Assembly: GCA_023268155.1 (NCBI GenBank)
Contig: JALNKM010000001.1
Coordinates: forward strand, 124,001-188,000
Length of the DNA: 64,000 nt
Origin: Candidatus Geocrenenecus huangii
Lineage (GTDB): Archaea; Thermoproteota; Nitrososphaeria_A; Caldarchaeales; Wolframiiraptoraceae
Reading direction: 5' to 3'
The first letter of the stretch is position 1; every line of letters starts with the position of its first letter. The notes under the pieces were generated by a model. The model saw only the letters and a program-made list of their open reading frames with translations. It was not told the origin of the DNA and did no database searches. Positions 1 to 64,000 of this stretch are shown here, in pieces. The position numbers were made by a program, and so were the translations under genes.

Positions 1-604
1 CCAACATTTCTTCTCTTCCACACGCGTAAACGATGGCGAAAGACTCTTCTTCTAGAATGTTCTTCATCAACTCTACAACTGTGCCCCTGAATTCCTCTTC
101 CCCATCTTCACTTGAGATAAACGTATTGGAGATACTTCTAAATTCATCGACATAGAATATGTCCGTAGAATTCTTGAACCCTAGCAAGATCTTCAACCTG
201 CATCCCTTCGTACTTAGTTTCTTCGCAAGATAGTGTAATGGTGCTAGACCGTATCCTCCCCCGACTAGTAGACAATTCCTCGATGGATATATTGTGAAAC
301 CTTTTCCGAGAGGACCTCTAAGGAGTATCTTTGACCCTTCTCCAATATTTTGATGAATATATGTTGTGACGGCGCCAACCCTACTAATAACAAATTTCAC
401 AGTCTTCGAAGTATAATCTGCGAAACTGAGGGGTATTTCGCCTACACCCGGTACCCATAACATTGCAAATTGCCCGGGGTCAGGGTCAATTTCTTCTTTT
501 AACACGATAATATATTCTCTAACCTTTTGCGTAAGCCTTCGTACTTTATGCACTTCTCCAATAATGTATCTTGACCGCATTGTATAAGATGGTTCTATTC
601 TCAT
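1..604 (-). CDS. pyrK: Dihydroorotate dehydrogenase electron-transfer subunit PyrK (3' end beyond the window)
   Basis: This is the FAD/Fe-S electron-transfer subunit that passes electrons from dihydroorotate dehydrogenase B, in pyrimidine synthesis. The minus-strand reading frame is open to the window edge. It shows the flavin-binding 'GQFAMLWVPG' region, 'GPLGKGF', the nucleotide-binding glycine run 'LVGGGYGLAPL' and 'VYACGREEM', all in the order expected for PyrK. The C-terminal Fe-S cysteine cluster lies outside the window. I chose ATG at 604; a GTG at 661 with GGAG four bases upstream would add 19 residues and overlap the end of pyrE. It is the third gene of a pyrF-pyrE-pyrK operon, and a pyrD gene probably follows outside the window (inference). 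Confidence 0.85.
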   Translation of the reverse strand, partial: MRIEPSYTMRSRYIIGEVHKVRRLTQKVREYIIVLKEEIDPDPGQFAMLWVPGVGEIPLSFADYTSKTVKFVISRVGAVTTYIHQNIGEGSKILLRGPLGKGFTIYPSRNCLLVGGGYGLAPLHYLAKKLSTKGCRLKILLGFKNSTDIFYVDEFRSISNTFISSEDGEEEFRGTVVELMKNILEEESFAIVYACGREEML

Positions 605-641
605 GAATTTACCACTTATGCCTGTCTCTGTGAAGGGTTTA

Positions 642-1229
642 TCATCTTTTGTGTTCGTCACCTAGCTCCACCTCTTGAAGTCCCGAAGTACGTTCATGTA
701 ACGTGGATAGAACTTCTCTTAGCGTTATTAGGTAATGTAGATTGACGTTAAGTTGTCTCAACCTCTCTCTTGCTCCTTCTTCTCTATCAACTATCACGAA
801 TGCCTCATTTACTACTATGTTGCTCGACCTTAACGTTTCTATGGCTCTGGATATGGAGTTTCCGCTCGTTGAGACGTCATCGACTACGAGAGCTATGTCT
901 CCATTTCTATACTCTCCTTCAACAAGTTTTCTTAACCCATGGTCCTTAGATTCTTTCCTGATGTATATTATCGGCTTCTTCAACTGGAGCCCTATAGCTG
1001 TAGCGAACGGTATTCCTCCAGATTCTACGCCTGCTAAGACGTCAAACTTCATCTTCGCGACAACTTCTATGGAGATTTTGACCAGCTCCATAAACTCAGT
1101 GGGGTGAGAAATAATCCTCCTCATATCTACGTAAACATCGCTTTTAGCACCCGAACTGAGAGTAAATTCTCCGAATCTCACACAATTCGTAGCTATCAGG
1201 ATCTCGGCTAGCCTATCTTTGGAGTACAT
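642..1229 (-). CDS. pyrE: Orotate phosphoribosyltransferase
   Basis: Transfers phosphoribose from PRPP to orotate, giving OMP. The PRPP-binding signature 'ALVVDDVSTSGNSI' is present near residues 113-126, and 'ESGGIPFATAIG' matches the family. Length (about 195 residues) is normal for the archaeal enzyme. I chose ATG at 1229 because GAGG lies nine bases upstream; a TTG at 1238 is an alternative. It overlaps the end of pyrF slightly and is followed directly by pyrK, so translation is probably coupled along the operon. Confidence 0.93.
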   Translation of the reverse strand: MYSKDRLAEILIATNCVRFGEFTLSSGAKSDVYVDMRRIISHPTEFMELVKISIEVVAKMKFDVLAGVESGGIPFATAIGLQLKKPIIYIRKESKDHGLRKLVEGEYRNGDIALVVDDVSTSGNSISRAIETLRSSNIVVNEAFVIVDREEGARERLRQLNVNLHYLITLREVLSTLHERTSGLQEVELGDEHKR

Positions 1230-1944
1230 TTCTCTCAACCTCTACAATCTTCTTTGCAGATAGGGCAGGATCGGGAGACGCTGTTATCGCTCTTCCAATT
1301 ATTTCAAAATCTCCTCCATACCTTAAAGCTTGAGCTACTTCAGCACCCTGAATTACTACGCCGGGGCAAAGTATGGTTTTACGAGGTAATCTGCTCCTAA
1401 CTTCTTGAATATATTGCTTCTTGGTTGCTCCCACTATAACTCCATCTAGCTTGGAGTTCGAGGCTTCTTTAAGTAAGTCTTCGAAATTTTTCTCAAAGAT
1501 TATTGCTTCAGGGTGGCTCATCATCAATATTCCGAATAGATTGATAGAGTCTCCAATCATATTCGTTAAGCTCCCCTGGAATAAGTGGATCGTTGCACCA
1601 TCGAACCCTAATCTTTCAAGAAGTCTTAAAGTAAACTTATTTACTTCGGGTATGTCTCCAAGCTTGAAGTCGGATAAAAAGTAGAATTCTTCCTTAAAAT
1701 TCTGAATTAATTCTTTTAGGCTATCAACCCCTAGATTTAACGAGAGTGGGAATCCTATCTTTACTCCTACAACATACTCTTTTAATCTCTCTAGTAGCGA
1801 GAAGCATTTACCCAATATTTCTCTAGGTTCAGCTCTGAGAGAAGAATCGTCAAGGAGATCTAACGCGAGAATCAACCGACTTTGCTTATCTTGCGCAAAT
1901 CTCCATAATCTTAAAGGAGCCTTGCCTTCAAGGCAGTAACCCAC
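1213..1944 (-). CDS. pyrF: Orotidine-5'-phosphate decarboxylase
   Basis: Decarboxylates OMP to UMP, the last step of de novo UMP synthesis. The catalytic set of the family can be read: Asp in 'LALDL' (about residue 29), Lys in 'VKIGF' (about 62) and the 'DFKLGD' motif (92-97), followed by 'PGVVIQGAEV' and 'GRAI' phosphate-binding elements. The start is GTG at 1944; a TATA-like element (about 1975-1985, read on the minus strand) lies close enough for a leaderless transcript. The first 20 residues before the TIM barrel are not typical, so the true start could be further in. First gene of pyrF-pyrE-pyrK. Confidence 0.9.
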   Translation of the reverse strand: MGYCLEGKAPLRLWRFAQDKQSRLILALDLLDDSSLRAEPREILGKCFSLLERLKEYVVGVKIGFPLSLNLGVDSLKELIQNFKEEFYFLSDFKLGDIPEVNKFTLRLLERLGFDGATIHLFQGSLTNMIGDSINLFGILMMSHPEAIIFEKNFEDLLKEASNSKLDGVIVGATKKQYIQEVRSRLPRKTILCPGVVIQGAEVAQALRYGGDFEIIGRAITASPDPALSAKKIVEVERNVLQR

Positions 1945-2168
1945 AAAACCCTTCTCAGACTATGATAGTCCACCATATAAATATTGAGAATTCTTCACAT
2001 TAGGTAAATAAGGAAAAAGTCATCAAAGTAAAATTGAGAGAAAAAGCTTGGCCAATCCATTCTTACAATCGTTCTAGCCCAGAAACAAGTTAGAATAGAA
2101 TCAATCTAGATAATTTAAATAGTCTAGGTAAGGAATAGGAATTAGGTGGAACTCTACAAACGGTGAAG

Positions 2169-2259
2169 GGGCCCGTGGCCTAGAATGGATATGGCGCCGG
2201 CCTGCGGTGAAGAAATCGGAGAAAGCCGGAGGACGGGGGTTCAAGTCCCCCCGGGCCCA
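2169..2259 (+). tRNA. tRNA-Arg (anticodon GCG) with an anticodon-loop intron
   Basis: Acceptor stem 2169-2175 pairs perfectly with 2252-2258. The T arm is five G plus TTCAAGT plus five C (2235-2251). The anticodon stem CCGGC/GCCGG (2197-2201/2225-2229) encloses a loop with anticodon GCG at 2204-2206. About 16 extra bases (roughly 2208-2223) after position 37 form a canonical-site intron. CCA is not encoded. Confidence 0.92.
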
Positions 2260-2640
2260 TGAAAGACCTCGTATTACCCATGCATTGAATATTCGAGCCT
2301 TAAGTAATAAGAGTCCATCAAAATTGTTGATAGGAGATTTATGCCTTGGTGAAGAACTTGGAGTGAAGAGTTAGTCGCCGAGAGGATAAAAAGAAACTTG
2401 CTCATTATGGTGTTGACTTTTGGGATATTAATGACCTGGTGAAAATATTAAGCAGAGTATAGAAGTTTGGATGCAATATAATAGAACTTCACGGAACCCG
2501 TACCCTCCCCCGTTGCCAGAATGCTACTTGATGCTGGGATTATATAGAGTTCTCACTGCTGAACGATAGCAGATTTAGAAGTAGAAGAAAATAGTCAAAC
2601 ACAATGAAGTAATTGTTCGAGGATAGACCGTTCAATGAAG
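2260..2640. other. Intergenic stretch without a recognisable gene
   Basis: About 380 bases between tRNA-Arg and tRNA-Pro. I find no intact reading frame of note. Short frames broken by stops (for example around 2480-2570, with a proline-rich 'YPPPLPE' string) could be a decayed gene, but nothing is recognisable enough to name. Confidence 0.4.
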
Positions 2641-2715
2641 TGGGGCCGCTGGGATTTGAACCCAGGACCACGCGGGCCCGAGCCGCGTATCATAGCCATG
2701 CTAGACCACGGCCCC
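2641..2715 (-). tRNA. tRNA-Pro (anticodon CGG), no intron
   Basis: Read on the minus strand: acceptor GGGGCCG/CGGCCCC (2709-2715 with 2642-2648), anticodon stem CGCGG/CCGCG enclosing the loop CTCGGGC with anticodon CGG, and T arm CTGGG-TTCAAAT-CCCAG. At 75 bases it is intronless, unlike the two tRNAs on either side. Confidence 0.92.
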
Positions 2716-2895
2716 ACCTTTACCCATTAATCTTTAATGCGTAATAGCAGTTATTAGATTTTGACAGGTAGAGAAAACTACCTCTGCTTTAAGCTTACTT
2801 TTCAATCCTTGCAGAACAGTTACACTGGGCTGCTTATAGGTTAGAGGAAATTAAACATAAAAATGAGGATGTTCAGTCTGGATATTGTAGGTCGA

Positions 2896-3000
2896 GCCCC
2901 GGTAGCTCAGCGGGTAGAGCGGCGGCCTTGTAACATTCGTAAAACATTGTTGTTTTCGTGGGAAAGCCGCAGGTCGCGGGTTCAAATCCCGCCCGGGGCT
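2896..3000 (+). tRNA. tRNA-Thr (anticodon TGT) with an anticodon-loop intron
   Basis: Acceptor GCCCCGG/CCGGGGC (2896-2902/2993-2999), D arm GCTC/GAGC, anticodon stem GCGGC/GCCGC (2922-2926/2966-2970) and T arm GCGGG-TTCAAAT-CCCGC. Anticodon TGT is at 2929-2931. About 32 extra bases (roughly 2933-2964) after position 37 form the intron. Confidence 0.92.
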
Positions 3001-3050
3001 ATAACGGCATTAGTTTATAGGTTATAGTGGTATCTGAGGTGTTGAAGCTA

Positions 3051-3563
3051 TTACTTCTTTAACTTTGAAACCTTGGTTAGAATGCTCCTCAAGTGCGTTA
3101 CGATCTCATCTGCAGATTGTCTAACTACTGGTGTCAGCTCTTCTCCAATGCTTGTATCTTCGGGGATTATGCCAAGAAGATAAGAGTTTTCTAATTGTGA
3201 TTTAGCTTCAAGTATGAACTTTAAGGATATGTTGTGGGTATCGAGGATGTAGCTTTCAACTTTCTTGAACTCCGTAAAGATTATTGCTCCAGGTGCCCCC
3301 TCTACTTTCACCGCATCGATCACTAGAATCTTGCTCGACTTCGGAATCTTGTCTAATTTTCTTTCAATAACGGTTGAGGCGGGATGTATGTGAATATACT
3401 TGGGTTTCTCTTTAATAGTTTTCAATAAGTTAGAGATTATGTATAACCCTACACCGTCATCTCTTCTAAGAACGTTTCCATACCCAAATACGTGTAGAGG
3501 ATTCTCTTCATCACAGTTCTCCAATATACTTTCAACGTACTTTATCCATTCTAGATTCTCCAT
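3051..3563 (-). CDS. Hydrogenase-maturation-type endopeptidase (peptidase M52, HycI-like)
   Basis: Members of this family clip the C-terminal tail of NiFe-hydrogenase large subunits after nickel insertion. The metal-contact motifs are all here: 'GYGNVLRRDDGVG' at residues 27-39, 'VIDAV' near residue 85 and 'DTHNISL' near 119. Length (170) is normal for the HycI branch. No hydrogenase subunit lies in the window, and the nuoD gene at 32837-34057 lacks both nickel-binding CxxC motifs, so the substrate is not visible here. It may serve a hydrogenase encoded elsewhere or another large-subunit-like protein. Confidence 0.8.
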   Translation of the reverse strand: MENLEWIKYVESILENCDEENPLHVFGYGNVLRRDDGVGLYIISNLLKTIKEKPKYIHIHPASTVIERKLDKIPKSSKILVIDAVKVEGAPGAIIFTEFKKVESYILDTHNISLKFILEAKSQLENSYLLGIIPEDTSIGEELTPVVRQSADEIVTHLRSILTKVSKLKK

Positions 3564-3663
3564 TCTATAATAGACTCTCTAAATTCTTATATTAATCGAT
3601 TACATATTGTCGCGTTGATGTTGCGACTTAGGGCTATCCGCCTACTATGATCGAAGAAGAGGT

Positions 3664-4953
3664 CTAGAAATAGTCTTCAAGTTTTCTTGTTCCCGCCTGC
3701 TTCTCCTCCTGATGCTTAGGTTCTATCATTAGCCTCCCGTACACCCCATCATATCCAGGAACGATCTTTATCCTCCCTTGCCTCATGGATGATATTAATT
3801 CAGCAAGTCTTCTTCCACCAGCTTTCTCTATTTCCTCTTCACTTGTCTCTAGAAGTATCTTAAACTCATTGCTGAAAGCATTGACAAGCTTCTCATATAC
3901 ACTCCACACCTTCTTGCTATTAAGCTTGGATTCATCATCAACTTCTATTCCCATGCTTAAAGCGATTAATTCTTGTAGAGGAACCAAATGTACGTAGTTT
4001 ATCTTGTTCGCCGGGAGGTATCCTCTAGGCCTATCTGCAAGTTCTTCAACACGGTCATCTACTCCTTTAGTAAGCTTTCTACCACACACTGGACATTTGT
4101 AGTTTAGTCTTCTCGCTTCCAGAGGATCTAGTGGACCGTAACCACAATTTCTATGTCCGCTCCAATGATACTTACCGTATTCTGGAGGAACCTCTATAGT
4201 CATGAGTATCTTTTCGGGATCTTTATTCTTTATAGCTTCAAGTATCTCGCTGTAGCTTGGCTTAGAGAGATTGAATACTACCGCTTCTCTTCCAAGCCTA
4301 TACGGGTAAGGACTATGAGAATCGCTGAAGCTTAGAAGAGTATAATAGTCAAGCCAGCTTACTCTCCAGTTCATTGGGGGATCACTGCTTAAACCTGTCT
4401 CGATAGCATAGATGTATTTCACCATATCTTGATAGCATTCTCTAATGTGGTTTACGCCGCTGAATGCTCCTAGCATACTCCACCAAGGCGTCCAGGCGTG
4501 TGCTGGAAAAACTATATTCGACTTATCTACCTCGATTACAATCTCGACCAGCTCGGCAGGGTTCATGTTAAGGATTGGTCTACCATCAGATTCTACGTCT
4601 CCATAACTTCTCAGAATCTCGGACAGCTGCCTAGCTATCTCTAGATGCGGCATGAGGATTACATGATGTATTCTTCTAGACTTTCCGTTAAACTGATGTA
4701 TAGTAGCAACCTCCACCTGTATAATGAAATATGTTTTTTCATATTTCCTAGAAACATATAACCCATCACCGATGTATTCCAATTCTCTTTCTAACTCCTT
4801 CAACCATTTTGGATGAAGAGCGTCTCCTGTACCTACTATATCTAAACCTTTTATTCTAGCAAAATCAACAAGTTCGGAAATATTCATTCTCTGAGATGTG
4901 GCCCCAGAATACTTACTATGGAGGTGGAGGTCCGCTATGAGCTCCATATCCAT
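3664..4953 (-). CDS. endoQ: Endonuclease Q (PHP-domain nuclease for deaminated DNA bases)
   Basis: EndoQ nicks DNA 5' of uracil, hypoxanthine and AP sites. The N-terminal PHP domain has the metal-binding 'DLHLHS' (residues 8-13), 'GTGDALHP' (41-48), 'HAWTPWW' and 'FSDSHSPYP'. A zinc-finger-like segment ('HRNCGYG' then 'CPVCGRKL') follows around residues 270-300, then a helical C-terminal part. The last eight residues, TRKLEDYF (422-429), resemble a PCNA-interacting peptide, in line with reports that EndoQ is stimulated by PCNA. Length (429) matches the archaeal family. The gene stands alone, next to an AbrB-type regulator. Confidence 0.87.
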   Translation of the reverse strand: MDMELIADLHLHSKYSGATSQRMNISELVDFARIKGLDIVGTGDALHPKWLKELERELEYIGDGLYVSRKYEKTYFIIQVEVATIHQFNGKSRRIHHVILMPHLEIARQLSEILRSYGDVESDGRPILNMNPAELVEIVIEVDKSNIVFPAHAWTPWWSMLGAFSGVNHIRECYQDMVKYIYAIETGLSSDPPMNWRVSWLDYYTLLSFSDSHSPYPYRLGREAVVFNLSKPSYSEILEAIKNKDPEKILMTIEVPPEYGKYHWSGHRNCGYGPLDPLEARRLNYKCPVCGRKLTKGVDDRVEELADRPRGYLPANKINYVHLVPLQELIALSMGIEVDDESKLNSKKVWSVYEKLVNAFSNEFKILLETSEEEIEKAGGRRLAELISSMRQGRIKIVPGYDGVYGRLMIEPKHQEEKQAGTRKLEDYF

Positions 4954-4981
4954 GAATGATTTAATCCGGCTTTAGATAAAA

Positions 4982-5557
4982 TTATAACTCCCACCGCCAT
5001 CTGATTATTTCAGTAATCTTATATGAGGCCTTCGAGATCGTTGCAGGGTCAATACTCTTCCTTTCAACTATTTTCTCTATAATTTCTTTTTCTAGTACCT
5101 TAAATCCTTCAAGCCTAAGCTTGAATTCTATGGATGAAGCAGATTCTTCTACTTCTTCTCTAGTCTTTGGTCTCGTCACCCCCCTATCCGTTAATGCCCC
5201 AAAATATAATTCAACATCTACAATAGATGAGTTGACCTGCTTAAACTTGACATCTGTTAAAGAATAGGTTTCCTGAAATTCCTTAATTGTCGAACCGAAT
5301 CTCTCGAAGCTTCCACTCGAGACATCAACCCTCATCCTCACAACTAGTACTTTCTCATGAATTATGAAGTATCCCAGGTATACTTGTAGTCCTCCTTCAA
5401 ACTCTGGTCTCTTCCTACCTATCCCATATATTATGAATTCTTGACCCTCTCTGAGGAGGAGTCTTTGTGAGAGTTCTGACGGAATAGTGATTACGAGACT
5501 ATTCCCACTTCTTCTTATAGCTCCCCTGAATACTACGCTATCTTCAACCCAATCCAT
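4982..5557 (-). CDS. AbrB/SpoVT-like DNA-binding protein with an extra C-terminal domain
   Basis: The first ~45 residues ('FRGAIRRSGNSLVITIPSEL' and 'REGQEFIIYGIG') form a swapped-hairpin AbrB fold, as in archaeal regulators and antitoxin-like proteins. The remaining ~145 residues are a soluble alpha/beta region I do not recognise. I placed the start at ATG 5557 rather than the longer frame at 5641, because the extra residues have no similarity to the domain and GAGAGGT lies about ten bases before 5557. It is divergent from the membrane-anchored winged-helix gene at 5684, and the two share a ~125-base promoter region. Function inferred as transcriptional regulator. Confidence 0.7.
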   Translation of the reverse strand: MDWVEDSVVFRGAIRRSGNSLVITIPSELSQRLLLREGQEFIIYGIGRKRPEFEGGLQVYLGYFIIHEKVLVVRMRVDVSSGSFERFGSTIKEFQETYSLTDVKFKQVNSSIVDVELYFGALTDRGVTRPKTREEVEESASSIEFKLRLEGFKVLEKEIIEKIVERKSIDPATISKASYKITEIIRWRWEL

Positions 5558-5683
5558 CTTCCAATATACCTCTCTCAGAGATATTAATAAAAAAGATATA
5601 TTTAAGCTCAGCAACGTAGTGGGAATATGTCTTGAACGCAATAGTCAAGTTTAAAATTTAGAATATATTTTTCTGTTCAGAGA

Positions 5684-6625
5684 GTGGAAGCTTTGTCTCT
5701 AGGCTCTATGGATTCAAGTAGTGAAGATGAACTTGTCTGGCTTCTTAGACATAAGACTAGGAGGAGAATAATATTGGCCATCGGGGATTCTGGAAGGATA
5801 AGCGCGACCACATTAAGAGATATGCTAAAGATAAGCACCGGCTCTCTGTACTACAATCTTAGACAGTTAAAAGACTTCGTTACACAGGATGAAGATAGAA
5901 ACTATGTCTTGACAGAAGAGGGTGAAAGAGTCTACAAGGTTTTGAAAGAAGGTGGCGTTCTTTCTCCAGATCTATTGAGGCCGAAGCCTCCTAGCAGGCT
6001 CATGAAGATTATCACTAATATTTTCTTTCCTATCTGGTTGTTTTCACCATTGTATGAGAATACTGGTCTAAGAATTATAACATCCTCTCTCTCAATAATA
6101 GTAAGCGCATTTCTACTTATCTATACAAGAACTTCTCCACTAATCTTGAATATTTATGATTCTCCGCCGAATATCTATGAGATCATTTCCAAATATCTTG
6201 GGAATCTGGCCATACTCTACCTTTCCCTAACGTTCATCTCGCTACTAGCCTCTGGGCGATTATTCCACTTTAAGAAAACTATTAAGAATATAGAGGATAC
6301 AAAGAGAGAGATCCTGAATTCTCTAAATGATGAATTAAAGTTTTTCCTTTCACTAATAGTCGCACTTATTCCAATACTTCTTTACCCTGGTCTTCTAGCT
6401 TTAGATAAATTCTTTAATCTTAACTTACTACCTCAGCTAGGGACACCTTATTACTATCGTGTGAGAGACTTATACATGATTATAGCTCAATCTCTTAGTC
6501 TTCCTTTCTTGATAGCCCTAGTAGCTTATGGTAGAAGACTTAGCGGAACAACAGCCGCCATCGTTGTACTGCTAGTCTACTTTATATCACATGTAGTAAG
6601 CCAGCTATTGATTATATCCTTCTAG
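5684..6625 (+). CDS. Membrane-anchored winged-helix (ArsR-like) protein
   Basis: Residues ~15-90 form a winged helix ('DELVWLLRHKTRRRIILAIG', 'ISTGSLYYNLRQL', 'YVLTEEGERVYKVL'). They are followed by about five hydrophobic spans (near 129-147, 170-190, 222-242, 263-282 and 288-311), so the DNA-binding domain is tethered to the membrane. Such one-component archaeal regulators are common but mostly uncharacterised. The start given is GTG at 5684, about 26 bases after an AT-rich TATA-like element (5650-5660), consistent with a leaderless mRNA; ATG at 5708 is an alternative. The 3' end overlaps the convergent MFS gene by 21 bases. Confidence 0.75.
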   Translation: MEALSLGSMDSSSEDELVWLLRHKTRRRIILAIGDSGRISATTLRDMLKISTGSLYYNLRQLKDFVTQDEDRNYVLTEEGERVYKVLKEGGVLSPDLLRPKPPSRLMKIITNIFFPIWLFSPLYENTGLRIITSSLSIIVSAFLLIYTRTSPLILNIYDSPPNIYEIISKYLGNLAILYLSLTFISLLASGRLFHFKKTIKNIEDTKREILNSLNDELKFFLSLIVALIPILLYPGLLALDKFFNLNLLPQLGTPYYYRVRDLYMIIAQSLSLPFLIALVAYGRRLSGTTAAIVVLLVYFISHVVSQLLIISF

Positions 6626-7828
6626 CAACGGCTTCTCTTGTCTTCCATATTTGATTAAAACTATGTAACTAGATATGGCGGAGATCTCTAGAAACAATGT
6701 TACCAATATTATGTAGTCTGTCATATTGATTTGGTATAGATAAGAATCTATCAATCCCCCTAGAAGTACTGAGAATCCGATAGCTGTTGATTGTATTCCG
6801 TACGCTATTGGTCTTGAAGAGTAATCAACTATGTCTGCGACGGAGGCCCTCATAACTGTTTCGATGCCACCCATTGATAAACCCAAAAATATAGACGCAA
6901 TATATAATGATGTTCTCTCCACATGCATGAATAAGAAGAATGGTATAGGTATAGCGACAAGAGGGATAAGAAGCAAGGAGAAGACCCTGTATCTATCGTA
7001 GGCCACTCCCATTGGAACAGCGATCAAAGCATCTGTCACCATGGCTATTATGTAAATTAGAGGTATCTCGCTCTGGTTGATTACCCCTAGCTTAACTACA
7101 TCTTGAAGATAATATGATATAAACCCCCAGTAGAGTAAGCCCATGACGGCTGATGTTGAACCTCCCAAGTATAGCCAATAGCTTCTCTTAAGATTCTTCA
7201 AAGTTAAACCAGTCTTCTCGATTCTCGCTGCTATCGGCTTTGGGTAGATAATATATGCATAGCTTATGACTATCATTAATAGTATTGCGGGGATACCTAG
7301 AATGGAGAAACCTAGTTTGAAGCCTAAACCTATCTCGTCTGGATGATATGCTAATAGCACTCCTAGGATTGAAGGGCCAGCTATAGCCCCAACTTGGTCT
7401 ACTACTTCATGTATTCCGAACCCTTTTCCCTTCCCTATTCCTTCAGAGACCTCTGAAATTAATAAATCTCGTACAGGTGCTCTTAACCCTTTACCAATCC
7501 TCTCGATGAAATATAAGATTAGAGCGATAAACCAGTTGTTAGTTAATGCAAGTAAAGGGATAACCAAGTTAACAGAGTAGCCAATATAGATCATGCTCCA
7601 AAATTTCTTAGGGGAGTAGGTCTTCTGCGCAATTACCCCGCCCATCAGCCTCATTAGATAACTCAATACTTCTCCAACAGCTAATAATCCCGCGGCTATA
7701 GTGGGTGCGGCTAGAAAATTCAGATATGCTCCGGAGACCGACCTCGCCCCCTCGTATACTACATCTCCAAGCAGCGAGACTATGCTTAGTGTAATGAATA
7801 CCTTAAGCATTAACTTCTTATCAAACAT
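6605..7828 (-). CDS. Major facilitator superfamily transporter
   Basis: A 407-residue polytopic membrane protein with about twelve hydrophobic segments. The loop 'ERIGKGLRAPVRDLLISE' (about residues 109-126) is the conserved loop seen in a group of MFS proteins related to multidrug and metabolite efflux. The substrate cannot be inferred. It ends inside the convergent winged-helix membrane gene, so the pair could be functionally linked, but only the arrangement suggests this. Confidence 0.8.
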   Translation of the reverse strand: MFDKKLMLKVFITLSIVSLLGDVVYEGARSVSGAYLNFLAAPTIAAGLLAVGEVLSYLMRLMGGVIAQKTYSPKKFWSMIYIGYSVNLVIPLLALTNNWFIALILYFIERIGKGLRAPVRDLLISEVSEGIGKGKGFGIHEVVDQVGAIAGPSILGVLLAYHPDEIGLGFKLGFSILGIPAILLMIVISYAYIIYPKPIAARIEKTGLTLKNLKRSYWLYLGGSTSAVMGLLYWGFISYYLQDVVKLGVINQSEIPLIYIIAMVTDALIAVPMGVAYDRYRVFSLLLIPLVAIPIPFFLFMHVERTSLYIASIFLGLSMGGIETVMRASVADIVDYSSRPIAYGIQSTAIGFSVLLGGLIDSYLYQINMTDYIILVTLFLEISAISSYIVLIKYGRQEKPLLEGYNQ

Positions 7829-8304
7829 CTAATCCACACTACTCAAATCTTCACGCTACGGTACGTTTATTTATTTTCTTATTATTATACCTTCTATACT
7901 TACTTTCTCAGGTCGAGAACTTTTCACTTCCTACCTATGAATATTTCCTCGAATATTCTTTTCCCAACTGTCCTCTTATTCCTGTCCTTCTTATTTATTT
8001 CCCAGTTACGCTATCCTCAGTAAAAATAGTTATCAAATTATTTTACAAAGCATAATCGATAAATTAGTCTGAACGGCTAGAGCCTAATCATATGGAGAGG
8101 TCTAGGGCCACAGCTTAGAGGTCTTGAACCTCTCTACACATCTTTAGGATGTTTCCAGAGAATGGTTTTAATACATTACTGATGAACATGCATGATTTTC
8201 TGAGATGAATAGGTTCGAATCTGTATCTAGCTGCTTTATAGGTACGAGGCCTATCTTCTAGGTAATACTTAAAAATAGGTAAAAACGTTCTCTATACGAT
8301 AACC
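7829..8304. other. Intergenic region; small inverted repeats and the L12 promoter
   Basis: 476 bases with no credible coding frame. It contains a perfect hairpin AGAGGT-CTTGA-ACCTCT (8117-8133), preceded by GGAGAGGT (about 8095-8102) that could pair with the same arm. Around 8180-8210 there are C-box-like and D-box-like strings that do not make a complete C/D sRNA. The right end carries the L12 TATA element. A small RNA is possible but not established. Confidence 0.35.
8267..8277 (+). promoter_or_regulatory. TATA-like element of rpl12
   Basis: The sequence acttaaaaata is centred about 33 bases before the L12 ATG (8305). This would place transcription start only a few bases before the codon, giving a nearly leaderless mRNA. 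Confidence 0.5.
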
Positions 8305-8616
8305 ATGGAGTATGTTTATGCTGCTCTTCTACTTCATAAAGCTGGGAAACAAATCAATGAAGAAAATCTAAGGAAAGTCCTAGTAGCTGCGGGGATAACG
8401 CCTGACGAGGTAAGAGTAAAATCACTAGTAGCCGCAATCTCTGAAGTAAATATAGATGAGGTGTTGAAGTCTGCGACGGCTATGCCTGTTGCCGTAGCTC
8501 CAACAGCGCCTGCACCTACCACTACGACTGAAGCTAAACCCGTTGAGGAGAAGAAGAAAGAAGAAAAGAAAGAAGAGGAAGAGGCATTAGCTGGACTGAG
8601 CGCATTATTTGGTTAA
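8305..8616 (+). CDS. rpl12: Ribosomal protein L12 (P1-type stalk protein)
   Basis: The acidic stalk protein of the large subunit, which recruits translation factors. The 103 residues show the N-terminal helical dimerisation domain ('[20 protein letters not shown]'), an Ala/Pro/Thr hinge (about 60-75), a Lys/Glu-rich charged segment and the conserved C-terminal factor-binding tail '[10 protein letters not shown]'. It stands at the head of L12-alaS on the plus strand, whereas its partner L10 is encoded on the minus strand beyond alaS. The usual L10-L12 adjacency is therefore broken by an inversion. Confidence 0.96.
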
Positions 8617-8815
8617 ACATACTCGATCCGATTAGGAGGCATTACGGTCGACTAAACTAAATTAGTTAGTCTTACCGAGCCGGATAAAAAGAAAAACCGT
8701 AGAGGTCATGAGACGTGGAACAAAATATGAATAAAAATATTAATGGCGAAAGAGAGTATGCTTGATTTAAAGTATTTAAAGTGTCTTTTCTTAGATTGCT
8801 TGCTGGAGAGATAAA

Positions 8816-11608
8816 TTGTCGCAAGGATCAATGGTCACGTTTGATAAACTCCGCGGCCCAGAAACGTATTCCCTAGAATTTTTCAGAGAAAGAGGATATG
8901 TTAGGAAAAAATGTAGAATATGTGGGGAATACTTCTGGACAGTGAATCCTGATAGGGATATATGCGGCGAGTCGCCGTGCGAAGAATATAAATTCGTAGG
9001 CAAGAATCTGGCAAGAAAACAGGTAGATGTTAAAGGATCAAGAGAATTGTTCCTAAGATTTTTCGAGAGGAGAGGTCATCAGGTTATCAAGCCTTATCCT
9101 GTCGTAGCTAGATGGAGGACAGACATGTTCTTGACCGATGCAAGCATTGTAGATTTCCAGCCATTCGTTACTTCAGGTATAGCTCCACCCCCAGCAAACC
9201 CTCTAGTTATCAGCCAACCATGTATAAGACTGGTCGACGTAGATAAGGTTGGGCTAACATTTGGGAGACACTTAACAATATTCGAGATGGGGGGTGCACA
9301 TGCCTTCAACTATCCTGACAGGGAAGTTTACTGGAAAGAAGATACTGTAAGATACTACCATGAATACGTTAGAGAAGAATTCGGAATACCTGAAGAAGAA
9401 ATAATCTACAAGGAATCTATATGGAGTGGTGGAGGAAACGCTGGCCCATGCTTCGAGACTATCTCCTATGGCTTAGAACTAGCCACTCTAGTATTCATGC
9501 AATACAAGACTCTAGATAGCTGGCTGGTAGAGCTACCGATCAGGACTGTGGATACAGGTTATGGAATAGAAAGATTTGCATGGTTCAGCCAAGGAACTCC
9601 GAGTTGCTTCGACGCAATCTATGGTAGGCTTTATCCAAAGTTGGAGAAGATACTTGAAGTACCTAAACCAGACCGGAAGCTTCTAGAAGCATACTCACCG
9701 TACACGGCTCTAGTAGTTCCGAAAGCCAGCCAGACTATTCATGATGCTAGAAGAATAGTATCAGAAAGGTCAGGGATACCTTTAGAAGTAATTGAGAAAG
9801 AGATAGTTCCCCTTGAAAGAGTCTACGCACTCCTAGATTACTCTAAATCTATAACCTTCATAATCGGTGAGGGGGTGGTACCATCAAATGTTAAAGTCGG
9901 CTACCTAGCTAGACTACTCATTAGGAAAGCCTGTAGATTGTTAGAGTTACTTAATTCTGGAGATAAACTCATCGAACTAGTAGACCTACAAATAGATCAC
10001 TGGGGTGGAGATTTCCCGCATCTAGTTGAGGCGAGAGATGAGATAGTCGAAATAGTCGAGTCAGAAATCAGAAAATTCAGAGAAACAATTCAGCGTGGAG
10101 CATCCTATGTAGAGAAAGAGCTCAATCAATTAAAGAATAAGACAGACACTGTGCCTCCCGACTTCTTGGTAAGGATGTATGATGAGAAGGGTTTAACGCC
10201 AGACTTCGTCAAACAGATAGCTGAAAAAATTAATGTGAAGCTTAGTATCCCTGAGAACTTTTATGAACTCGTAGCTTCCAGGCATCTTAGAGCAGTCGAA
10301 ACATCAACGCAGGATTGGATAAAGATCCTTGAAGAAAAAGTAAAGAATCATCCAGCTACGAGGAAGCTATACTATGAGAAACCTACGGAATTCAGTTTTA
10401 AGGCAAGAGTCTTAGGAGTTGTAGACGATTACGTTATTTTAGACCAGACGTTATTCTATCCAACGAGTGGGGGACAAGCATCAGATAAGGGATTCCTAAG
10501 ATGGGGGGAGAGTGAAGCAAGAGTTGAAGAAGCTGTTCTCCTCGGCGGTGGAGTAATCTTACATAAAGTACAGGGCGGTACTCCACCGGTCGGGATAGAC
10601 GTTATAGGAGAATTAGACAGAGATAGAAGGCTTAGGTTGATGAGGCATCATACTGCTACCCACATAGTATTGGGGGCCGCTAGGAGAGTCTTGGGAAAAC
10701 ATGCATGGCAGGCGGGAGCGGAGAAGGAGCCTGATAAAGCTAGGCTCGACGTATACCATCATAAGAGATTGTCCAGAGAGGATTTGAATAAGATTGAGAA
10801 TCTAGCTAACGATGTTGTTGCAAGCCGGCTTCCAGTCATCGTCAAGTGGATGGATAGGAATGAAGCTGAGAGGATTTACGGATTTACATTGTATCAGGGA
10901 GGAGAAGTTCCATCGGCTATAATAAGAGTGGTAGAGATACCTGGCTGGGATGCAGAGGCATGTGGAGGGATACACTGTGAAAATACTGAGGACGTAGGAA
11001 TAATCAAAATACTGAGAACAGAGAGGATACAAGAGGGTGTTGAGAGGTTCATCTTCTCAGCAGGCGTATCCGCGCTACCATATCTCCAGGAAAATGATAG
11101 AATAATTTACGAAGCATCTTTGACGCTTAAATCTTCTCCGCAAGACCTCTTAGAGAAAGTAAGAGAACAGCTAGAGGAAGTTAAAGAATTCAGGAAGAAG
11201 ATTCACTCGTTATCAAAGATTATCGCGGATTATAGAGCCCGAGAACTATCTAGTAGACCGTTGAGGATTAGGGGCGTGGAGGCATACGTGGCCAGAGAGG
11301 TTGGCGGAGATAAAGAATATGCTTTCATGATTTCCGACAAGTTGATGGAGAAGGCCGGACCGAAATGTATTGTACTTGTTTACGGGTTCGAGAGGCCAAA
11401 TTTACTCGTAGTATCTAATGAAGAAGCTCAATCCCAAGGTGTTCATGCTGGAAAGATGGCTGAAGAGCTTACGTTAAAGTTGAGTGGGAGGGCAGGTGGG
11501 CAACCCAGGATAGGTCAGGGAACATTAGATAGAGATGTAGATGAAGAAGCCTTGAGGCTCGTCGTCGGTGAAATATTATCCCATATGCTCGGAGAACAAC
11601 CTACGTGA
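8816..11608 (+). CDS. alaS: Alanyl-tRNA synthetase
   Basis: Charges tRNA-Ala and edits mischarged Ser/Gly. At 930 residues it is a full-length archaeal AlaRS: an N-terminal zinc-ribbon-like extension ('CRICGEYFW', 'CGESPCEEY') and the class II core ('GAHAFNYPDREVYW', 'SGGGNAGPCFE', 'DTGYGIERF'). The editing domain has the zinc ligands 'HHTATH' (about residue 615) and 'CGGIHC' (about 720), and the C-terminal oligomerisation domain ends with 'GRAGGQPRIGQG'. Start is TTG at 8816, five bases after GGAGAG; ATG at 8831 is possible. A TATA-like sequence (about 8772-8781) precedes it. The gene ends nine bases from the stop of convergent L10. Confidence 0.97.
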   Translation: MSQGSMVTFDKLRGPETYSLEFFRERGYVRKKCRICGEYFWTVNPDRDICGESPCEEYKFVGKNLARKQVDVKGSRELFLRFFERRGHQVIKPYPVVARWRTDMFLTDASIVDFQPFVTSGIAPPPANPLVISQPCIRLVDVDKVGLTFGRHLTIFEMGGAHAFNYPDREVYWKEDTVRYYHEYVREEFGIPEEEIIYKESIWSGGGNAGPCFETISYGLELATLVFMQYKTLDSWLVELPIRTVDTGYGIERFAWFSQGTPSCFDAIYGRLYPKLEKILEVPKPDRKLLEAYSPYTALVVPKASQTIHDARRIVSERSGIPLEVIEKEIVPLERVYALLDYSKSITFIIGEGVVPSNVKVGYLARLLIRKACRLLELLNSGDKLIELVDLQIDHWGGDFPHLVEARDEIVEIVESEIRKFRETIQRGASYVEKELNQLKNKTDTVPPDFLVRMYDEKGLTPDFVKQIAEKINVKLSIPENFYELVASRHLRAVETSTQDWIKILEEKVKNHPATRKLYYEKPTEFSFKARVLGVVDDYVILDQTLFYPTSGGQASDKGFLRWGESEARVEEAVLLGGGVILHKVQGGTPPVGIDVIGELDRDRRLRLMRHHTATHIVLGAARRVLGKHAWQAGAEKEPDKARLDVYHHKRLSREDLNKIENLANDVVASRLPVIVKWMDRNEAERIYGFTLYQGGEVPSAIIRVVEIPGWDAEACGGIHCENTEDVGIIKILRTERIQEGVERFIFSAGVSALPYLQENDRIIYEASLTLKSSPQDLLEKVREQLEEVKEFRKKIHSLSKIIADYRARELSSRPLRIRGVEAYVAREVGGDKEYAFMISDKLMEKAGPKCIVLVYGFERPNLLVVSNEEAQSQGVHAGKMAEELTLKLSGRAGGQPRIGQGTLDRDVDEEALRLVVGEILSHMLGEQPT

Positions 11609-11617
11609 AATCCTAGG

Positions 11618-12484
11618 TTACGTCTTTGAATCTACTTTCTCTTTCAGTTTTCTAGCAACAGCTTCAGCTCTTAACAAGATCTCCCCTATTACTTCTCTGA
11701 TCGGTAGACCTACTTCAACCGCTAATATTCTAGCTTCTCTATGGGCTTTGATTATTAGAGTCTGAATAGTCTCTCTAGTTACATACGCTATATCGATCGC
11801 TAGCTTAATAGCAAGGCTGTTCGCCTCGATCACCTCGTTCTTCATCTTCTCCAAGTCTATCTCAAGATCTTTCCCTGAGATTACTACTCCGTCTTCATAA
11901 CCCTTATCGATTGTTATACCTTTCATCACTGCTTTAATGTTTAATCTAGCTAGCAGCGAAGCTAGTAGAGGGGAGATCTCATCGCCCTTCTTAGCAACCA
12001 CAGTATCCTTAGCGATCCATATTTGTCCGCCTTCTATCTTAGTTGGTATCTTTAATTTTCCGAAATCGCTTAGAACTGGACCAGGTGGAAGACCAGTATT
12101 CATCTCAGGTACGACTATATCTATGTCTGCCTTCTCTCCTGCTTTAGCATGCATTAAAATCTTGTTTTTATCAAAGAGTAACTTTAGCTTAAACAAGCTT
12201 ACATCTGAGAAGATAAAACCAGCACTCGATTTCAAATCTTCCACAAGCTTGACCAAATCTTTTTTACCAGTTTTCTCAGCAGCTTTAATGAATAAGGTTT
12301 TCTTGGCAACCCTTATCGTACAGTAGCCTCTAAGCTTCTTCCTGATCTCATGTAGCAGGTTGGCTCTAAGACCAGATAGATTAAAGACGGCGACTACAGG
12401 ATACCTATTGATAAGTTCCGCTAATTCTTCTACTTCTTCAGCCTTCCATTTCTGTACTTTTGAGACGAGAGTCTGCCCGGACAA
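11618..12484 (-). CDS. rpl10: Ribosomal protein L10 (P0), without the acidic C-terminal tail
   Basis: Base of the ribosomal stalk, binding 23S rRNA, L11 and L12 dimers. The rRNA-binding part ('VAVFNLSGLRANLLHEIRKK') and the P0 insertion domain ('NTGLPPGPVLSDFGKLKIPT') are clear. L12-binding helices follow at the C-terminus. The protein stops at 288 residues with 'KEKVDSKT' and lacks the charged linker and L12-like terminal peptide found in many archaeal L10 proteins. Start is TTG at 12484 in a region with its own TATA-like element (about 12540-12548). A 9-base inverted repeat (12486-12494 and 12558-12566) brackets the promoter and leader. Confidence 0.93.
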   Translation of the reverse strand: MSGQTLVSKVQKWKAEEVEELAELINRYPVVAVFNLSGLRANLLHEIRKKLRGYCTIRVAKKTLFIKAAEKTGKKDLVKLVEDLKSSAGFIFSDVSLFKLKLLFDKNKILMHAKAGEKADIDIVVPEMNTGLPPGPVLSDFGKLKIPTKIEGGQIWIAKDTVVAKKGDEISPLLASLLARLNIKAVMKGITIDKGYEDGVVISGKDLEIDLEKMKNEVIEANSLAIKLAIDIAYVTRETIQTLIIKAHREARILAVEVGLPIREVIGEILLRAEAVARKLKEKVDSKT

Positions 12485-12675
12485 GTCCAGCTGAACGCCT
12501 CTCTAAACTCTCCTAACTCACAAACTCTATATCCTCATCTACTTAAAAAACCTAAAATCAGCTGGAGAGAAGGACTTCTATATTCCTTTCTCGATTCTGC
12601 TCTTAAGATATCTACAGGTCACAATCTGCTATCCCATGTAACGTTATTAATGAAAAAGAGTCCATATATGAAGTT

Positions 12676-14244
12676 TTAGAAGATTATCTTTAAGAGATCT
12701 TTTAATTTTACTGTCTTCAGAACATTTACTAGGAATACTAAGAACCCTGTAGCCATCATGAATGCTCCAAGAGAGGCTACCACCATGTAGGGTTCATATA
12801 GTCCCAAACCCATCGGGTAGAGAGTTCTCCTCAACATGCCTAGAGTTCCCGCCAACCCCATGCTCAAACCCATCACTAATCCACCTACACTCCACAGTAT
12901 CAGATGAATGTTACCTAGTCTATCACTGAGATTTTTACCTGTTAGCAGTGGGAAGAGAGCATAGATCGCCGCAAACAATGTTGAGGATAATCCTACGAGT
13001 AGTTGTATGTGCCCATGGATACCTATCACCCATTGAGTATTGTGGAAGAACCTATTTGATGCATAATTTGCTTGTATTATACCTGCTAGACCTCCTACCG
13101 CATAGCCAGTAATCGATACAAGAACAAATTTCAGGGGCATGTTGTACTTTACAGGTCTGGCGAACCATATTGTCGCAAGTACTGCGAACATTGTGAGACC
13201 CATAGTTAAAAGCTCTCCCCAAGTAAATATCTGCCCCTGTATCTGTAAGAAGATTGGCTGAGGCGTATCTGCAAGCATATGGTGATTCCATACGAAGAGA
13301 GAAACGACCAGATCTGCCAATATAACTGTTCTAACAACATTTTCACCGTATAATGTCCTATTTAGTAATAATGGTACTAGGAGATACCATGTGCCAGCAG
13401 TAAAGATGAGCACATTTCCATCCGCTATTAAGTCTAAACCCCACCAGAAGACGTTCTTGTATACTAAGGGGTCAACCATGCTTGTTGATAGAGAGATCGA
13501 GGGGGCAAGGTTCCCTATCGCGAATGCCGCTAATAGTATGCCTACTCCACCGATAACGAACGCATTTAGTGTAGTATCCACGCATCCTCTAAATACGGCG
13601 ACGACGAAAACAGGGTAATTGAATGCTTTAGAAGTATATTGAGGTATACCGGTTATCTTTGCTTTAATCTTGTCTAGGTTGAAGGCTGTTGTGAGAAGTT
13701 CTTTAATGATATACCATGGGCTGGCTGGTCCTCCATCCATCTGCCTAGCTGGAAGGAATATTGTTGCGAACATGTTTCCAAAGAATACGAGTACTCCTCC
13801 TAGGATTAGTCCGACACCTATTCCAAACGCTAGTATAGAGTATAAGTCCCATCCAATGATAGTGTATGCTACTGGTATGGGCCAGTACAATGTGTAGAGC
13901 GGAGCATAATGTGTAAGAAATGTTGTACTCCAAACTGCTATCAGGCCTGTTAGCATCATCCAGAAGCTCAGGTATGCAGCTTTCTTGCTATAGATATCTT
14001 TCTTGAGAATGTAGGGTACGAGGAAGTAGAATGCGCCCATCACTGCCATGTAAGCCCATCCATATACTCCTACAAATGGGTGAGCGGTCATCATGGAGTA
14101 GAAATGCTTTTCATCAAAGAACTCTACAAGAGTATTCATCAACCTAAGCCTCATCAATATTCCTTCTATCCCAGCCAATGCCAAGAAGACTAATGAAACG
14201 ACCACGAATCTGATTGAAATTCTCTTCCTCTCTTCTTCATCCAC
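12676..14244 (-). CDS. Heme-copper reductase subunit I with an altered CuB site (NO-reductase-like or divergent oxidase)
   Basis: Twelve-helix catalytic subunit of the heme-copper superfamily. Directly visible: low-spin heme ligand H55 in 'MTAHPFVGVYGW', CuB pair H321-H322 in 'WNHHMLAD', and heme ligands H410 and H412 in 'GIHGHIQ'. The position of the first CuB His (H in HPEVY of oxidases, HLWVEG of NorB) is Asp 271 ('FWWGLDLIADGN'), fifty residues before the pair, as expected for an aligned site. There is no Tyr following that position, so the oxidase His-Tyr crosslink is absent. 'MGAFYFLVP' resembles NorB. A NOR clade with a carboxylate replacing one CuB His has been proposed from genomics (as I recall, gNOR), and this may be a member. 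It is a pair with subunit II, seven bases upstream. Confidence 0.85.
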   Translation of the reverse strand: MDEEERKRISIRFVVVSLVFLALAGIEGILMRLRLMNTLVEFFDEKHFYSMMTAHPFVGVYGWAYMAVMGAFYFLVPYILKKDIYSKKAAYLSFWMMLTGLIAVWSTTFLTHYAPLYTLYWPIPVAYTIIGWDLYSILAFGIGVGLILGGVLVFFGNMFATIFLPARQMDGGPASPWYIIKELLTTAFNLDKIKAKITGIPQYTSKAFNYPVFVVAVFRGCVDTTLNAFVIGGVGILLAAFAIGNLAPSISLSTSMVDPLVYKNVFWWGLDLIADGNVLIFTAGTWYLLVPLLLNRTLYGENVVRTVILADLVVSLFVWNHHMLADTPQPIFLQIQGQIFTWGELLTMGLTMFAVLATIWFARPVKYNMPLKFVLVSITGYAVGGLAGIIQANYASNRFFHNTQWVIGIHGHIQLLVGLSSTLFAAIYALFPLLTGKNLSDRLGNIHLILWSVGGLVMGLSMGLAGTLGMLRRTLYPMGLGLYEPYMVVASLGAFMMATGFLVFLVNVLKTVKLKDLLKIIF

Positions 14245-14250
14245 CTAACA

Positions 14251-14832
14251 TCATCCCCCGACTACTCTAATCGCGTCCGGGAAATACAGGTAGGGATGCT
14301 TCGGGCCACTGTATTCTGTAGACCTCACGTCATAGTATCCGGGCTCATCGAATATCCATACTATCCGATTCACATATGGATTAGGTACAACCTGCATCTG
14401 GAAAACCATGAGTCCATCCTTCTTGAATACTCCGAAACCATAAACCAGGTCTTGAGATATTACTATGAACTCTACCGGGACTCCGGCTGGAATAGTTATC
14501 GGTTTCTCGGGGAAAACGAATTCATAGTTTCTTACTTCTATCGTAATAGTTATTTTTGGTTCTTCTTTAAGCCATAATGCATATTGTGAAGATGGAAGTA
14601 TCGGAGATAACATGAGTATGTTCCCGACAACAACTATTATGAATAAGAAGATAAGCCATCGCTTTTCTCCTTTCTCCATGCCTTTCTTTTCTGCATGCCC
14701 TTCATTGGCCGGGTTGGGTCTTCCGCCCCCTCTTTTTCGTGTAATGATGTAGAATGCTATTATGAAGCCTATCACAATGGATATCATAACAAAATAAACT
14801 ATCTCTATGAAGACTTGTGGAGCCATATCCAA
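14251..14832 (-). CDS. Heme-copper reductase subunit II-like cupredoxin protein lacking the CuA ligands
   Basis: Two membrane spans (about residues 8-30 and 58-77) are followed by an extracytoplasmic cupredoxin domain. The CuA motif is degraded: the first His is Tyr 131 ('SQDLVYGFGV'), the two Cys are Ser 171 and Ser 175 ('STEYSGPKH') and the Met position is Leu 182; only His 179 remains. The protein therefore cannot hold a normal CuA centre, so electrons must enter subunit I by another route. The overall fold and gene order still identify it as the partner of the subunit I gene that follows on the same strand. Loss of CuA is known in quinol oxidases and some NO reductases. Confidence 0.85.
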   Translation of the reverse strand: MDMAPQVFIEIVYFVMISIVIGFIIAFYIITRKRGGGRPNPANEGHAEKKGMEKGEKRWLIFLFIIVVVGNILMLSPILPSSQYALWLKEEPKITITIEVRNYEFVFPEKPITIPAGVPVEFIVISQDLVYGFGVFKKDGLMVFQMQVVPNPYVNRIVWIFDEPGYYDVRSTEYSGPKHPYLYFPDAIRVVGG

Positions 14833-14897
14833 TAATTAATATTGAATTGATTAAAGATAATCGTGGGATGCAAAATGTTGCACCTATTCTATATTAA

Positions 14898-15554
14898 TTA
14901 CTCGTCGAGAGTCTTTTCCACAACCTTTTTTATAGCATTTCTAATAATCCTAGAGGCTGTAGAAGAATCTACTCCAACCAAGAATGCTAGGTCTTTTAAT
15001 CTCGCACTCCTTTTACTCCCCAGGCAGCCTATCCTCAAAGCTGCTGAGAGAACTTCCCTCTGCCTCTTCGTCAACTCATGATCTTCATAATCTCTGATTG
15101 AGATTGTTTCTACACTTAGATCAGCCTCCTTCAAATCCTCTAAAACCCGCTTACAGAATAGCCTTCCTGGAATTATCATTGTTGTAATAACGCCTAGAGA
15201 TCTTACATAGTATATGGATTCGACGATTACTGGTAGACGAGAGAAGATTCTGCAGGATGTACAGCTTTCAGTACTTATCCATAGGTAATTGTTCGGCAAG
15301 ACCATGTAGGAGCCTGGAATATCTAAGCGTTTACTAATCCTTATCTCTCCATAGAGTTTTAGGAGATGGGTAGAAGACTTCTCGCTTATTCTGACTTTTC
15401 TGAATTGTGCTTCTATAGCCTTATTCTTCAAGAATTCTACAACTTTACAATCGCTGTTTCTTATCAGGATCTTTGCGATCTTTAAACCAAGTTTATGCTT
15501 CAAGCTCCAGCTTACAACTATTCTTACTCTGTTGATAAACTTTCCTCCAATCAA
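14898..15554 (-). CDS. HTH_10 (bacterio-opsin-activator type) transcription regulator with a CxxC motif
   Basis: The C-terminal ~52 residues (161-212: 'LTKRQREVLSAALRIGCLG' onward, ending 'STASRIIRNAIKKVV') are a clear HTH_10 domain as in haloarchaeal Bat and many Thermoproteota regulators. The N-terminal part is a ligand-sensing-type region with 'STESCTSCRIF', placing Cys at 98 and 101. It follows rpl1 by 12 bases on the same strand and precedes the heme-copper genes, so it could control them. The TTG start at 15554 is uncertain because a GGAGG sits just inside the frame. The effector is unknown; a redox or NO signal is only an inference from context. Confidence 0.78.
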   Translation of the reverse strand: MIGGKFINRVRIVVSWSLKHKLGLKIAKILIRNSDCKVVEFLKNKAIEAQFRKVRISEKSSTHLLKLYGEIRISKRLDIPGSYMVLPNNYLWISTESCTSCRIFSRLPVIVESIYYVRSLGVITTMIIPGRLFCKRVLEDLKEADLSVETISIRDYEDHELTKRQREVLSAALRIGCLGSKRSARLKDLAFLVGVDSSTASRIIRNAIKKVVEKTLDE

Positions 15555-15566
15555 TCTACACGACTT

Positions 15567-16223
15567 TTACAATTCTACCTTGATAGGCTTACCCATAGTC
15601 TTCTTGACATATATCGAGTTTACGTTCTTGAAATGCTTCTCCAATTTATCCGAGACCTTAGAAACTATTGTTAAGGCATTCTCTACAAGAGCCTTCGTAT
15701 CCATACTTTCTAAGCCTATTTTACACATGGCTTGAGGGTTCTTCCTCACACTCACCGTTACCGTTCTATAGTACTTCTTAACTAGGTCTGCTATGTTTGA
15801 CCCGGGAGGTATCGGGACGGGTCTTTTGCCCCTGCCTCCAAGAACTGCTCCAAGAGCCTTCGCTGCTAAACCCATTAGAGGAGGATCCACTAGGAAGTAA
15901 TCATATTCTGAAGCAATCTTCTTCGCTAATCTCTTATTCCCAACAAGAGATTCCAGCTCATTTCTCTCTACTACTCTACTTACTTCCTTGAGCTTCTTTG
16001 CTTCGGAAGCTAAAGCGCTTCCAGCTATAACGCATATCTTCCTCCCATCTCCTAGACCGTTCGGAAGCTCTATATCTTCCACGAACCTATTCTCAGGCTT
16101 CTTCAAATCTATCCCCTTAACGTTTATTATCAATTCTATGCTCTGCTCAAATTTCCTAGATACTCCATCATTCTTAGCTTGTTCAATAGCTGTAGCCAGG
16201 CTTGCTTCTAGCGTTCTCAACAT
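15567..16223 (-). CDS. rpl1: Ribosomal protein L1
   Basis: Forms the L1 stalk on 23S rRNA; archaeal L1 also represses its own mRNA in studied species. The family signature around residues 108-135 ('EYDYFLVDPPLMGLAAKALG' then 'RGKRPVPIPPG') is intact, and the length (218) is normal. ATG start at 16223. The 210-base gap to L11 carries a good TATA box (about 16271-16283), so L1 has its own promoter. In most archaea L1 is followed directly by L10; here the HTH_10/heme-copper cassette lies between them. Confidence 0.95.
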   Translation of the reverse strand: MLRTLEASLATAIEQAKNDGVSRKFEQSIELIINVKGIDLKKPENRFVEDIELPNGLGDGRKICVIAGSALASEAKKLKEVSRVVERNELESLVGNKRLAKKIASEYDYFLVDPPLMGLAAKALGAVLGGRGKRPVPIPPGSNIADLVKKYYRTVTVSVRKNPQAMCKIGLESMDTKALVENALTIVSKVSDKLEKHFKNVNSIYVKKTMGKPIKVEL

Positions 16224-16270
16224 AGCTCTTCTCTGATAGTTGACGGATTCAGGTTAATTTAAGAATTTCT

Positions 16271-16283
16271 CATTTATATAAAC
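16271..16283 (-). promoter_or_regulatory. TATA box of rpl1
   Basis: Read on the minus strand, the sequence gtttatataaatg lies about 50 bases before the L1 ATG. This gives a leader of roughly 25 bases. Confidence 0.5.
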
Positions 16284-16432
16284 ATTCCGAGATACTTTTT
16301 CCGAGTGAGCTCCAAATACATAGAAGATAAATAGATCAAATTGACTTAGACTCTCTTTATCTATCCCTTGGTAGCTGGATTTATCTCGGTCTAGTTATCT
16401 GTGATTGGATAAGGTTTTCCATTATTTGAGTT

Positions 16433-16921
16433 TCAAGTTTCTTGTTTTAGTTTGTTATCGTGAGCTCCGGAATCTATCTCTCTTATTACTTCTTTCGGGT
16501 TTTTGCCGTCTACTATGATGCCCATGCTTAGACATGTTCCAAGAACCTGTTTTACAGCTGCTTTCAAGGTCTTAGCACGCATATCATTCATCTTCATCTT
16601 AGCTATCTTTATAACTTGGTCTAAACTGACCTGACCAACATTTTCTCTACCGGCCATTTTAGCACCCTTCTCTACGCCGGCTTCTTTCACGATCAAGGCA
16701 GTAGTTGTAGGTGTACCAACGACGACTTTGAATTCTTTAGTATCGGTATTTACGGTTACTTCTACTGGAACCCTCATTCCTTTAAATTCTGAAGTAACTC
16801 TATTTATCTCTTCAACAATCTGTAAGACGTTTACGCCTAGGGGTCCTAGAGCTGGCCCTATTGGTGGACCAGCATTAGCTTCACCGCCTGGTACTAGGAA
16901 TCGGATTGTTTTCTCAGGCAT
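16433..16921 (-). CDS. rpl11: Ribosomal protein L11
   Basis: Binds the GTPase-associated centre of 23S rRNA with L10. The N-terminal proline-rich loop 'GGEANAGPPIGPALGPLGVN' is diagnostic, and the C-terminal RNA-binding domain contains 'GTCLSMGIIVDGK'. Length 162 is normal for archaea. Its ATG (16921) lies two bases after the nusG stop, so the two are co-translated within secE-nusG-L11. Confidence 0.97.
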   Translation of the reverse strand: MPEKTIRFLVPGGEANAGPPIGPALGPLGVNVLQIVEEINRVTSEFKGMRVPVEVTVNTDTKEFKVVVGTPTTTALIVKEAGVEKGAKMAGRENVGQVSLDQVIKIAKMKMNDMRAKTLKAAVKQVLGTCLSMGIIVDGKNPKEVIREIDSGAHDNKLKQET

Positions 16922-16923
16922 TC

Positions 16924-17433
16924 TTAACCACTCTCCCTAGCTGGTTGCTGGGCTACCCTAACCTGATCTGCTGAGATAGAGATTGGGAGTGGGAATGTAG
17001 CATCGGTAGGTTCTATCGTAAGCTCATTTTTAGGTTTATCTATTCTTACTACTTTGCCGTATATTCCTCTTAAGGGTCCAGCAACTATCTCAACTATGTC
17101 TCCGATAGAGATCATCTCGATTATAGGTTTCTCTACTAGGTGCTGGATGATCTCATCCTTCTTGACCACCAGTATAGGTCTAGATTTTACATGTCTAATA
17201 CCTTGAGTTATCAATGAGACTTTTTCTTTACTTTCAGCTTCGATGAAGATGTATCCCTTAATATTTGGTAGAGTTATAATAGAGTAGATGCCTTCTTCGA
17301 TTATTTCTCTTCTCAATGTTTTCCCATCCTCTATGATTTCTCTAACGATCTTGCTTTCAATTATCTTCGCTACATTCCTCTCCTGTCCAACCGTTACCTT
17401 GATTGCAAAGTATCTTGGAGACTTTTCAGACAA
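16924..17433 (-). CDS. spt5: Transcription elongation factor Spt5 (NusG)
   Basis: Processivity factor that clamps RNA polymerase together with Spt4. The NGN domain (residues ~8-95, 'YFAIKVTVGQERNVAKII' and 'IKGYIFIEAES') is followed by a KOW domain ('GDIVEIVAGPLRGIYGKV', about 105-160). Start is TTG at 17433, shortly after the secE stop. It is the middle gene of secE-spt5-L11. Confidence 0.95.
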   Translation of the reverse strand: MSEKSPRYFAIKVTVGQERNVAKIIESKIVREIIEDGKTLRREIIEEGIYSIITLPNIKGYIFIEAESKEKVSLITQGIRHVKSRPILVVKKDEIIQHLVEKPIIEMISIGDIVEIVAGPLRGIYGKVVRIDKPKNELTIEPTDATFPLPISISADQVRVAQQPARESG

Positions 17434-17444
17434 TTCCGGTCTAC

Positions 17445-17615
17445 CTATACTCCCTGGATAGCTAATGCTACAAACCTTATAATAAATGCTATCACGCCGA
17501 TAACAGCTAAACCTATCAATGTAATTCTCAATGCGAGTAGAAATTCATTCTTAGAAGGTTTCCTAGCCAACTTAAATAGAACTATCGAATTCTTGAAGAA
17601 TTCTCTCAATCCCAA
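17445..17615 (-). CDS. secE: Protein translocase subunit SecE (Sec61 gamma)
   Basis: A 56-residue single-span protein: an amphipathic N-terminal helix ('LREFFKNSIVLFKLARKPSK') then one membrane segment ('ITLIGLAVIGVIAFIIRFVA'). The conserved 'RKP' and the position directly upstream of spt5/nusG identify SecE. Start is TTG at 17615 (GGAGG immediately upstream) or the TTG six bases further in. It acts in the plasma membrane as part of SecYE(beta). Confidence 0.9.
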   Translation of the reverse strand: MGLREFFKNSIVLFKLARKPSKNEFLLALRITLIGLAVIGVIAFIIRFVALAIQGV

Positions 17616-17777
17616 GCCTCCACCCGATTAATACCCTTAAAACATTTCCTTAAAATACTTATCTAAAGGTACGTCGGAGTTCACCTACGCCTAGCGATAA
17701 GTCTCGAATTGCTATCCTGGACATCTCGATATGAACTGGAATGCCTTTATATTGTAGGCTTAAGATTGAGAGACAGT

Positions 17778-17951
17778 ATGAGTAGACGGGTAGTTGTCTG
17801 TACATCGTGTAATAAGCCTATAGCACCTGGAGAGTCTGCCGTAAATTTCCCATGCCCTAACTGTGGAAGAGTAAAGATATGGAGATGTGAATCGTGTAGA
17901 GAGCTTGCTAAATCATACGTGTGTCCATCCTGCGGATTTGAGGGGCCGTGA
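17778..17951 (+). CDS. Small zinc-ribbon protein (archaeal DUF1610-type)
   Basis: A 57-residue protein with four CxxC pairs ('CTSC', 'CPNCG', 'CESC', 'CPSCG'), so two zinc knuckles. It belongs to the small archaeal zinc-finger group usually found just before the aEF1-beta gene, as here (seven bases apart). ATG 17778 is preferred over longer in-frame extensions that carry no similarity. An RNA or ribosome-associated role is often suggested; the sequence shows only the metal sites. Confidence 0.82.
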
Positions 17952-17958
17952 GATAGAG

Positions 17959-18231
17959 ATGGCGAAGGTAATAGTGTTGATAAAGATAATGCCGGTCGAT
18001 GAATCAGTAGACGTGGACAACTTACTCAGCAAGATAAAGATAGGTCTTCCTGAGAATATCGAGCTTCTCTCAGTGAGGACTGAACCATTCGTATTCGGAC
18101 TTAAAGTGATAAATGCATTATTCAGGATGCCTGATGAAGAAGGTTACCCGAATAAATTAGAAGAATACTTGAGAGGATTCCCTGAAGTCGGAGAATTCGA
18201 GGTATCCTCGATCAGTAGGGTTAGTTCTTAA
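17959..18231 (+). CDS. ef1b: Translation elongation factor 1-beta
   Basis: Guanine-nucleotide exchange factor for aEF1-alpha. The 90 residues match the archaeal EF1B fold, with 'VIVLIKIMPVDESVDVDNLL' at the start and 'EPFVFGLKVINALFRMPDEE' in the middle. ATG at 17959 sits seven bases after the stop of the zinc-ribbon gene, so the two form an operon. Confidence 0.95.
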   Translation: MAKVIVLIKIMPVDESVDVDNLLSKIKIGLPENIELLSVRTEPFVFGLKVINALFRMPDEEGYPNKLEEYLRGFPEVGEFEVSSISRVSS

Positions 18232-18456
18232 AACATCATATCTCTTTACGAAAGGTTGAGCCTGCCTCAGCCGGATATGATTTACAGACTTCTTCAAGGT
18301 CTTTAATAATGTCAAACATTAATTTCATTGAGCTTGATTGTTGGATCCTTGAGTTGTAAGATATAATTCTACTTACGATTCTCATATCATTTATCAAAAA
18401 TCAATTATTTAAGAGAACTTTTTATTTAAATAGTAGGTCAGTCATCTAGAATAAGG

Positions 18457-20631
18457 ATGAGTGCTAAGGAGCTTCGTCTCAGGGTTGCAGAAGCAAGGCA
18501 GAGAGACGTGGGATATGGTATAGCTAGGATAGATAGGGAAGTAGGAGCAAATGCCGGGTTCCAGACAGGAGATATGGTTGAGATTAGGGGGAAGAAGATT
18601 GCTGCAGCAACTCTCTGGCTTGGATATCTCGAAGATGAGAAAGATGTTATCAGGATAGATGGGTATATTCGTAGTAATGCAGGTGTGGCCTTGAATGATT
18701 GGGTTACAGTACGTAAAGCAGATGTTAAAGAAGCTCAACTAGTCGTACTCGCTCCAGTAAATACCACGGTTAAGCCAGATGAGAATTTTACTAGACTTGT
18801 TAAGAGTAGGCTTATAGAATATCCATTAGTACAGAAGAATATTGTCCCAGTACTCTTCTTCGGAAACCTCTTCACCTTCGCTGTAGTTCAAACGAGACCT
18901 ACAGGAGTAGTGAAGATTACACCGAAGACCAAGCTAATAATACACAGTAAGATCGTGCAAGAGAAAGCGTTTAGAACAAGCGTAACATATGAGGATATCG
19001 GCGGACTACAAGAACAGATACAGAGAATTAGGGAGATGATAGAGCTTCCATTAAGATACCCTGAATTATTCCAGAAACTCGGCATAGAGCCTCCTAAAGG
19101 CGTACTTCTTTATGGTCCGCCTGGATGCGGGAAGACCCTCCTCGCTAAGGCTGTGGCCACGGAGGCTGAAGCAAACTTCATACTGATAAACGGTCCAGAG
19201 ATCATGAACAAGTATTATGGTGAGACAGAAGCTAGGCTAAGAGAGATCTTTAGGAAAGCTGAAGAAGAAGCTCCAAGCATAATCTTCATCGACGAGATTG
19301 ATGCAATCGCTCCTAAGAGAAGCGAGGTTACGGGAGAAGTCGAGAAGAGAGTTGTAGCACAGCTGCTCGCCTTGATGGATGGGTTAGAAGCAAGAGGTCA
19401 AGTAATCGTCATAGGTGCAACCAATAGGCCGAACGCTTTAGATCCCGCTTTAAGACGACCTGGAAGATTCGATAGGGAAATAGAGATAGGTATACCCGAT
19501 AAGAAAGGTAGAAGAGAGATCCTCCAGATACACACTAGAGGTATGCCTCTGGCGGAAGATGTGAACATAGATAGGCTTGCAGAAATGACTAGAGGTTACA
19601 CGGGAGCGGACTTGGCAGCATTATGCCGTGAAGCAGCAATGAAATCAGTTAGAAGAATACTTCCAAGCATAGACTTCAATGAAGAACGTATATCACCAGA
19701 GATACTGGATAGCTTAGCGGTTACGATGAAGGACTTCCTAGACGCATTCAAGGAAATAACCCCGACAGCTTTAAGAGAAGTGGAGATCGAGATACCCAAC
19801 ATTAGATGGGAGGATGTTGGAGGCCTGGATGAAGTAAAGCAGAGACTCGTAGAAGCGGTTGAGTGGCCATTAAAATACCCTGAGAAATTTGAGAAATTCG
19901 GAATTAAGCCTCCTAGAGGGATACTTCTTTATGGTCCTCCTGGATGCGGGAAGACCCTCCTCGCTAAAGCCATAGCTACGGAATCTGAAGCAAACTTCAT
20001 AAGCGTTAAGGGACCTGAGATCTTCAATAAATGGGTTGGAGAATCAGAGAAGGCTATAAGAGAGATATTTAGGAAAGCGAGGCAAGCTGCACCCTGCATT
20101 GTATTCTTCGACGAGATTGAGTCGATAATACCTCGGAAAGACTTAGTAGACGATTCTTCAGGAGTAACAAATAGAGTATCTAGCCAGTTCTTATCAGAGA
20201 TTGATGGAGTAGAAGAGTTATCCGATGTTATAGTTATAGGCGCAACCAATAGACCTGACCTGATAGACCCTCCAGCTATGAGACCGGGGAGACTCGATAG
20301 ACTAATCTATGTACCTCCACCGGATGAGAAAGCTAGATACGCTATCCTCAGGATATATACAAAGAAGATGCCTCTATCCCCAGACGTTAATTTAAGGGAG
20401 ATGGCTGCGAGGACTGAAGGATACTCGGGGGCAGACCTAGAATCCCTATGCCGTGAAGCAGCTTTAAACAGTCTAAGAAAGAATATCGAGGCAGATTACG
20501 TTACTAGAGAAGATTTCGAAGAGGCATTACAGATCGTTAAGCCTAGTATATCTCCACAAATGGTCCGCGAATACGAGAAGGTTAAAGAATTCTTGAGATA
20601 TACTGAGAAACAGCTGACGATGATAGGCTAA
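18457..20631 (+). CDS. cdc48: Cdc48/VAT-type AAA+ ATPase
   Basis: Hexameric unfoldase for protein quality control, feeding the proteasome. An N-terminal substrate-binding double-psi barrel (1-~180) precedes two AAA modules. D1 has Walker A 'GPPGCGKT' at about 219-226 and '[10 protein letters not shown]'; D2 has the same Walker A at about 493-500 and '[10 protein letters not shown]'. Both modules retain the 'GATNRP' sensor and 'RPGR' arginine-finger regions. Length 724 is typical. There is no HbYX proteasome-docking tail; it ends 'QLTMIG'. A TATA-like run (about 18420-18432) precedes the ATG. A small winged-helix gene follows six bases downstream. Confidence 0.97.
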
Positions 20632-20637
20632 TGAAGG

Positions 20638-20886
20638 GTGAAGACTCTGAGCAAGAAACATTTAGTACTTAGAAGCGAGCTATACTCAAGAATAATCGAA
20701 ATACTTCAAAAAATGGGCGGAAAAGCGTTAGAAGAGAATATCTTAGAAGAATTAAGGAAGAGGGGTGTAGAAGTAACTCAATCTGAGTTAAGAAGTGTAT
20801 TGATGAAGTTAGAGATCCATGACAAGGTAAGAGTTCTCAGCCTAGATGAAGAAAGAAAATTGATCGAGCTAATATCCAAAACTTGA
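20638..20886 (+). CDS. Small winged-helix-like protein linked to cdc48
   Basis: An 82-residue basic/acidic protein with a predicted helix-turn-helix ('SRIIEILQKMGGKALEENIL' then 'VTQSELRSVLMKLEIHDKVR'), consistent with a stand-alone winged helix. Start GTG at 20638, six bases after the cdc48 stop, so it is co-transcribed. Function unknown; it could be a DNA-binding or adaptor protein. Confidence 0.65.
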   Translation: MKTLSKKHLVLRSELYSRIIEILQKMGGKALEENILEELRKRGVEVTQSELRSVLMKLEIHDKVRVLSLDEERKLIELISKT

Positions 20887-20970
20887 GAATAGTCATAGTA
20901 ATCTTAGAAACCTGTTTCGGACAAATTCTTTAGTTTCTGATCTCCCTCTCTGATGCTTGTCATCTTACAG

Positions 20971-22005
20971 TTACAGCCATGCATCAAGACTTGTTCTTCC
21001 ACGTTCTTCCTTCATCGTCTCCTTTAACTCGGTTAATGCTTTCCTCACTCTGTCTACTGAGAAATCGTGCTCACCACATAAGAATTCTTCGATCGCTTGG
21101 TAGTCTGGCTCACCCCACTCAATCTTGTACGATTCTAGTACATTAGGATTCAAAAATATATCCCTAATCTTTTCCAAGTCTACTTCAGGCGTTATCTGCA
21201 GATGCTTCAATACATTTTCAGCTGAACCATAATCTTTGATGAGCTTAAGAGCCTTTTTCGGCCCAATGCCCTTCACACCCTCCCAGTAATCTGTCCCGAC
21301 AAGTATTCCGATATCGATTAGATTTTCTCTAGTTATCTTTAAAGCGTCTAGAAGCTTGCTTAAGTATATGAGCTCCGGTACAACTTCAACATATTCTTTC
21401 CTACCCGGCAGCTTTCTCTTACCAACTATTGAAAGATTTCTAACTAGTCTAGGTGAACCAAATAATAGCGAATCCATATCTTGGGAAGCTGAAGCATATG
21501 CATCTCCCTTCGAAGCCATGTAAGCTGCTTGAGCTTCACCTTCGCTTGGAGCTTGTATCACCGGCAACCCCATCAAGCCTATAAGCTTCTTAGAGCTTTC
21601 AACTATGAATTCGTCGAGTGTAGCTGCTTGTTGAGCATACTTTCTCGCTTCTTCAATTCTCCCTTCTTCTAATGCTTCACGATAGAGTACGGCCGCCTCA
21701 GTTCTCCTCTCCATCCTCTTCTCTATAGCCTGCTTCTTGAGTTCAGGAGGTCTCCCATCGTAGACGTATATAGGCTTCATGCCCGCTTTCAAGAAGTTTA
21801 TGGTTCTAAAGAATAATCCGCTTAGATGGCTTGTGATTCTTCCGCGGCTATCCATCAACGGTCTGCCATCCTGCCCACGTATAATCGTGACGAACTGGTA
21901 GAGAATATTGTAGGCGTCTAATGCGATTGCTCTACCTCTAAGGTGCTCGAGCTCTATCTTCTCTACTATTTCTTCAGGTATCAGGTCTCCTAGCTTTACG
22001 CCCAT
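20971..22005 (-). CDS. fen: Flap endonuclease 1
   Basis: Removes 5' flaps during Okazaki-fragment maturation and repair. The metal-binding acidic residues are in place: 'ALDAYNILYQF' (about 29), 'DGRPPELKK' (about 83), 'PSEGEAQAAYM' (about 155), 'SQDMDSLLFG' and 'GTDYWEGVKGIGPKKA' (about 238-253, helix-hairpin-helix). The C-terminal 'TSLDAWL' (338-344) resembles a PCNA-binding peptide. Length 344 is standard. Confidence 0.96.
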   Translation of the reverse strand: MGVKLGDLIPEEIVEKIELEHLRGRAIALDAYNILYQFVTIIRGQDGRPLMDSRGRITSHLSGLFFRTINFLKAGMKPIYVYDGRPPELKKQAIEKRMERRTEAAVLYREALEEGRIEEARKYAQQAATLDEFIVESSKKLIGLMGLPVIQAPSEGEAQAAYMASKGDAYASASQDMDSLLFGSPRLVRNLSIVGKRKLPGRKEYVEVVPELIYLSKLLDALKITRENLIDIGILVGTDYWEGVKGIGPKKALKLIKDYGSAENVLKHLQITPEVDLEKIRDIFLNPNVLESYKIEWGEPDYQAIEEFLCGEHDFSVDRVRKALTELKETMKEERGRTSLDAWL

Positions 22006-22166
22006 CTACCTCTCAACTCTCCAAAATGTATAGAGACTACGAGGTGTATAAATCATTATCTTCGATAGAATCTTCTCATCAAGAAGACTTCGTCGAATAA
22101 GGCTTAGAAGATGTTGATACGAGATTATCCTATGTACAAGGTTGAGTCAGACAAGTTCCCTCACAT

Positions 22167-23228
22167 TTAACTTCTCTTTGTCAGGTCTAACGCTATAATA
22201 GATTTTAGGGGTGCAACTTCAAGTACTTGACGAGAATAAGCTATTACTATTTTATATCCTAGTTTTCCAGCTAGCTCTGTTACCTTGTCATGAGCCTTCT
22301 TCACAGAGTCCACCCCTCCTTCAACGAGATACATATTCACTACCCCCTTCTCTTTTAATCTACTCAATGCAAAGTCTAGGTAATCGAGAGAGCTATACGG
22401 GAGGTCCATGATTATCCTATCAAAGTTCACGTTGATATTCTTCAGTACCGTTCTCACATCTCCATGAATAGCTCTAACTCTATCTTCAACTTTGTTTAGT
22501 ACTATGTTTGTTGAAAGATATCTGTATGCTTCAGGGTTTACCTCTGTAGCTATAATTTTCACCGTCGGATTCCGCTTTGCTATCAGGATTGAGAAGGGGC
22601 CTACTCCTGCAAACATGTCTAAGACGTTCTCACCATCTCTAACCTGTTGCGCAATTCTCAATCTTTCTCCACTCATTCTAGGATTGAAGAACGCTCTCAT
22701 CAAGTCTAGCTTATAAATGCATCCATGTTCTCTATGAATAGTCTCAGTATCCGGTCCGCCTCCAATAATCTTAAACATCCTTATCCTGTATTCCCCAACC
22801 GTTTCACCCTGCTTTGAGAGAACAGTCTTAACACGTGGATAGATCTCCATAACCGCTCTCCCAATCTCTCCACTATAATCTTCAAGTTCTCTAGGTATCT
22901 GGATTATGGCTATATCTCCAACTAGGTCAATAGACGAAGGGATATATCGAAGGAGCTCTTCTGGGAGAATGTTTTGCAGGGCTTCTCTAAGACTTCTAGG
23001 CTTCTTCCAACGTCTTTCGAAGAAGGCTTGAACAATTTCTATTGGATAGTCTCTAGTTAGAAGATCGAGTCTGCTCACTTTTTTAAGTGGAAAGTAAACG
23101 TAGTCTCCATCTATCTTCGGTTTGAAATCGTTATCCATAATCTCTAATTGTGTTAGCCTCCTTCTCACTTCTTCAGCCCTAGACTTCTCTATCTTAACCG
23201 CCATCCTTTCTTCCAATTCTCTCTTCAT
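22167..23228 (-). CDS. trm5: tRNA (guanine-37-N1) methyltransferase Trm5
   Basis: SAM-dependent class I enzyme that makes m1G37 (and wyosine precursors). An N-terminal D1-like region (1-~70) and D2 THUMP-like part are followed by a Rossmann methyltransferase: 'ENVLDMFAGVGPFSILIAKR' (about 200-220), 'EVNPEAYRYL' and 'DRIIMDLPYSS' (catalytic loop). Length 353 suits the archaeal Trm5a/b group. Monocistronic, divergent from the 92-residue gene at 23279. Confidence 0.92.
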   Translation of the reverse strand: MKRELEERMAVKIEKSRAEEVRRRLTQLEIMDNDFKPKIDGDYVYFPLKKVSRLDLLTRDYPIEIVQAFFERRWKKPRSLREALQNILPEELLRYIPSSIDLVGDIAIIQIPRELEDYSGEIGRAVMEIYPRVKTVLSKQGETVGEYRIRMFKIIGGGPDTETIHREHGCIYKLDLMRAFFNPRMSGERLRIAQQVRDGENVLDMFAGVGPFSILIAKRNPTVKIIATEVNPEAYRYLSTNIVLNKVEDRVRAIHGDVRTVLKNINVNFDRIIMDLPYSSLDYLDFALSRLKEKGVVNMYLVEGGVDSVKKAHDKVTELAGKLGYKIVIAYSRQVLEVAPLKSIIALDLTKRS

Positions 23229-23278
23229 AATGTTATAGGGAAAACTTAAAAAGTTAAATTTCCAGCTATCCTGCAGAT

Positions 23279-23557
23279 ATGAAGATAGATCGGATCGTTA
23301 ATGAAGCAGTTAAAGAATATAATAAGTATAGAGGGGCGGTAGCGAAAGCTAGGATCCTGAAGATAGATGGTGCTGAGCTAGCACTGGAGATTTCCGGTAA
23401 ACTATGCTATACATGTGGTTTCACGGATTATCTAGAAGATTTCGTCTATGAATTGGAGAGGGTAACAGATGAGTATAAAGCTACTCTAGAAAAATATGAG
23501 CAAGTTGAAGATGATAAATTCATCGTTAAGTATAGGATCGAAAAGACTAGAAGCTGA
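23279..23557 (+). CDS. Conserved-looking small protein with a CYTCGF motif, function unknown
   Basis: A 92-residue acidic protein. The central 'SGKLCYTCGFTDYLEDFVYE' (Cys at about 43 and 46) suggests a paired-cysteine site in an otherwise helix-strand fold. It has a TATA-like element ('cttaaaaagtt', about 23238-23250) close to the ATG, suggesting a short leader. It is divergent from trm5 and upstream of the PINA-like ATPase. I do not recognise the family. Confidence 0.65.
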   Translation: MKIDRIVNEAVKEYNKYRGAVAKARILKIDGAELALEISGKLCYTCGFTDYLEDFVYELERVTDEYKATLEKYEQVEDDKFIVKYRIEKTRS

Positions 23558-23684
23558 GCCCTCTACTTATCTTATAATCTTATAATTGTTCTTGACATGT
23601 TTGTAGAAAGTTGGCTCAAATGAGACGGTGGAATTTATTAGGTAGCGCATGATGGGTAAGATAGGAAGAACGGTCGAATAATAG

Positions 23685-25205
23685 ATGGACGAAGTATCGC
23701 TAATAGATCTTTCAGCTATCATGCTTAAGTCAGCATCACATCTAGTGAGAGAGGGGTTGCTTAAAGGAAGGTTAGTAATCCATAGAATAGTATTGATGGA
23801 TATAGAGAAGCAAGCATCTGAAGGAGATACTCTAGCTATAAGCGGGTTGGAAGAATTAGAAGAGGTTTGTAGAAGCCGAGGTGTCGAGATAATATATGGT
23901 GGAAGACTCGGAGACGACGTCGAGAATATTAGGTTGAGCATAATCGATGAAGCAAAGAAGCTGAATGCGAACTTGGTTACCTGCGACCCCACGACTGCTA
24001 AATTAGCAGAATCAATAGGTGTAAGAGTAGTATATGAGCTACCTCCGCCTCCCTTCAAGATAGATGATCTGTTTTCTGAAGACATTATGAGCGTCCATTT
24101 AAAAGAGGGGTTACCCCCGAGGGTTAAGAGAGGGGTTCCAGGTAGGTGGAGACTTCAAGAAGTATCTGATAAGCCTATGAACCGTGAAGAACTAGAACTG
24201 CTTATAGCCCACTTGATGAAAGAAGCCTATACATCCTTTGGGGTAAATGCTTTCCTAGAAGTCGATAAACCGGGTGTAAAGATTTTCCAGCTTAGAGATT
24301 ATAGGGTAGTCGCTACTAGACCACCTTTCTCGGATGGATTCGAGATTACAATCGTTAGACCTATTCTTAGAAAGAACTTAAGAGACTATCGACTGCCTCC
24401 AGAAGTAGTCGAGAGACTTGAAAACCATGCTGAAGGAATACTAATAGCTGGACCACCTGGAATGGGTAAATCAACTTTCGCGCAATCTCTCGCTGAACAC
24501 TATAGGCAGATGAGTAAGATTGTCAAGACTATTGAGAGTCCGAGGGATCTTCACGTCTCCCCAGATATTACCCAGTATTCCAAGTCTGCTTCTAGAGAAG
24601 ATGAACTACATGACGTGCTCTTACTCAGTAGACCAGATTACACGATCTTTGATGAGATTAGGAGCACGGAAGACTTTGACCTCTTCATAGACTTAAGGTT
24701 TGCAGGAATAGGGATGGTTGGAGTAATCCATGCAACCACACCTATAGATGCTATACAAAGAATCGCTAACAAAGTAGATGTAGGAGTCCTACCATCCGTC
24801 ATAGATACTGTAATCTTCATGGATAAAGGAGAAGTGGCAGAGATATACACTCTCGAGATGACGGTGAAGGTGCCTGCAGGACTTAAGAAGGCAGATCTTG
24901 CAAGACCGACGGTTATCGTTAAAGACTTCTTATCAGGCGAGACAAAATACGAATTATATGTCTTCGGTGAGAGAACATTCGTAGTACCTGTGAAGAAGTT
25001 TGGGGAAGAAGTAAGCACGCCTACTAGACAGATAAGCAGTTTTCTACGCAAGTATCTTCCAGAATTTAGGGTTGAGGAAGATGGAGATACGGTGAGAATC
25101 TATATCCCTGAAAGATACTATAGAACCTATCTTAGAAAATGTCAGAATAAGATACTGAAGTTAGCGAGAAGGCTTGAAGTAAATCTTGAGGCACTACCTA
25201 GGTGA
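23685..25205 (+). CDS. pina: PIN-PilT ATPase, PINA-type (Holliday-junction branch migration)
   Basis: 506 residues combining an N-terminal PIN-fold domain ('DLSAIMLKSASHLVREGLLK', 'LVTCDPTTAKLAESIGVRVV', residues 5-120), a PilT/VirB11-like ATPase core (Walker A 'GPPGMGKST' at about 256-264, 'DYTIFDEIRSTEDF' Walker B, 'GVIHATTPIDAI') and a C-terminal KH-like region ('TVRIYIPERYYRTYLRK'). The Sulfolobus homologue PINA is a hexameric ATPase that drives Holliday-junction migration with Hjm and Hjc. The PIN acidic residues are only partly kept, so nuclease activity is uncertain. ATG at 23685. Confidence 0.87.
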   Translation: MDEVSLIDLSAIMLKSASHLVREGLLKGRLVIHRIVLMDIEKQASEGDTLAISGLEELEEVCRSRGVEIIYGGRLGDDVENIRLSIIDEAKKLNANLVTCDPTTAKLAESIGVRVVYELPPPPFKIDDLFSEDIMSVHLKEGLPPRVKRGVPGRWRLQEVSDKPMNREELELLIAHLMKEAYTSFGVNAFLEVDKPGVKIFQLRDYRVVATRPPFSDGFEITIVRPILRKNLRDYRLPPEVVERLENHAEGILIAGPPGMGKSTFAQSLAEHYRQMSKIVKTIESPRDLHVSPDITQYSKSASREDELHDVLLLSRPDYTIFDEIRSTEDFDLFIDLRFAGIGMVGVIHATTPIDAIQRIANKVDVGVLPSVIDTVIFMDKGEVAEIYTLEMTVKVPAGLKKADLARPTVIVKDFLSGETKYELYVFGERTFVVPVKKFGEEVSTPTRQISSFLRKYLPEFRVEEDGDTVRIYIPERYYRTYLRKCQNKILKLARRLEVNLEALPR

Positions 25206-25276
25206 TGTGGGGTAGGCAGCGAAAAAGTAGAGAAAATTAACTTAGATCTAGCCTCTTGCTTCGTAGAAGCGGCATA

Positions 25277-26635
25277 CTAAATCTTCTTTTCGATCTTTTT
25301 AGCTATATTCTCTATCTTCTCGATGACTTTCAACGGGTCTTCTCCGAATACTATTATCATCGGTTCCTTCCCCCAGTCTCCCCTATGGTATATTAGGTCG
25401 GGCGTCTTCCATCCAATCTTCTTTAAAGCCGTCTCAATCCCCCAAGGCACCGTCATGCCTTCAACTTTCTTGACTTCTTGGGGTTCCTCTCGTCTATCAT
25501 AATTGCCTATAACGTACCCAAGTTCTCTTGCAGCAGAGATAATACTATCATCATATTTTATGTTCATTGCAGATCTAATGCTTGGATTATGCTTCATCAA
25601 AGTTAAGACGGCTGAAGCTACGTGACGTGAAGAATTAAACCATGGATGTGAAGACGCCTTGACCCTGCCGTTTATCTTAACGATCCTACCGGGTATCCCT
25701 GCAACATCTTCTATGCTCTCTGGATCTTCTATCGCCATTACGATATTACTTTGCGATTCAGGTATAAACATGCTTACCCAATCAGACTTCTCTATTACTT
25801 CTACCGCTTTTCTCAAATTTTCCAAAACTCTAAACTTCCGAGCTTCTTTAACGATCCTACGAGTTGGATTTACGGGGCCATGACCTCCACCTATAGGTAG
25901 ACCATACTTGATAGCATCTAAAACAAATTCTTTAGCTGTTCTAACGGCTTCAAGTATGCTGTATCCCTTGGCAAGCTGCGCAGCTATAGCTGAAGCAAAT
26001 GTACATCCAGTCCCATGCGTATTCTTGGTAACGATGCGGCTTCCTGTAAAGAACTCGAATTCTCCACGATAATACAGTACGTCCACGGTCTTATCTCCTT
26101 CCATGTGGCCTCCTTTAACAACTACGGCTCTTGGACCTATAGATGCAATCGCTTTAGCCGCCTTCTTCTGGTCCTCAATATCTCTAATCTCGAACCCAGC
26201 CAACACCTCGGCTTCCCTAGCATTAGGCGTTATGACAGTGGCTAGAGGAACCAACTTTCTGGTTAGAGTATTCACCGCATCTTCTCTTAACAATCTTGCG
26301 CCGCTCTTCGCAACCATTACAGGATCCACCACTATTGGAACATCAATCTTCTGCAGTTCATCTGCAACAGCCGAAATGATCTCCATGGTATGAAGCATCC
26401 CTGTCTTCACCGCGTCTACCCCTATATCTTCAACTATAACTCTAATCTGTTCACGGACCATCTCGACTGGGACGTCATGGATCATGGTTACCGTCTTCGT
26501 ATTCTGAGCTGTTATAGCTGTTATGGCAGACATGCCGTGAACGCCTAAGGCTGCGAAAGTCTTTAAGTCTGCCTGAATACCTGCTCCTCCACCGGAGTCT
26601 GAGCCAGCAATAGTTAAGGCTTTAGGGATCTTCAT
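25277..26635 (-). CDS. thiDN: Bifunctional HMP(-P) kinase / thiamine-phosphate synthase (ThiD-ThiN)
   Basis: The N-terminal ~260 residues are a ribokinase-fold ThiD ('AGSDSGGGAGIQADLKTFAA' at 9-28, 'DPVMVAKSGA', 'GGGHGP', anion hole 'NTHGTGCTFASAIAAQ'). The C-terminal ~185 residues are the archaeal ThiN domain, which joins HMP-PP to the thiazole phosphate in place of ThiE. Fusion of the two is the usual archaeal form. The thiazole or thiamine-precursor transporter ThiW is 2.1 kb away. Confidence 0.93.
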   Translation of the reverse strand: MKIPKALTIAGSDSGGGAGIQADLKTFAALGVHGMSAITAITAQNTKTVTMIHDVPVEMVREQIRVIVEDIGVDAVKTGMLHTMEIISAVADELQKIDVPIVVDPVMVAKSGARLLREDAVNTLTRKLVPLATVITPNAREAEVLAGFEIRDIEDQKKAAKAIASIGPRAVVVKGGHMEGDKTVDVLYYRGEFEFFTGSRIVTKNTHGTGCTFASAIAAQLAKGYSILEAVRTAKEFVLDAIKYGLPIGGGHGPVNPTRRIVKEARKFRVLENLRKAVEVIEKSDWVSMFIPESQSNIVMAIEDPESIEDVAGIPGRIVKINGRVKASSHPWFNSSRHVASAVLTLMKHNPSIRSAMNIKYDDSIISAARELGYVIGNYDRREEPQEVKKVEGMTVPWGIETALKKIGWKTPDLIYHRGDWGKEPMIIVFGEDPLKVIEKIENIAKKIEKKI

Positions 26636-26690
26636 ACTCTATCATAGATAATCCATCATCTTTAATATATCTCTATTTTGTCAAGCCATG

Positions 26691-27230
26691 CTAGAATTTC
26701 TTAACGATGTCTGCTTTTTCTTTCAAGATATTTAGCAGTCTTCTCTCCCTCTCGGTTATGCCACTGTTCTTATCCTCTTCAAGTCTTATGCCTTCGTATG
26801 CTGTGGCCATAAAGGTTTCTGCTGTATTCATCAATTCGAGGACTCTTTCAACATCACCTGCATGCAGATAGATTGTTAAATCATTCATTAGGAGTATTCT
26901 ACTAGGATTAGACAAGTAGACGTCGATTAGAGGCTCGATGTTCGTTCTGTTCTCCTCAGCATATCTTAAAACTTCTTCTCTATTCTTCCCAATCAATCTG
27001 GGAGCCCAAATTCTCTCCGATCTAAGATATCTTATTCTTGAGACATAATCTGTATAATCTCTTATTGCTCCTCCTATCCCCTGAATCCTTGCTGGAGCTA
27101 TGTCGATTACCGTTACATCATCTGAATAATTGTTCTCTATTAAGTATTTCAAGAATTCTGCGAGAAAGGATGTTTTACCTGAACCGACGTCTCCCACAAG
27201 TAGAGTCTTTTTCCCGAGGAATTCCTTCAA
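26691..27230 (-). CDS. Small P-loop NTPase next to cyclic 2,3-diphosphoglycerate synthetase
   Basis: 179 residues with Walker A 'VGDVGSGKTSF' (about 12-22) and 'RILLMNDLTIYLHAGD' as the probable Walker B strand. It lies seven bases after the stop of the cDPG synthetase gene, starting with TTG at 27230, so the two are co-transcribed. I do not recognise a named family. It may be an accessory or regulatory ATPase/GTPase; only the P-loop and the pairing support any role. Confidence 0.65.
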   Translation of the reverse strand: MKEFLGKKTLLVGDVGSGKTSFLAEFLKYLIENNYSDDVTVIDIAPARIQGIGGAIRDYTDYVSRIRYLRSERIWAPRLIGKNREEVLRYAEENRTNIEPLIDVYLSNPSRILLMNDLTIYLHAGDVERVLELMNTAETFMATAYEGIRLEEDKNSGITERERRLLNILKEKADIVKKF

Positions 27231-27236
27231 GAATCT

Positions 27237-28562
27237 TCAGCTCTTCAATATTCCATATTGTCTAAAGATATCTTCGAGGTCTGGCTTACCTACCTCTATG
27301 AGTTCATATCTAACCTTAACATACGGCTTCTCAAACCTTATCAATCTTCCAAGGTCTATCGGTGTGCCGAGTACGACAAGATCACAGCTAATATTATTGA
27401 CTGTTTCTTGAAGTTCTCTAATCTGCTCCTTCGTATATCCCATCGCTGGGAGAACAGGGCCTAAATGGTTGTACACTTGGTAGACCTCTCTTATAGATCC
27501 CACTGCGTAATCTCTCGGGTCGACAACTTCTCTAGCATCATACATCTTTGCAGCAATTAATCCTATAGAGTAGCTCATGCCTCCATGGGTCACGGTTGGG
27601 CCATCTTCGATTACGAGAACCCTCTTCCCTCTTATAGCTTCAGGATTAGATACATAGAGCTTGGAAGATGCTTTGATTATCAATGCAGAGTTATTTATTC
27701 TCCTAACGTTTTCCTCGATCCTCATTATGTTTTCCTGAGATGCTGAATCTATTTTATTTATTATTATGACGTCGGCCATTCTAACATTTACTTCTCCCGG
27801 ATAGGTTGAGATTTCTTGACCTGGTCTAAGAGCGTCTGCAACCGCGATATACAGTGCCGGCTTAAAGAATGGAAAATCGTTATTTCCCCCATCCCATAAA
27901 ATTATATCAACGTCTCTCGATGCTTCTCTTAAAACTTCCATGTAGTCTACTCCTGCGTAAACTGTGTTCCCCATCTCTATATGCGGCTCATATTCTTCTC
28001 TTTCTTCAATAGTACATTCATATCGGTCAAGGTCCTCGAATGAGCAGAATTTCTGTACTCTGTACTTTAACATCCTGCTATAGGGCATAGGGTGCCTAAC
28101 AATGTTAAATTTCACGTTATGTTTCTTCAGTATGGATGCCAATCTCCTCGTCACTGTACTTTTACCTGCACCAGTTCTCACGGCTGTTACTGCTATCACA
28201 GGTATCTTTGGCTTAATCATAGTACTCTTTGTGCCGAGAAGCATGAAGTCTGCTCCTGCAGCCAAGACCCGGGAAGCTTTATGCATTACATCTTCATGTG
28301 TTAAATCACTATAAGATAGAACGACTAGATCTACATCGTATTTCTTTATCAACTCTGAGAGCATTTCTTCAGGATATATCGGTATGCCGTTAGGATATCT
28401 ATCTCCAGCGAGCTCAGGCGGGTACATTCTACCACTCAATCCAGGTATCTGAGCAGAAGTAAAAGCAACCACCTCGTATAGCGGGTTATCCCTAAAGTAC
28501 ATATTGAAGTTGTGAAAATCTCTTCCCGCTGCACCCATTATTATTACTTTCTTTTTATACAT
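27237..28562 (-). CDS. cpgS: Cyclic 2,3-diphosphoglycerate synthetase-type P-loop protein
   Basis: 441 residues matching the archaeal cDPG synthetase family: N-terminal Rossmann-like part ('KVIIMGAAGRDFHNFNMYFR', 4-23), central P-loop 'AVTAVRTGAGKSTVTRRL' (about 124-141), 'LWDGGNNDFPFFKP' and 'VIIINKIDSA'. In Methanothermus the enzyme uses ATP to close 2,3-diphosphoglycerate into the cyclic thermoprotectant. Homologues are widespread in hyperthermophiles and not all have been tested, so a related GTPase function is possible. First gene of a two-gene operon with the small P-loop protein. Confidence 0.8.
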   Translation of the reverse strand: MYKKKVIIMGAAGRDFHNFNMYFRDNPLYEVVAFTSAQIPGLSGRMYPPELAGDRYPNGIPIYPEEMLSELIKKYDVDLVVLSYSDLTHEDVMHKASRVLAAGADFMLLGTKSTMIKPKIPVIAVTAVRTGAGKSTVTRRLASILKKHNVKFNIVRHPMPYSRMLKYRVQKFCSFEDLDRYECTIEEREEYEPHIEMGNTVYAGVDYMEVLREASRDVDIILWDGGNNDFPFFKPALYIAVADALRPGQEISTYPGEVNVRMADVIIINKIDSASQENIMRIEENVRRINNSALIIKASSKLYVSNPEAIRGKRVLVIEDGPTVTHGGMSYSIGLIAAKMYDAREVVDPRDYAVGSIREVYQVYNHLGPVLPAMGYTKEQIRELQETVNNISCDLVVLGTPIDLGRLIRFEKPYVKVRYELIEVGKPDLEDIFRQYGILKS

Positions 28563-28771
28563 TCCCTCAACTTACTAGTAGGCCTGGCTACACTAAGAAT
28601 CTTACTATGGAGTATTGTATATAGCCGATGTGTTAAATTGATGCGGAGAACATTCTAGAAATTATTAGGAATTAAACTATTTTCGCGAATTATCATTAAG
28701 AGAATTAAAATAAGGGAATAAGCTGCTTATATTATAACTTATAAGGATGTCTAACCATCCGCATTAATGGA

Positions 28772-29380
28772 ATGGTCGAAAGCAAGAAGATATCTTTATT
28801 AGCTATCTATGCTGCGCTAGGAGTATCCCTGTCACCATTCCTGTGGTTTCAGTTCATAACGACGAAGGCATACCCTACACAACATTTCATAAATGTATTA
28901 AGCGGCATAACAATTGGACCATGGTGGGGCGCTGTCGCAGCAATACTAATTGGAACGATGAGGAACATGCTTGGAATAGGAACATTATATGCTTTCCCAG
29001 GAGGAATACCTGGAGCAGTACTTGTAGGACTAGGATATAGGCTTACTAAAAATGTAAAGAATAGATTCATAAAATATTCTATAGCTTTCCTTGAACCAGT
29101 AGGCACAGTCTTGATAGGTGGGACATTTTCACTACTTATCCTAGCTCCTCTGATAGGTGACGTAAGACTTGTCGGATTGATCGAAAAGCAAGGTATTCTA
29201 GCCGTGCTTCCTATCTTCTGGGCAGGTTGGGCTGCCAGTTCAATACCAGGCTCAATAATAGGATATATAGTAATTCTGACGCTTGATAAACTAGGGATAC
29301 TAAATACTTTAACGTCAACGATTAAGAGGGTGCAGGTGGCTAGACCGGCTTCTCCTGAGACCAAACATACACATCGCTAG
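28772..29380 (+). CDS. thiW: ThiW, S-component of an ECF transporter for thiamine-pathway thiazole
   Basis: 202 residues, about six hydrophobic spans. The segment 'TKAYPTQHFINVLSGITIGP' followed by 'GTMRNMLGIGTLYAFPGGIP' (about 31-75) is the ThiW signature. ThiW proteins capture a thiazole precursor and need the shared EcfAA'T module, which is not in this window. A TATA-like run (about 28727-28740) precedes the ATG; I see no TPP riboswitch. The 3' end overlaps convergent GtrA by 41 bases. Confidence 0.85.
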   Translation: MVESKKISLLAIYAALGVSLSPFLWFQFITTKAYPTQHFINVLSGITIGPWWGAVAAILIGTMRNMLGIGTLYAFPGGIPGAVLVGLGYRLTKNVKNRFIKYSIAFLEPVGTVLIGGTFSLLILAPLIGDVRLVGLIEKQGILAVLPIFWAGWAASSIPGSIIGYIVILTLDKLGILNTLTSTIKRVQVARPASPETKHTHR

Positions 29381-29777
29381 TATAGAAGTTGGCTAAAACG
29401 CCTAAACCTGTACTGATGAAGTAGGCTAAAAGATCATTCAGCTTGAGTAGGTCTACCAGAACATACAGTGATCCGAGAGTTACGCCCATTCCGAAGAGAC
29501 GTGAGAGATGGAATACCCCCGCCCTCAACAATAAACCCATTTTCGGGTTCCTATTCTTGAAAGTCCATATATCGTTAAGAATGAAATTGTTGATTATCGA
29601 GATTTCTGTAGCTAGTGCTCCAGCAACCATGTAGTGTACTAGAAGCCAGTCCTTAAACAAAATATATGAACACATGTTGACGATGACCCCTATTGCGCCA
29701 ACAATGTTGAATTTGATAAATTCCGCAGAAAATAACCGCTTCAGTATCTTCGAGATGAATCTTGAAAGAGTTATCAT
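29340..29777 (-). CDS. GtrA-family membrane protein
   Basis: 145 residues with four membrane spans. 'EFIKFNIVGAIGVIVNMCSY' (19-38) and 'EISIINNFILNDIWTFKNR' are the hallmark of GtrA, which is involved in moving or modifying lipid-linked sugars at the membrane. It ends with 'FYTSDVYVWSQ', also typical. The substrate is unknown. It sits 14 bases after the nfo start on the same strand and could be read through from it only if transcription continues. Confidence 0.83.
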   Translation of the reverse strand: MITLSRFISKILKRLFSAEFIKFNIVGAIGVIVNMCSYILFKDWLLVHYMVAGALATEISIINNFILNDIWTFKNRNPKMGLLLRAGVFHLSRLFGMGVTLGSLYVLVDLLKLNDLLAYFISTGLGVLANFYTSDVYVWSQEKPV

Positions 29778-29791
29778 GTCAATACACTGCT

Positions 29792-30631
29792 TTAGAGATA
29801 AAGCTCTCTACACTTAGCTAGATTTGTTGCAAAATTTCCTCTAGAATCTACCGGGGTCTCCAGAATCAACGGTAGCTCTCTAATATGAGGGTTATGGAAT
29901 AATTCTCTAAAACCTTTATCACCTATCTTCCCCAACCCTATGTGTTCATGCCTATCTAGATGGCTTCCAAGGTCTCCTTTAGAATCATTAATGTGTACGA
30001 CTTTCAGTAATTTTAAGCCTATGATCTCGTCAAAATCTCTGAGAGTATTCTCTATCGCATCTCCAGTCCTGAAATCGTATCCTGCTGCGAAAGCATGACA
30101 GGTATCCATGCATACTCCGACCCGGTCTGGATACGCTATCAAATTTAGTATTCTCTTAATATCTTCAAATCTTGAGCCTACGCTGTTTTTCTGTCCAGCC
30201 ATATTTTCCAGCAATATCATTACGTTGTTATCTACTTTGTTGAGAGCTGTATTAACTGCTTCCGCCGCTTTCTTAATTCCGTTATCAAGACCCTTACCTA
30301 GGTGGCTTCCAATATGTACGACTAGATATTTTAACCCAAGCGCTCCGGTTCTCTCAAGCTCTTGTATCAAGGATGAAACAGATTTCTTGAATGTTTGCTG
30401 AATGGGAGAAGAAATATTTGGAAGATAGGGCATATGTGAGACTGCGACTCTAAAATTGTATTCTTCCATCTTTCTTTTGAATTCTTCAATCTCTTCATCA
30501 CTAAGTTTCTTGGCTTTCCATCCTCTCGGGTTTCTAGTAAATACCTGGAAAGTATTACAACCCAGTTCTCGTGCTCTATCGACAGCCTTATCTATTGTTC
30601 CAGATATCGAGACATGCGCACCTAGCAACAT
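29792..30631 (-). CDS. nfo: Endonuclease IV (AP endonuclease)
   Basis: Cuts DNA 5' to abasic sites in base-excision repair. All zinc-ligand motifs of the TIM barrel are visible: 'GAHVSI', 'SHMPY', 'VHIGSHLGKG', 'LLENMAGQ', 'CMDTCHAFAAGYD', 'HINDSKGDLGSHLDRHEHIG' and 'LETPVD'. Length 279 is standard. ATG start at 30631. Together with EndoQ and FEN1 it gives the window three repair nucleases. Confidence 0.96.
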   Translation of the reverse strand: MLLGAHVSISGTIDKAVDRARELGCNTFQVFTRNPRGWKAKKLSDEEIEEFKRKMEEYNFRVAVSHMPYLPNISSPIQQTFKKSVSSLIQELERTGALGLKYLVVHIGSHLGKGLDNGIKKAAEAVNTALNKVDNNVMILLENMAGQKNSVGSRFEDIKRILNLIAYPDRVGVCMDTCHAFAAGYDFRTGDAIENTLRDFDEIIGLKLLKVVHINDSKGDLGSHLDRHEHIGLGKIGDKGFRELFHNPHIRELPLILETPVDSRGNFATNLAKCRELYL

Positions 30632-30719
30632 GAAATCTCCTATAATAACGATCTCTGGAAAAACAAAAAGTTTTACTTTACATCACTCTCAAATATATTC
30701 GGATGAGACCCCTAGATCA

Positions 30720-30941
30720 TTAACGACCACTCAATTTCTTGAATTCTGGTTGTTTTATAGATTTTAGATCAATGAGCTTCTCTTTTGCCTTCTTCAAATC
30801 AAGAGTTCTGAAGATTATTTTACTGCTCTCCAATTCCATTATCGTCCCACATCTAAAACATTGGTAGCTGTTTTCCGCGTAGGTTATCTGGATGTGGCCA
30901 CAATTCTTACATAAAACGACTTTGTAGACTCGTTTCCTCAT
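30720..30941 (-). CDS. Small zinc-ribbon protein (DUF1922-like)
   Basis: 73 residues, strongly basic at the C-terminus, with 'CKNCGHIQITYAENSYQCFRCG' spacing: two CxxC pairs at about 11-14 and 28-31, one zinc knuckle. This matches small archaeal ribbon proteins of the DUF1922 type. Role unknown. It follows the A-ATPase C gene by 24 bases on the same strand and may share its transcript. Confidence 0.68.
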   Translation of the reverse strand: MRKRVYKVVLCKNCGHIQITYAENSYQCFRCGTIMELESSKIIFRTLDLKKAKEKLIDLKSIKQPEFKKLSGR

Positions 30942-30965
30942 AGACCGGTTTGCATAATGCTAATA

Positions 30966-32027
30966 CTAGATAACTTTTCTGAGGGGTTCCAGAATCTCGG
31001 AAGGCGTCAGCCCATACTCTACTCCAAAAGCTATCGATGTTAAATTCCTGACTTCCACCTCTTTCAGTTTTATGAATGAGTATACTATCGCCAGTTTGAA
31101 TACGCTTTGTAGAAATGCTCTCCTAGCGTTCTTTACAGCTTCCTCTTTAAACCATGAGTCTATCGAGTTAATCGTCTCTAACGGTCGGGATAGATCGACT
31201 ATTTTCAACAAATCTTCATAGTATGTATCTTCTAACTCTTTTAGAACCTCTTCTATATTCGTGGCATGGATTACCTTCTCGATCTTCCTATTACTGAACT
31301 TAATTCCAGAAGATAACATAAATTTTCTAGTTTCAGCTGGCGTAAGATTCCATAGCCTAGACCTTAAAGCCGCGGTTAGAATATATCCATCTATCTCGTA
31401 TACTAAGAGAAGAAGTAGCTGGTTTCTCTCATCTCTTTTAGTCTTCTTTAACGCTCTTAATAACTGCTCATAAAATGACCTATCTAGAGATGTCTCGAAT
31501 ATTAATGGGTCTTTCTCTTTTTCATAAACTTCTAGTGCGCCTTTAAGATCTGGATACATTTGCGTTCCCTTAAGACTCTCTATAGTTGTTTCCAAGTCTT
31601 TCTCAACCAATGCTTTTACAACTAGATCTCTTATCTTGAGATGTTCTTCAGCTCTAAGATTCATTTTCGGAGATACTTCCTCGTATGGTATTCCTAAAGC
31701 CCTAGCTTTCAAGATAGTCTTAAGATTTCTATAAACATGTCTAAGGAAATATGTTTTGAGGAATATTGCTTTAGGAATATATCTTATTAGAGAATATTCT
31801 ACCTCTATCAGATTTGTTTGAAAAATTTTTTCAAGATTCTCAGAAGTTAATGGTTTAGGAAGTTCCGTTAACACGTTGCCGTATACTGTAGGTCTCAGCT
31901 TATCAACCAATTCTCCTAGACTTTTAGAGTTCGCTAGATCTTCATACACAGAATATTCGAGAAGCATTCCTTTCAAAGCGTATGAACGAACCACGGGATA
32001 GAGGCTTCCAAGATTTATAGCAGACAT
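30966..32027 (-). CDS. atpC: A-type ATP synthase subunit C
   Basis: Central-stalk cap linking the rotor ring to the catalytic head. The ~350 residues show the helical vATP-synt_AC39 pattern ('LRHVYRNLKTILKARALGIP', 'LLVYEIDGYILTAALRSRLW', 'FGVEYGLTPSEIL'). I chose ATG 32027 because AAGGAGAG lies seven bases upstream and it starts one base after the subunit H stop; a longer frame begins at 32045. The other ATPase genes are not nearby. Confidence 0.87.
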   Translation of the reverse strand: MSAINLGSLYPVVRSYALKGMLLEYSVYEDLANSKSLGELVDKLRPTVYGNVLTELPKPLTSENLEKIFQTNLIEVEYSLIRYIPKAIFLKTYFLRHVYRNLKTILKARALGIPYEEVSPKMNLRAEEHLKIRDLVVKALVEKDLETTIESLKGTQMYPDLKGALEVYEKEKDPLIFETSLDRSFYEQLLRALKKTKRDERNQLLLLLVYEIDGYILTAALRSRLWNLTPAETRKFMLSSGIKFSNRKIEKVIHATNIEEVLKELEDTYYEDLLKIVDLSRPLETINSIDSWFKEEAVKNARRAFLQSVFKLAIVYSFIKLKEVEVRNLTSIAFGVEYGLTPSEILEPLRKVI

Positions 32028-32028
32028 A

Positions 32029-32361
32029 TTATTTCTCTCCTTCAAGTACCAAATTCAAGACATGATTCACTATTTCATCGAATCTCTCATGGAATCTTTC
32101 CTTGATCTTCTTAGCTTCCTCATCTCCCTTCCTCAATAACTGTTCAGCTTCCCTCTGAACTTCGCTCTCGACACTCTTCAAGAAGTTCTCTAGTTCGGCT
32201 CTAACCTCCGAGATCACCTTCTCCCGGATCCTCCTAGATTCTTCTTCAGCTACCTCCAAGATCTTTTTCTTGAAATCTTCACTTCTTGAAAGTATCTCGT
32301 CAATCTTTTTCTCAAAATCTTCCAGGGTAGAGATTGCTGAAGAAATAGAAGTACCGCTCAT
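32029..32361 (-). CDS. atpH: A-type ATP synthase subunit H (peripheral-stalk coiled coil)
   Basis: 110 residues, almost entirely charged heptad-type helix with high Glu/Lys/Arg content ('ILEVAEEESRRIREKVISEV'). Its length and coiled-coil nature fit subunit H (AhaH/NtpF) of the peripheral stalk rather than the longer subunit E. It precedes subunit C directly. A TATA box (32386-32395) lies about 29 bases before the ATG, so the mRNA is nearly leaderless. Confidence 0.72.
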   Translation of the reverse strand: MSGTSISSAISTLEDFEKKIDEILSRSEDFKKKILEVAEEESRRIREKVISEVRAELENFLKSVESEVQREAEQLLRKGDEEAKKIKERFHERFDEIVNHVLNLVLEGEK

Positions 32362-32385
32362 TCCTGAATAAAGAGAGATCTCGAT

Positions 32386-32395
32386 CTATTTAAGC
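32386..32395 (-). promoter_or_regulatory. TATA box of the atpH-atpC operon
   Basis: Read on the minus strand, gcttaaatag is centred about 29 bases before the atpH ATG. That is the distance expected for a leaderless or very short leader transcript. Confidence 0.5.
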
Positions 32396-32537
32396 AATAG
32401 TAACAAGAGAGAAATCCCTCTAAAGAAGGCCTTACAGTATTTTCTGAGAACGCCCAGATATCTAATAGATGATCTTAGCATGCTAATATACTATACCCAA
32501 AAACTACAAAAACAGGCATGCGATTAATAATAGATAG

Positions 32538-32661
32538 AGCCCGGTCGTCTAGCGGCCAAACATGCTGGTCGGATGAGTATGGGTTATGGATCCCGGGCTT
32601 TGGATCATTGGCCGCTATGAGGGGATACCCGGGGACGCCGGTTCGAATCCGGCCCGGGCTA
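32538..32661 (+). tRNA. tRNA-Gln (anticodon TTG) with D-loop and anticodon-loop introns
   Basis: Acceptor AGCCCGG/CCGGGCT (32538-32544/32654-32660). T arm GCCGG-TTCGAAT-CCGGC. The D stem GTCT (32547-32550) pairs with GGAT (32588-32591) only if about 28 bases (32560-32587) are removed from the D loop. The anticodon stem CCGGG/CCCGG (32593-32597/32628-32632) holds TTG at 32600-32602, followed by a second intron of about 23 bases (32604-32626). The exact splice sites are approximate. The D-loop intron is nearly identical to that of the tRNA-Gln(CTG) gene at 46611. Confidence 0.9.
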
Positions 32662-32836
32662 TACTTTATCCGATACTACACGAGATATCTGATTAATCAG
32701 TTTCTTTCTAAACCTTGAGAACGTTTCCACGTACTCATTTAAAGAGCGTGCCTTTGTTCTATTCCTCATATTCTTTTAGGCATCTCCAGTAATAATTACT
32801 GTGAAAGAAATATTTTTTCTGTGAAGGCTATCTATA

Positions 32837-34057
32837 TTATCTGTCTGCTTCTACGGGCCAATAGTTTAAGCTCCAGTATATTGGTGGTATGTCTGCTATT
32901 CTGGCACCCAAGGATAGATGTCTTAAGGCTGGTAGAAGTCTAAAGCTAGGAGTCACCATCCTTAGTCTGTATGGTCTGTCTGTACCATCACTTACGATAT
33001 AGTAGATCATTTCTCCTCTAGCTGCCTCAGCTCTACCCAATGCTTCACCTTTAGGTACTCTTATTATGAGCGGATGTTGTTTCAGTTTGAATGGCCCCTC
33101 AGGCATCTGTTCGACCGACTGTCTTATTATCTTCAAACTTTCTCTTATCTCTTGAAATCCAATCATTGCCCTGGCATAACAGTCTCCTTCTGTTCTTACA
33201 GGTATTTCGAATTTCAAGAGTGGGTAAGCATCGTATGGGTCATTTATTCTAGTATCGTACTTTACTCCCGAGGCTCTCAGAGTTGTTCCTGGAACACCTA
33301 GCCTAATCGCATCTTCCCTCTTTAGTACACCTACTCGTCTTACTCTCTCGATAAATATCTCATTGTTAAAGAACATCTCATAATAATGGTCCAGTCTCAG
33401 ATCCATGAAATGTGTTACCGCTACTACATACTTCTTAAAGTCTTCGCTCAATTCATCTTCACTAGGCTCTCTACCTAGCATCCTTGAATAATATAGTTTG
33501 AATTCTTTAACGAGTTCTTTTGAGACTTTTCTGGGGGCGTCATTCCTAACTCCTCCAGGGACATAGTAGGCGTGCGTGAATCTCTGACCAGTGATATGCT
33601 GTGATAAGTCTAGGATGAACTCTCTATCGTTTACGCACCATAGAAACATTGTTGAATGCCCGAGGAATATGCCGTATAATGAGAACCAGTATAGATGGCT
33701 TGCAATACGGTCCAGTTCAGCGATAAGTGTCCTAAGATATTTTGCTCTTTCAGGTATCTCGACCTCCATAAGTTTCTCAACCGTCAAACAGTAGGGTATC
33801 ACCATCCCCGCAGCATCAAGGATAGACGGTCTCTCTAAATGTGGAATATTGGTTATCCAAGTCTTATATTCAGCCATCTTCTCTTCACCTCTATGAACAA
33901 AGCCTGGGTCGGGCTCAAGGTCTACTACAGTATCTCCACTAACTGTTACTATCATTCTAAAATGACCTGTACCAGGATGCTGTGGCCCGTAACTGAAAGT
34001 TAACCTCGGTCCACCTATATCGTATACTTCTATCTTCTTTTTCTCCTCTAACACCAT
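32837..34057 (-). CDS. nuoD: NADH:quinone oxidoreductase-type subunit D (49 kDa, complex I-like)
   Basis: Large subunit at the quinone pocket of complex I-like enzymes. 'FSYGPQHPGTGHFRMIV' (22-38) and 'VHRGEEKMAE' are typical. The N-terminal and C-terminal CxxC nickel ligands of hydrogenases are absent ('HLERPSILD'; C-terminal 'NYWPVEADR'), so it is a respiratory NuoD/FpoD-type protein and not a hydrogenase. Third gene of nuoB-C-D. The remaining subunits, including the proton-pumping arm and any electron-input module, are not in this window. Confidence 0.92.
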   Translation of the reverse strand: MVLEEKKKIEVYDIGGPRLTFSYGPQHPGTGHFRMIVTVSGDTVVDLEPDPGFVHRGEEKMAEYKTWITNIPHLERPSILDAAGMVIPYCLTVEKLMEVEIPERAKYLRTLIAELDRIASHLYWFSLYGIFLGHSTMFLWCVNDREFILDLSQHITGQRFTHAYYVPGGVRNDAPRKVSKELVKEFKLYYSRMLGREPSEDELSEDFKKYVVAVTHFMDLRLDHYYEMFFNNEIFIERVRRVGVLKREDAIRLGVPGTTLRASGVKYDTRINDPYDAYPLLKFEIPVRTEGDCYARAMIGFQEIRESLKIIRQSVEQMPEGPFKLKQHPLIIRVPKGEALGRAEAARGEMIYYIVSDGTDRPYRLRMVTPSFRLLPALRHLSLGARIADIPPIYWSLNYWPVEADR

Positions 34058-34059
34058 AC

Positions 34060-34554
34060 CTACTCTCTCCCAGGAATCTTGTATTCTTTTCTAAGCGGCG
34101 GTATATCCATCCAATATTCGGGAAGAAGTATCCTTTTCAAGTCTGGATGACCCTCGAAGATTACTCCCAGCATATCGTATACTTCTCTCTCATGATACTC
34201 GACGCTGGGCCAAATAGAGAATAGGGAACTTACCATGGGCTTCTCTAAATCTAGTTTTACAGATAGATTAAGTATGCTATCGGCTAGTTCTTGGTCTCCT
34301 AGGCTTCCCAGATGATATATTACCTCGATGAATGGTCCACCACCTTCTTTTAATCTTGATAAGTCTACTCCCGTAACACCCTTAACGTGGTCAAATCCAT
34401 GCCTATCTTTAAGATATCTCGCAACTTCTACTAAAGCTTCTTTCTTCACTATAACCTTAGCTATCTTCTTCTCCAAGAACACTTCTCCTTCTATATCTTC
34501 TCCAAACGCTTCTTTCACATCGTCCAATATCTTCCTGAGTTTCTCCCACGTCAT
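34060..34554 (-). CDS. nuoC: NADH:quinone oxidoreductase-type subunit C (30 kDa)
   Basis: 164 residues with the family signature 'SVEYHEREVYDMLGVIFEGH' (about 119-138) and the following 'PDLKRILLPEYW'. It bridges subunits B and D in the hydrophilic arm. It lies one base from nuoB and two bases from nuoD, so translation is coupled. Ends in 'RKEYKIPGRE'. Confidence 0.93.
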   Translation of the reverse strand: MTWEKLRKILDDVKEAFGEDIEGEVFLEKKIAKVIVKKEALVEVARYLKDRHGFDHVKGVTGVDLSRLKEGGGPFIEVIYHLGSLGDQELADSILNLSVKLDLEKPMVSSLFSIWPSVEYHEREVYDMLGVIFEGHPDLKRILLPEYWMDIPPLRKEYKIPGRE

Positions 34555-34555
34555 A

Positions 34556-35221
34556 TCATTCCAACCTTGATTTGAGTATCTTATCTCTTAAGAGTAGGAA
34601 TCCTTGAAATAGTGTCTCAGGCCTAGGAGGACATCCTGGAACATATACATCTACTGGAACTACGTCATTGAGTCCTTGTAGAACATTGTAGGAGTCCTTA
34701 GCATAGAGCCCTCCAGATATGGCGCAGGCACCCATGGCAATCACCCATTTCGGGTTTGGCATCTGGTCATAGATAATCCTAACTCTCTGAGCCATCTTAG
34801 TATTTACTGTTCCTTCTATCAGTAATACGTCTGACTGTCTTAGACTTCCCGTTGCGGGTATCCATCCAAATCTCTCAGGGTCATATCTAGAACTGGAAAC
34901 TGCTCCAAACTCTACACTGCAGCAAGCAGTCGTTAAGTGTGCTGGCCATAAAGAAGCCATCCTACCCCAATTAACGAGGTATCTAATCAATGAATTATTC
35001 TTGATTACTTGTAGAATGTAGTTAGTTTCTCCTTCCTTGATGATCTTTAAAGGCCTACCCAACCCGTATTCTCTGATTGCTTCTTCTCTTTCTTCTTCAG
35101 GAACAACTTCTTCAACTATCGATTCGATGATGTTTTTCGAGCATGCTAAAGTATAACCGAAAATTCCTGTTTTTCTCGGAATCTTTCTAAGAAGATTGAA
35201 TTGATCAAGAGCCATCCACAT
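34556..35221 (-). CDS. nuoB: NADH:quinone oxidoreductase-type subunit B (N2 iron-sulfur cluster)
   Basis: Carries the terminal 4Fe-4S cluster N2 next to quinone. The four ligands are visible in 'TACCSVEF' (about 98-105), 'GACAISGG' and 'PGCPPRPE'. The N-terminal ~70 residues extend beyond the minimal subunit. First gene of nuoB-C-D, with ATG at 35221 after GAGGTT and a TATA box at 35271-35280. nuoA is not upstream; a rhomboid gene is. Confidence 0.95.
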   Translation of the reverse strand: MWMALDQFNLLRKIPRKTGIFGYTLACSKNIIESIVEEVVPEEEREEAIREYGLGRPLKIIKEGETNYILQVIKNNSLIRYLVNWGRMASLWPAHLTTACCSVEFGAVSSSRYDPERFGWIPATGSLRQSDVLLIEGTVNTKMAQRVRIIYDQMPNPKWVIAMGACAISGGLYAKDSYNVLQGLNDVVPVDVYVPGCPPRPETLFQGFLLLRDKILKSRLE

Positions 35222-35270
35222 AACCTCTACTATCCTATTGTATAGTTCAGCTTCATCTAGTATGAAGGTC

Positions 35271-35280
35271 TATTTAAATA
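35271..35280 (-). promoter_or_regulatory. TATA box of the nuoB-C-D operon
   Basis: The palindromic tatttaaata, centred 45-50 bases before the nuoB ATG, implies a leader of about 25-30 bases carrying the GAGGTT ribosome-binding site. Confidence 0.5.
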
Positions 35281-35316
35281 TGCATTGCATAGAACCTGGA
35301 GAGGACATGCTTGTTT

Positions 35317-35952
35317 TTAGAAATAACGGTACGGTATGAATCTCTTCAATCCAGGTTTGTAGATGAAGGTGATTAATAGCCCTGTTATGAACCCCCCAAC
35401 ATGCGCTGCATATGCGACTTGAGAATACGGGGCAACGAAAGCATACAAGGTCTGTATTAGAGCAAGTACTATGATTACGATTATTGCCGGAGCCATTATC
35501 GGGAACCCGAAGAAAACTACAAGCCTCCTCAAAGGAAACAGTATTCCAAAAGCAGCCATCACGCCGTATATAGCTCCTGAAGCACCAATTGCAGGAGTAG
35601 CAAGTAATTCTCTAACTGGAAAGAAGATAAAGATATAGTATGCATGAACGATAGCCGCCATAAACCCGCTTAAAAAATATAACAAGAGATAACGTGGCTT
35701 CCCGAGAACTTTCTCAATATCTGGACCAAATATGAAGAGTGCAAACATATTGAAGAAGAGGTGGAAGACATCATAATGGATAAACATTGAGGTTAGCAAT
35801 CTGTAGGGCTGGGTAAAAGTAACAGTAAGGATAGGTATAGTTGCATATTCCAATATAATCCTTGGATTAATTCTTACCAAGATAAAGACGGCAATATTCG
35901 TTAGTATGATAAACCATGTAAGATAAGAGTTCTCACTTCTAGCTACATACAT
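35317..35952 (-). CDS. Rhomboid-family intramembrane serine protease
   Basis: Six membrane spans. The catalytic Ser is in 'GASGAIYG' and the His in 'AAHVGGFITG'; 'HLFFNMFALFIFG' is the family's HxxxN motif. It cleaves membrane-protein helices; the substrate is unknown. The start is unclear: ATG 35952 gives the usual short N-terminus, while GTG 36012 would add 20 residues. It stands alone between nuoB and truD on the minus strand. Confidence 0.86.
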   Translation of the reverse strand: MYVARSENSYLTWFIILTNIAVFILVRINPRIILEYATIPILTVTFTQPYRLLTSMFIHYDVFHLFFNMFALFIFGPDIEKVLGKPRYLLLYFLSGFMAAIVHAYYIFIFFPVRELLATPAIGASGAIYGVMAAFGILFPLRRLVVFFGFPIMAPAIIVIIVLALIQTLYAFVAPYSQVAYAAHVGGFITGLLITFIYKPGLKRFIPYRYF

Positions 35953-36139
35953 TCCCCAGACCTTGAGAATACCTGAAGTTGAAGAGAATATAAACAATAC
36001 TTTACTTCGCACCCATGTCTAAAGAAGAGGTAATAGTTGAAGTACCCACATGACTCTAGATGAAATTCACTATGCTTTATATCGTTAAAGATTCTCATTC
36101 TGGGGACGTATTAAGCCAAAGTCTTTTTAGATAGCGATA

Positions 36140-37558
36140 TCAAGAATGCCTACCTATATATGATAATGGGTTTTCAGACTTCATTATCTCTCTTAACAAG
36201 ATTGTCGCATATGAGCCTGGAGGAAGGGAGAATTCAAGAGTAAAGGATTCATCATCTACGGAGAGCACCGAGCATGACCATTTCGTGATTATTACTGGTC
36301 GTAGAGACCCTTTTGTAGAAGCTTCAGGCATATCAACGATCATGAAGTCTTTTAGATCTATTTCTTCCTTCTCCATAATCTCAAGAATTATCTCTCCCTT
36401 TGAACTTCTAGGTATCGGGGAAAGATATCCAAGTATAGGTAACGCGTTCACCATCTTCTCATCTTTGACAAGCTTCTCGACCTGTTTGATATTTCTACTT
36501 GTCACAGTTATTGGCCTATTTTTATCGGCTCGGCCGCTCGAATCTACAGGTAGAACGATATCTCCAACTTCTATCTCGTTTAATCTATCTTCTTCGATTA
36601 TCTCTGAGAGAGCTAGATTGAATATCCTGGCCCCCACGGATTCGACGATCAGCCTCCTAAGCCTTAATGGAAGAGTCCTTAAACATTTAACATAGTCTCC
36701 GGGATTTTTTATAAGAGACTCTATCATCCTTCTTTCATAAACTAGGCTTTTCGGAAAAATCTCTATAGCCCGTCCTAGATCCCATCCTTCTCCTAATTCT
36801 TTCCTGACCAATCTATTTTTCTCATTTTCAAGGTTCGAATAATCTGAGAGGAAAGCAGCTACAGCTTCTCCGAGTCTCCTCTTTAAGATCAATCTTCCAA
36901 CAACCGGTGTAATAGGCCTCGTTATTCCAAAGCGTTGATGCCCAAAATAGTTAGGAACCCCCTTACCCCTCAATTCTTTAATTATTTCTTCGACCTTTTG
37001 TACATCAGTAGTTTTCGGATTTCTGATTCTCACCCTGAATACATTATTTCTGAGTAGTCTAGAGGATAATCTATGTTGAAACCATCTAATAGGTTTGACT
37101 TCTATTAGATTACCCACCGATATTGTCTTTCCATCTTCTAGTATTTTTTCTGTTATGGAAGATGGAATAGTTATGAATTGCCAGCTAACGCTCATCTTGT
37201 CTTTGATACCGCATATCCCTATCTCCTTACTTCTTATGGATAGTCTTGAGGCGAGCAGGCTTACCGCTCTAATAGAGTCAACTCCAACCTTCTTCAAGAC
37301 GCATAAAATATAGTTGCCGAAATCTCCTACAAATGAAGACGATTCGAATAATTTTTTCGCATCTAAACCTGTCTCGAGAACCTCCCAGACCAAGAAGTCT
37401 TCAGATCTCATCTTTATTACTCCGCCTATTCCTTCATGTCCAGTAACGTAACTCGTTATTCCAATGAATCTTTCAATATCTTCTATTCTTAGAGATGATA
37501 GAACAGGCTTGTAATAGATCATGAACGCCACTATATCATTCATCAATAATATAAGCAT
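36140..37558 (-). CDS. truD: tRNA pseudouridine synthase TruD
   Basis: Makes pseudouridine 13 (or 35) in tRNA. The catalytic motif 'ICGIKDKMSVSWQFITIP' is near residues 114-131, and the TRUD-domain signature 'GVPNYFGHQRFG' near 205. Length 472 is typical for archaea. ATG at 37558; a closer in-frame Met (37541 region) is possible because the first 15 residues are hydrophobic and atypical. pth2 lies 24 bases upstream on the same strand. Confidence 0.92.
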   Translation of the reverse strand: MLILLMNDIVAFMIYYKPVLSSLRIEDIERFIGITSYVTGHEGIGGVIKMRSEDFLVWEVLETGLDAKKLFESSSFVGDFGNYILCVLKKVGVDSIRAVSLLASRLSIRSKEIGICGIKDKMSVSWQFITIPSSITEKILEDGKTISVGNLIEVKPIRWFQHRLSSRLLRNNVFRVRIRNPKTTDVQKVEEIIKELRGKGVPNYFGHQRFGITRPITPVVGRLILKRRLGEAVAAFLSDYSNLENEKNRLVRKELGEGWDLGRAIEIFPKSLVYERRMIESLIKNPGDYVKCLRTLPLRLRRLIVESVGARIFNLALSEIIEEDRLNEIEVGDIVLPVDSSGRADKNRPITVTSRNIKQVEKLVKDEKMVNALPILGYLSPIPRSSKGEIILEIMEKEEIDLKDFMIVDMPEASTKGSLRPVIITKWSCSVLSVDDESFTLEFSLPPGSYATILLREIMKSENPLSYIGRHS

Positions 37559-37582
37559 AACAATTTTTGATCCCTGAACAAA

Positions 37583-37939
37583 TTAGAGTAACGAGAGGTC
37601 TCCAGTAATCTTGTCGACTTGTTCTGAAGGTGCGGGACCTATGCCGATAGCAGTAATCGTGCCGGGTTCTAGTTCCGTTAATCCCGCATCTTCGATTAAA
37701 GCTACTGGAAGTTTCATCGATCTAGCTCTATCATAGAGTTTTAGTAGTTCGTCAAGATTTTGAACTTTCAGGACTATTTTCTTTTGCCCTTCAATAAGCC
37801 ATTGATTATACCATTCAACATTCATTCTTCTACATTCTTCAGCGGAAGATACTGACGCATGAGCTACTTGAACAGCTGTCTTGCCAATACTCATCTTTAA
37901 GTCGCTTCTAACGACGACAGCTTGCTTAAACCTAAACAT
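37583..37939 (-). CDS. pth2: Peptidyl-tRNA hydrolase Pth2
   Basis: Releases peptides from dropped-off peptidyl-tRNA. The sequence 'KQAVVVRSDLKMSIGKTAVQ' with 'AHASV' at the start, and 'ALIEDAGLTELEPGTITAIG' with 'GPAP' at the end, are diagnostic for Pth2. I chose ATG 37939 because GGGGG lies five bases upstream; TTG 37957 would add six residues. Likely co-transcribed with truD downstream and the CinA-like gene upstream (15-33 bases). Confidence 0.95.
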   Translation of the reverse strand: MFRFKQAVVVRSDLKMSIGKTAVQVAHASVSSAEECRRMNVEWYNQWLIEGQKKIVLKVQNLDELLKLYDRARSMKLPVALIEDAGLTELEPGTITAIGIGPAPSEQVDKITGDLSLL

Positions 37940-37972
37940 GATGCCCCCATTTTCCAAGTATATTCGGATTTT

Positions 37973-38818
37973 TTAATGTTCAGTGGCCTCCAGTTCTCCC
38001 CCCATGTCTACTACTATGTCTTTGATGATCTTCTCTACGTAGTCCGCTTTCTCGATTGCGTGCTCTTCTTTATTTGACATAACGGAGATCTGTATCTCTA
38101 TCCTAGATATTCCGCCCTCAATAGTCTTAGGATGTGTTTTTACATACACTCCATGGTATTTTCTAATTATTTGCTCAATCTTGGGGGCGAGACTCGATTC
38201 TGCAACCTTTCTTATGTTAAGGGTTTTATCTATTCTGAATACTTTTCTAATAGTCTTCAATAGAAGAGGTTTCAATTCTTCATCGAATATACTATATAGT
38301 TCTGATGGGACACCTGGAAGACAGGCTACCCACGTTTTTCCATACTTTAGTAAGACTCCCGGAGCTGAGCCAACTCTATTCCGTAGAGGCTTAGCTCCTC
38401 TTGGAAGCATAGCCATTTTAAGCCTAGCGGGAGTAAGCTCAGGGGATTCTACTACTCCTTTTTCTGCAAGCATCCTGTATCTTTCCTTAAGCATCTCGTA
38501 AGCAGTTTTATTCAAGACTAGTCTTCTGTTTATAGCCTTGGCAACTCCCTGAAGGGTAAGATCGTCATACGTGGGTCCAAGACCCCCAGAAGTTATAATC
38601 CAATCAACTTTTCTTTTAAGTGCTTCTCTTATAGATGAGCTTATATCCTTTATAGAGTCCCCAACCGTCACCATTCTAGTTACTTTTCCACCCATAGCCG
38701 TTATATTTTCAGCTAGCCATTTAGAATTTGTATTGAGAATTCTGCCGTCGAGTATTTCATAGCCAATCGTAATTAACTCAAATAATGTTTGTTTAAAATC
38801 CGCATATCTGGCCCACAT
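37973..38818 (-). CDS. CinA-like / molybdopterin-binding domain protein (COG1058)
   Basis: 281 residues. The MoCF-biosynthesis fold is recognised by 'ELITIGYEILDGRILNTNSK' (14-33), 'DWIITSGGLGPTYDDLTLQG' (about 92-111) and 'LPGVPSELYSIF'. Stand-alone archaeal versions correspond to the N-terminal domain of CinA, which acts as a nucleotide (ADP-ribose) pyrophosphatase in bacteria. The C-terminal nicotinamide-nucleotide amidase domain is absent. Head of a likely three-gene run with pth2 and truD. Confidence 0.85.
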   Translation of the reverse strand: MWARYADFKQTLFELITIGYEILDGRILNTNSKWLAENITAMGGKVTRMVTVGDSIKDISSSIREALKRKVDWIITSGGLGPTYDDLTLQGVAKAINRRLVLNKTAYEMLKERYRMLAEKGVVESPELTPARLKMAMLPRGAKPLRNRVGSAPGVLLKYGKTWVACLPGVPSELYSIFDEELKPLLLKTIRKVFRIDKTLNIRKVAESSLAPKIEQIIRKYHGVYVKTHPKTIEGGISRIEIQISVMSNKEEHAIEKADYVEKIIKDIVVDMGGELEATEH

Positions 38819-38911
38819 ACCTGACAGTAACTTTCCATTACGTAATTAATAATCCTAAATTCTTTTAATGCAAGCTTAAAAGTCAATATAAGAAAGAGTT
38901 AAAAACCATAA

Positions 38912-39607
38912 TTGACACTTAATACTCTAGATCGTTCAGCGGCAGGTGTCATTGACTTGGATATGAAGAAAATCTACAATAAATCGATCGACGAGGAAAT
39001 TTCAACTGCTTTCAATGATTTATCTAAATGTGAAGGTGAAGAATTAAGCAAAAAATGCGGAGTAGTATTTCTTAGAGGGTCCGGTAAGAAAAGCTACAAA
39101 AGATATGTTGTAAATGTTTTGAACAAAACTTATTCTGTGGAATTGGAGACTAGAGAAGTCATGGATCTAATTTCCGGTAAACCTGCTTCTAAAGAATTAG
39201 CACTAGTTATTTTAAGATATCTAGCTTATTCGAGTGGGGGTAGAGGTTCTGAAACTTGGATACCCTATGAGAATCTCCCGGATTCGAGAAAATATCTAGA
39301 ATTATTTAGGAGAAATGTTACGAGACCATTTATAAAAACCTTCGGTAGTAACCCCGAAAAATACGAGTTAGTATGTAGGAGGATGGGGGGAAAGAAAGAA
39401 AAACTTGGTGGAATAAGCTACTCTTTCTATTTCCTACCTAAGGTTCAGCTATTGACGCAACTATGGAAAATTAGAGAAGAGTTTTCCCAACCAGCTGCAA
39501 ATATATCTTTTAACAGTTCTGTAAAATTCTACTTAAATGCTAGAGACCTCCTCTTGGTAGCTAAGACCATGGTTGAGTCTTTAGAAAACGAAGCGAAGAA
39601 GATATGA
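38912..39607 (+). CDS. DUF3786-like protein
   Basis: 231 residues. The stretch 'ELALVILRYLAYSSGG' followed by 'ETWIPYENLPDSRKYLELFR' and 'NVTRPFIKTFG' (about 95-140) matches the pattern of DUF3786 proteins, otherwise known mainly from anaerobes where they are suspected to bind corrinoid or metal cofactors. No catalytic residues stand out. The start is doubtful: TTG 38912 or ATG 38963. It has no obvious operon partner. Confidence 0.6.
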   Translation: MTLNTLDRSAAGVIDLDMKKIYNKSIDEEISTAFNDLSKCEGEELSKKCGVVFLRGSGKKSYKRYVVNVLNKTYSVELETREVMDLISGKPASKELALVILRYLAYSSGGRGSETWIPYENLPDSRKYLELFRRNVTRPFIKTFGSNPEKYELVCRRMGGKKEKLGGISYSFYFLPKVQLLTQLWKIREEFSQPAANISFNSSVKFYLNARDLLLVAKTMVESLENEAKKI

Positions 39608-39755
39608 CAAAACATAGATTCCTAGGGATAGTTATCTAACGGGAAGACATTTAACAATCGTATCTGTCTGATTGCAGATTTATGCGGTGAAAGTCAAAGT
39701 AAGGACCTCGGATTAAAGTTAAAAGTTATAGTGTAAGGTTTCCATGATAATATAG

Positions 39756-40667
39756 ATGTTTGAGAGTTTAAAAAAGGCTTTTACACAAATCGTTGAAAGA
39801 GCGAAGACAACCAGCTTATCTGAGAAAGATATTGAGAAATACGTTGATGAATTTAGACTAGAGCTAATTTCGTGCGACGTAGCAGTCGAAGTAGTAGAAA
39901 AGCTATCTGAAAAACTTAGAGTAGAGTTATCTCAGTTGAGGTTTAAGAGGTTTACCGACCCATATGACCAGGTTAGAGAAATCGTCTACAAGATGATTGA
40001 CGAAGTTCTACCTCCCGAAGGATTTGTTGAAAAGATTATAGCGATGATAGAAGAGAAAAAGAGCCGGGGCGAGCCGCTAGTTATACTATTTGTTGGTCCA
40101 AATGGAGGAGGAAAGACGACTACAGTAGCAAAGATTGCAAAATATTTTAAAGACAGAGGCTACAGTTCCGTTATAGCTGCTTCAGATACCTTTAGAGCTG
40201 GAGCGATAGAGCAGATTAAGAAGCTGGGAGAAACTATAAGGGCTAAGGTTATCAGTCAGAAGTATGGAGCAGACCCGGCTGCAGTAGCTTTGGATGCCGT
40301 AATGAGTGCTCGCTCAGATAAGGTACCTCTAGTTTTGATAGATACGGCTGGGAGGACGGAGGTGGATATAAACCTACTCGAAGAAATGAAGAAGATTAAG
40401 AGGGTTACCAAGCCTGACCTCGTCATATATGTCGGCGATGCATTGATGGGTAATGTCGCAATAGAGCAGGCTAAGAAATTCAATCAATATGTCGGGATAG
40501 ACTTCGTAGTACTCGCTAAACTTGACGCGGATGCAAAAGGAGGAGCGGCCCTCTCCATAAGCTATGTTACTGGAAAACCATTACTATTCGTTGGCATTGG
40601 TCAAAGACTAGAAGATATCAGGCCATTCAACAAAAAATTCATACAACACTTACTTTTTCCTCATTAA
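39756..40667 (+). CDS. ftsY: Signal-recognition-particle receptor FtsY
   Basis: SRP GTPase that docks ribosome-SRP complexes to the Sec translocon. N-terminal helical N domain (1-~95), then the G domain: 'GPNGGGKTTTVAKIAKYF' (about 110-127), 'SDTFRAGAIEQ', 'LIDTAGR' and 'KLDADAKGGAALS'. The acidic A domain is absent, as in many archaea. Length 303. ATG at 39756. The 3' end is 78 bases before the DUF4443 gene on the same strand. Confidence 0.96.
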   Translation: MFESLKKAFTQIVERAKTTSLSEKDIEKYVDEFRLELISCDVAVEVVEKLSEKLRVELSQLRFKRFTDPYDQVREIVYKMIDEVLPPEGFVEKIIAMIEEKKSRGEPLVILFVGPNGGGKTTTVAKIAKYFKDRGYSSVIAASDTFRAGAIEQIKKLGETIRAKVISQKYGADPAAVALDAVMSARSDKVPLVLIDTAGRTEVDINLLEEMKKIKRVTKPDLVIYVGDALMGNVAIEQAKKFNQYVGIDFVVLAKLDADAKGGAALSISYVTGKPLLFVGIGQRLEDIRPFNKKFIQHLLFPH

Positions 40668-40744
40668 TGAGAGCTCGTCTTCTACTCAAGTCAGCAAGAA
40701 GGATAATATGCAAGATAAAAATCGAGGAGAAGAGATAACATGAA

Positions 40745-41431
40745 ATGAATAGGTTGAGTCTAATGATTGCGGGAAAAAAATATAAAGCTGAAGAAGATAG
40801 ATCGGGTATGTTGAGAACAATTAATGTTAAGCATTTGTTGGAAAAGCTTGTCGAGGAGCAGCCTGGACCTACACCTTCATTTACTCCTATACACCTTCTC
40901 GAGCTACTCTTATACTTGGGTAGAGAAGCACCAGTAGGCAGGAAGAAATTAAGCTCGAGTCTCAAGATTGGCGAGGGAGCGATTAGAAGCATGCTTAAAA
41001 GACTAGTTAAGGCTGGAATAGTAGATGTAACTAGTGAAGGATGTGTCTTAACGAGTAAAGGAATAAAGATATACAATGAAGTGAGTGGTAAGCTTGTGGA
41101 TATAGGTCTAGTTAATATAAGAATGCCATGGGATCACAAGTATAACTATGCTGTAGTACTCAGGGGACGCTCACACTTACTAAAGAGGGGTCTCGAACAA
41201 AGAGATGCAGCAATTAGAGCAGGCGCCCAAGCAGCTTTAGTAATGACATACTTAGGCGATGAGCTCCATATGCCGGGTGTTAGCATACTCTCCAGAGAGA
41301 AGCCGGAATTTGCAGCAGAAGTCATCAAAAATATTAAACCTAAAGAAGGTGATACGATAATAATAACAGGCGCAGATGATTACAGAGAAGCAAAGTATGG
41401 TGCTTTAGCAGCAGCCCAAACCCTACTTTAA
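40745..41431 (+). CDS. DUF4443-type winged-helix protein, putative regulator
   Basis: 228 residues. A winged helix near the N-terminus ('HLLELLLYLGREAPVGRKKL', 'IGEGAIRSMLKRLVKAGIVD', about 50-95) is followed by a C-terminal domain with 'YNYAVVLRGRSHLLKRGLEQ' and 'ADDYREAKYGALAAAQTL', as in archaeal DUF4443 proteins. The N-terminal 21 residues before the second Met may not be translated. It is 16 bases upstream of an alcohol dehydrogenase and may regulate or simply accompany it. Confidence 0.7.
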   Translation: MNRLSLMIAGKKYKAEEDRSGMLRTINVKHLLEKLVEEQPGPTPSFTPIHLLELLLYLGREAPVGRKKLSSSLKIGEGAIRSMLKRLVKAGIVDVTSEGCVLTSKGIKIYNEVSGKLVDIGLVNIRMPWDHKYNYAVVLRGRSHLLKRGLEQRDAAIRAGAQAALVMTYLGDELHMPGVSILSREKPEFAAEVIKNIKPKEGDTIIITGADDYREAKYGALAAAQTLL

Positions 41432-41446
41432 GGATGGAGTGAGAAT

Positions 41447-42463
41447 GTGAAAGCAGTCGTACTGAGAGGGTTCAAGACTCCCTTAAGATTAGAAGAGGTA
41501 GAGGATATAGAAGCCTTAGGAAAAGGTGAAGTTCTATTAAAGATGGAGATGACCGGGGTTTGCTATAGAGATATACTGACAGTTGATGGATACTTTCCGA
41601 AGACGAGATTGCCGATAATACTGGGCCACGAAGTATGTGGAAGAGTCGTAGATGTCGGAGAAGAGGTAAGTGAATTTAAGAAAGGTGATAGAGTCGCAAG
41701 CTTGACCTATATACCGTGTGGTCAATGCCCCGAATGTAGAAGAGGGGAAGAAAACATCTGTAGAAGAAGGTTATGGTTCGGAGAAGATATCCACGGTTCT
41801 TATGCAGAGTATCTCAAAACTAACTTTCGAAGCCTAGTGAAAGCCCCCGAAGACGTATCATCAGAGGCCGTAGCCATATCTGCATGTGTAACAGCTATGC
41901 TGATACATGCTCTAGAGAGTAGGGGTGGACTAAAGGAGGATGAAAAAGTATTGATAACGGGTGCAACTGGAGGTGTAGGAGTACACGCTATCCAAGTCGC
42001 TAAGAGCTATGGAGCAGAAGTAGTAGCGGTTACGGGTAGAGTAGAGTTTGTTGATAATTTATACAAAATAGGAGCAGACCACGTAATTGTTTCAAGGGAT
42101 GGAGCATACTCAGAAGAAGTGAAGAAGATTACTGGTGGAATGGGGGTAGATATGGTTTTGGAGTGCGTTGGGTTAACAATAATTGAGAGCTTGAGGTCTG
42201 TTAGATGGGGTGGGAGAATAATTCAGGTAGGAAACATTAAGCCGGAGCCTATCCCGCTAGCCCTAGGTCACTTCATCTTAAAAGAAGTAAGCCTGCATGG
42301 ATCGCTTTCTTGTACTCGTAAAGAACTGGCTGAAGCATTAGAACTTCATAGAACTGGGAAAGTTAATCCGGTTACAAAAGTCTTCCCATTAGAAGAGGTT
42401 GAAGAAGCTCATAGGATGATTAGAGAGAGAAAGCATTTCGGAAGAATTATGCTTAAGCCTTAG
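41447..42463 (+). CDS. Zinc-dependent medium-chain alcohol dehydrogenase
   Basis: 338 residues. The catalytic-zinc region 'MTGVCYRDILTVDG' (Cys ~38) and 'GHEVCGRVVDVGEEV', the structural-zinc loop 'PCGQCPECRRGEENIC' (about 90-105) and the dinucleotide site 'ITGATGGVGVHAIQVAKSYG' (about 170-190) are all intact. An NAD(P)-linked oxidoreductase for alcohols or aldehydes; the substrate cannot be read. GTG start at 41447; it overlaps the convergent MazG-like gene by 11 bases. Confidence 0.92.
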   Translation: MKAVVLRGFKTPLRLEEVEDIEALGKGEVLLKMEMTGVCYRDILTVDGYFPKTRLPIILGHEVCGRVVDVGEEVSEFKKGDRVASLTYIPCGQCPECRRGEENICRRRLWFGEDIHGSYAEYLKTNFRSLVKAPEDVSSEAVAISACVTAMLIHALESRGGLKEDEKVLITGATGGVGVHAIQVAKSYGAEVVAVTGRVEFVDNLYKIGADHVIVSRDGAYSEEVKKITGGMGVDMVLECVGLTIIESLRSVRWGGRIIQVGNIKPEPIPLALGHFILKEVSLHGSLSCTRKELAEALELHRTGKVNPVTKVFPLEEVEEAHRMIRERKHFGRIMLKP

Positions 42464-42800
42464 GGTATGAGGAGTCCATGTATTTTCTCCAATCTTCTCG
42501 GCTGAATCTCTTCTCCATTATCTCCATCTCTCTAACAAAGGCGTCTTCAAGGTCTACGTTCATCCTATTTGCTAGTTGGAGAAAGAGAGTAAATGCTTGA
42601 GCAAATTCTCTTGAAACATCTTCATCGGGGACCTGATGTCCCAGCTCACGAGCTTTGTATCCCTCTCTAACAAGTATGTGCCTCCCTATTTCAGAAATCT
42701 CCTCGATTAAATGTGTGAATATCTGGGATTCCTTGAAAAGATTCCATCTTCTAGCTTCCTCGAATCTCAATACGATCTTCTGGGCTTCTCTTATCTCCAT
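42453..42800 (-). CDS. MazG-like nucleotide pyrophosphohydrolase
   Basis: 115 residues, all helical. 'IFTHLIEEISEIGRHILVRE' resembles the metal-binding EExxE helix of MazG-type phosphatases, and 'DEDVSREFAQAFTLFLQLAN' the second helix with E/D ligands. I chose ATG 42800 because GGAGGTG lies seven bases upstream. House-cleaning of abnormal nucleotides is the likely role; the motif match is partial. Confidence 0.7.
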   Translation of the reverse strand: MEIREAQKIVLRFEEARRWNLFKESQIFTHLIEEISEIGRHILVREGYKARELGHQVPDEDVSREFAQAFTLFLQLANRMNVDLEDAFVREMEIMEKRFSREDWRKYMDSSYPKA

Positions 42801-43063
42801 GCTCAGCCACCTCCACTGAATCCTGCATTCATCTTTATACACCTTACCTCAAATCGAGGGTAGATAATCCCCCTAATAAAACATCTTGCATCTGGCGACC
42901 ATTGTATTTAAACCCAGCAATCTTTAACTAGATTTAAACACTTCTAGCATTGTGCGCAGGACCATTGTGTAGAAGTGGGAACGTTACTGGTTAGGCTTTT
43001 TCCCCTTGAAGGAAAATAAACATATATAGCCTTCAACAATTAGAAATCAAAGGTGTAGAGTCA

Positions 43064-43501
43064 TTGTCTAGTTTAGAAGAACAATTAAATAGAGCTATCG
43101 GAGAGCTCCAGCTCTTAGATCAGTTGATAAATGATGTGAGGGCTAGGATCACCACCCTCCAGGCTATCGCGGCAGAGCATGAAGGTGCATTGAACTTCGT
43201 TGAGGAACTGATAAAAACCGAATCGGGTATGAAGGTTCTGCTACCTATAGGTGGAGGAAATTACGTCCACGCAGAAATAGTTGATAAAGATAAGATTGAG
43301 GTAAGCGTCGGAGCTGGCATAGTAATTACTAAAACTCCAGCCGAGGGAAGAGAGATTATTGAGAAGAGGAGAGAAAATCTTCTACAAGCAATTCAAAACT
43401 TCGAGCAGAGACTTCAACAATACCTTAATAGAGCGGAAGAACTAAAAAGCATAATAGAAGTATTATCTGAGAAGATTAGAGAAGCAGGGGTCCGGAAATA
43501 G
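43064..43501 (+). CDS. pfdA: Prefoldin subunit alpha
   Basis: Hexameric chaperone that hands unfolded proteins to the thermosome. The 145 residues show two coiled-coil helices flanking a beta-hairpin region ('KVLLPIGGGNYVHAEIVDKD', 'VSVGAGIVITKTPAEGREII'). Start TTG at 43064. In many archaea it sits beside ftsY or L18a/LX; here those are 2.4 kb away or absent. Confidence 0.92.
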   Translation: MSSLEEQLNRAIGELQLLDQLINDVRARITTLQAIAAEHEGALNFVEELIKTESGMKVLLPIGGGNYVHAEIVDKDKIEVSVGAGIVITKTPAEGREIIEKRRENLLQAIQNFEQRLQQYLNRAEELKSIIEVLSEKIREAGVRK

Positions 43502-43505
43502 CTGA

Positions 43506-44828
43506 CTAAGTTCCAAGATGCCAAGACTCTAGATACTTCTTCTGCTCATCAGTCAATTCTTCTAGCTCAAGCCCCATCGACGCTAATTTTAATTTTGCAA
43601 CTGTAAGATCAATCTCTCTAGGCACAGTGATAACTTCTACCGGGAGAACTCCACGATTCTTGACGATGTATTCTGATGAGAGTGCTTGAAGACTAAACGA
43701 CATGTCCATTACAGCACTCGGATGCCCTTCTGCGCATGCAAGGTTCACCAGCCTCCCCTCTCCGAGGAGATGCAGCCTTCTTCCATCTTTCATCACGTAT
43801 GTGGTTATGCAGTCGGTAACCGTCTCAACTCGTACACTCTGTTCTTCTAGATCTTTCTTACATATCTCTACATCGAAGTGTCCTGCATTTGCCAATATTG
43901 CATCATCCTTCATTACTTGGAAATGCTCCCTCCTTATCACGTTTATGTTCCCTGTGGCTGTTATGAAGATGTCTCCATGTTTCGCAGCCGTAGACATAGA
44001 TTCAACTCTAAATCCCTCCATTGCTGCACGTAGAGCATTTATAGGATCTACCTCGACAATCGTTACTCTTGCACCTAATCCTCTAGCTTTAACAGCTATC
44101 CCCGAACCTACTCTACCATAGCCTGCAACTACTATGTCTTTGCCTGCAATGAGGGTGCCCGTAGCTCTAATTATCCCATCTAAAGCTGATTGACCAGTTC
44201 CAACTGGATTATCGAATAAGCTTTTAGAAGCTGCATCGTTTACGGCTATGATCGGATACAGAAGTTTACCCTGACTTGAAAGAGACCTTAGACGATACAC
44301 TCCAGTTGTGGTCTCCTCGCAGCCGCCCATGATATTCTTGACGATTTCTTCTCCTGTTACGCTACCGAGAATACTGATCGCGTGCTGTATCTCGCTTGAA
44401 ATAATTCCATAGCGTATTTTGTGTATAGAAGTAACTAAGTCGGCTCCATCATCGATCGTTACGTTTGGCCTACTATACAAGACGTGCCCAATACATTCGT
44501 AGTATTCTTTTTGATTCATACCTCTCCACCCGTAGACGTGGAAACCTTCATTGACTAGGGCTGCGGCCACATCGTCTTGGGTGCTTAGAGGGTTTGATGC
44601 GCATAGATAGACTTCAGCCCCTCCGTCCCGTAGAGTTTTGACGAGTACAGCTGTCTCCTTCGTTATGTGAAGACATGCACCGATCCTGATATTCTTTAAA
44701 GGTTTTTCTTTTGAGAATCTTTCTCTAATCATTCTCAATACAGGCATTTCACGTTCCGCCCAGCGGATCTTCTTATCACCGATACTGTCTAGACTCTGAT
44801 CTTTTATCCAGTAGTCTTTTAATCCCAC
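43506..44828 (-). CDS. ahcY: S-adenosylhomocysteine hydrolase
   Basis: Breaks SAH into adenosine and homocysteine, sustaining SAM-dependent methylation. 'IGACLHITKETAVLVKTLRD' (46-65), the NAD-binding 'VVAGYGRVGSGIAVKARGLG', 'ATGNINVI', 'ANAGHFDVEI' and the C-terminal 'YLESWHLGT' are diagnostic. Length 440 is normal. Monocistronic and convergent with pfdA (four-base gap). Confidence 0.96.
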   Translation of the reverse strand: MGLKDYWIKDQSLDSIGDKKIRWAEREMPVLRMIRERFSKEKPLKNIRIGACLHITKETAVLVKTLRDGGAEVYLCASNPLSTQDDVAAALVNEGFHVYGWRGMNQKEYYECIGHVLYSRPNVTIDDGADLVTSIHKIRYGIISSEIQHAISILGSVTGEEIVKNIMGGCEETTTGVYRLRSLSSQGKLLYPIIAVNDAASKSLFDNPVGTGQSALDGIIRATGTLIAGKDIVVAGYGRVGSGIAVKARGLGARVTIVEVDPINALRAAMEGFRVESMSTAAKHGDIFITATGNINVIRREHFQVMKDDAILANAGHFDVEICKKDLEEQSVRVETVTDCITTYVMKDGRRLHLLGEGRLVNLACAEGHPSAVMDMSFSLQALSSEYIVKNRGVLPVEVITVPREIDLTVAKLKLASMGLELEELTDEQKKYLESWHLGT

Positions 44829-44961
44829 GATGAATCACTAACGTGGAGAATGTGTAAGGTCATTCATTAACGTTATTCTTTTTTTAACCTTGAGTGGGTC
44901 GGCCCGTAAGCTAAAGTTTAATTCCTAGGTTGAGCCTGTATATCCAGGTGGATTACCGGAA

Positions 44962-45405
44962 TTGGATAAAAATATTATTGAATTCGCTAAGACGAGAGAA
45001 GGTTACCAGTTTTTCTTAGAGAAAGTTATGGCCGATCTTCCTCAAACTCTTGGAAAAATCGGGGATAGAGTCTTAGTAGTTAATCCAGTAATCATACATG
45101 AATCTAAGAGGACGGTAATATCAAACTTTACTAATATAGCGAATACGTTGAATAGAGAACCTGAACATCTGGCAAGATTTATCTTGAAAGAATCTGCAAA
45201 AGCAGGAACTATTCAAGGAGAGAGGCTCTTAATACAAGGAAGAGTTACGAATGAAGAATTAAGAAAACTTTTAGAATTATACGTTAAAGAATTTGTTAAA
45301 TGCCCAGTTTGCGGAGGACTAGATACAAGAATAGTAGCCGAAAAAAGATTCAGGTTTCTGCTATGCGAGGTATGTGGCGCTAAGAGTGCAATTAGAAAAA
45401 TATAA
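44962..45405 (+). CDS. eif2b: Translation initiation factor 2 subunit beta
   Basis: Part of the aIF2 heterotrimer that delivers Met-tRNAi. The core 'IIHESKRTVISNFTNIANTL' and 'RILIQG'-like 'RLLIQGRVTNEEL' precede a C-terminal zinc ribbon ('CPVCGGLDTRI' ... 'CEVCGAKSAI', about 116-142). Start TTG at 44962 with AGGTGG about nine bases upstream. Confidence 0.95.
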   Translation: MDKNIIEFAKTREGYQFFLEKVMADLPQTLGKIGDRVLVVNPVIIHESKRTVISNFTNIANTLNREPEHLARFILKESAKAGTIQGERLLIQGRVTNEELRKLLELYVKEFVKCPVCGGLDTRIVAEKRFRFLLCEVCGAKSAIRKI

Positions 45406-45494
45406 TAGAGAGAAGCTTAAAGTTCCGACTTTTCAGAATTGTAATAATCGAAAACTAATATTTAAGTAGGTGAATATACAGATTAGAGTTAGAC

Positions 45495-46208
45495 GTGGAA
45501 AGACTCCGTAAACCTCCAATCGCTATACAGGTTGCAGACTTATTAAATCTGGCAAGACTTGCCATGTCTAGAACAGATATTCAACCTCTATACTGGACAT
45601 TCAATAGAAACGGGAAATGGATAATCGGCCACTTATCCTCGATACCATACTGGAGAGGAAATCTACCGATCTTCGCCTACACATATATTGAAGAAGAACC
45701 AAAAGGCTACGTGGCATACACTAATATAGGGAAGGAGGAGGTATTCTTTACTAATAGTTCCGATGATACAAAATATGCTTATGGACCTATAATCGAGACA
45801 GAAGATGAACCGGAATTGATAAGTAAAGCGTTAGGTAGAAGGAAACAGTTAACTCAGAAGCCATTAACGATAAAAACAAAAGATCTCAATTCCCTTATGA
45901 GAGTTCTGGTAATGATGAGTGATGCTTCTGTATCTCCACCCCTATGGCATTTTATGAAAGACAAGAAACGACACATACTTGGATTGATAGTACCGTTCTT
46001 CGATTACTATGAGGCAAATGCTTTACCAGTCTTCTTTTACTTTGAAAGCTTAGAACCTCCATCAACCCCATTCATAAAATATCTTGCTTCAAATAGTAAA
46101 GAAGAGATATCGTATACGCCTTACGTCTCAGACATGAAGTATTTCTACGGTAGAATAGTCACCGTTAACAATATGCCTTTCCTAGAATCTAGAAGAGGGA
46201 GAACATAG
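45495..46208 (+). CDS. Unknown protein made of two homologous halves
   Basis: 237 residues with a clear internal duplication: about 9-106 and 124-228 align throughout. Matching blocks are 'DLLNLARLAMSRTD'/'DLNSLMRVLVMMSD', 'LPIFAYTYIEEEP'/'LPVFFYFESLEPP' and 'KEEVFFTNSSDDTKYAYGPI'/'KEEISYTPYVSDMKYFYGRI'. It is rich in aromatic residues and has no signal peptide or membrane span. I recognise no family. The gene follows aIF2-beta by 90 bases and precedes a small convergent RHH gene. The pseudo-twofold repeat suggests a fold formed by intramolecular pairing of two domains, possibly binding a ligand or nucleic acid, but this is inference. Confidence 0.75.
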   Translation: MERLRKPPIAIQVADLLNLARLAMSRTDIQPLYWTFNRNGKWIIGHLSSIPYWRGNLPIFAYTYIEEEPKGYVAYTNIGKEEVFFTNSSDDTKYAYGPIIETEDEPELISKALGRRKQLTQKPLTIKTKDLNSLMRVLVMMSDASVSPPLWHFMKDKKRHILGLIVPFFDYYEANALPVFFYFESLEPPSTPFIKYLASNSKEEISYTPYVSDMKYFYGRIVTVNNMPFLESRRGRT

Positions 46209-46215
46209 CTCAAAA

Positions 46216-46359
46216 TTACTGTTTCCATAATTCTTTCTTTAATAAGTCTCTAACAGCAGTTCTCATCAACGCACTCCTACTTGGGTAAACGCCTCTCTTT
46301 ACGAGCTCATCCATACCTTCAATCAAAGCTTCAGGCATCTTGACAGAGATTAATTTCAT
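46216..46359 (-). CDS. Small ribbon-helix-helix (CopG-type) regulator
   Basis: A 47-residue protein: an N-terminal strand 'KLISVKMPEALIEGMDELV', then 'GVYPSRSALMRTAVRDLLKK', the classic RHH layout (strand, helix, turn 'YPSRSAL', helix). ATG at 46359 with a strong GGAGGGG ribosome-binding site (about 46366-46372). Such proteins act as dimers, often as antitoxins or autorepressors. There is no obvious toxin partner; the convergent duplicated-domain protein ends eight bases away. Confidence 0.82.
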   Translation of the reverse strand: MKLISVKMPEALIEGMDELVKRGVYPSRSALMRTAVRDLLKKELWKQ

Positions 46360-46610
46360 CGATAACCCCTCCTTGTAAATATGTTAAGTAGACCATTCAT
46401 AAAAAGTTTTCCATAAAGGTAGAAGAGACATACCAGAAGTTGAATAAAATATCCTTAGCAAGGCCTGGAAAAAATCAGAACATGAAACAAGATCATATAA
46501 TATCGAAAATCCCCTATAGATAAGTTTAGATGAGGAACGTCCATCAGGATGATTAGTAGGTCGGACTGAAGGATAGATTTAAGAACCGCTATTCAATCTA
46601 TATTATCGAA

Positions 46611-46732
46611 AGCCCGGTCGTCTAGCGGCCAAACATGCTGGTCGGATGAGTATGGGCCAGGGATCCCGGGCTCTGGATCAAATCTATATGAGGGGACCCC
46701 CGGGGACGCCGGTTCGAATCCGGCCCGGGCTA
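46611..46732 (+). tRNA. tRNA-Gln (anticodon CTG) with D-loop and anticodon-loop introns
   Basis: Acceptor AGCCCGG/CCGGGCT (46611-46617/46725-46731). D stem GTCT (46620-46623) with GGAT (46661-46664), separated by a D-loop intron of about 28 bases (46633-46660). The anticodon stem CCGGG/CCCGG (46666-46670/46699-46703) holds CTG at 46673-46675, with a second intron of about 21 bases (46677-46697). Apart from the anticodon and the introns' ends, it is nearly a copy of the gene at 32538. Confidence 0.9.
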
Positions 46733-46969
46733 CATACTTAAAATTCCTTTTCCTTGACATGAAAGTTGGAATAAGCATATTCGTTCTATTGCTTACATGG
46801 ATAGTTTTCCATCTGTTAAAACATTTATCTTCTCTTAATCTTAATCCTACACATTAATTATTTATCATCCTATTTTGGGAATCTGAGCCCATATCCTGTA
46901 CGGCTTATTATCCTGAGATACTTTTAAGTTAAATATTAGTTCCTAGAATTATCTCTCGGTTCATCTAGT

Positions 46970-47416
46970 ATGGCTAGGATGCATGCTAGGAGAAGAGGGA
47001 AGTCGGGTTCCAAGAGACCTATTAGTAGGCTACCTCCTTCATGGTTAAAAGTTACTCCAGAAGAAGTTGAGGCCCTCGTGGTAAAATATGCTAAGGAGGG
47101 TTATTCCCCAAGCTTGATAGGTGTTATACTCAGAGACCGTCACGGCGTCCCTCTAGTTAAGCAGGTTACTGGGAAGACCGTAAAGCAAATACTTGAAGAG
47201 AATGGAGTCAAACCCAGCATACCAGATGACTTGATGAATTTAATTGAGAGAGCTAGGAGGATGAGGAATCACATCGAGAAGAATAGATCCGACAAATACA
47301 ATAGACATAGACTACAGCTTGTTGAAGCGAAAATCCACAGATTGGTTAAATACTATAAGCGTATAGGAGAGCTGCCAGAAGATTGGGAGCCTAAACTACT
47401 ATATACATACAAGTAG
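46970..47416 (+). CDS. rps15: Ribosomal protein S15 (uS15)
   Basis: Small-subunit protein binding 16S rRNA. 148 residues with the archaeal N-terminal extension ('[20 protein letters not shown]') and the core '[20 protein letters not shown]' (about 105-124). It starts the S15-RecJ-Pcc1 run. Confidence 0.96.
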
Positions 47417-47475
47417 ATTAATTAAGGGTAAGTCTCCATATAATATGTAGCTGGATAGCACGAGGAGCCTTGACC

Positions 47476-48897
47476 ATGAGTCATAGAGATTTTCTAGCAA
47501 TGGTAGGTAATGCTTCTGAAAAGATTAGAGAACTTGTTGAGAATGGAAACAGCTTTATGGTATTCTGTCATATAGATGCTGATGGATTATCTTCTGGGTC
47601 CATATCTTCGGTAATGTTATTGAGAATGAATGCAAGATTTATCACTAGATCGGTAAAAAACATCGATGAGGTCATAGAGAGTATTCCCAATCTCCAGAAA
47701 GATATAGTGATACTCTTAACCGATATTGGAAGCGGATACATAAGAATACTAAGAGAAAAATTCGCTGATAGAAAATTCGTTATACTAGACCATCACCAAC
47801 CTGACGGAGAATCAGAAAAGCATTGGGTACACGTTAACCCACATTTATGCGGTATCGACGGTGCAAAAGAGATAAGTAGCTCAGGAATAGCATACCTCGT
47901 AGCTAAGTCTCTATCAGAGGAAAACATCTCGCTCTCGCCTGTAGCAATAGTTGGGGCGCTTGGAGATCTGCAGGATAAGTCTTCTGGGAAAAGAGAGCTA
48001 GATGGATTAAATAAGCTAATAGTCGAAGATGCTGTGAGGTCAGGTCTACTAAAAGTTTCAGACGACCTCTTATTCTATGGTAGGAGCTACCGTCCCATAC
48101 ATTTAGCATTAGCTTCAACAACAAGCCCATATATTCCAGGAATCTCTGGAAGTGAAGCTCATGCAGTAAGCTTCCTCAATTCTATTCAGATAAGACTTAA
48201 GGAAGATGATAGATGGAGAGTTTTCGCAGAACTAAGCGAAGATGAGAAGAAAACGATCTATAATGGTTTAATGAAGTATCTATCTTCCCTTAATTTCCCT
48301 CCTAGCATCGTAAATGAATTAGTTGGAAAAGTGTATGAGCTTACTAGAGAAGAAGAATGGACCCCGTTGAAGGATGCCAGAGAATATGCATCTTTACTTA
48401 ATGCTTGTGGTAAAACAGAGAATGAGTGGATAGGCATAGCAATAGCTATGGGTTCTAGGGGAGAGATACTATTACAAGCGCAGAAGATACTCGAAGAATA
48501 TAAGAGAAGACTCTCAGAAGTCTTAGAATATTTAATTAGAAGAGAGAACTGGCAAGAACTTAAATATATAATTGCGATAGATGGTGGAACAATGATAGAA
48601 GAGAGAATGGTTAGCTCAGCTTCATCAATACTCTCATCTTCAGACCTACTTCCAGAAGATAAGCCTCTAATAATGTTAGCTACAAAGGGAGATAGAGTTA
48701 AAGCTTCTGCGAGAGCTTCGATGAAGTTAGTAAAGAGGGGATTAAATCTAGGCATAGTGATGAAGAAAGCAGCTGAGAGAGTTGGAGGCGTAGGAGGAGG
48801 GCATAACGTAGCCGCCGGAGCAGAGATACCGCTAGCTAAGAAGACTATGTTCCTGGCAGAGGTTGACTCCATTGTCGGAGAAGTACTCGCAAGTTAA
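47476..48897 (+). CDS. recJ: DHH-family RecJ-like exonuclease (archaeal RecJ)
   Basis: 473 residues. The phosphoesterase motifs are 'FCHIDADGLSSGSI' (about 31-44), 'LLTDIGSGY', 'ILDHHQPDG' (the DHH motif) and 'GALGDLQDK'; the C-terminal DHHA1-type segment has 'GVGGGHNVAAGAEIP'. Archaeal RecJ-like proteins act in the replisome (GAN) or in RNA/DNA degradation. ATG 47476 is preferred, eight bases after AGGAG; TTG 47470 would add two residues. The order S15-RecJ-Pcc1 is a known archaeal arrangement. Confidence 0.9.
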   Translation: MSHRDFLAMVGNASEKIRELVENGNSFMVFCHIDADGLSSGSISSVMLLRMNARFITRSVKNIDEVIESIPNLQKDIVILLTDIGSGYIRILREKFADRKFVILDHHQPDGESEKHWVHVNPHLCGIDGAKEISSSGIAYLVAKSLSEENISLSPVAIVGALGDLQDKSSGKRELDGLNKLIVEDAVRSGLLKVSDDLLFYGRSYRPIHLALASTTSPYIPGISGSEAHAVSFLNSIQIRLKEDDRWRVFAELSEDEKKTIYNGLMKYLSSLNFPPSIVNELVGKVYELTREEEWTPLKDAREYASLLNACGKTENEWIGIAIAMGSRGEILLQAQKILEEYKRRLSEVLEYLIRRENWQELKYIIAIDGGTMIEERMVSSASSILSSSDLLPEDKPLIMLATKGDRVKASARASMKLVKRGLNLGIVMKKAAERVGGVGGGHNVAAGAEIPLAKKTMFLAEVDSIVGEVLAS

Positions 48898-49147
48898 AAC
48901 TTATGCGAGGATGGAGCTGTATTTCGAAACTGCTGAAGAAGCCGAGATTGTTTTGAAATCTATATATCCCGACAACTATCCACTTCCAAGAGGCCTCGAA
49001 CTGAACATGAAGGTTGAAGGAGAAAAACTTGAAGTCTACGTCAACTCCGATAGGACTATCTTATCTCTTCTTACAACCCTGGACGATATATTATCTATGA
49101 TAAAACTTGTCTTGAACTCCATCAGATCTATCTCCCATAAAGGCTAA
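48863..49147 (+). CDS. pcc1: KEOPS complex subunit Pcc1
   Basis: Dimerisation subunit of KEOPS, which makes t6A37 in tRNA. The 94 residues fit the Pcc1 fold: strand 'VKTYARMELYFE', helix 'TAEEAEIVLKSIYPDN', strands around 'NMKVEGEKLEVYVNSD' and helix 'LLTTLDDILSMIKLVLNSI'. The TTG start at 48863, overlapping recJ, retains the first beta strand; ATG 48911 would remove it. It is co-directional with recJ and convergent with the DtxR gene (a few bases overlap). Confidence 0.82.
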   Translation: MTPLSEKYSQVKTYARMELYFETAEEAEIVLKSIYPDNYPLPRGLELNMKVEGEKLEVYVNSDRTILSLLTTLDDILSMIKLVLNSIRSISHKG

Positions 49148-49593
49148 GCTCTGCATATATTGTATTCTCTTAATGATTTGCTTGATCTCCTATCTGGGAG
49201 ATTTATACCGCATGGGCATCTACTAGGCTCGTTTAATGTCTTCCATATGTGTTCAACGAGTTCTCTCGATAGTAGAGGCTCAATCCTCCAGCTTAATCTA
49301 CACGATTCATCCAGAGGGACCCCCAGACGATGTAATGCATTCTCTATAACTCCATGCTTCCAGAACTTCTCTATCAGTATATCTTCACCTACACTTGTTA
49401 GCTTAAGCTTTCTACTACCACAGACTAACCCTATTCTCCGTAACTTCTTAATCATCAGAGATGCCGTAGACTTAGAGACTCCGAGTTCTTCTACAACATG
49501 TTTGTTTCTAGCATATCCAGACCCCCTAGACTTCTTGAATATGGCTAGAAGGTAATCCAATTCTCTAAGACTAATCTTAATATCGTCTTCCAT
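49144..49593 (-). CDS. DtxR-like metal-dependent repressor
   Basis: 149 residues. The N-terminal winged helix ('LRELDYLLAIFKKSRGSGYA', 'ELGVSKSTASLMIKKLRRIG', 'LTSVGEDILIEKFWKHGVIE') and the following metal/dimer region ('SCRLSWRIEPLLSRELVEHI') fit DtxR/MntR. It is the last gene of the metal ABC operon, overlapping the permease by 17 bases. It probably represses that operon when iron, manganese or zinc is plentiful (inference). Confidence 0.83.
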   Translation of the reverse strand: MEDDIKISLRELDYLLAIFKKSRGSGYARNKHVVEELGVSKSTASLMIKKLRRIGLVCGSRKLKLTSVGEDILIEKFWKHGVIENALHRLGVPLDESCRLSWRIEPLLSRELVEHIWKTLNEPSRCPCGINLPDRRSSKSLREYNICRA

Positions 49594-50392
49594 ATACTAC
49601 CACTCCTAGGACAGCAATTATCGATACTAGCCCTACTCCGCCGCTTGGAGGAATAGATAAAAGGCTTGCTAAATAATATCCCAGAATCATTATGCTAACT
49701 GAAGATAGATAGGTAAAAGCAATACTTAATCTTTTGGAGAATTTGAGAATTAGAAATCCAGGGACAGATAGTACTACATGTGTAGCTAAGACCCCTATTG
49801 TCGAAGACAGTACTGAGGCAGAGATCGCTGCAAGACTGTAAAACATGTACCTGTAGACTCTTATGTTTAGACCCAAGGCTTTTGACCCATCCTCATCGAA
49901 AGCTATGTATTTGAATTCTCTGAAAAACAAATGTGTTATCGGCAATACTATAAATAAAGTTATGGCTAATTTAAGTAAGTCTTGGAAAGTGCTTATAGCG
50001 GATGTTCCAGCAATGTAGGACCAGGCCCTAGCTAGAGCTATACTGGATATCTGGCTTGAAAGATATCCGAAAACGATAGTCATCGTTGTAGCGATAGATA
50101 CAGTAAATGCGATCGACATATCTTCAGAGAACCCTTTCTCAACCAGCTCTCCCACCATAATAGATAAGCATATAGCTACTAGAGTAGAGATTAGCGGGAT
50201 AGGCAGATCAAGATTAAAGATTAAGTTAAGGTAGACTCCTAGTAGACTTCCACCAAGGATCGCGTGGAGCATCGTTAACCCAAATGTTATACTTCTAGAA
50301 GTACTTAAGATATTACTTACAGAGCCTACCAGCAACCCGCTGAGAGATGCTACAGAGTAACTTAAGATGAAGAATTCAAGCATGATCCTCAC
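49577..50392 (-). CDS. Metal ABC transporter permease (ZnuB/MntB-type)
   Basis: 271 residues with about eight membrane spans and the ABC-3 family pattern ('TFGLTMLHAILGGSLLGVYL', 'DEDGSKALGLNIRVYRYMF', 'GVLATHVVLSVPGFLI'). It forms the channel for divalent metal uptake with the ATPase and binding protein encoded just upstream. It overlaps both neighbours by 17 bases, giving tight translational coupling. Confidence 0.9.
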   Translation of the reverse strand: MRIMLEFFILSYSVASLSGLLVGSVSNILSTSRSITFGLTMLHAILGGSLLGVYLNLIFNLDLPIPLISTLVAICLSIMVGELVEKGFSEDMSIAFTVSIATTMTIVFGYLSSQISSIALARAWSYIAGTSAISTFQDLLKLAITLFIVLPITHLFFREFKYIAFDEDGSKALGLNIRVYRYMFYSLAAISASVLSSTIGVLATHVVLSVPGFLILKFSKRLSIAFTYLSSVSIMILGYYLASLLSIPPSGGVGLVSIIAVLGVVVYGRRY

Positions 50393-51143
50393 CTATGATA
50401 AATCCTTGCGGAAGCTCGGTTACGCCTGGATAAGCTTTTCTCAGGATATCCAATCGGAGAACATCAGCTGCTCTACCCACAGCATAGACTTTCTTATTCA
50501 GCAAGATTACTTCCGGCTCGAATGAAATACATGGGCTTATTTCGTGAGCCACCAAAAGCACGTCAACATTCATCTCTCTGTGAAGCTTGACCAATAGGTT
50601 CGCAATATCACATTTTATATCAAAGTCTAGCATCGAGAAAGGCTCATCGAGTAGGAGAAGCCTAGGTTTCTTGATCAATGCTCTAGCAATAAGAACCCTC
50701 TGTCTTTCCCCACCGCTTAATGTCTTGAATTCTTTCTCTGAGTAATTTTCAAGCTCAACCAATCTAAGAGTTCTCTCCACTTCTTCTTCAGTCTTCTTGT
50801 CTAGGATCCTTGGTGGAAAAGTTTTACTCAATGCACCCATTCCCACGACCTCTTTTACAGTCATAGGTATATGGAGATTTATGTTAATAACTTGAGGTAT
50901 GTATCCTGCCAGATGTTTAATTTTCTTATTCTCTTTGAAGACGTTAAGACCATAAACTCTTATATTTCCTGAGGCAGGTTTAACTAATCCAAGAATCGTT
51001 TTAAGTAATGTTGTCTTACCAGCGCCATTCGGCCCCATGACGACTGTGAAAAAAGGAGAGTCTAGAGTAAATGATACATTTTCTAAAGCTGTTAACCCAT
51101 CGTAGAGCACTGTTAAATTCTCAACTAGTAATTCATTCACCAT
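50376..51143 (-). CDS. Metal ABC transporter ATP-binding protein
   Basis: 255 residues. Walker A 'MGPNGAGKTTLL' (about 35-46), signature 'LSGGERQRVLIARAL' (about 145-159), Walker B 'LLLLDEPFSMLD' and the H-loop 'LLVAHE' are complete. Close to ZnuC/MntA ATPases. Located between the permease and the binding protein. Confidence 0.94.
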   Translation of the reverse strand: MVNELLVENLTVLYDGLTALENVSFTLDSPFFTVVMGPNGAGKTTLLKTILGLVKPASGNIRVYGLNVFKENKKIKHLAGYIPQVININLHIPMTVKEVVGMGALSKTFPPRILDKKTEEEVERTLRLVELENYSEKEFKTLSGGERQRVLIARALIKKPRLLLLDEPFSMLDFDIKCDIANLLVKLHREMNVDVLLVAHEISPCISFEPEVILLNKKVYAVGRAADVLRLDILRKAYPGVTELPQGFIIGEDHA

Positions 51144-52191
51144 GATGCTTCTTCTCCTTGATCACTAGTAGAATGATTATGATTAAGAATATTACGTTGG
51201 CAATAATAGAAAATATTAATAATAGACTATAATGGGAAAAGCCTATCAAGCTTTCACTACTCGTTGGGATGTACGAAGATATGAGTACTGCTGTGGATAG
51301 AGAAACTAGCTGCGGTGTTTCGGTAAACCGGCTTAACGGTACAATAACATATGGTAAGCTTTGTCTATCCAGTAATTCTATCAGCTTAGGATTCTGTGAA
51401 ACTTCTATATCAGAGATTAACATGTAATCTGCTTCTCCACCACCTAGACTCCTCAGCATCTCTGAAACATCTTTCTCGGTAGGCTCTACATCCAATTCGC
51501 TTACAACGATACTTGTTATCCCCAATCCTAAATCTTCAACAACATATTGTAGTAGAGGAGTATACAGGAGGACCTTGATACCTCTTTTATCTTTTAGTAA
51601 CAAACTGATTGTCCTCTCTATTTTTTCTAAGTTGCCTAGATAGGTATTCAATCTCTCATAATAGTATAGACTGTTAACTTTATCAATAATTGCTAATTCT
51701 TCAACTACCGCTAATGCTATCGCTCTAAGACCACCAATAGATAAATGGAAACCATGAATATTGAAATCATTCGTCTTAGGATTTCTTAACAATCTTAAGC
51801 CAGTTTTCTCATAGTCTGATATACTTAGCACTCTTACTTTTATCAATCCTTCACTAACGATTTGATGAATTTTTTCTTCGACTGGGAAATGATGTTGGGC
51901 AGTGGTTACTATGATGTCGGCTTGCGACAGGGTTTTAATAATGATATCTAGAGAAGGTTCATAATGATGTGGGTCAACATTTGAGGGGATAATCGATTCT
52001 ACTTTAACCCTTTCTCCACCAACTTCCTTCACTACTGAAGCTAACTGCTCAATAACCGTTAAAACAACTATTTTCTCATCATTTATGGATTCCTCAGAAA
52101 GCGATAAAGTACATGGAGCAACCTGCAGAGATATGAGTAAAAACATCAACAATAAACTAGTTGAATTTACACGATCAGGTTTTCCTAGCAT
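51133..52191 (-). CDS. Metal-binding ABC substrate protein with a C-terminal membrane anchor
   Basis: 352 residues. An N-terminal signal segment ('SLLLMFLLISLQVAPCTLSL') precedes a cluster A-I (ZnuA-type) fold: 'VLTVIEQLASVVKEVGGERV', 'SNVDPHHYEPS' (about 70-80), 'TTAQHHFPVE' and 'HGFHLSIGGLRAIALAVVEE'. The His residues in these blocks are typical metal ligands. A C-terminal membrane helix ('LLLIFSIIANVIFLIIIILL') anchors it to the cell surface, where it replaces a lipid anchor. First gene of the operon, preceded by a palindrome at 52219-52239. Confidence 0.9.
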   Translation of the reverse strand: MLGKPDRVNSTSLLLMFLLISLQVAPCTLSLSEESINDEKIVVLTVIEQLASVVKEVGGERVKVESIIPSNVDPHHYEPSLDIIIKTLSQADIIVTTAQHHFPVEEKIHQIVSEGLIKVRVLSISDYEKTGLRLLRNPKTNDFNIHGFHLSIGGLRAIALAVVEELAIIDKVNSLYYYERLNTYLGNLEKIERTISLLLKDKRGIKVLLYTPLLQYVVEDLGLGITSIVVSELDVEPTEKDVSEMLRSLGGGEADYMLISDIEVSQNPKLIELLDRQSLPYVIVPLSRFTETPQLVSLSTAVLISSYIPTSSESLIGFSHYSLLLIFSIIANVIFLIIIILLVIKEKKHHGE

Positions 52192-52218
52192 GCCTTTTTA
52201 TTGGTTAGTGTTTTTTAT

Positions 52219-52239
52219 AAGTTTTATATCATAAAACTT
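52219..52239. promoter_or_regulatory. Perfect palindrome in the metal-ABC promoter, candidate DtxR operator
   Basis: The nine bases AAGTTTTAT (52219-52227) and ATAAAACTT (52231-52239) are exact inverted repeats separated by ATC. The element lies 28-48 bases before the start of the substrate-binding gene and overlaps or abuts the TATA region (a TTATAAAAAA run follows it on the minus strand). Position, symmetry and size fit a repressor operator, and the operon's last gene is a DtxR-type repressor. Confidence 0.6.
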
Positions 52240-52372
52240 TTTTCCAATACATAAGCTTGTATAGATCGGGGGACCTAGAATTTTAGTCCTGTCGATGAAA
52301 GTGTTGTATATAAGCCTTATTGAATAAGCCTTCTCTTAAAACGTCAATCCTCTTATTGAAGCCAGATGAGAA

Positions 52373-53032
52373 ATGATTTTGATGTCGAAGAAGAAGAACG
52401 TAGAAAAAAAGGGGCCTAAACAGGTCGTCACCGTATATTCTCCTGAATATTTTGGATATAAGGAAATAGGTACTACTTTGGTAAACGAGCCTGGAGAGGC
52501 TGTCGGTAGAACCCTTTGGGCAAGTTTATACAATCTAACGGGTGACTTCGCAAAACAGTATCTGCTAATAAGATTCAAGATTGTGAGGGTGAAAGAAGAC
52601 ATGATTGCTGAAACCATCTTCTATGGACATGAATATGGTAGAGAGTTTCTCCGTAGCTTAGTAAGAAGAGGTACAACAAGAATAGAGGGAACCTTCAATT
52701 TAACGACTAAGGATGGGTTCAAATTAAGGGCACAGGCTATAGCTTTTACAGTTAGGCGTCTAACTCCCCACTGCTTAAAAGTTAGAATGATAAGGAAGAT
52801 AATGCAGAAGATCCTAGAAGAAGCTTCAAGGAATCTGACACACGACCAGCTAGCTCAAGAAATGGTTTTAGGGAAGACAGCATCCGACATATTCCAAGAA
52901 GCAAAAAAGATTACCTTACTAAGACATGTAGGCATAGTCAAGTCAAAGGTGTTAAAGATTCCAGAATGGGTTTATGAAGGTAAAAGAGTAGAAGAGGCGG
53001 TTTCTTCTGTATCTGGATCCAGCGATGTCTAA
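52373..53032 (+). CDS. rps3ae: Ribosomal protein S3Ae (eS1)
   Basis: 219 residues matching archaeal/eukaryotic eS1: 'RTLWASLYNLTGDFAKQYLL' (about 46-65), 'VRRGTTRIEGTFNLTTKDGF' and 'RHVGIVKSKVLKIPE'. The start could be ATG 52373 or the ATG three codons later (52382). It leads a run S3Ae-nucleotidyltransferase-DUF2095. In many archaea it follows pcc1 directly; here the metal ABC operon lies between. Confidence 0.94.
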   Translation: MILMSKKKNVEKKGPKQVVTVYSPEYFGYKEIGTTLVNEPGEAVGRTLWASLYNLTGDFAKQYLLIRFKIVRVKEDMIAETIFYGHEYGREFLRSLVRRGTTRIEGTFNLTTKDGFKLRAQAIAFTVRRLTPHCLKVRMIRKIMQKILEEASRNLTHDQLAQEMVLGKTASDIFQEAKKITLLRHVGIVKSKVLKIPEWVYEGKRVEEAVSSVSGSSDV

Positions 53033-53642
53033 GAGAGCTCTTAGAGAAAAAATAGCTAAGCATGCAGCACAGATCCTCTATAGTGGGAGAGCACAAGAAT
53101 ATATTGAGGCAAAGAAGATAGCGGCACAAGAATTTGGTACAAAGGTTTTTCCAAAGAATTTTGAAGTAGCTCTGAAACTGCTAGAGGTGGCACTAGAATC
53201 CGAGAGTCAAGAATACTGGAAGAGGCTAATTGATATGAGAAATGAGGCTTTAAGACTTATGGAGACACTTTCGGATTTTAACCCTAGATTGGTTGGAAGC
53301 GTGTGGAGAGGAATAGTTAAGCCGAACAGTGATATCGATATCGAGGTAGATTGCGAAGAACCTGAAATAGTGCTTGAAAAACTTAGAGAAAGTCGATTCG
53401 AGATCTTAGGGATCGAAGAAGTAGATCTACCTGAACCTCTTAGAGAAGGAAGCGTGGTAAAGATAAAGATAAAAACAGAGAAAGAGTATGATGCCGAGAT
53501 CATACTGAAAGAACATACAGCTTACCTGAATCCTTCCAGATGCGACGTTTACGGAGACTTAAAGAAAGGCTTAACACTTACCGAGCTAAAGAAAATAATG
53601 GGGGATGAGCCTTTAAGATTGTTCATACCTAGGTGGAAGTAA
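53025..53642 (+). CDS. Nucleotidyltransferase-fold protein
   Basis: 205 residues. A Pol-beta-like nucleotidyltransferase core is recognised by 'RLVGSVWRGIVKPNSDIDIE' (about 87-106), which carries the G-S motif and the DxD acidic pair, preceded by a long helical region and followed by 'KEYDAEIILKEH' (third acidic strand). It overlaps rps3ae by eight bases and the next gene is also contiguous. A role in tRNA or ribosome biology is possible from context; the substrate is unknown. Confidence 0.78.
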   Translation: MSKRALREKIAKHAAQILYSGRAQEYIEAKKIAAQEFGTKVFPKNFEVALKLLEVALESESQEYWKRLIDMRNEALRLMETLSDFNPRLVGSVWRGIVKPNSDIDIEVDCEEPEIVLEKLRESRFEILGIEEVDLPEPLREGSVVKIKIKTEKEYDAEIILKEHTAYLNPSRCDVYGDLKKGLTLTELKKIMGDEPLRLFIPRWK

Positions 53643-54001
53643 TGGAATTAGATGAGAAAACCTTCAAGAAGCTTTTCCCCAACCTTTACCGAGAGATCGT
53701 CGAGAAGAAGATGAGGCTACGAATAGATGAGGCGAGAACATCAATAGAGGAAGGTGAAGAAGAAGCTAGAAAAAGCAGAGATGCCCCATCTCTTCCAACT
53801 CCAATAGATTATCTTAGAAGATGTGAAAATGATGGTGAGGCATTGGTAGTGATAGATTACCTAGAGAGAAGAAGAGAGATAACTAGTGAAGAAGCGGAAA
53901 GACTAAGAGAGCAAGTGAAAATGTATGGTGTAAGAAGCTTTGGGTCAAAGAAAGAGTGGGGATACTACTCGGAGAAATACCTCAGAGAAGTTAACCCTTA
54001 G
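53642..54001 (+). CDS. DUF2095-like archaeal protein
   Basis: 119 residues, strongly charged ('IVEKKMRLRIDEARTSIEEG', 'PTPIDYLRRCENDGEALVVI', 'RREITSEEAERLREQVKMYG'). It matches the uncharacterised archaeal DUF2095 group. I chose ATG 53642 (AGGTGG five bases upstream) over GTG 53633. It ends a tight three-gene operon with rps3ae and the nucleotidyltransferase. Function unknown. Confidence 0.72.
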   Translation: MELDEKTFKKLFPNLYREIVEKKMRLRIDEARTSIEEGEEEARKSRDAPSLPTPIDYLRRCENDGEALVVIDYLERRREITSEEAERLREQVKMYGVRSFGSKKEWGYYSEKYLREVNP

Positions 54002-54013
54002 AATCTTATTACT

Positions 54014-55240
54014 CTAAGCTTCTTTGGCTGCTGAAACTATGGAGATTATGTCCCCCCATCTCAGTTGGTATTCTTCTCCAACTCTAATTTTCTTTTTAGC
54101 ATCTATAGCGTATAGGAATGTTCTCCCAAGGTCGGTATGTATCTTGTATGCTAATTCTCTAGGTTTAGACCCTTTACGGACCAAGTACACATCTGGTAAA
54201 ACGTTTCCATCATGATCTGAAAGTTTCTCCGGATCTTCAACAGGATATACTGGGATATACTGGAGTAGGTTAAAGTATGCTGTGTTTACGAGTTCTTGGA
54301 CTCCTGTCGAACCCCATGGTTTAAAAACAGTTTCATAAATCTTCTCGAGAGCTTTCTTCTGAGCATTTGTAAGCTTTGATTCATCTAGAACCTTGAATTC
54401 TCTATCTCCTGGAAGATAATTGATAAAACCTTTCTCTGAAGCTAATCTTAGAATTCTCTCAGCTTCACCGCTTGTAGGAATAACATTGTACCCCGCATTC
54501 TTTAACTTCTCAACCCCTCTTCTAGCTTCTTTCATATCGATTTTATTTGCTGCAACAATTATCGGTTTCTCTTTCTTTATCAGTATTGATGAGAAATCAT
54601 AAAGCTTCTCTATGGTCCATTGAGATGGCCGATGATGATTCAAGCCCAGCTCTGTAGCAACTTCTCTTATAGACTCTATCGATATCCCAAGTCCTGAAAG
54701 TTTCTTCCATAATTCCTCATCAAGCTCTCCGAATCTATTCTCGACGATTCTACATATTCTTGGCCAGTCCATATAGAGTATATCTGTCACCCAATGGGAG
54801 ACTTCCTCTTCAACGATCTTAACATCTTCAACAGGTTCTCCTGTACCAGGTTCTACGGGGTTGCCATCTGAGTCTGTTGCTCCCGCAGCATCGGCAACAA
54901 CTATTAATGCTGAAGCTTGCCTAATCTCATCCAAGAATTTTAAGCCGAGACCTCTTCCCTTATGTGCTCCCCTAATTATGCCAGGGCAGTCTATGAGCTC
55001 GATTGGGATAAATCTGTTACCGTCTATACATTTACTATTCTTTGGATTATCCTTAACGTTTAGTTCTCTGCATACGCAGTTTATTCTTAGGTAGGTAACT
55101 CCTCTATTGGGTTTAATGGTTGTGAAAGGATAATTACCGATCTCGACTGGAGCGAGAGTCATAGCTGAGAATAACGTACTCTTACCGACGTTAGCTTTTC
55201 CTACGATTCCACATATTTCCTTTGGATACTTCTTATCCAT
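54014..55240 (-). CDS. YchF/Obg-type P-loop GTPase/ATPase with TGS domain
   Basis: 408 residues. G1 'GIVGKANVGKSTLFSAMT' (about 12-29), G3 'ELIDCPGIIRGAHKGRGLG', G4 'IVAANKIDM' and a C-terminal TGS domain ('KPRELAYKIHTDLGRTFLYA' onward). The archaeal COG0012 group is ribosome-associated and often hydrolyses ATP as well as GTP. A pair of cysteines ('NCVCREL') is an archaeal variation. Convergent with the DUF2095 gene (12-base gap). Confidence 0.9.
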   Translation of the reverse strand: MDKKYPKEICGIVGKANVGKSTLFSAMTLAPVEIGNYPFTTIKPNRGVTYLRINCVCRELNVKDNPKNSKCIDGNRFIPIELIDCPGIIRGAHKGRGLGLKFLDEIRQASALIVVADAAGATDSDGNPVEPGTGEPVEDVKIVEEEVSHWVTDILYMDWPRICRIVENRFGELDEELWKKLSGLGISIESIREVATELGLNHHRPSQWTIEKLYDFSSILIKKEKPIIVAANKIDMKEARRGVEKLKNAGYNVIPTSGEAERILRLASEKGFINYLPGDREFKVLDESKLTNAQKKALEKIYETVFKPWGSTGVQELVNTAYFNLLQYIPVYPVEDPEKLSDHDGNVLPDVYLVRKGSKPRELAYKIHTDLGRTFLYAIDAKKKIRVGEEYQLRWGDIISIVSAAKEA

Positions 55241-55449
55241 AGCTTCTGTTCTTATTTATTCTTTATGCTCTTAAAATCTTTAATCTTGATAAATTCTAAC
55301 GAGTATTCCCAACTATTATAATGTTTCAACAATTATATTTTGTATCGTGTATGCTTCATCCATCTCCGTGAATGTTCTAGAAAGTCCTCATGAAAAGAAT
55401 AGAAAAATTTATAAATGCTTAAGGAAGAAAACAACGTAAGGAAGAATTC

Positions 55450-56148
55450 TTGAGCAATAATGAGGAGAAAAATAGCAATATTTTAAAAACATCTAACATT
55501 GAGAAGATGAAAAAATCTCATGAGGCTGTCCCAATAGATTATTATGAGAACCCTATATTTCCATTACAATTATTATGGCATCAACATAGAGTTAACATAC
55601 TGAGGTTATGCATCGGTCAAGTAAGTAGTAGAGTAGATAAGGTAATCCTAGACATAGGGTGTAATTCGGGAACCATAACCAATAAAATATTTTCAGAAGC
55701 CAATGGTTCAATAATTATTGGGATAGATGTACATGAAGCTGCTGTGAAATATGCCTCCAGAAAATATAAGCAGATCTCTTTCATAATTGCAGACGCTCAA
55801 AGCCTCCCCTTCAGAGACAGGAGTATAGATCTGATTACATGTATAGAGGTCTTAGAGCACCTCCCGTATCCAATTAGATGTCTTGAAGAGATTTCTAGGT
55901 GTCTAAGGATAGCGGGAAAAACAATACTGATGATTCCGAATTCCCGAAGCCGACTCTTCAAGATAATATGGTTTCTCTGGGTGAATTCTGTTGGAAAAGT
56001 ATGGAGGTACAATCATTTGGATATTTTAGACAAATGCGATCTAATCAATCTTTTAGAAAAATTTAGGTTAAGCGTCGTCGGAATAATATTTACGCATATT
56101 AGAATGCTCACCGTCATTATTATTAGAAAAATGTCTGTCCATTCATAA
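55450..56148 (+). CDS. SAM-dependent methyltransferase (type 11)
   Basis: 232 residues. Motif I 'VILDIGCNSGTITNKIF' (about 65-81), 'IIGIDVHEAAVKYASR', 'DAQSLPFRDRSIDLITCIEV' and 'CLEEISRCLRIAGKTILMIP' define a class I methyltransferase of the Methyltransf_11 type. The substrate (quinone, lipid or small molecule) is unknown. TTG start at 55450; a TATA element (about 55407-55420) lies about 35 bases upstream. Stand-alone gene. Confidence 0.87.
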   Translation: MSNNEEKNSNILKTSNIEKMKKSHEAVPIDYYENPIFPLQLLWHQHRVNILRLCIGQVSSRVDKVILDIGCNSGTITNKIFSEANGSIIIGIDVHEAAVKYASRKYKQISFIIADAQSLPFRDRSIDLITCIEVLEHLPYPIRCLEEISRCLRIAGKTILMIPNSRSRLFKIIWFLWVNSVGKVWRYNHLDILDKCDLINLLEKFRLSVVGIIFTHIRMLTVIIIRKMSVHS

Positions 56149-56214
56149 CCATATTCAGTAATTTAATATCTAGATCTTTTCCATACGTGATTTCATCATG
56201 GAACTATTGCTTCT

Positions 56215-56568
56215 TTACCGTATCAAAAAGAGTATTGTTAATGCTGAAAAGACGAAGAGGGCCAAGACCGAATATTTGTAATCCTTGTTTTTTAGGAAGT
56301 AGATTATTGATGTGAGAACTCTAATGTATGGGGTAAACATAACCACCAATATACTAGTTGATAGTACTATGTAAGAATTTAATTGATTAAACTGGTTAAG
56401 AAAATTATCTAGTTGCAGGGATGACTGGTCATTTATTGATATCTCCAGGCACATTTTGTTTTCAAAATAGTAGGATGCCAGACCAGCAAAGTACAGTGTC
56501 AGGCCTACTAAGACGCTCACCGTTAATATGTAGCTTATAATTTTTTCAAGAGATTCTTGTCCCCTCAT
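56215..56568 (-). CDS. DUF1634 membrane protein, partner of TauE
   Basis: 117 residues with three membrane spans ('IISYILTVSVLVGLTLYFAG', 'YIVLSTSILVVMFTPYIRVL', 'YSVLALFVFSALTILFLI'). DUF1634 proteins are usually encoded next to TauE/SafE exporters, as here (overlap of four bases), and are thought to assist them. Confidence 0.8.
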   Translation of the reverse strand: MRGQESLEKIISYILTVSVLVGLTLYFAGLASYYFENKMCLEISINDQSSLQLDNFLNQFNQLNSYIVLSTSILVVMFTPYIRVLTSIIYFLKNKDYKYSVLALFVFSALTILFLIR

Positions 56569-57389
56569 AATGTTAACCCCTTATACATGATCAAAAAAAC
56601 TGAGTACAGTAGAACTGCAACAAAGATTATTCTTATAGTCTTGCTACTGAGCTTGTTTAAGATCCTGGCTCCCAGCATGGAACCTATCAGCATACCGGCG
56701 ATTACTGGCGCTACTAGATATGTTTGGATTAATCCTGAGAATAGATATACGCCTGCTCCAGCTAACGCCGTCATACCGATTACGAAGTTGCTCGTTGTCG
56801 AAGAAGGCTTCGAAGGCATCTTCATTATAAGCTCGAGTATCGACACCTTGAATATGCCTGCACCTATACCTAACATACCTCCCGCTATCCCGGCGAAGAT
56901 CATACCTACTCCACCCCAGAGAGCATTCGTAATCTTGTACTCAACAACCCTTCCCAGCTTCTCGTCAAAATAAGAGCCTTCTAGCTTCAACCATGATGAT
57001 AATCTATCCTGCTTCTTGACGATCGGCAATTCTGTTAATATTCTCTTTCTCATAAATATTAGAGATGCTATTAGGAATGATGCAAAAACAAAGTATAGAG
57101 GCTTAGAAGAAACATAAACTGTGAGAATTGCGCCGGTAACCGCTCCCGCGATAGTGAACATCTCTAGAAACATAGCTACTCTAAGATTCGTTAGACCTCC
57201 TCTAACATAGGCTGCAGCCGACCCACTCGAGGTTCCAATTACAGCTACCATACTTGAAGCAATAGCATACTTTATAGGGACACCCAAAGTAACCAAGATA
57301 GGGGTCAATACTATTCCACCGCCCAGACCCGCAATCGCTCCAAGTAAACCCGACGGAATAGAAATCAGCATTAAAGTTAATATGTCCAT
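56565..57389 (-). CDS. TauE/SafE-family anion exporter
   Basis: 274 residues with about eight spans in two homologous halves. 'IPSGLLGAIAGLGGGIVLTP' (11-30) and 'GGMLGIGAGIFKVSILELIM' (about 168-187) are the repeated family motif. TauE/SafE proteins move sulfite, sulfoacetate or related anions out of the cell. A TATA box (about 57410-57420) lies roughly 25 bases before the ATG, so the mRNA may be leaderless. A PadR regulator is divergent. Confidence 0.88.
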   Translation of the reverse strand: MDILTLMLISIPSGLLGAIAGLGGGIVLTPILVTLGVPIKYAIASSMVAVIGTSSGSAAAYVRGGLTNLRVAMFLEMFTIAGAVTGAILTVYVSSKPLYFVFASFLIASLIFMRKRILTELPIVKKQDRLSSWLKLEGSYFDEKLGRVVEYKITNALWGGVGMIFAGIAGGMLGIGAGIFKVSILELIMKMPSKPSSTTSNFVIGMTALAGAGVYLFSGLIQTYLVAPVIAGMLIGSMLGARILNKLSSKTIRIIFVAVLLYSVFLIMYKGLTL

Positions 57390-57545
57390 GCCTACGGAAT
57401 CATTGCACTAGGTTATATAAATTGAATACCTAACAAGACAACGAAATCTCTCTAGATTGTTTGTTTATCATAGAAGGTGTCTTCATGGAGAAGGAGCTCT
57501 TAAGTTAAATATAGAGGAGGGGTTTAAGGTTTAGATGAGAATTAT

Positions 57546-57881
57546 ATGGAAGGTATGGAGAGCAAAGCAATAAGTAGGTTCATCAGAAAAATTACTATTG
57601 AGAATCTCTGGATATATGTTCTAACTTTATTGAGGGATGGCCCACTATACGGTTATGAGATAAGAGACAAGATCTTTGAGAGGTTTAGGTTTAAGCCTGG
57701 GAAGATAACCTGCTATGTCGTACTCTACAAACTCGAGAGAGAAGGCCTCATATCATCTAGAGAAGTTTCCGAGAAGAGTAAGGGTGCGCCTCGAAGATAC
57801 TACGATATTACAGAGAAGGGTTTGAAAGAACTTGAAATAGCAAAGAGATTATTGCAAGACCTTGTTAATACTATTCACTGA
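57546..57881 (+). CDS. PadR-family transcription regulator
   Basis: 111 residues. The winged helix 'LRDGPLYGYEIRDKIFERFR' (about 30-49), 'ITCYVVLYKLEREGLISSRE' and 'GAPRRYYDITEKGLKELEIA' is typical of PadR. It is divergent from the TauE/DUF1634 operon and may regulate it; the next gene (inositol-phosphate synthase) is 80 bases away with its own promoter. Confidence 0.88.
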   Translation: MEGMESKAISRFIRKITIENLWIYVLTLLRDGPLYGYEIRDKIFERFRFKPGKITCYVVLYKLEREGLISSREVSEKSKGAPRRYYDITEKGLKELEIAKRLLQDLVNTIH

Positions 57882-57929
57882 GTTTAAAGGGTCCGGCATC
57901 CCTGTGAGACTATTTTACAATCATGAAAT

Positions 57930-57939
57930 ACTTATATGC
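57930..57939 (+). promoter_or_regulatory. TATA box of ino1
   Basis: acttatatgc is centred about 27 bases before the ATG at 57962, placing transcription start at or next to the start codon. A leaderless mRNA is expected. Confidence 0.55.
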
Positions 57940-57961
57940 TCCCTTCTATACAATATATAAC

Positions 57962-59041
57962 ATGCCGAAGGTAAGAGTTGCTATAATAGGTGTAGGTAAT
58001 TGTGCCTCAGCACTTGTGCAAGGAGTACACTACTATAAAGATGCCGATGAGAATGAATTCATTCCAGGACTCATGCATGTCCGACTAGGACCTTACCATG
58101 TTGGAGATATAGAATTCGTGGCCGCATTCGATATAGATAAGAATAAGGTTGGAAAAGACTTATCGGAGGCTATTTTTGCTCCACCTAATTGTACATTAAA
58201 ATTTGCAGATGTTCCTAAGCTAGGTGTTGAGGTTTCCCGTGGAATGACTCATGATAGCTTAGGTAAATATGTTTCACAAGTAATAGAGAAGCATCCTTCA
58301 CCGACGGTAGATGTTGTAGATGTATTAAGGAGCAGTGGTGCAGACGTCGTAGTGAACTTTCTGCCTGTAGGGAGTGAGTCTGCAACTAAATGGTACGTAG
58401 AACAAGTTCTAGAAGCTGGAGCAGCATTCGTTAATGGTATACCTGTCTTCATCGCTAGAGAGCCTAGATGGCAGGAGGTCTTCACTAAGCGTGGCCTACC
58501 AATAATAGGAGACGACGTTAAAAGCCAAGTAGGAGCCACCATACTTCATAGATACCTAGTAAAGCTATTTCTTGATAGAGGTGTCAAGGTGGAGAGGACT
58601 TACCAATTAAACTTTGGAGGAAACACTGATTTCCTAAACATGCTTGAAAGAGAACGACTTTCCTCTAAGAAGATATCTAAGACGGATGCTGTGAGAAGTA
58701 TAATCCCGTACAGTATTCCAGATGAATGCATACATATTGGTCCAAGCGACTACGTTCCATGGCTAAGAGATAGAAAATGGGCTTACATAAGACTTGAAGG
58801 AACAGCATTCGGAGGAGCTCCTTTAACTATTGAGGCCAAGCTTGAAGTATGGGATAGCCCGAACTCTGCAGGGGTAGTCATAGATGCAGTGAGATGCGCT
58901 AAGATTGGTAAGGACAGGGGAGTAGCTGGACCATTGATAAGCCCTTCAGCATACTTCATGAAGTCTCCACCAATACAGTATCCAGACGAAGTCGCTAGAC
59001 AGATGGTTGAAGAATTCATACAAGGGAAAAGAGAACGTTAA
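57962..59041 (+). CDS. ino1: Inositol-3-phosphate synthase
   Basis: Converts glucose-6-phosphate to myo-inositol-3-phosphate with bound NAD. NAD site '[18 protein letters not shown]' (about 9-26), then '[20 protein letters not shown]' and the catalytic lysine region '[15 protein letters not shown]', plus '[12 protein letters not shown]'. I chose ATG 57962 because the 13 residues encoded upstream are unlike the family and the TATA box fits a leaderless start here. Product use: di-myo-inositol phosphate thermolyte and/or archaeal inositol lipids (established in other archaea, not shown here). Confidence 0.94.
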
Positions 59042-59099
59042 AAAATTAAAAATTATTATTTTCGAAGTCCGAGCATCTATTAGATGGATAAAACTTTCT

Positions 59100-60182
59100 C
59101 TAACTCTCCATACCCTGGATAAAGTTAGATAATCTATTGTAGGAGACTTTCTTCAAGAATATTTCCAAGGAAGATTCTTTTAAAGCGTCCATCACTTCAT
59201 AGATACGTTCATCATCTAGAGTTTCAGTCAGCCTATAAGCTTCATCAAAAGATATGGCTGGATCCTCGAAGCTTGGATAAACCTGGTATAGCTGTATACA
59301 CGCGAATACTAGAAATCTCAACGTCTGTACCCCTATCCCTCTATGTGACAATAGTTCCTCAAAATTCCTCGGCTGCTGATTATACAGAGATTGGAGGTAG
59401 ACCCATTTTATACTTGGAACTTCAAGCTTTATATCTCCAACTGATTCATCTAGATCCGTCAACCTCATTTGGAGGCCTTTCGAGAAAGCTTCATGTAATC
59501 TTTTCAGTTTTTTGAAATCCTGTGTTACTAGTTCAACACATGCCTTCCTAGCTTCATCACTCTTCATACTCGTCATATCTATCACGATCTTTTCTCGATG
59601 GGCTGAGATTATACCTGTATGAGGTTCTTCCACGAAGCTCTTTATCTTTATAGATGTCCAGTGGTATCTTCTGACTAAACCTTCTAGTGTTTTTATTCCT
59701 TGCTGGACGACAGTCCATTCACCATCTCTTGAAACTATCATCATGTGGAAGTATAGGGGGAACCCATCCTGTATAGCCACGTTATCTACTTTTGCAACCA
59801 TTCTACTTGCATACTTTAACTTCTCCAGCTTCTCTGAACTGAAGCCGAATTCTCTCCCCACAATATCTAGCTCGGCTGGTACTCTATATCCTTCTAATCT
59901 TTTCCCTCCTACGACCGCTAAACCATCCTCAGGTCTGATAATATTCTTGAAAACTGTCGCCATTATAGTCGTAGCCCCGCCTTCGAGTTCGTCGAGAAAC
60001 GAAGCAACGGATAAAGCATCAAAGAAAACTGGCGATGATAAACCTCTCAAGAACTTCCTAGGACCATGTAAGCTAAGATATGAGTCTACGAGGGCTGTTA
60101 AGATTTTTTCAGCTCTCTCATAATACCATCTAGACCTATACGTGTAGTGAATTTCAAGGTCTCTCAGCCCACTACGATACAT
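59100..60182 (-). CDS. DUF763 protein
   Basis: 360 residues. 'FPLYFHMMIVSRDGEWTVVQQG' type block (about 139-160) and the 'LSSPVFFDALSVASF'/'YRVPAELDIVGREFGFSSEK' regions identify DUF763 (COG1415). The family is common in thermophilic archaea and bacteria and has no proven function; the conserved His/Gln and Asp residues suggest an enzyme. ATG at 60182. Stand-alone gene. Confidence 0.8.
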   Translation of the reverse strand: MYRSGLRDLEIHYTYRSRWYYERAEKILTALVDSYLSLHGPRKFLRGLSSPVFFDALSVASFLDELEGGATTIMATVFKNIIRPEDGLAVVGGKRLEGYRVPAELDIVGREFGFSSEKLEKLKYASRMVAKVDNVAIQDGFPLYFHMMIVSRDGEWTVVQQGIKTLEGLVRRYHWTSIKIKSFVEEPHTGIISAHREKIVIDMTSMKSDEARKACVELVTQDFKKLKRLHEAFSKGLQMRLTDLDESVGDIKLEVPSIKWVYLQSLYNQQPRNFEELLSHRGIGVQTLRFLVFACIQLYQVYPSFEDPAISFDEAYRLTETLDDERIYEVMDALKESSLEIFLKKVSYNRLSNFIQGMES

Positions 60183-60307
60183 CTTTTAAATGATTGGTCT
60201 AGAACAATTAATCCTTTACTTTTTTAGAATATCCGAGTTATACCTTGAGATTACACGAGGTATATTCGGCCTTCTAAGGAGATGTGAAAATTCTCTACTT
60301 CCTCCTA

Positions 60308-60508
60308 TTATTTATTTCCAGATATATGCTTCCTGGCTAAGAGGGAAAAAAGGATTAGGAAACATATCAGAGAAGAGAGTTGAAATACAAAAAAGAAAAA
60401 AGTAGGTTGGAGGATGTAGGATTCTCTCACCTGGTATACCGTGAGGAATGCGGTTACTAGAGACAATACGATGGTGGCGATCATCCATGAAGTTGTATCT
60501 TCATCCAT
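60308..60508 (-). CDS. Possible small membrane protein after rpoK
   Basis: 66 residues with two hydrophobic stretches ('SWMIATIVLSLVTAFLTVYQ' and 'FFFFVFQLSSLICFLILFSL'). It starts two bases after the rpoK stop, as expected for an operon member. But a T-rich run typical of archaeal termination (60388-60402) lies inside the frame and encodes the Phe string, so the ORF could be chance. Unrecognised. Confidence 0.3.
   Translation of the reverse strand: MDEDTTSWMIATIVLSLVTAFLTVYQVRESYILQPTFFFFVFQLSSLICFLILFSLLARKHISGNK
60388..60402 (-). terminator. T-rich termination signal after rpoK
   Basis: On the minus strand the sequence reads two consecutive T runs separated by a C, about 110 bases after the rpoK stop. 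Archaeal polymerase terminates at such U-tracts. It is the only clear run between rpoK and the next minus-strand gene. Confidence 0.4.
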
Positions 60509-60510
60509 AT

Positions 60511-60777
60511 CTACTCTACTGTTTGCTCGATTGGTTTAAGAAGCTCATTAACCGGTATGTCTACGTATGTTCCGTCTGGTTTTCTTCTCCTTATTATTAT
60601 TGGTAAGACCCCGGCTTCGAGTTCTCTCTTTGCAATATCTATTGGGCTATCGTTAGGCTTTACTTCGACAAGAGGGAAGGCACCTAGAGATAATTGTAGT
60701 GCTCTTCCTCCAATTATTCTCGCTATCTCATACTTTGTAAGAGGTCTTCTGTAGTATTTGTCTTCAGTCCTCTCCAA
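60511..60777 (-). CDS. rpoK: RNA polymerase subunit K (omega/Rpb6)
   Basis: Assembly subunit of archaeal RNA polymerase. The 88 residues contain the Rpb6/omega signature '[20 protein letters not shown]' (about 13-32) and '[19 protein letters not shown]'. TTG start at 60777, inside the last codons of the thermosome gene (overlap of 14 bases). This overlap implies co-expression. Confidence 0.95.
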
Positions 60778-62422
60778 ACTCCGACTCTTCCTTCTCCTTC
60801 TCTTTTTCTTTTCCGGGTTTCTTCTCTTCTAATTTTGATGCCGCTATGATGTCATCGATCTTCAAGATCATCGATGCTGCTTCGACTGCTGATTTAATTA
60901 CCTGCTTCTTCACCAGTAAAGGTTCTAGAACCTCCAGCTTCCACATATCGTCTATCTTGCCTGCGAAGACGTTAACTCCAGCCCATTTCTCTCCTTCTTT
61001 ATGCCTGGCTCTAAGATTAACTATAGTCTCAATAGGATCCATTCCAGCATTCTCTGCTAGCTGAGATGGAACTATCTCAATGGCTTCAGCGAATTTCTCT
61101 ACTGCGAGCTGTTCTTTCCCGGCCAGTGTCTTGGCATAATCTCTAAGTCCAAGAGCTACTTCTGTTTCAGGCGCTCCACCGCCCGCTACTATTTTTCCTT
61201 CGATAACTACGTCTTTGACTACGTTCAATGCATCCTTGATGGAACGTTCAGCCTCATCTACTATCCTCTTCGTTCCCCCTCTTATAAGTATGGTTATAGA
61301 TTTGGGATCCTCGCATCCTTCCACGAAGACCATTTTGTCTTCTCCGACCCTTCTTTCTTCTACTATCTTCGCCCTGCCAAGATCTTGCTCAGATAATTCT
61401 TCTATCCTCGTTACTACTCTTCCACCTGTCGCTTTAGCTAGTTTGTCCATATCTGATTTCTTTATTCTTCTAACCGCCATTATTCCCTTTCTCGCTAAGA
61501 AGTGCTGAGCCATATCGTCGATGCCTTTTTGGCATAAGACAACGTTTGCGCCTGTGGCAGCGATCTTCTCAACCATTTCTTTAAGCATTTCTTCTTCTTG
61601 CTTCATGAACGCTCTCATCTGCTCTGGGCTCTCAATGTTAAGTTTAGCGTCAAATTCCGTCTTCTCAATCTCTAATGATGCATCAAGTAATGCGATCTTT
61701 GCGTTATGTACTATTTTTGGCATCCCAGGATGGACTACCTCTTTATCCAGTACTATTCCTTCAATGAGCCTAGTATCTCTAAGTGAGCCGCCCTCTTTCT
61801 TCTCTATCTTTACGTCATCTAAGTCGACTCTCCATTTATTCTCTGCTAGCTCGGCCACTTTCAAGACTGCCTCAACAGAGATTTCTGCGAGATAATCTGC
61901 CTCCTCACCTACAAGTTTGCTGATCATCGCCGTCTTAGCTATCTTCTTTAATATCTCGTTATCTTTAGGACTTACAGAGACGCCTATCTTATCATATAGC
62001 TCTAACGCTTTAGTTGCTGCTTTCTTGTATCCTTCTATTATCAAGGTCGGATGAACTTCTTTCTCGATTAATTCTTCAGCTTTTGCAAGTAGTTCTCCAG
62101 CCAGTACAACCGACGTAGTTGTCCCATCGCCGACTTCTGCATCTTGAGCTTTAGCTACCTCTACTAACATCTTGGCTACCGGATGTTCTACGTCCATTTC
62201 TTTGAGTATGGTTGCGCCGTCATTGGTTATGACAACGTCTCCAAAACTGTCTACAAGCATCTTATCCATCCCTCTAGGACCTAGAGAAGACTTCATTGTC
62301 TCAGCGATGATCTTTGCAACAGTGATGTTTGAGAGTTGTGCTTCTCTACCCCTCGATCTTGTCGTCCCCTCTTTCAAAACTATTACGGGGATACCTCCTG
62401 CTGAAGAAGGTGCTGCAGCCAT
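60764..62422 (-). CDS. thsA: Thermosome subunit (group II chaperonin)
   Basis: 552 residues. ATP-site motifs '[20 protein letters not shown]' (about 28-47), '[13 protein letters not shown]', '[15 protein letters not shown]' (about 97-111) and '[11 protein letters not shown]' are complete. The C-terminus is Lys/Glu-rich ('[13 protein letters not shown]') rather than the Gly-Met tail of some subunits. A TATA-like run (about 62471-62485) and a GAGGGTGAT ribosome-binding site precede the ATG. Only one subunit gene is in the window. Confidence 0.97.
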
Positions 62423-62470
62423 ATCACATCACCCTCACACTATATACTTTCTAGAGAAAATAGTTTTTCA

Positions 62471-62485
62471 GCTATATTATAAGCC
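62471..62485 (-). promoter_or_regulatory. TATA box of the thermosome-rpoK operon
   Basis: Read on the minus strand, ggcttataatatagc lies about 55 bases before the thermosome ATG. This gives a leader of about 30 bases that includes GAGGGTGAT. Confidence 0.5.
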
Positions 62486-62691
62486 TTTACTTGTTAAACT
62501 TAAATAATAAGCACCTTCTTCAATCACGCCTCTTTTCCACCCATTATTCTTTCTCGAAAAACCATAAATAAGGAGCATATCTTCACAGTGGCAGATGTAG
62601 ATCGCTAGAAACCTTCACTTTTGTGTATTTTACGAACTATTTTATCGATCAATTTTTAAAGTGTCGCTTCCCCTATAATAAAGGTTAGAGT

Positions 62692-63597
62692 ATGTTCAGC
62701 ATCAGAAAGTCTACGTTTTCAATGGGCACCATCGTTACAATAACCTTAGTTCACGAAGATATAGGATATGCTAAAAGGATAATAGATGAAGCATTTAGCG
62801 AATTAAAGCGTATAGAAAGAATTATGAGCATATATGATGAAGAAAGTGAAGTTAACAAATTAAATAAGGAAGGATTCCTAGAACACGCAAGTGATGAATT
62901 AATCTATATCTTGAAAGAGGCTATCAGGATAAGCAAATTAACTAGAGGAGTATACGATGTAACTATACTACCATTAATAGAATACATCGTTAGAAAACGT
63001 GGAGAACTGGATGAGGAAGAATTAGAAAGAATTCTAGAGTTAGTCGATTATTCACTCATCGAGATCAGTGGGAAGAGCATAAGATTCTTAAAGAAAGGCA
63101 TGAAGATCGTCTTAAATAGCGTAGCTAAAGGATATGCCGTTGATTTGGCATCGGAATATTTAATAAAACATGGAGTTAAGCACGCGTTGATTAATGCCGG
63201 AGGAGACCTGAAAGCAGTAGGTGAGAAAACAGATGGAGAACCCTGGAGGATAGCTATTAGAAATCCATTTGAGAAAGATAAGAGTATCTGTAAGTTAATG
63301 ATATATAGTTCTTCTGTAGCAACAAGTGGAAACTATGAACGTAGAATAGGGAGTGGGAACTTTTCTCATATTTTAAATCCTTACCTAAAGAATTCACTGA
63401 GTAGTCAGGTGGTTAGCGCCACAGTAATTACGGAGAGAGCCTTAATAGCTGATGCTCTCGCCACCAGCTTATGCGCCATGAATCCATCTGAGAGCATTCA
63501 CCTCATTGAAGAATTAGGAGAAGCGGAGGCAATGATAATCACAAATAATAGAGACATAATAAAAACTAGAAATTTTCGAATTTACGAAGGCGATTGA
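62692..63597 (+). CDS. apbE: FAD:protein FMN transferase ApbE
   Basis: Attaches FMN covalently to Thr/Ser of target flavoproteins. 'STFSMGTIVTITLV' (7-20), 'MKIVLNSVAKGYAVDLASEY' (about 139-158), 'INAGGDLKAVGE' and 'SVATSGNYERR' are the family motifs. The 301-residue length is normal; the hydrophobic leader of secreted versions is short or absent, so its compartment is unclear. It converges with, and overlaps by 16 bases, an FMN-binding protein that is its likely substrate. Confidence 0.92.
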   Translation: MFSIRKSTFSMGTIVTITLVHEDIGYAKRIIDEAFSELKRIERIMSIYDEESEVNKLNKEGFLEHASDELIYILKEAIRISKLTRGVYDVTILPLIEYIVRKRGELDEEELERILELVDYSLIEISGKSIRFLKKGMKIVLNSVAKGYAVDLASEYLIKHGVKHALINAGGDLKAVGEKTDGEPWRIAIRNPFEKDKSICKLMIYSSSVATSGNYERRIGSGNFSHILNPYLKNSLSSQVVSATVITERALIADALATSLCAMNPSESIHLIEELGEAEAMIITNNRDIIKTRNFRIYEGD

Positions 63598-64000
63598 ACT
63601 TCTTCAAGTATTTTTCTTATAGTTTCTACTATCAGAGTCGATGATATCGTTGCTCCAGAAACTGCGTCGATCTTTCCTTCAGGAGACAACCTCATTTCCT
63701 CAATGGTTAAACCTATAAATTGATTTTCAAAATCGGGATCTAATATCTTATCATTCAGAACATGAATGTCCGGTTTTAATTTCTCGACATCTATCATCCT
63801 GACCTTGTAATCTAGGTCAATAATTCCTGTCACGGTAAGTCTATCCGTTGGAGCGTATACTCTTTCATGGAAACCATAGCCTATTAGCATTCCTTCAGCA
63901 TCATATATTTCATAATATACTATTTTGCCGTCTTTCACAACCGGGACAAAATCGTATGCTGTTGGAAATAGTTCTTTGAATTTATCTGCTAACTCTTTCT
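63582..64000 (-). CDS. FMN-binding domain protein (NqrC/RnfG-type), 5' end beyond the window
   Basis: The frame stays open from the stop at 63582 to the window edge, so the N-terminus is missing. The flavinylation motif 'DAVSGATISS' is present, with the Thr expected to carry FMN through a phosphoester bond. Upstream residues 'TAYDFVPVVKDGKIVYYEIY' also fit the fold. The adjacent convergent apbE gene would perform the modification. Whether it belongs to an Rnf/Nqr-like complex or a stand-alone flavoprotein cannot be told from here. Confidence 0.85.
   Translation of the reverse strand, partial: KELADKFKELFPTAYDFVPVVKDGKIVYYEIYDAEGMLIGYGFHERVYAPTDRLTVTGIIDLDYKVRMIDVEKLKPDIHVLNDKILDPDFENQFIGLTIEEMRLSPEGKIDAVSGATISSTLIVETIRKILEEVQSPS

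Follow-up and report, generated by a model that had tools for sequence, protein, structure and literature searches.

What does a heme-copper protein do when its catalytic subunit carries an aspartate where the first CuB histidine would be expected? The gene that raises this question lies in a 64,000-nucleotide stretch of a Candidatus Geocrenenecus huangii contig (JALNKM010000001.1), referred to here as the window. The first-pass annotation had located the gene at 12676-14244; these coordinates hold, on the minus strand (14244..12676), while a plus-strand reading was ruled out by stop codons throughout. The ORF encodes 522 aa from a GTG start and matches the Pfam COX1 profile with a score of 211.8 bits (cut-off 34.8), so standard annotation would name the product a cytochrome oxidase. 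We propose instead that it is a gNOR/NorG-like catalytic subunit I and that, together with the adjoining subunit II gene (pair 14832..12676, minus strand), it quite probably encodes a quinol-dependent nitric oxide (NO) reductase of the gNOR type.

The ORF contains the motifs D271-L-I-A-D275 (codons 13434..13420), H321-H322 followed by E344, and H410-G-H412, all on the minus strand. Alignment and conservation identify His55 (14080..14082) as a ligand of the low-spin heme, His410-x-His412 (13009..13017) as ligands of the high-spin (His410) and low-spin (His412) hemes, and His321-His322 (13279..13284) as the remaining two histidine metal ligands; the heme ligands and the CuB-type pair are thus all kept, as had been claimed. 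Asp271 (13432..13434) occupies the first CuB histidine position and Asp275 (13420..13422) that of the crosslinked tyrosine, which corresponds to Glu211 of Pseudomonas aeruginosa cNOR and Glu494 of Neisseria meningitidis qNOR. Glu344 (13213..13215) aligns with the second active-site glutamate of cNOR and qNOR, a residue absent from oxidases.

The registration of these residues was assessed in multiple alignments of 52 heme-copper proteins, built with MAFFT in L-INS-i, auto and E-INS-i modes. In all three, Asp271 stands opposite a histidine in 28 out of 28 non-gNOR proteins, in agreement with the first-pass annotation, and no other histidine fills the position. The crosslinked tyrosine is indeed missing: the column of Asp275 holds Tyr in 21/21 HxxxY oxidases and Glu in 4/4 cNOR and qNOR proteins. 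The column of Glu344 holds Glu in the same four proteins, and V, I, A or L in 24/24 oxidases, C-family included. The position given for Asp271 therefore stands, with a caveat on its exact spacing: the distance from Asp271 to His321 is 50, compared with 49 in an archaeal oxidase (L015) and 51 in Sinorhizobium meliloti cNOR. Pairwise profile alignments place Asp271 opposite the histidine of cNOR and of one oxidase family, slip by one against the A-type and fall far off register in this loop against the B-type and the C-family. Given this disagreement, we rely for the registration on the multiple alignments, together with the i/i+4 pattern and the FW anchor (FWFFGH / FWWGLD). Published descriptions of gNOR from Sulfurimonas, Sulfurovum and Persephonella report two subunits, a cupredoxin subunit II and an Asp at the active-site tyrosine position (PMC8756737). 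The latter is compatible only with a registration in which Asp271 takes the place of the first histidine and Asp275 that of the tyrosine.

A genome-wide scan retrieved 396 relatives, and conservation was counted in the top 80. Asp271, Asp275 and Glu344 are identical in 81 out of 81 sequences (the query plus these 80), and the histidine ligands in all 80 sequences of the same set that cover them. The D271/D275 motif recurs in 20 further Campylobacterota copies. A sequencing error at codon 271, the other explanation that had been raised, is therefore excluded. The original gNOR papers are said to state that Asp replaces the first CuB histidine; our literature search found no statement of this replacement. 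The relatives occur in Archaea (Aigarchaeota/Caldarchaeales, Geothermarchaeota and other Thermoproteota) as well as in Chloroflexota, Omnitrophota, Campylobacterota, Bacteroidota, Acidobacteriota and Myxococcota. Those from Sulfurimonas and Sulfurovum are 41-44% identical to the query over nearly the whole length and have Asp271, Asp275 and Glu344 in common with it. In Campylobacterota, a clean gap in score, from 737 to 85 bits, separates gNOR from the rest. One Campylobacterota copy (L179) contains an in-frame TAA and may be a pseudogene or an assembly error. Among the matches listed, a plasmid search returned only oxidase-like sequences of 21-29% identity, useful as outgroups.

A phylogeny of NOR and oxidase families recovered the gNOR-type proteins, including those of Sulfurovum (L098) and Sulfurimonas (L107), as a single clade (SH-aLRT 100) that excludes cNOR/qNOR, the C-family and the HxxxY oxidases. 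On this tree gNOR falls with the oxidases and not with cNOR and qNOR. The tree was computed by a quick method with SH-aLRT support only, and its deeper branching order is uncertain owing to long branches. Forcing gNOR and cNOR/qNOR into one clade was 13 log-likelihood units worse (AU p=0.059). A sister relationship with cNOR, to which the shared +4 carboxylate-Gly and Glu344 would point, is thus not the best tree, yet it is only borderline disfavoured. The protein had been suggested to belong to a carboxylate-substituted NO reductase clade or else to be new. The first option holds, on the evidence of the Asp at the tyrosine position, the relatives and the cupredoxin subunit; novelty at the family level was rejected, as the Sulfurimonas and Sulfurovum relatives possess every site residue. 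Judged from its sequence, subunit I is an archaeal member of the known, biochemically uncharacterised gNOR family and not a new kind of enzyme, gNOR identity being set by genus and by residue match to published descriptions and not by the defining papers' own sequences. For gNOR (NorGH), the primary sources are Hemp & Gennis 2008, Sievert 2008 and Murali 2024, as cited in PMC8756737, PMC8906906 and PMC6094997; the family is also listed in Ca. Methylomirabilis (PMC6094997).

The position of gNOR beside the oxidases on the tree, and the fact that A-type oxidases are its closest solved structures in both sequence and fold, would also fit an enzyme that reduces O2, perhaps at trace levels, with quinol as donor and an altered CuB site, in place of an NO reductase. 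We consider this improbable. The crosslinked tyrosine and the first CuB histidine are gone in every member seen, whereas Glu344, otherwise found only in cNOR and qNOR, is present; the source genome already has a cytochrome bd; and N-oxide genes adjoin the relatives in other phyla.

Subunit II (14251..14832, minus strand) is a membrane-anchored cupredoxin of 193 aa that matches the CuA/CyoA subunits of solved oxidases and has lost the CuA ligands (YGF; STEYSGPKH); a PHROGs search with it returned nothing. Among aligned homologues, 66 out of 67 have the first CuA histidine replaced by Tyr and both cysteines by Ser or Ala. The loss of these ligands suggests that electrons probably come from a membrane quinol. 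Of the 66 neighbouring loci with this gene, 65 have it directly upstream of subunit I. The sole complete CuA motif among the 67 subunit II proteins belongs to an archaeal relative (L047, 1713-2288 and 2295-3827), in which a subunit I with the Asp/Asp site is paired with a full-CuA subunit II (THGFG ... RCTEYCGFRHSEM). This suggests a CuA-bearing gNOR variant or an ancestral state.

Next to subunit II, at 14898..15554 on the minus strand, is a gene for a transcriptional regulator of 218 aa with a CxxC motif and a Pfam HTH_10 domain. In 16 out of 24 archaeal loci, homologues of this regulator are encoded no more than 6 kb from gNOR, and the regulator likely controls the gNOR operon. The three-gene cassette is set in a run of ribosomal protein genes (window positions 16921..11618) in the order L11, L1, HTH_10, subunit II, subunit I and L10P. 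It sits between the L1 and L10 genes both here and in another locus (L033), and elsewhere in a third (L034). A scan for sigma-70-type promoters and terminators gave results at or below chance, this model not being applicable to archaea. In Campylobacterota and Myxococcota, including loci L084, L086 and L098, conserved genes of about 200, 165 (YcxB-like) and 150 aa lie directly downstream of subunit I, the first of them in 22 loci; their products may be additional subunits or may help in assembly. The annotated neighbouring clusters contained no recognisable genes for copper chaperones or for iron insertion by NorQ/NorD.

In other phyla, the neighbours of gNOR, given as raw counts, comprise NarK (7 loci), the heme-d1 genes NirJ/SUMT (4), Crp/Fnr-type regulators (9) and hemerythrin-DUF438 proteins (6 loci). 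Within the order, gNOR was detected in 11 of the genomes searched, the source genome included. NosZ is present in 4 of these 11 and in 2 of the 33 gNOR-negative genomes (Fisher p=0.027, on few and related genomes). The search of the source genome yielded no match to NosZ or NirK, a nitrite reductase is not evident, matches of Mo-enzymes to NarG are weak, and no second heme-copper oxidase scored above the Pfam cut-off. With no NosZ or NirK and a single heme-copper enzyme beside cytochrome bd, NO detoxification or one-step NO respiration is likelier in this genome than full denitrification. Elsewhere (L002:1366-1896, minus strand), a membrane protein of 176 aa weakly resembles COX1 positions 342-413 (E 2.6e-5).

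This lack of recognisable NirK and NosZ, along with the unusual chemistry of the site, could also be read as a sign that another small molecule (hydroxylamine, nitrite, peroxide or a sulfur species) is reduced or sensed, with NO being secondary. Such a substrate seems less probable still than O2, given that N-oxide metabolism co-occurs with the family in several phyla and that its assignment as a NOR is published. An inactive, degenerate oxidase paralogue would account for the absence of the usual catalytic residues from subunit I and of CuA from subunit II, but is scarcely credible when the substituted residues are invariant over at least eight phyla, every heme ligand is retained and the two genes stay together as an operon.

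To our knowledge, no gNOR has been purified, and for all members of the family the function is a prediction. If the pair is a gNOR-type NO reductase, its probable donor would be a membrane quinol and not a c-type cytochrome or a copper protein. Electrons would then presumably pass from the low-spin heme (His55 and His412) to the high-spin heme (His410), opposite which a second metal would be bound, probably by His321, His322 and Asp271. Asp275 may serve as a further metal ligand or as a proton donor, and Glu344 may pass protons in, so that 2 NO would be converted to N2O and water at heme b3 and the non-heme metal. The AlphaFold model of subunit I (pLDDT 85, pTM 0.88) superimposes on oxidases with a TM-score of about 0.8.

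The 2-His-1-carboxylate triad is a motif of many non-heme iron enzymes. The replacement of the first histidine by Asp271 would create such a site (Asp271, His321 and His322) opposite the heme, and by analogy with those enzymes iron, one of the non-standard options raised by the first-pass annotation, is favoured over copper as the second metal, an identification to which we give about even chances. Were it true, gNOR would have reached NO reduction by a ligand solution unlike that of cNOR and qNOR, with the +4 carboxylate and the Glu344-type glutamate at the same positions. In N. meningitidis qNOR, FeB is held by three histidines and Glu494, and Glu494 and Glu563 have been proposed as proton carriers (PMC7201271). 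By position, Asp275 corresponds to Glu494 and Glu344 to Glu563, which lies 21 residues after His542 in qNOR, compared with 22 after His322 here. The active site makes it possible to ask whether a metal held by two histidines and a carboxylate can function in a heme-copper protein. On energy conservation by gNOR the papers disagree; the enzyme is described as quinone-oxidizing and non-electrogenic in PMC8906906.

Because Pfam scores gNOR as a cytochrome c oxidase, a capacity for NO reduction can go unnoticed and aerobic respiration can be inferred too readily. Caldarchaeales metagenome-assembled genomes have been reported to contain nirK and nosZ but to lack an NO reductase, with abiotic reduction of NO by iron put forward instead (PMC10547907). 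In one of them, Ca. Pelearchaeum maunauluense, we found both gNOR genes (L041, contig JANVYQ010000009.1), a pair that is therefore a candidate for the enzymatic NO-reduction step. gNOR would thereby supply the denitrification step reported missing in relatives of the source archaeon. Its presence in the 11 genomes of the order suggests that hot-spring archaea may make N2O themselves.

Compared with known systems, the pair is closest to the gNOR of Sulfurimonas, Sulfurovum, Persephonella and Methylomirabilis, with the same Asp at the tyrosine position, two subunits and a cupredoxin subunit II; it differs from the bacterial gNORs in its archaeal host, the HTH_10 regulator in the operon and the location of the cassette within a ribosomal-protein operon. 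Like cNOR and qNOR, it has a carboxylate four residues after the first ligand, with Gly next in most, and a Glu some 21-22 residues past the histidine pair. Unlike them, its first ligand is Asp and not His, Asp stands in for the Glu of their FeB site, its second subunit is a cupredoxin where theirs is a cytochrome c, and on the best tree the clade is separate. With the A- and B-type oxidases, including the CuA-less cytochrome bo3 and aa3-600, it shares the fold and the heme ligands, and the subunit II of these two quinol oxidases is likewise a cupredoxin without CuA. Compared with the A- and B-type enzymes, however, it lacks the first CuB histidine and the tyrosine, possesses Glu344 and aligns a Thr with the K-channel Lys; relative to A-, B- and C-type O2 reductases as a whole, Asp271 and Asp275 replace a histidine of the three-His CuB site and the crosslinked tyrosine. 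Finally, eNOR, sNOR and bNOR/CuANOR are, like gNOR, oxidase-like NO reductases with a cupredoxin subunit II, and the residue at the tyrosine position sets them apart: Gln in eNOR, Asn in sNOR/CuANOR and Asp here (PMC8756737 Table A4).
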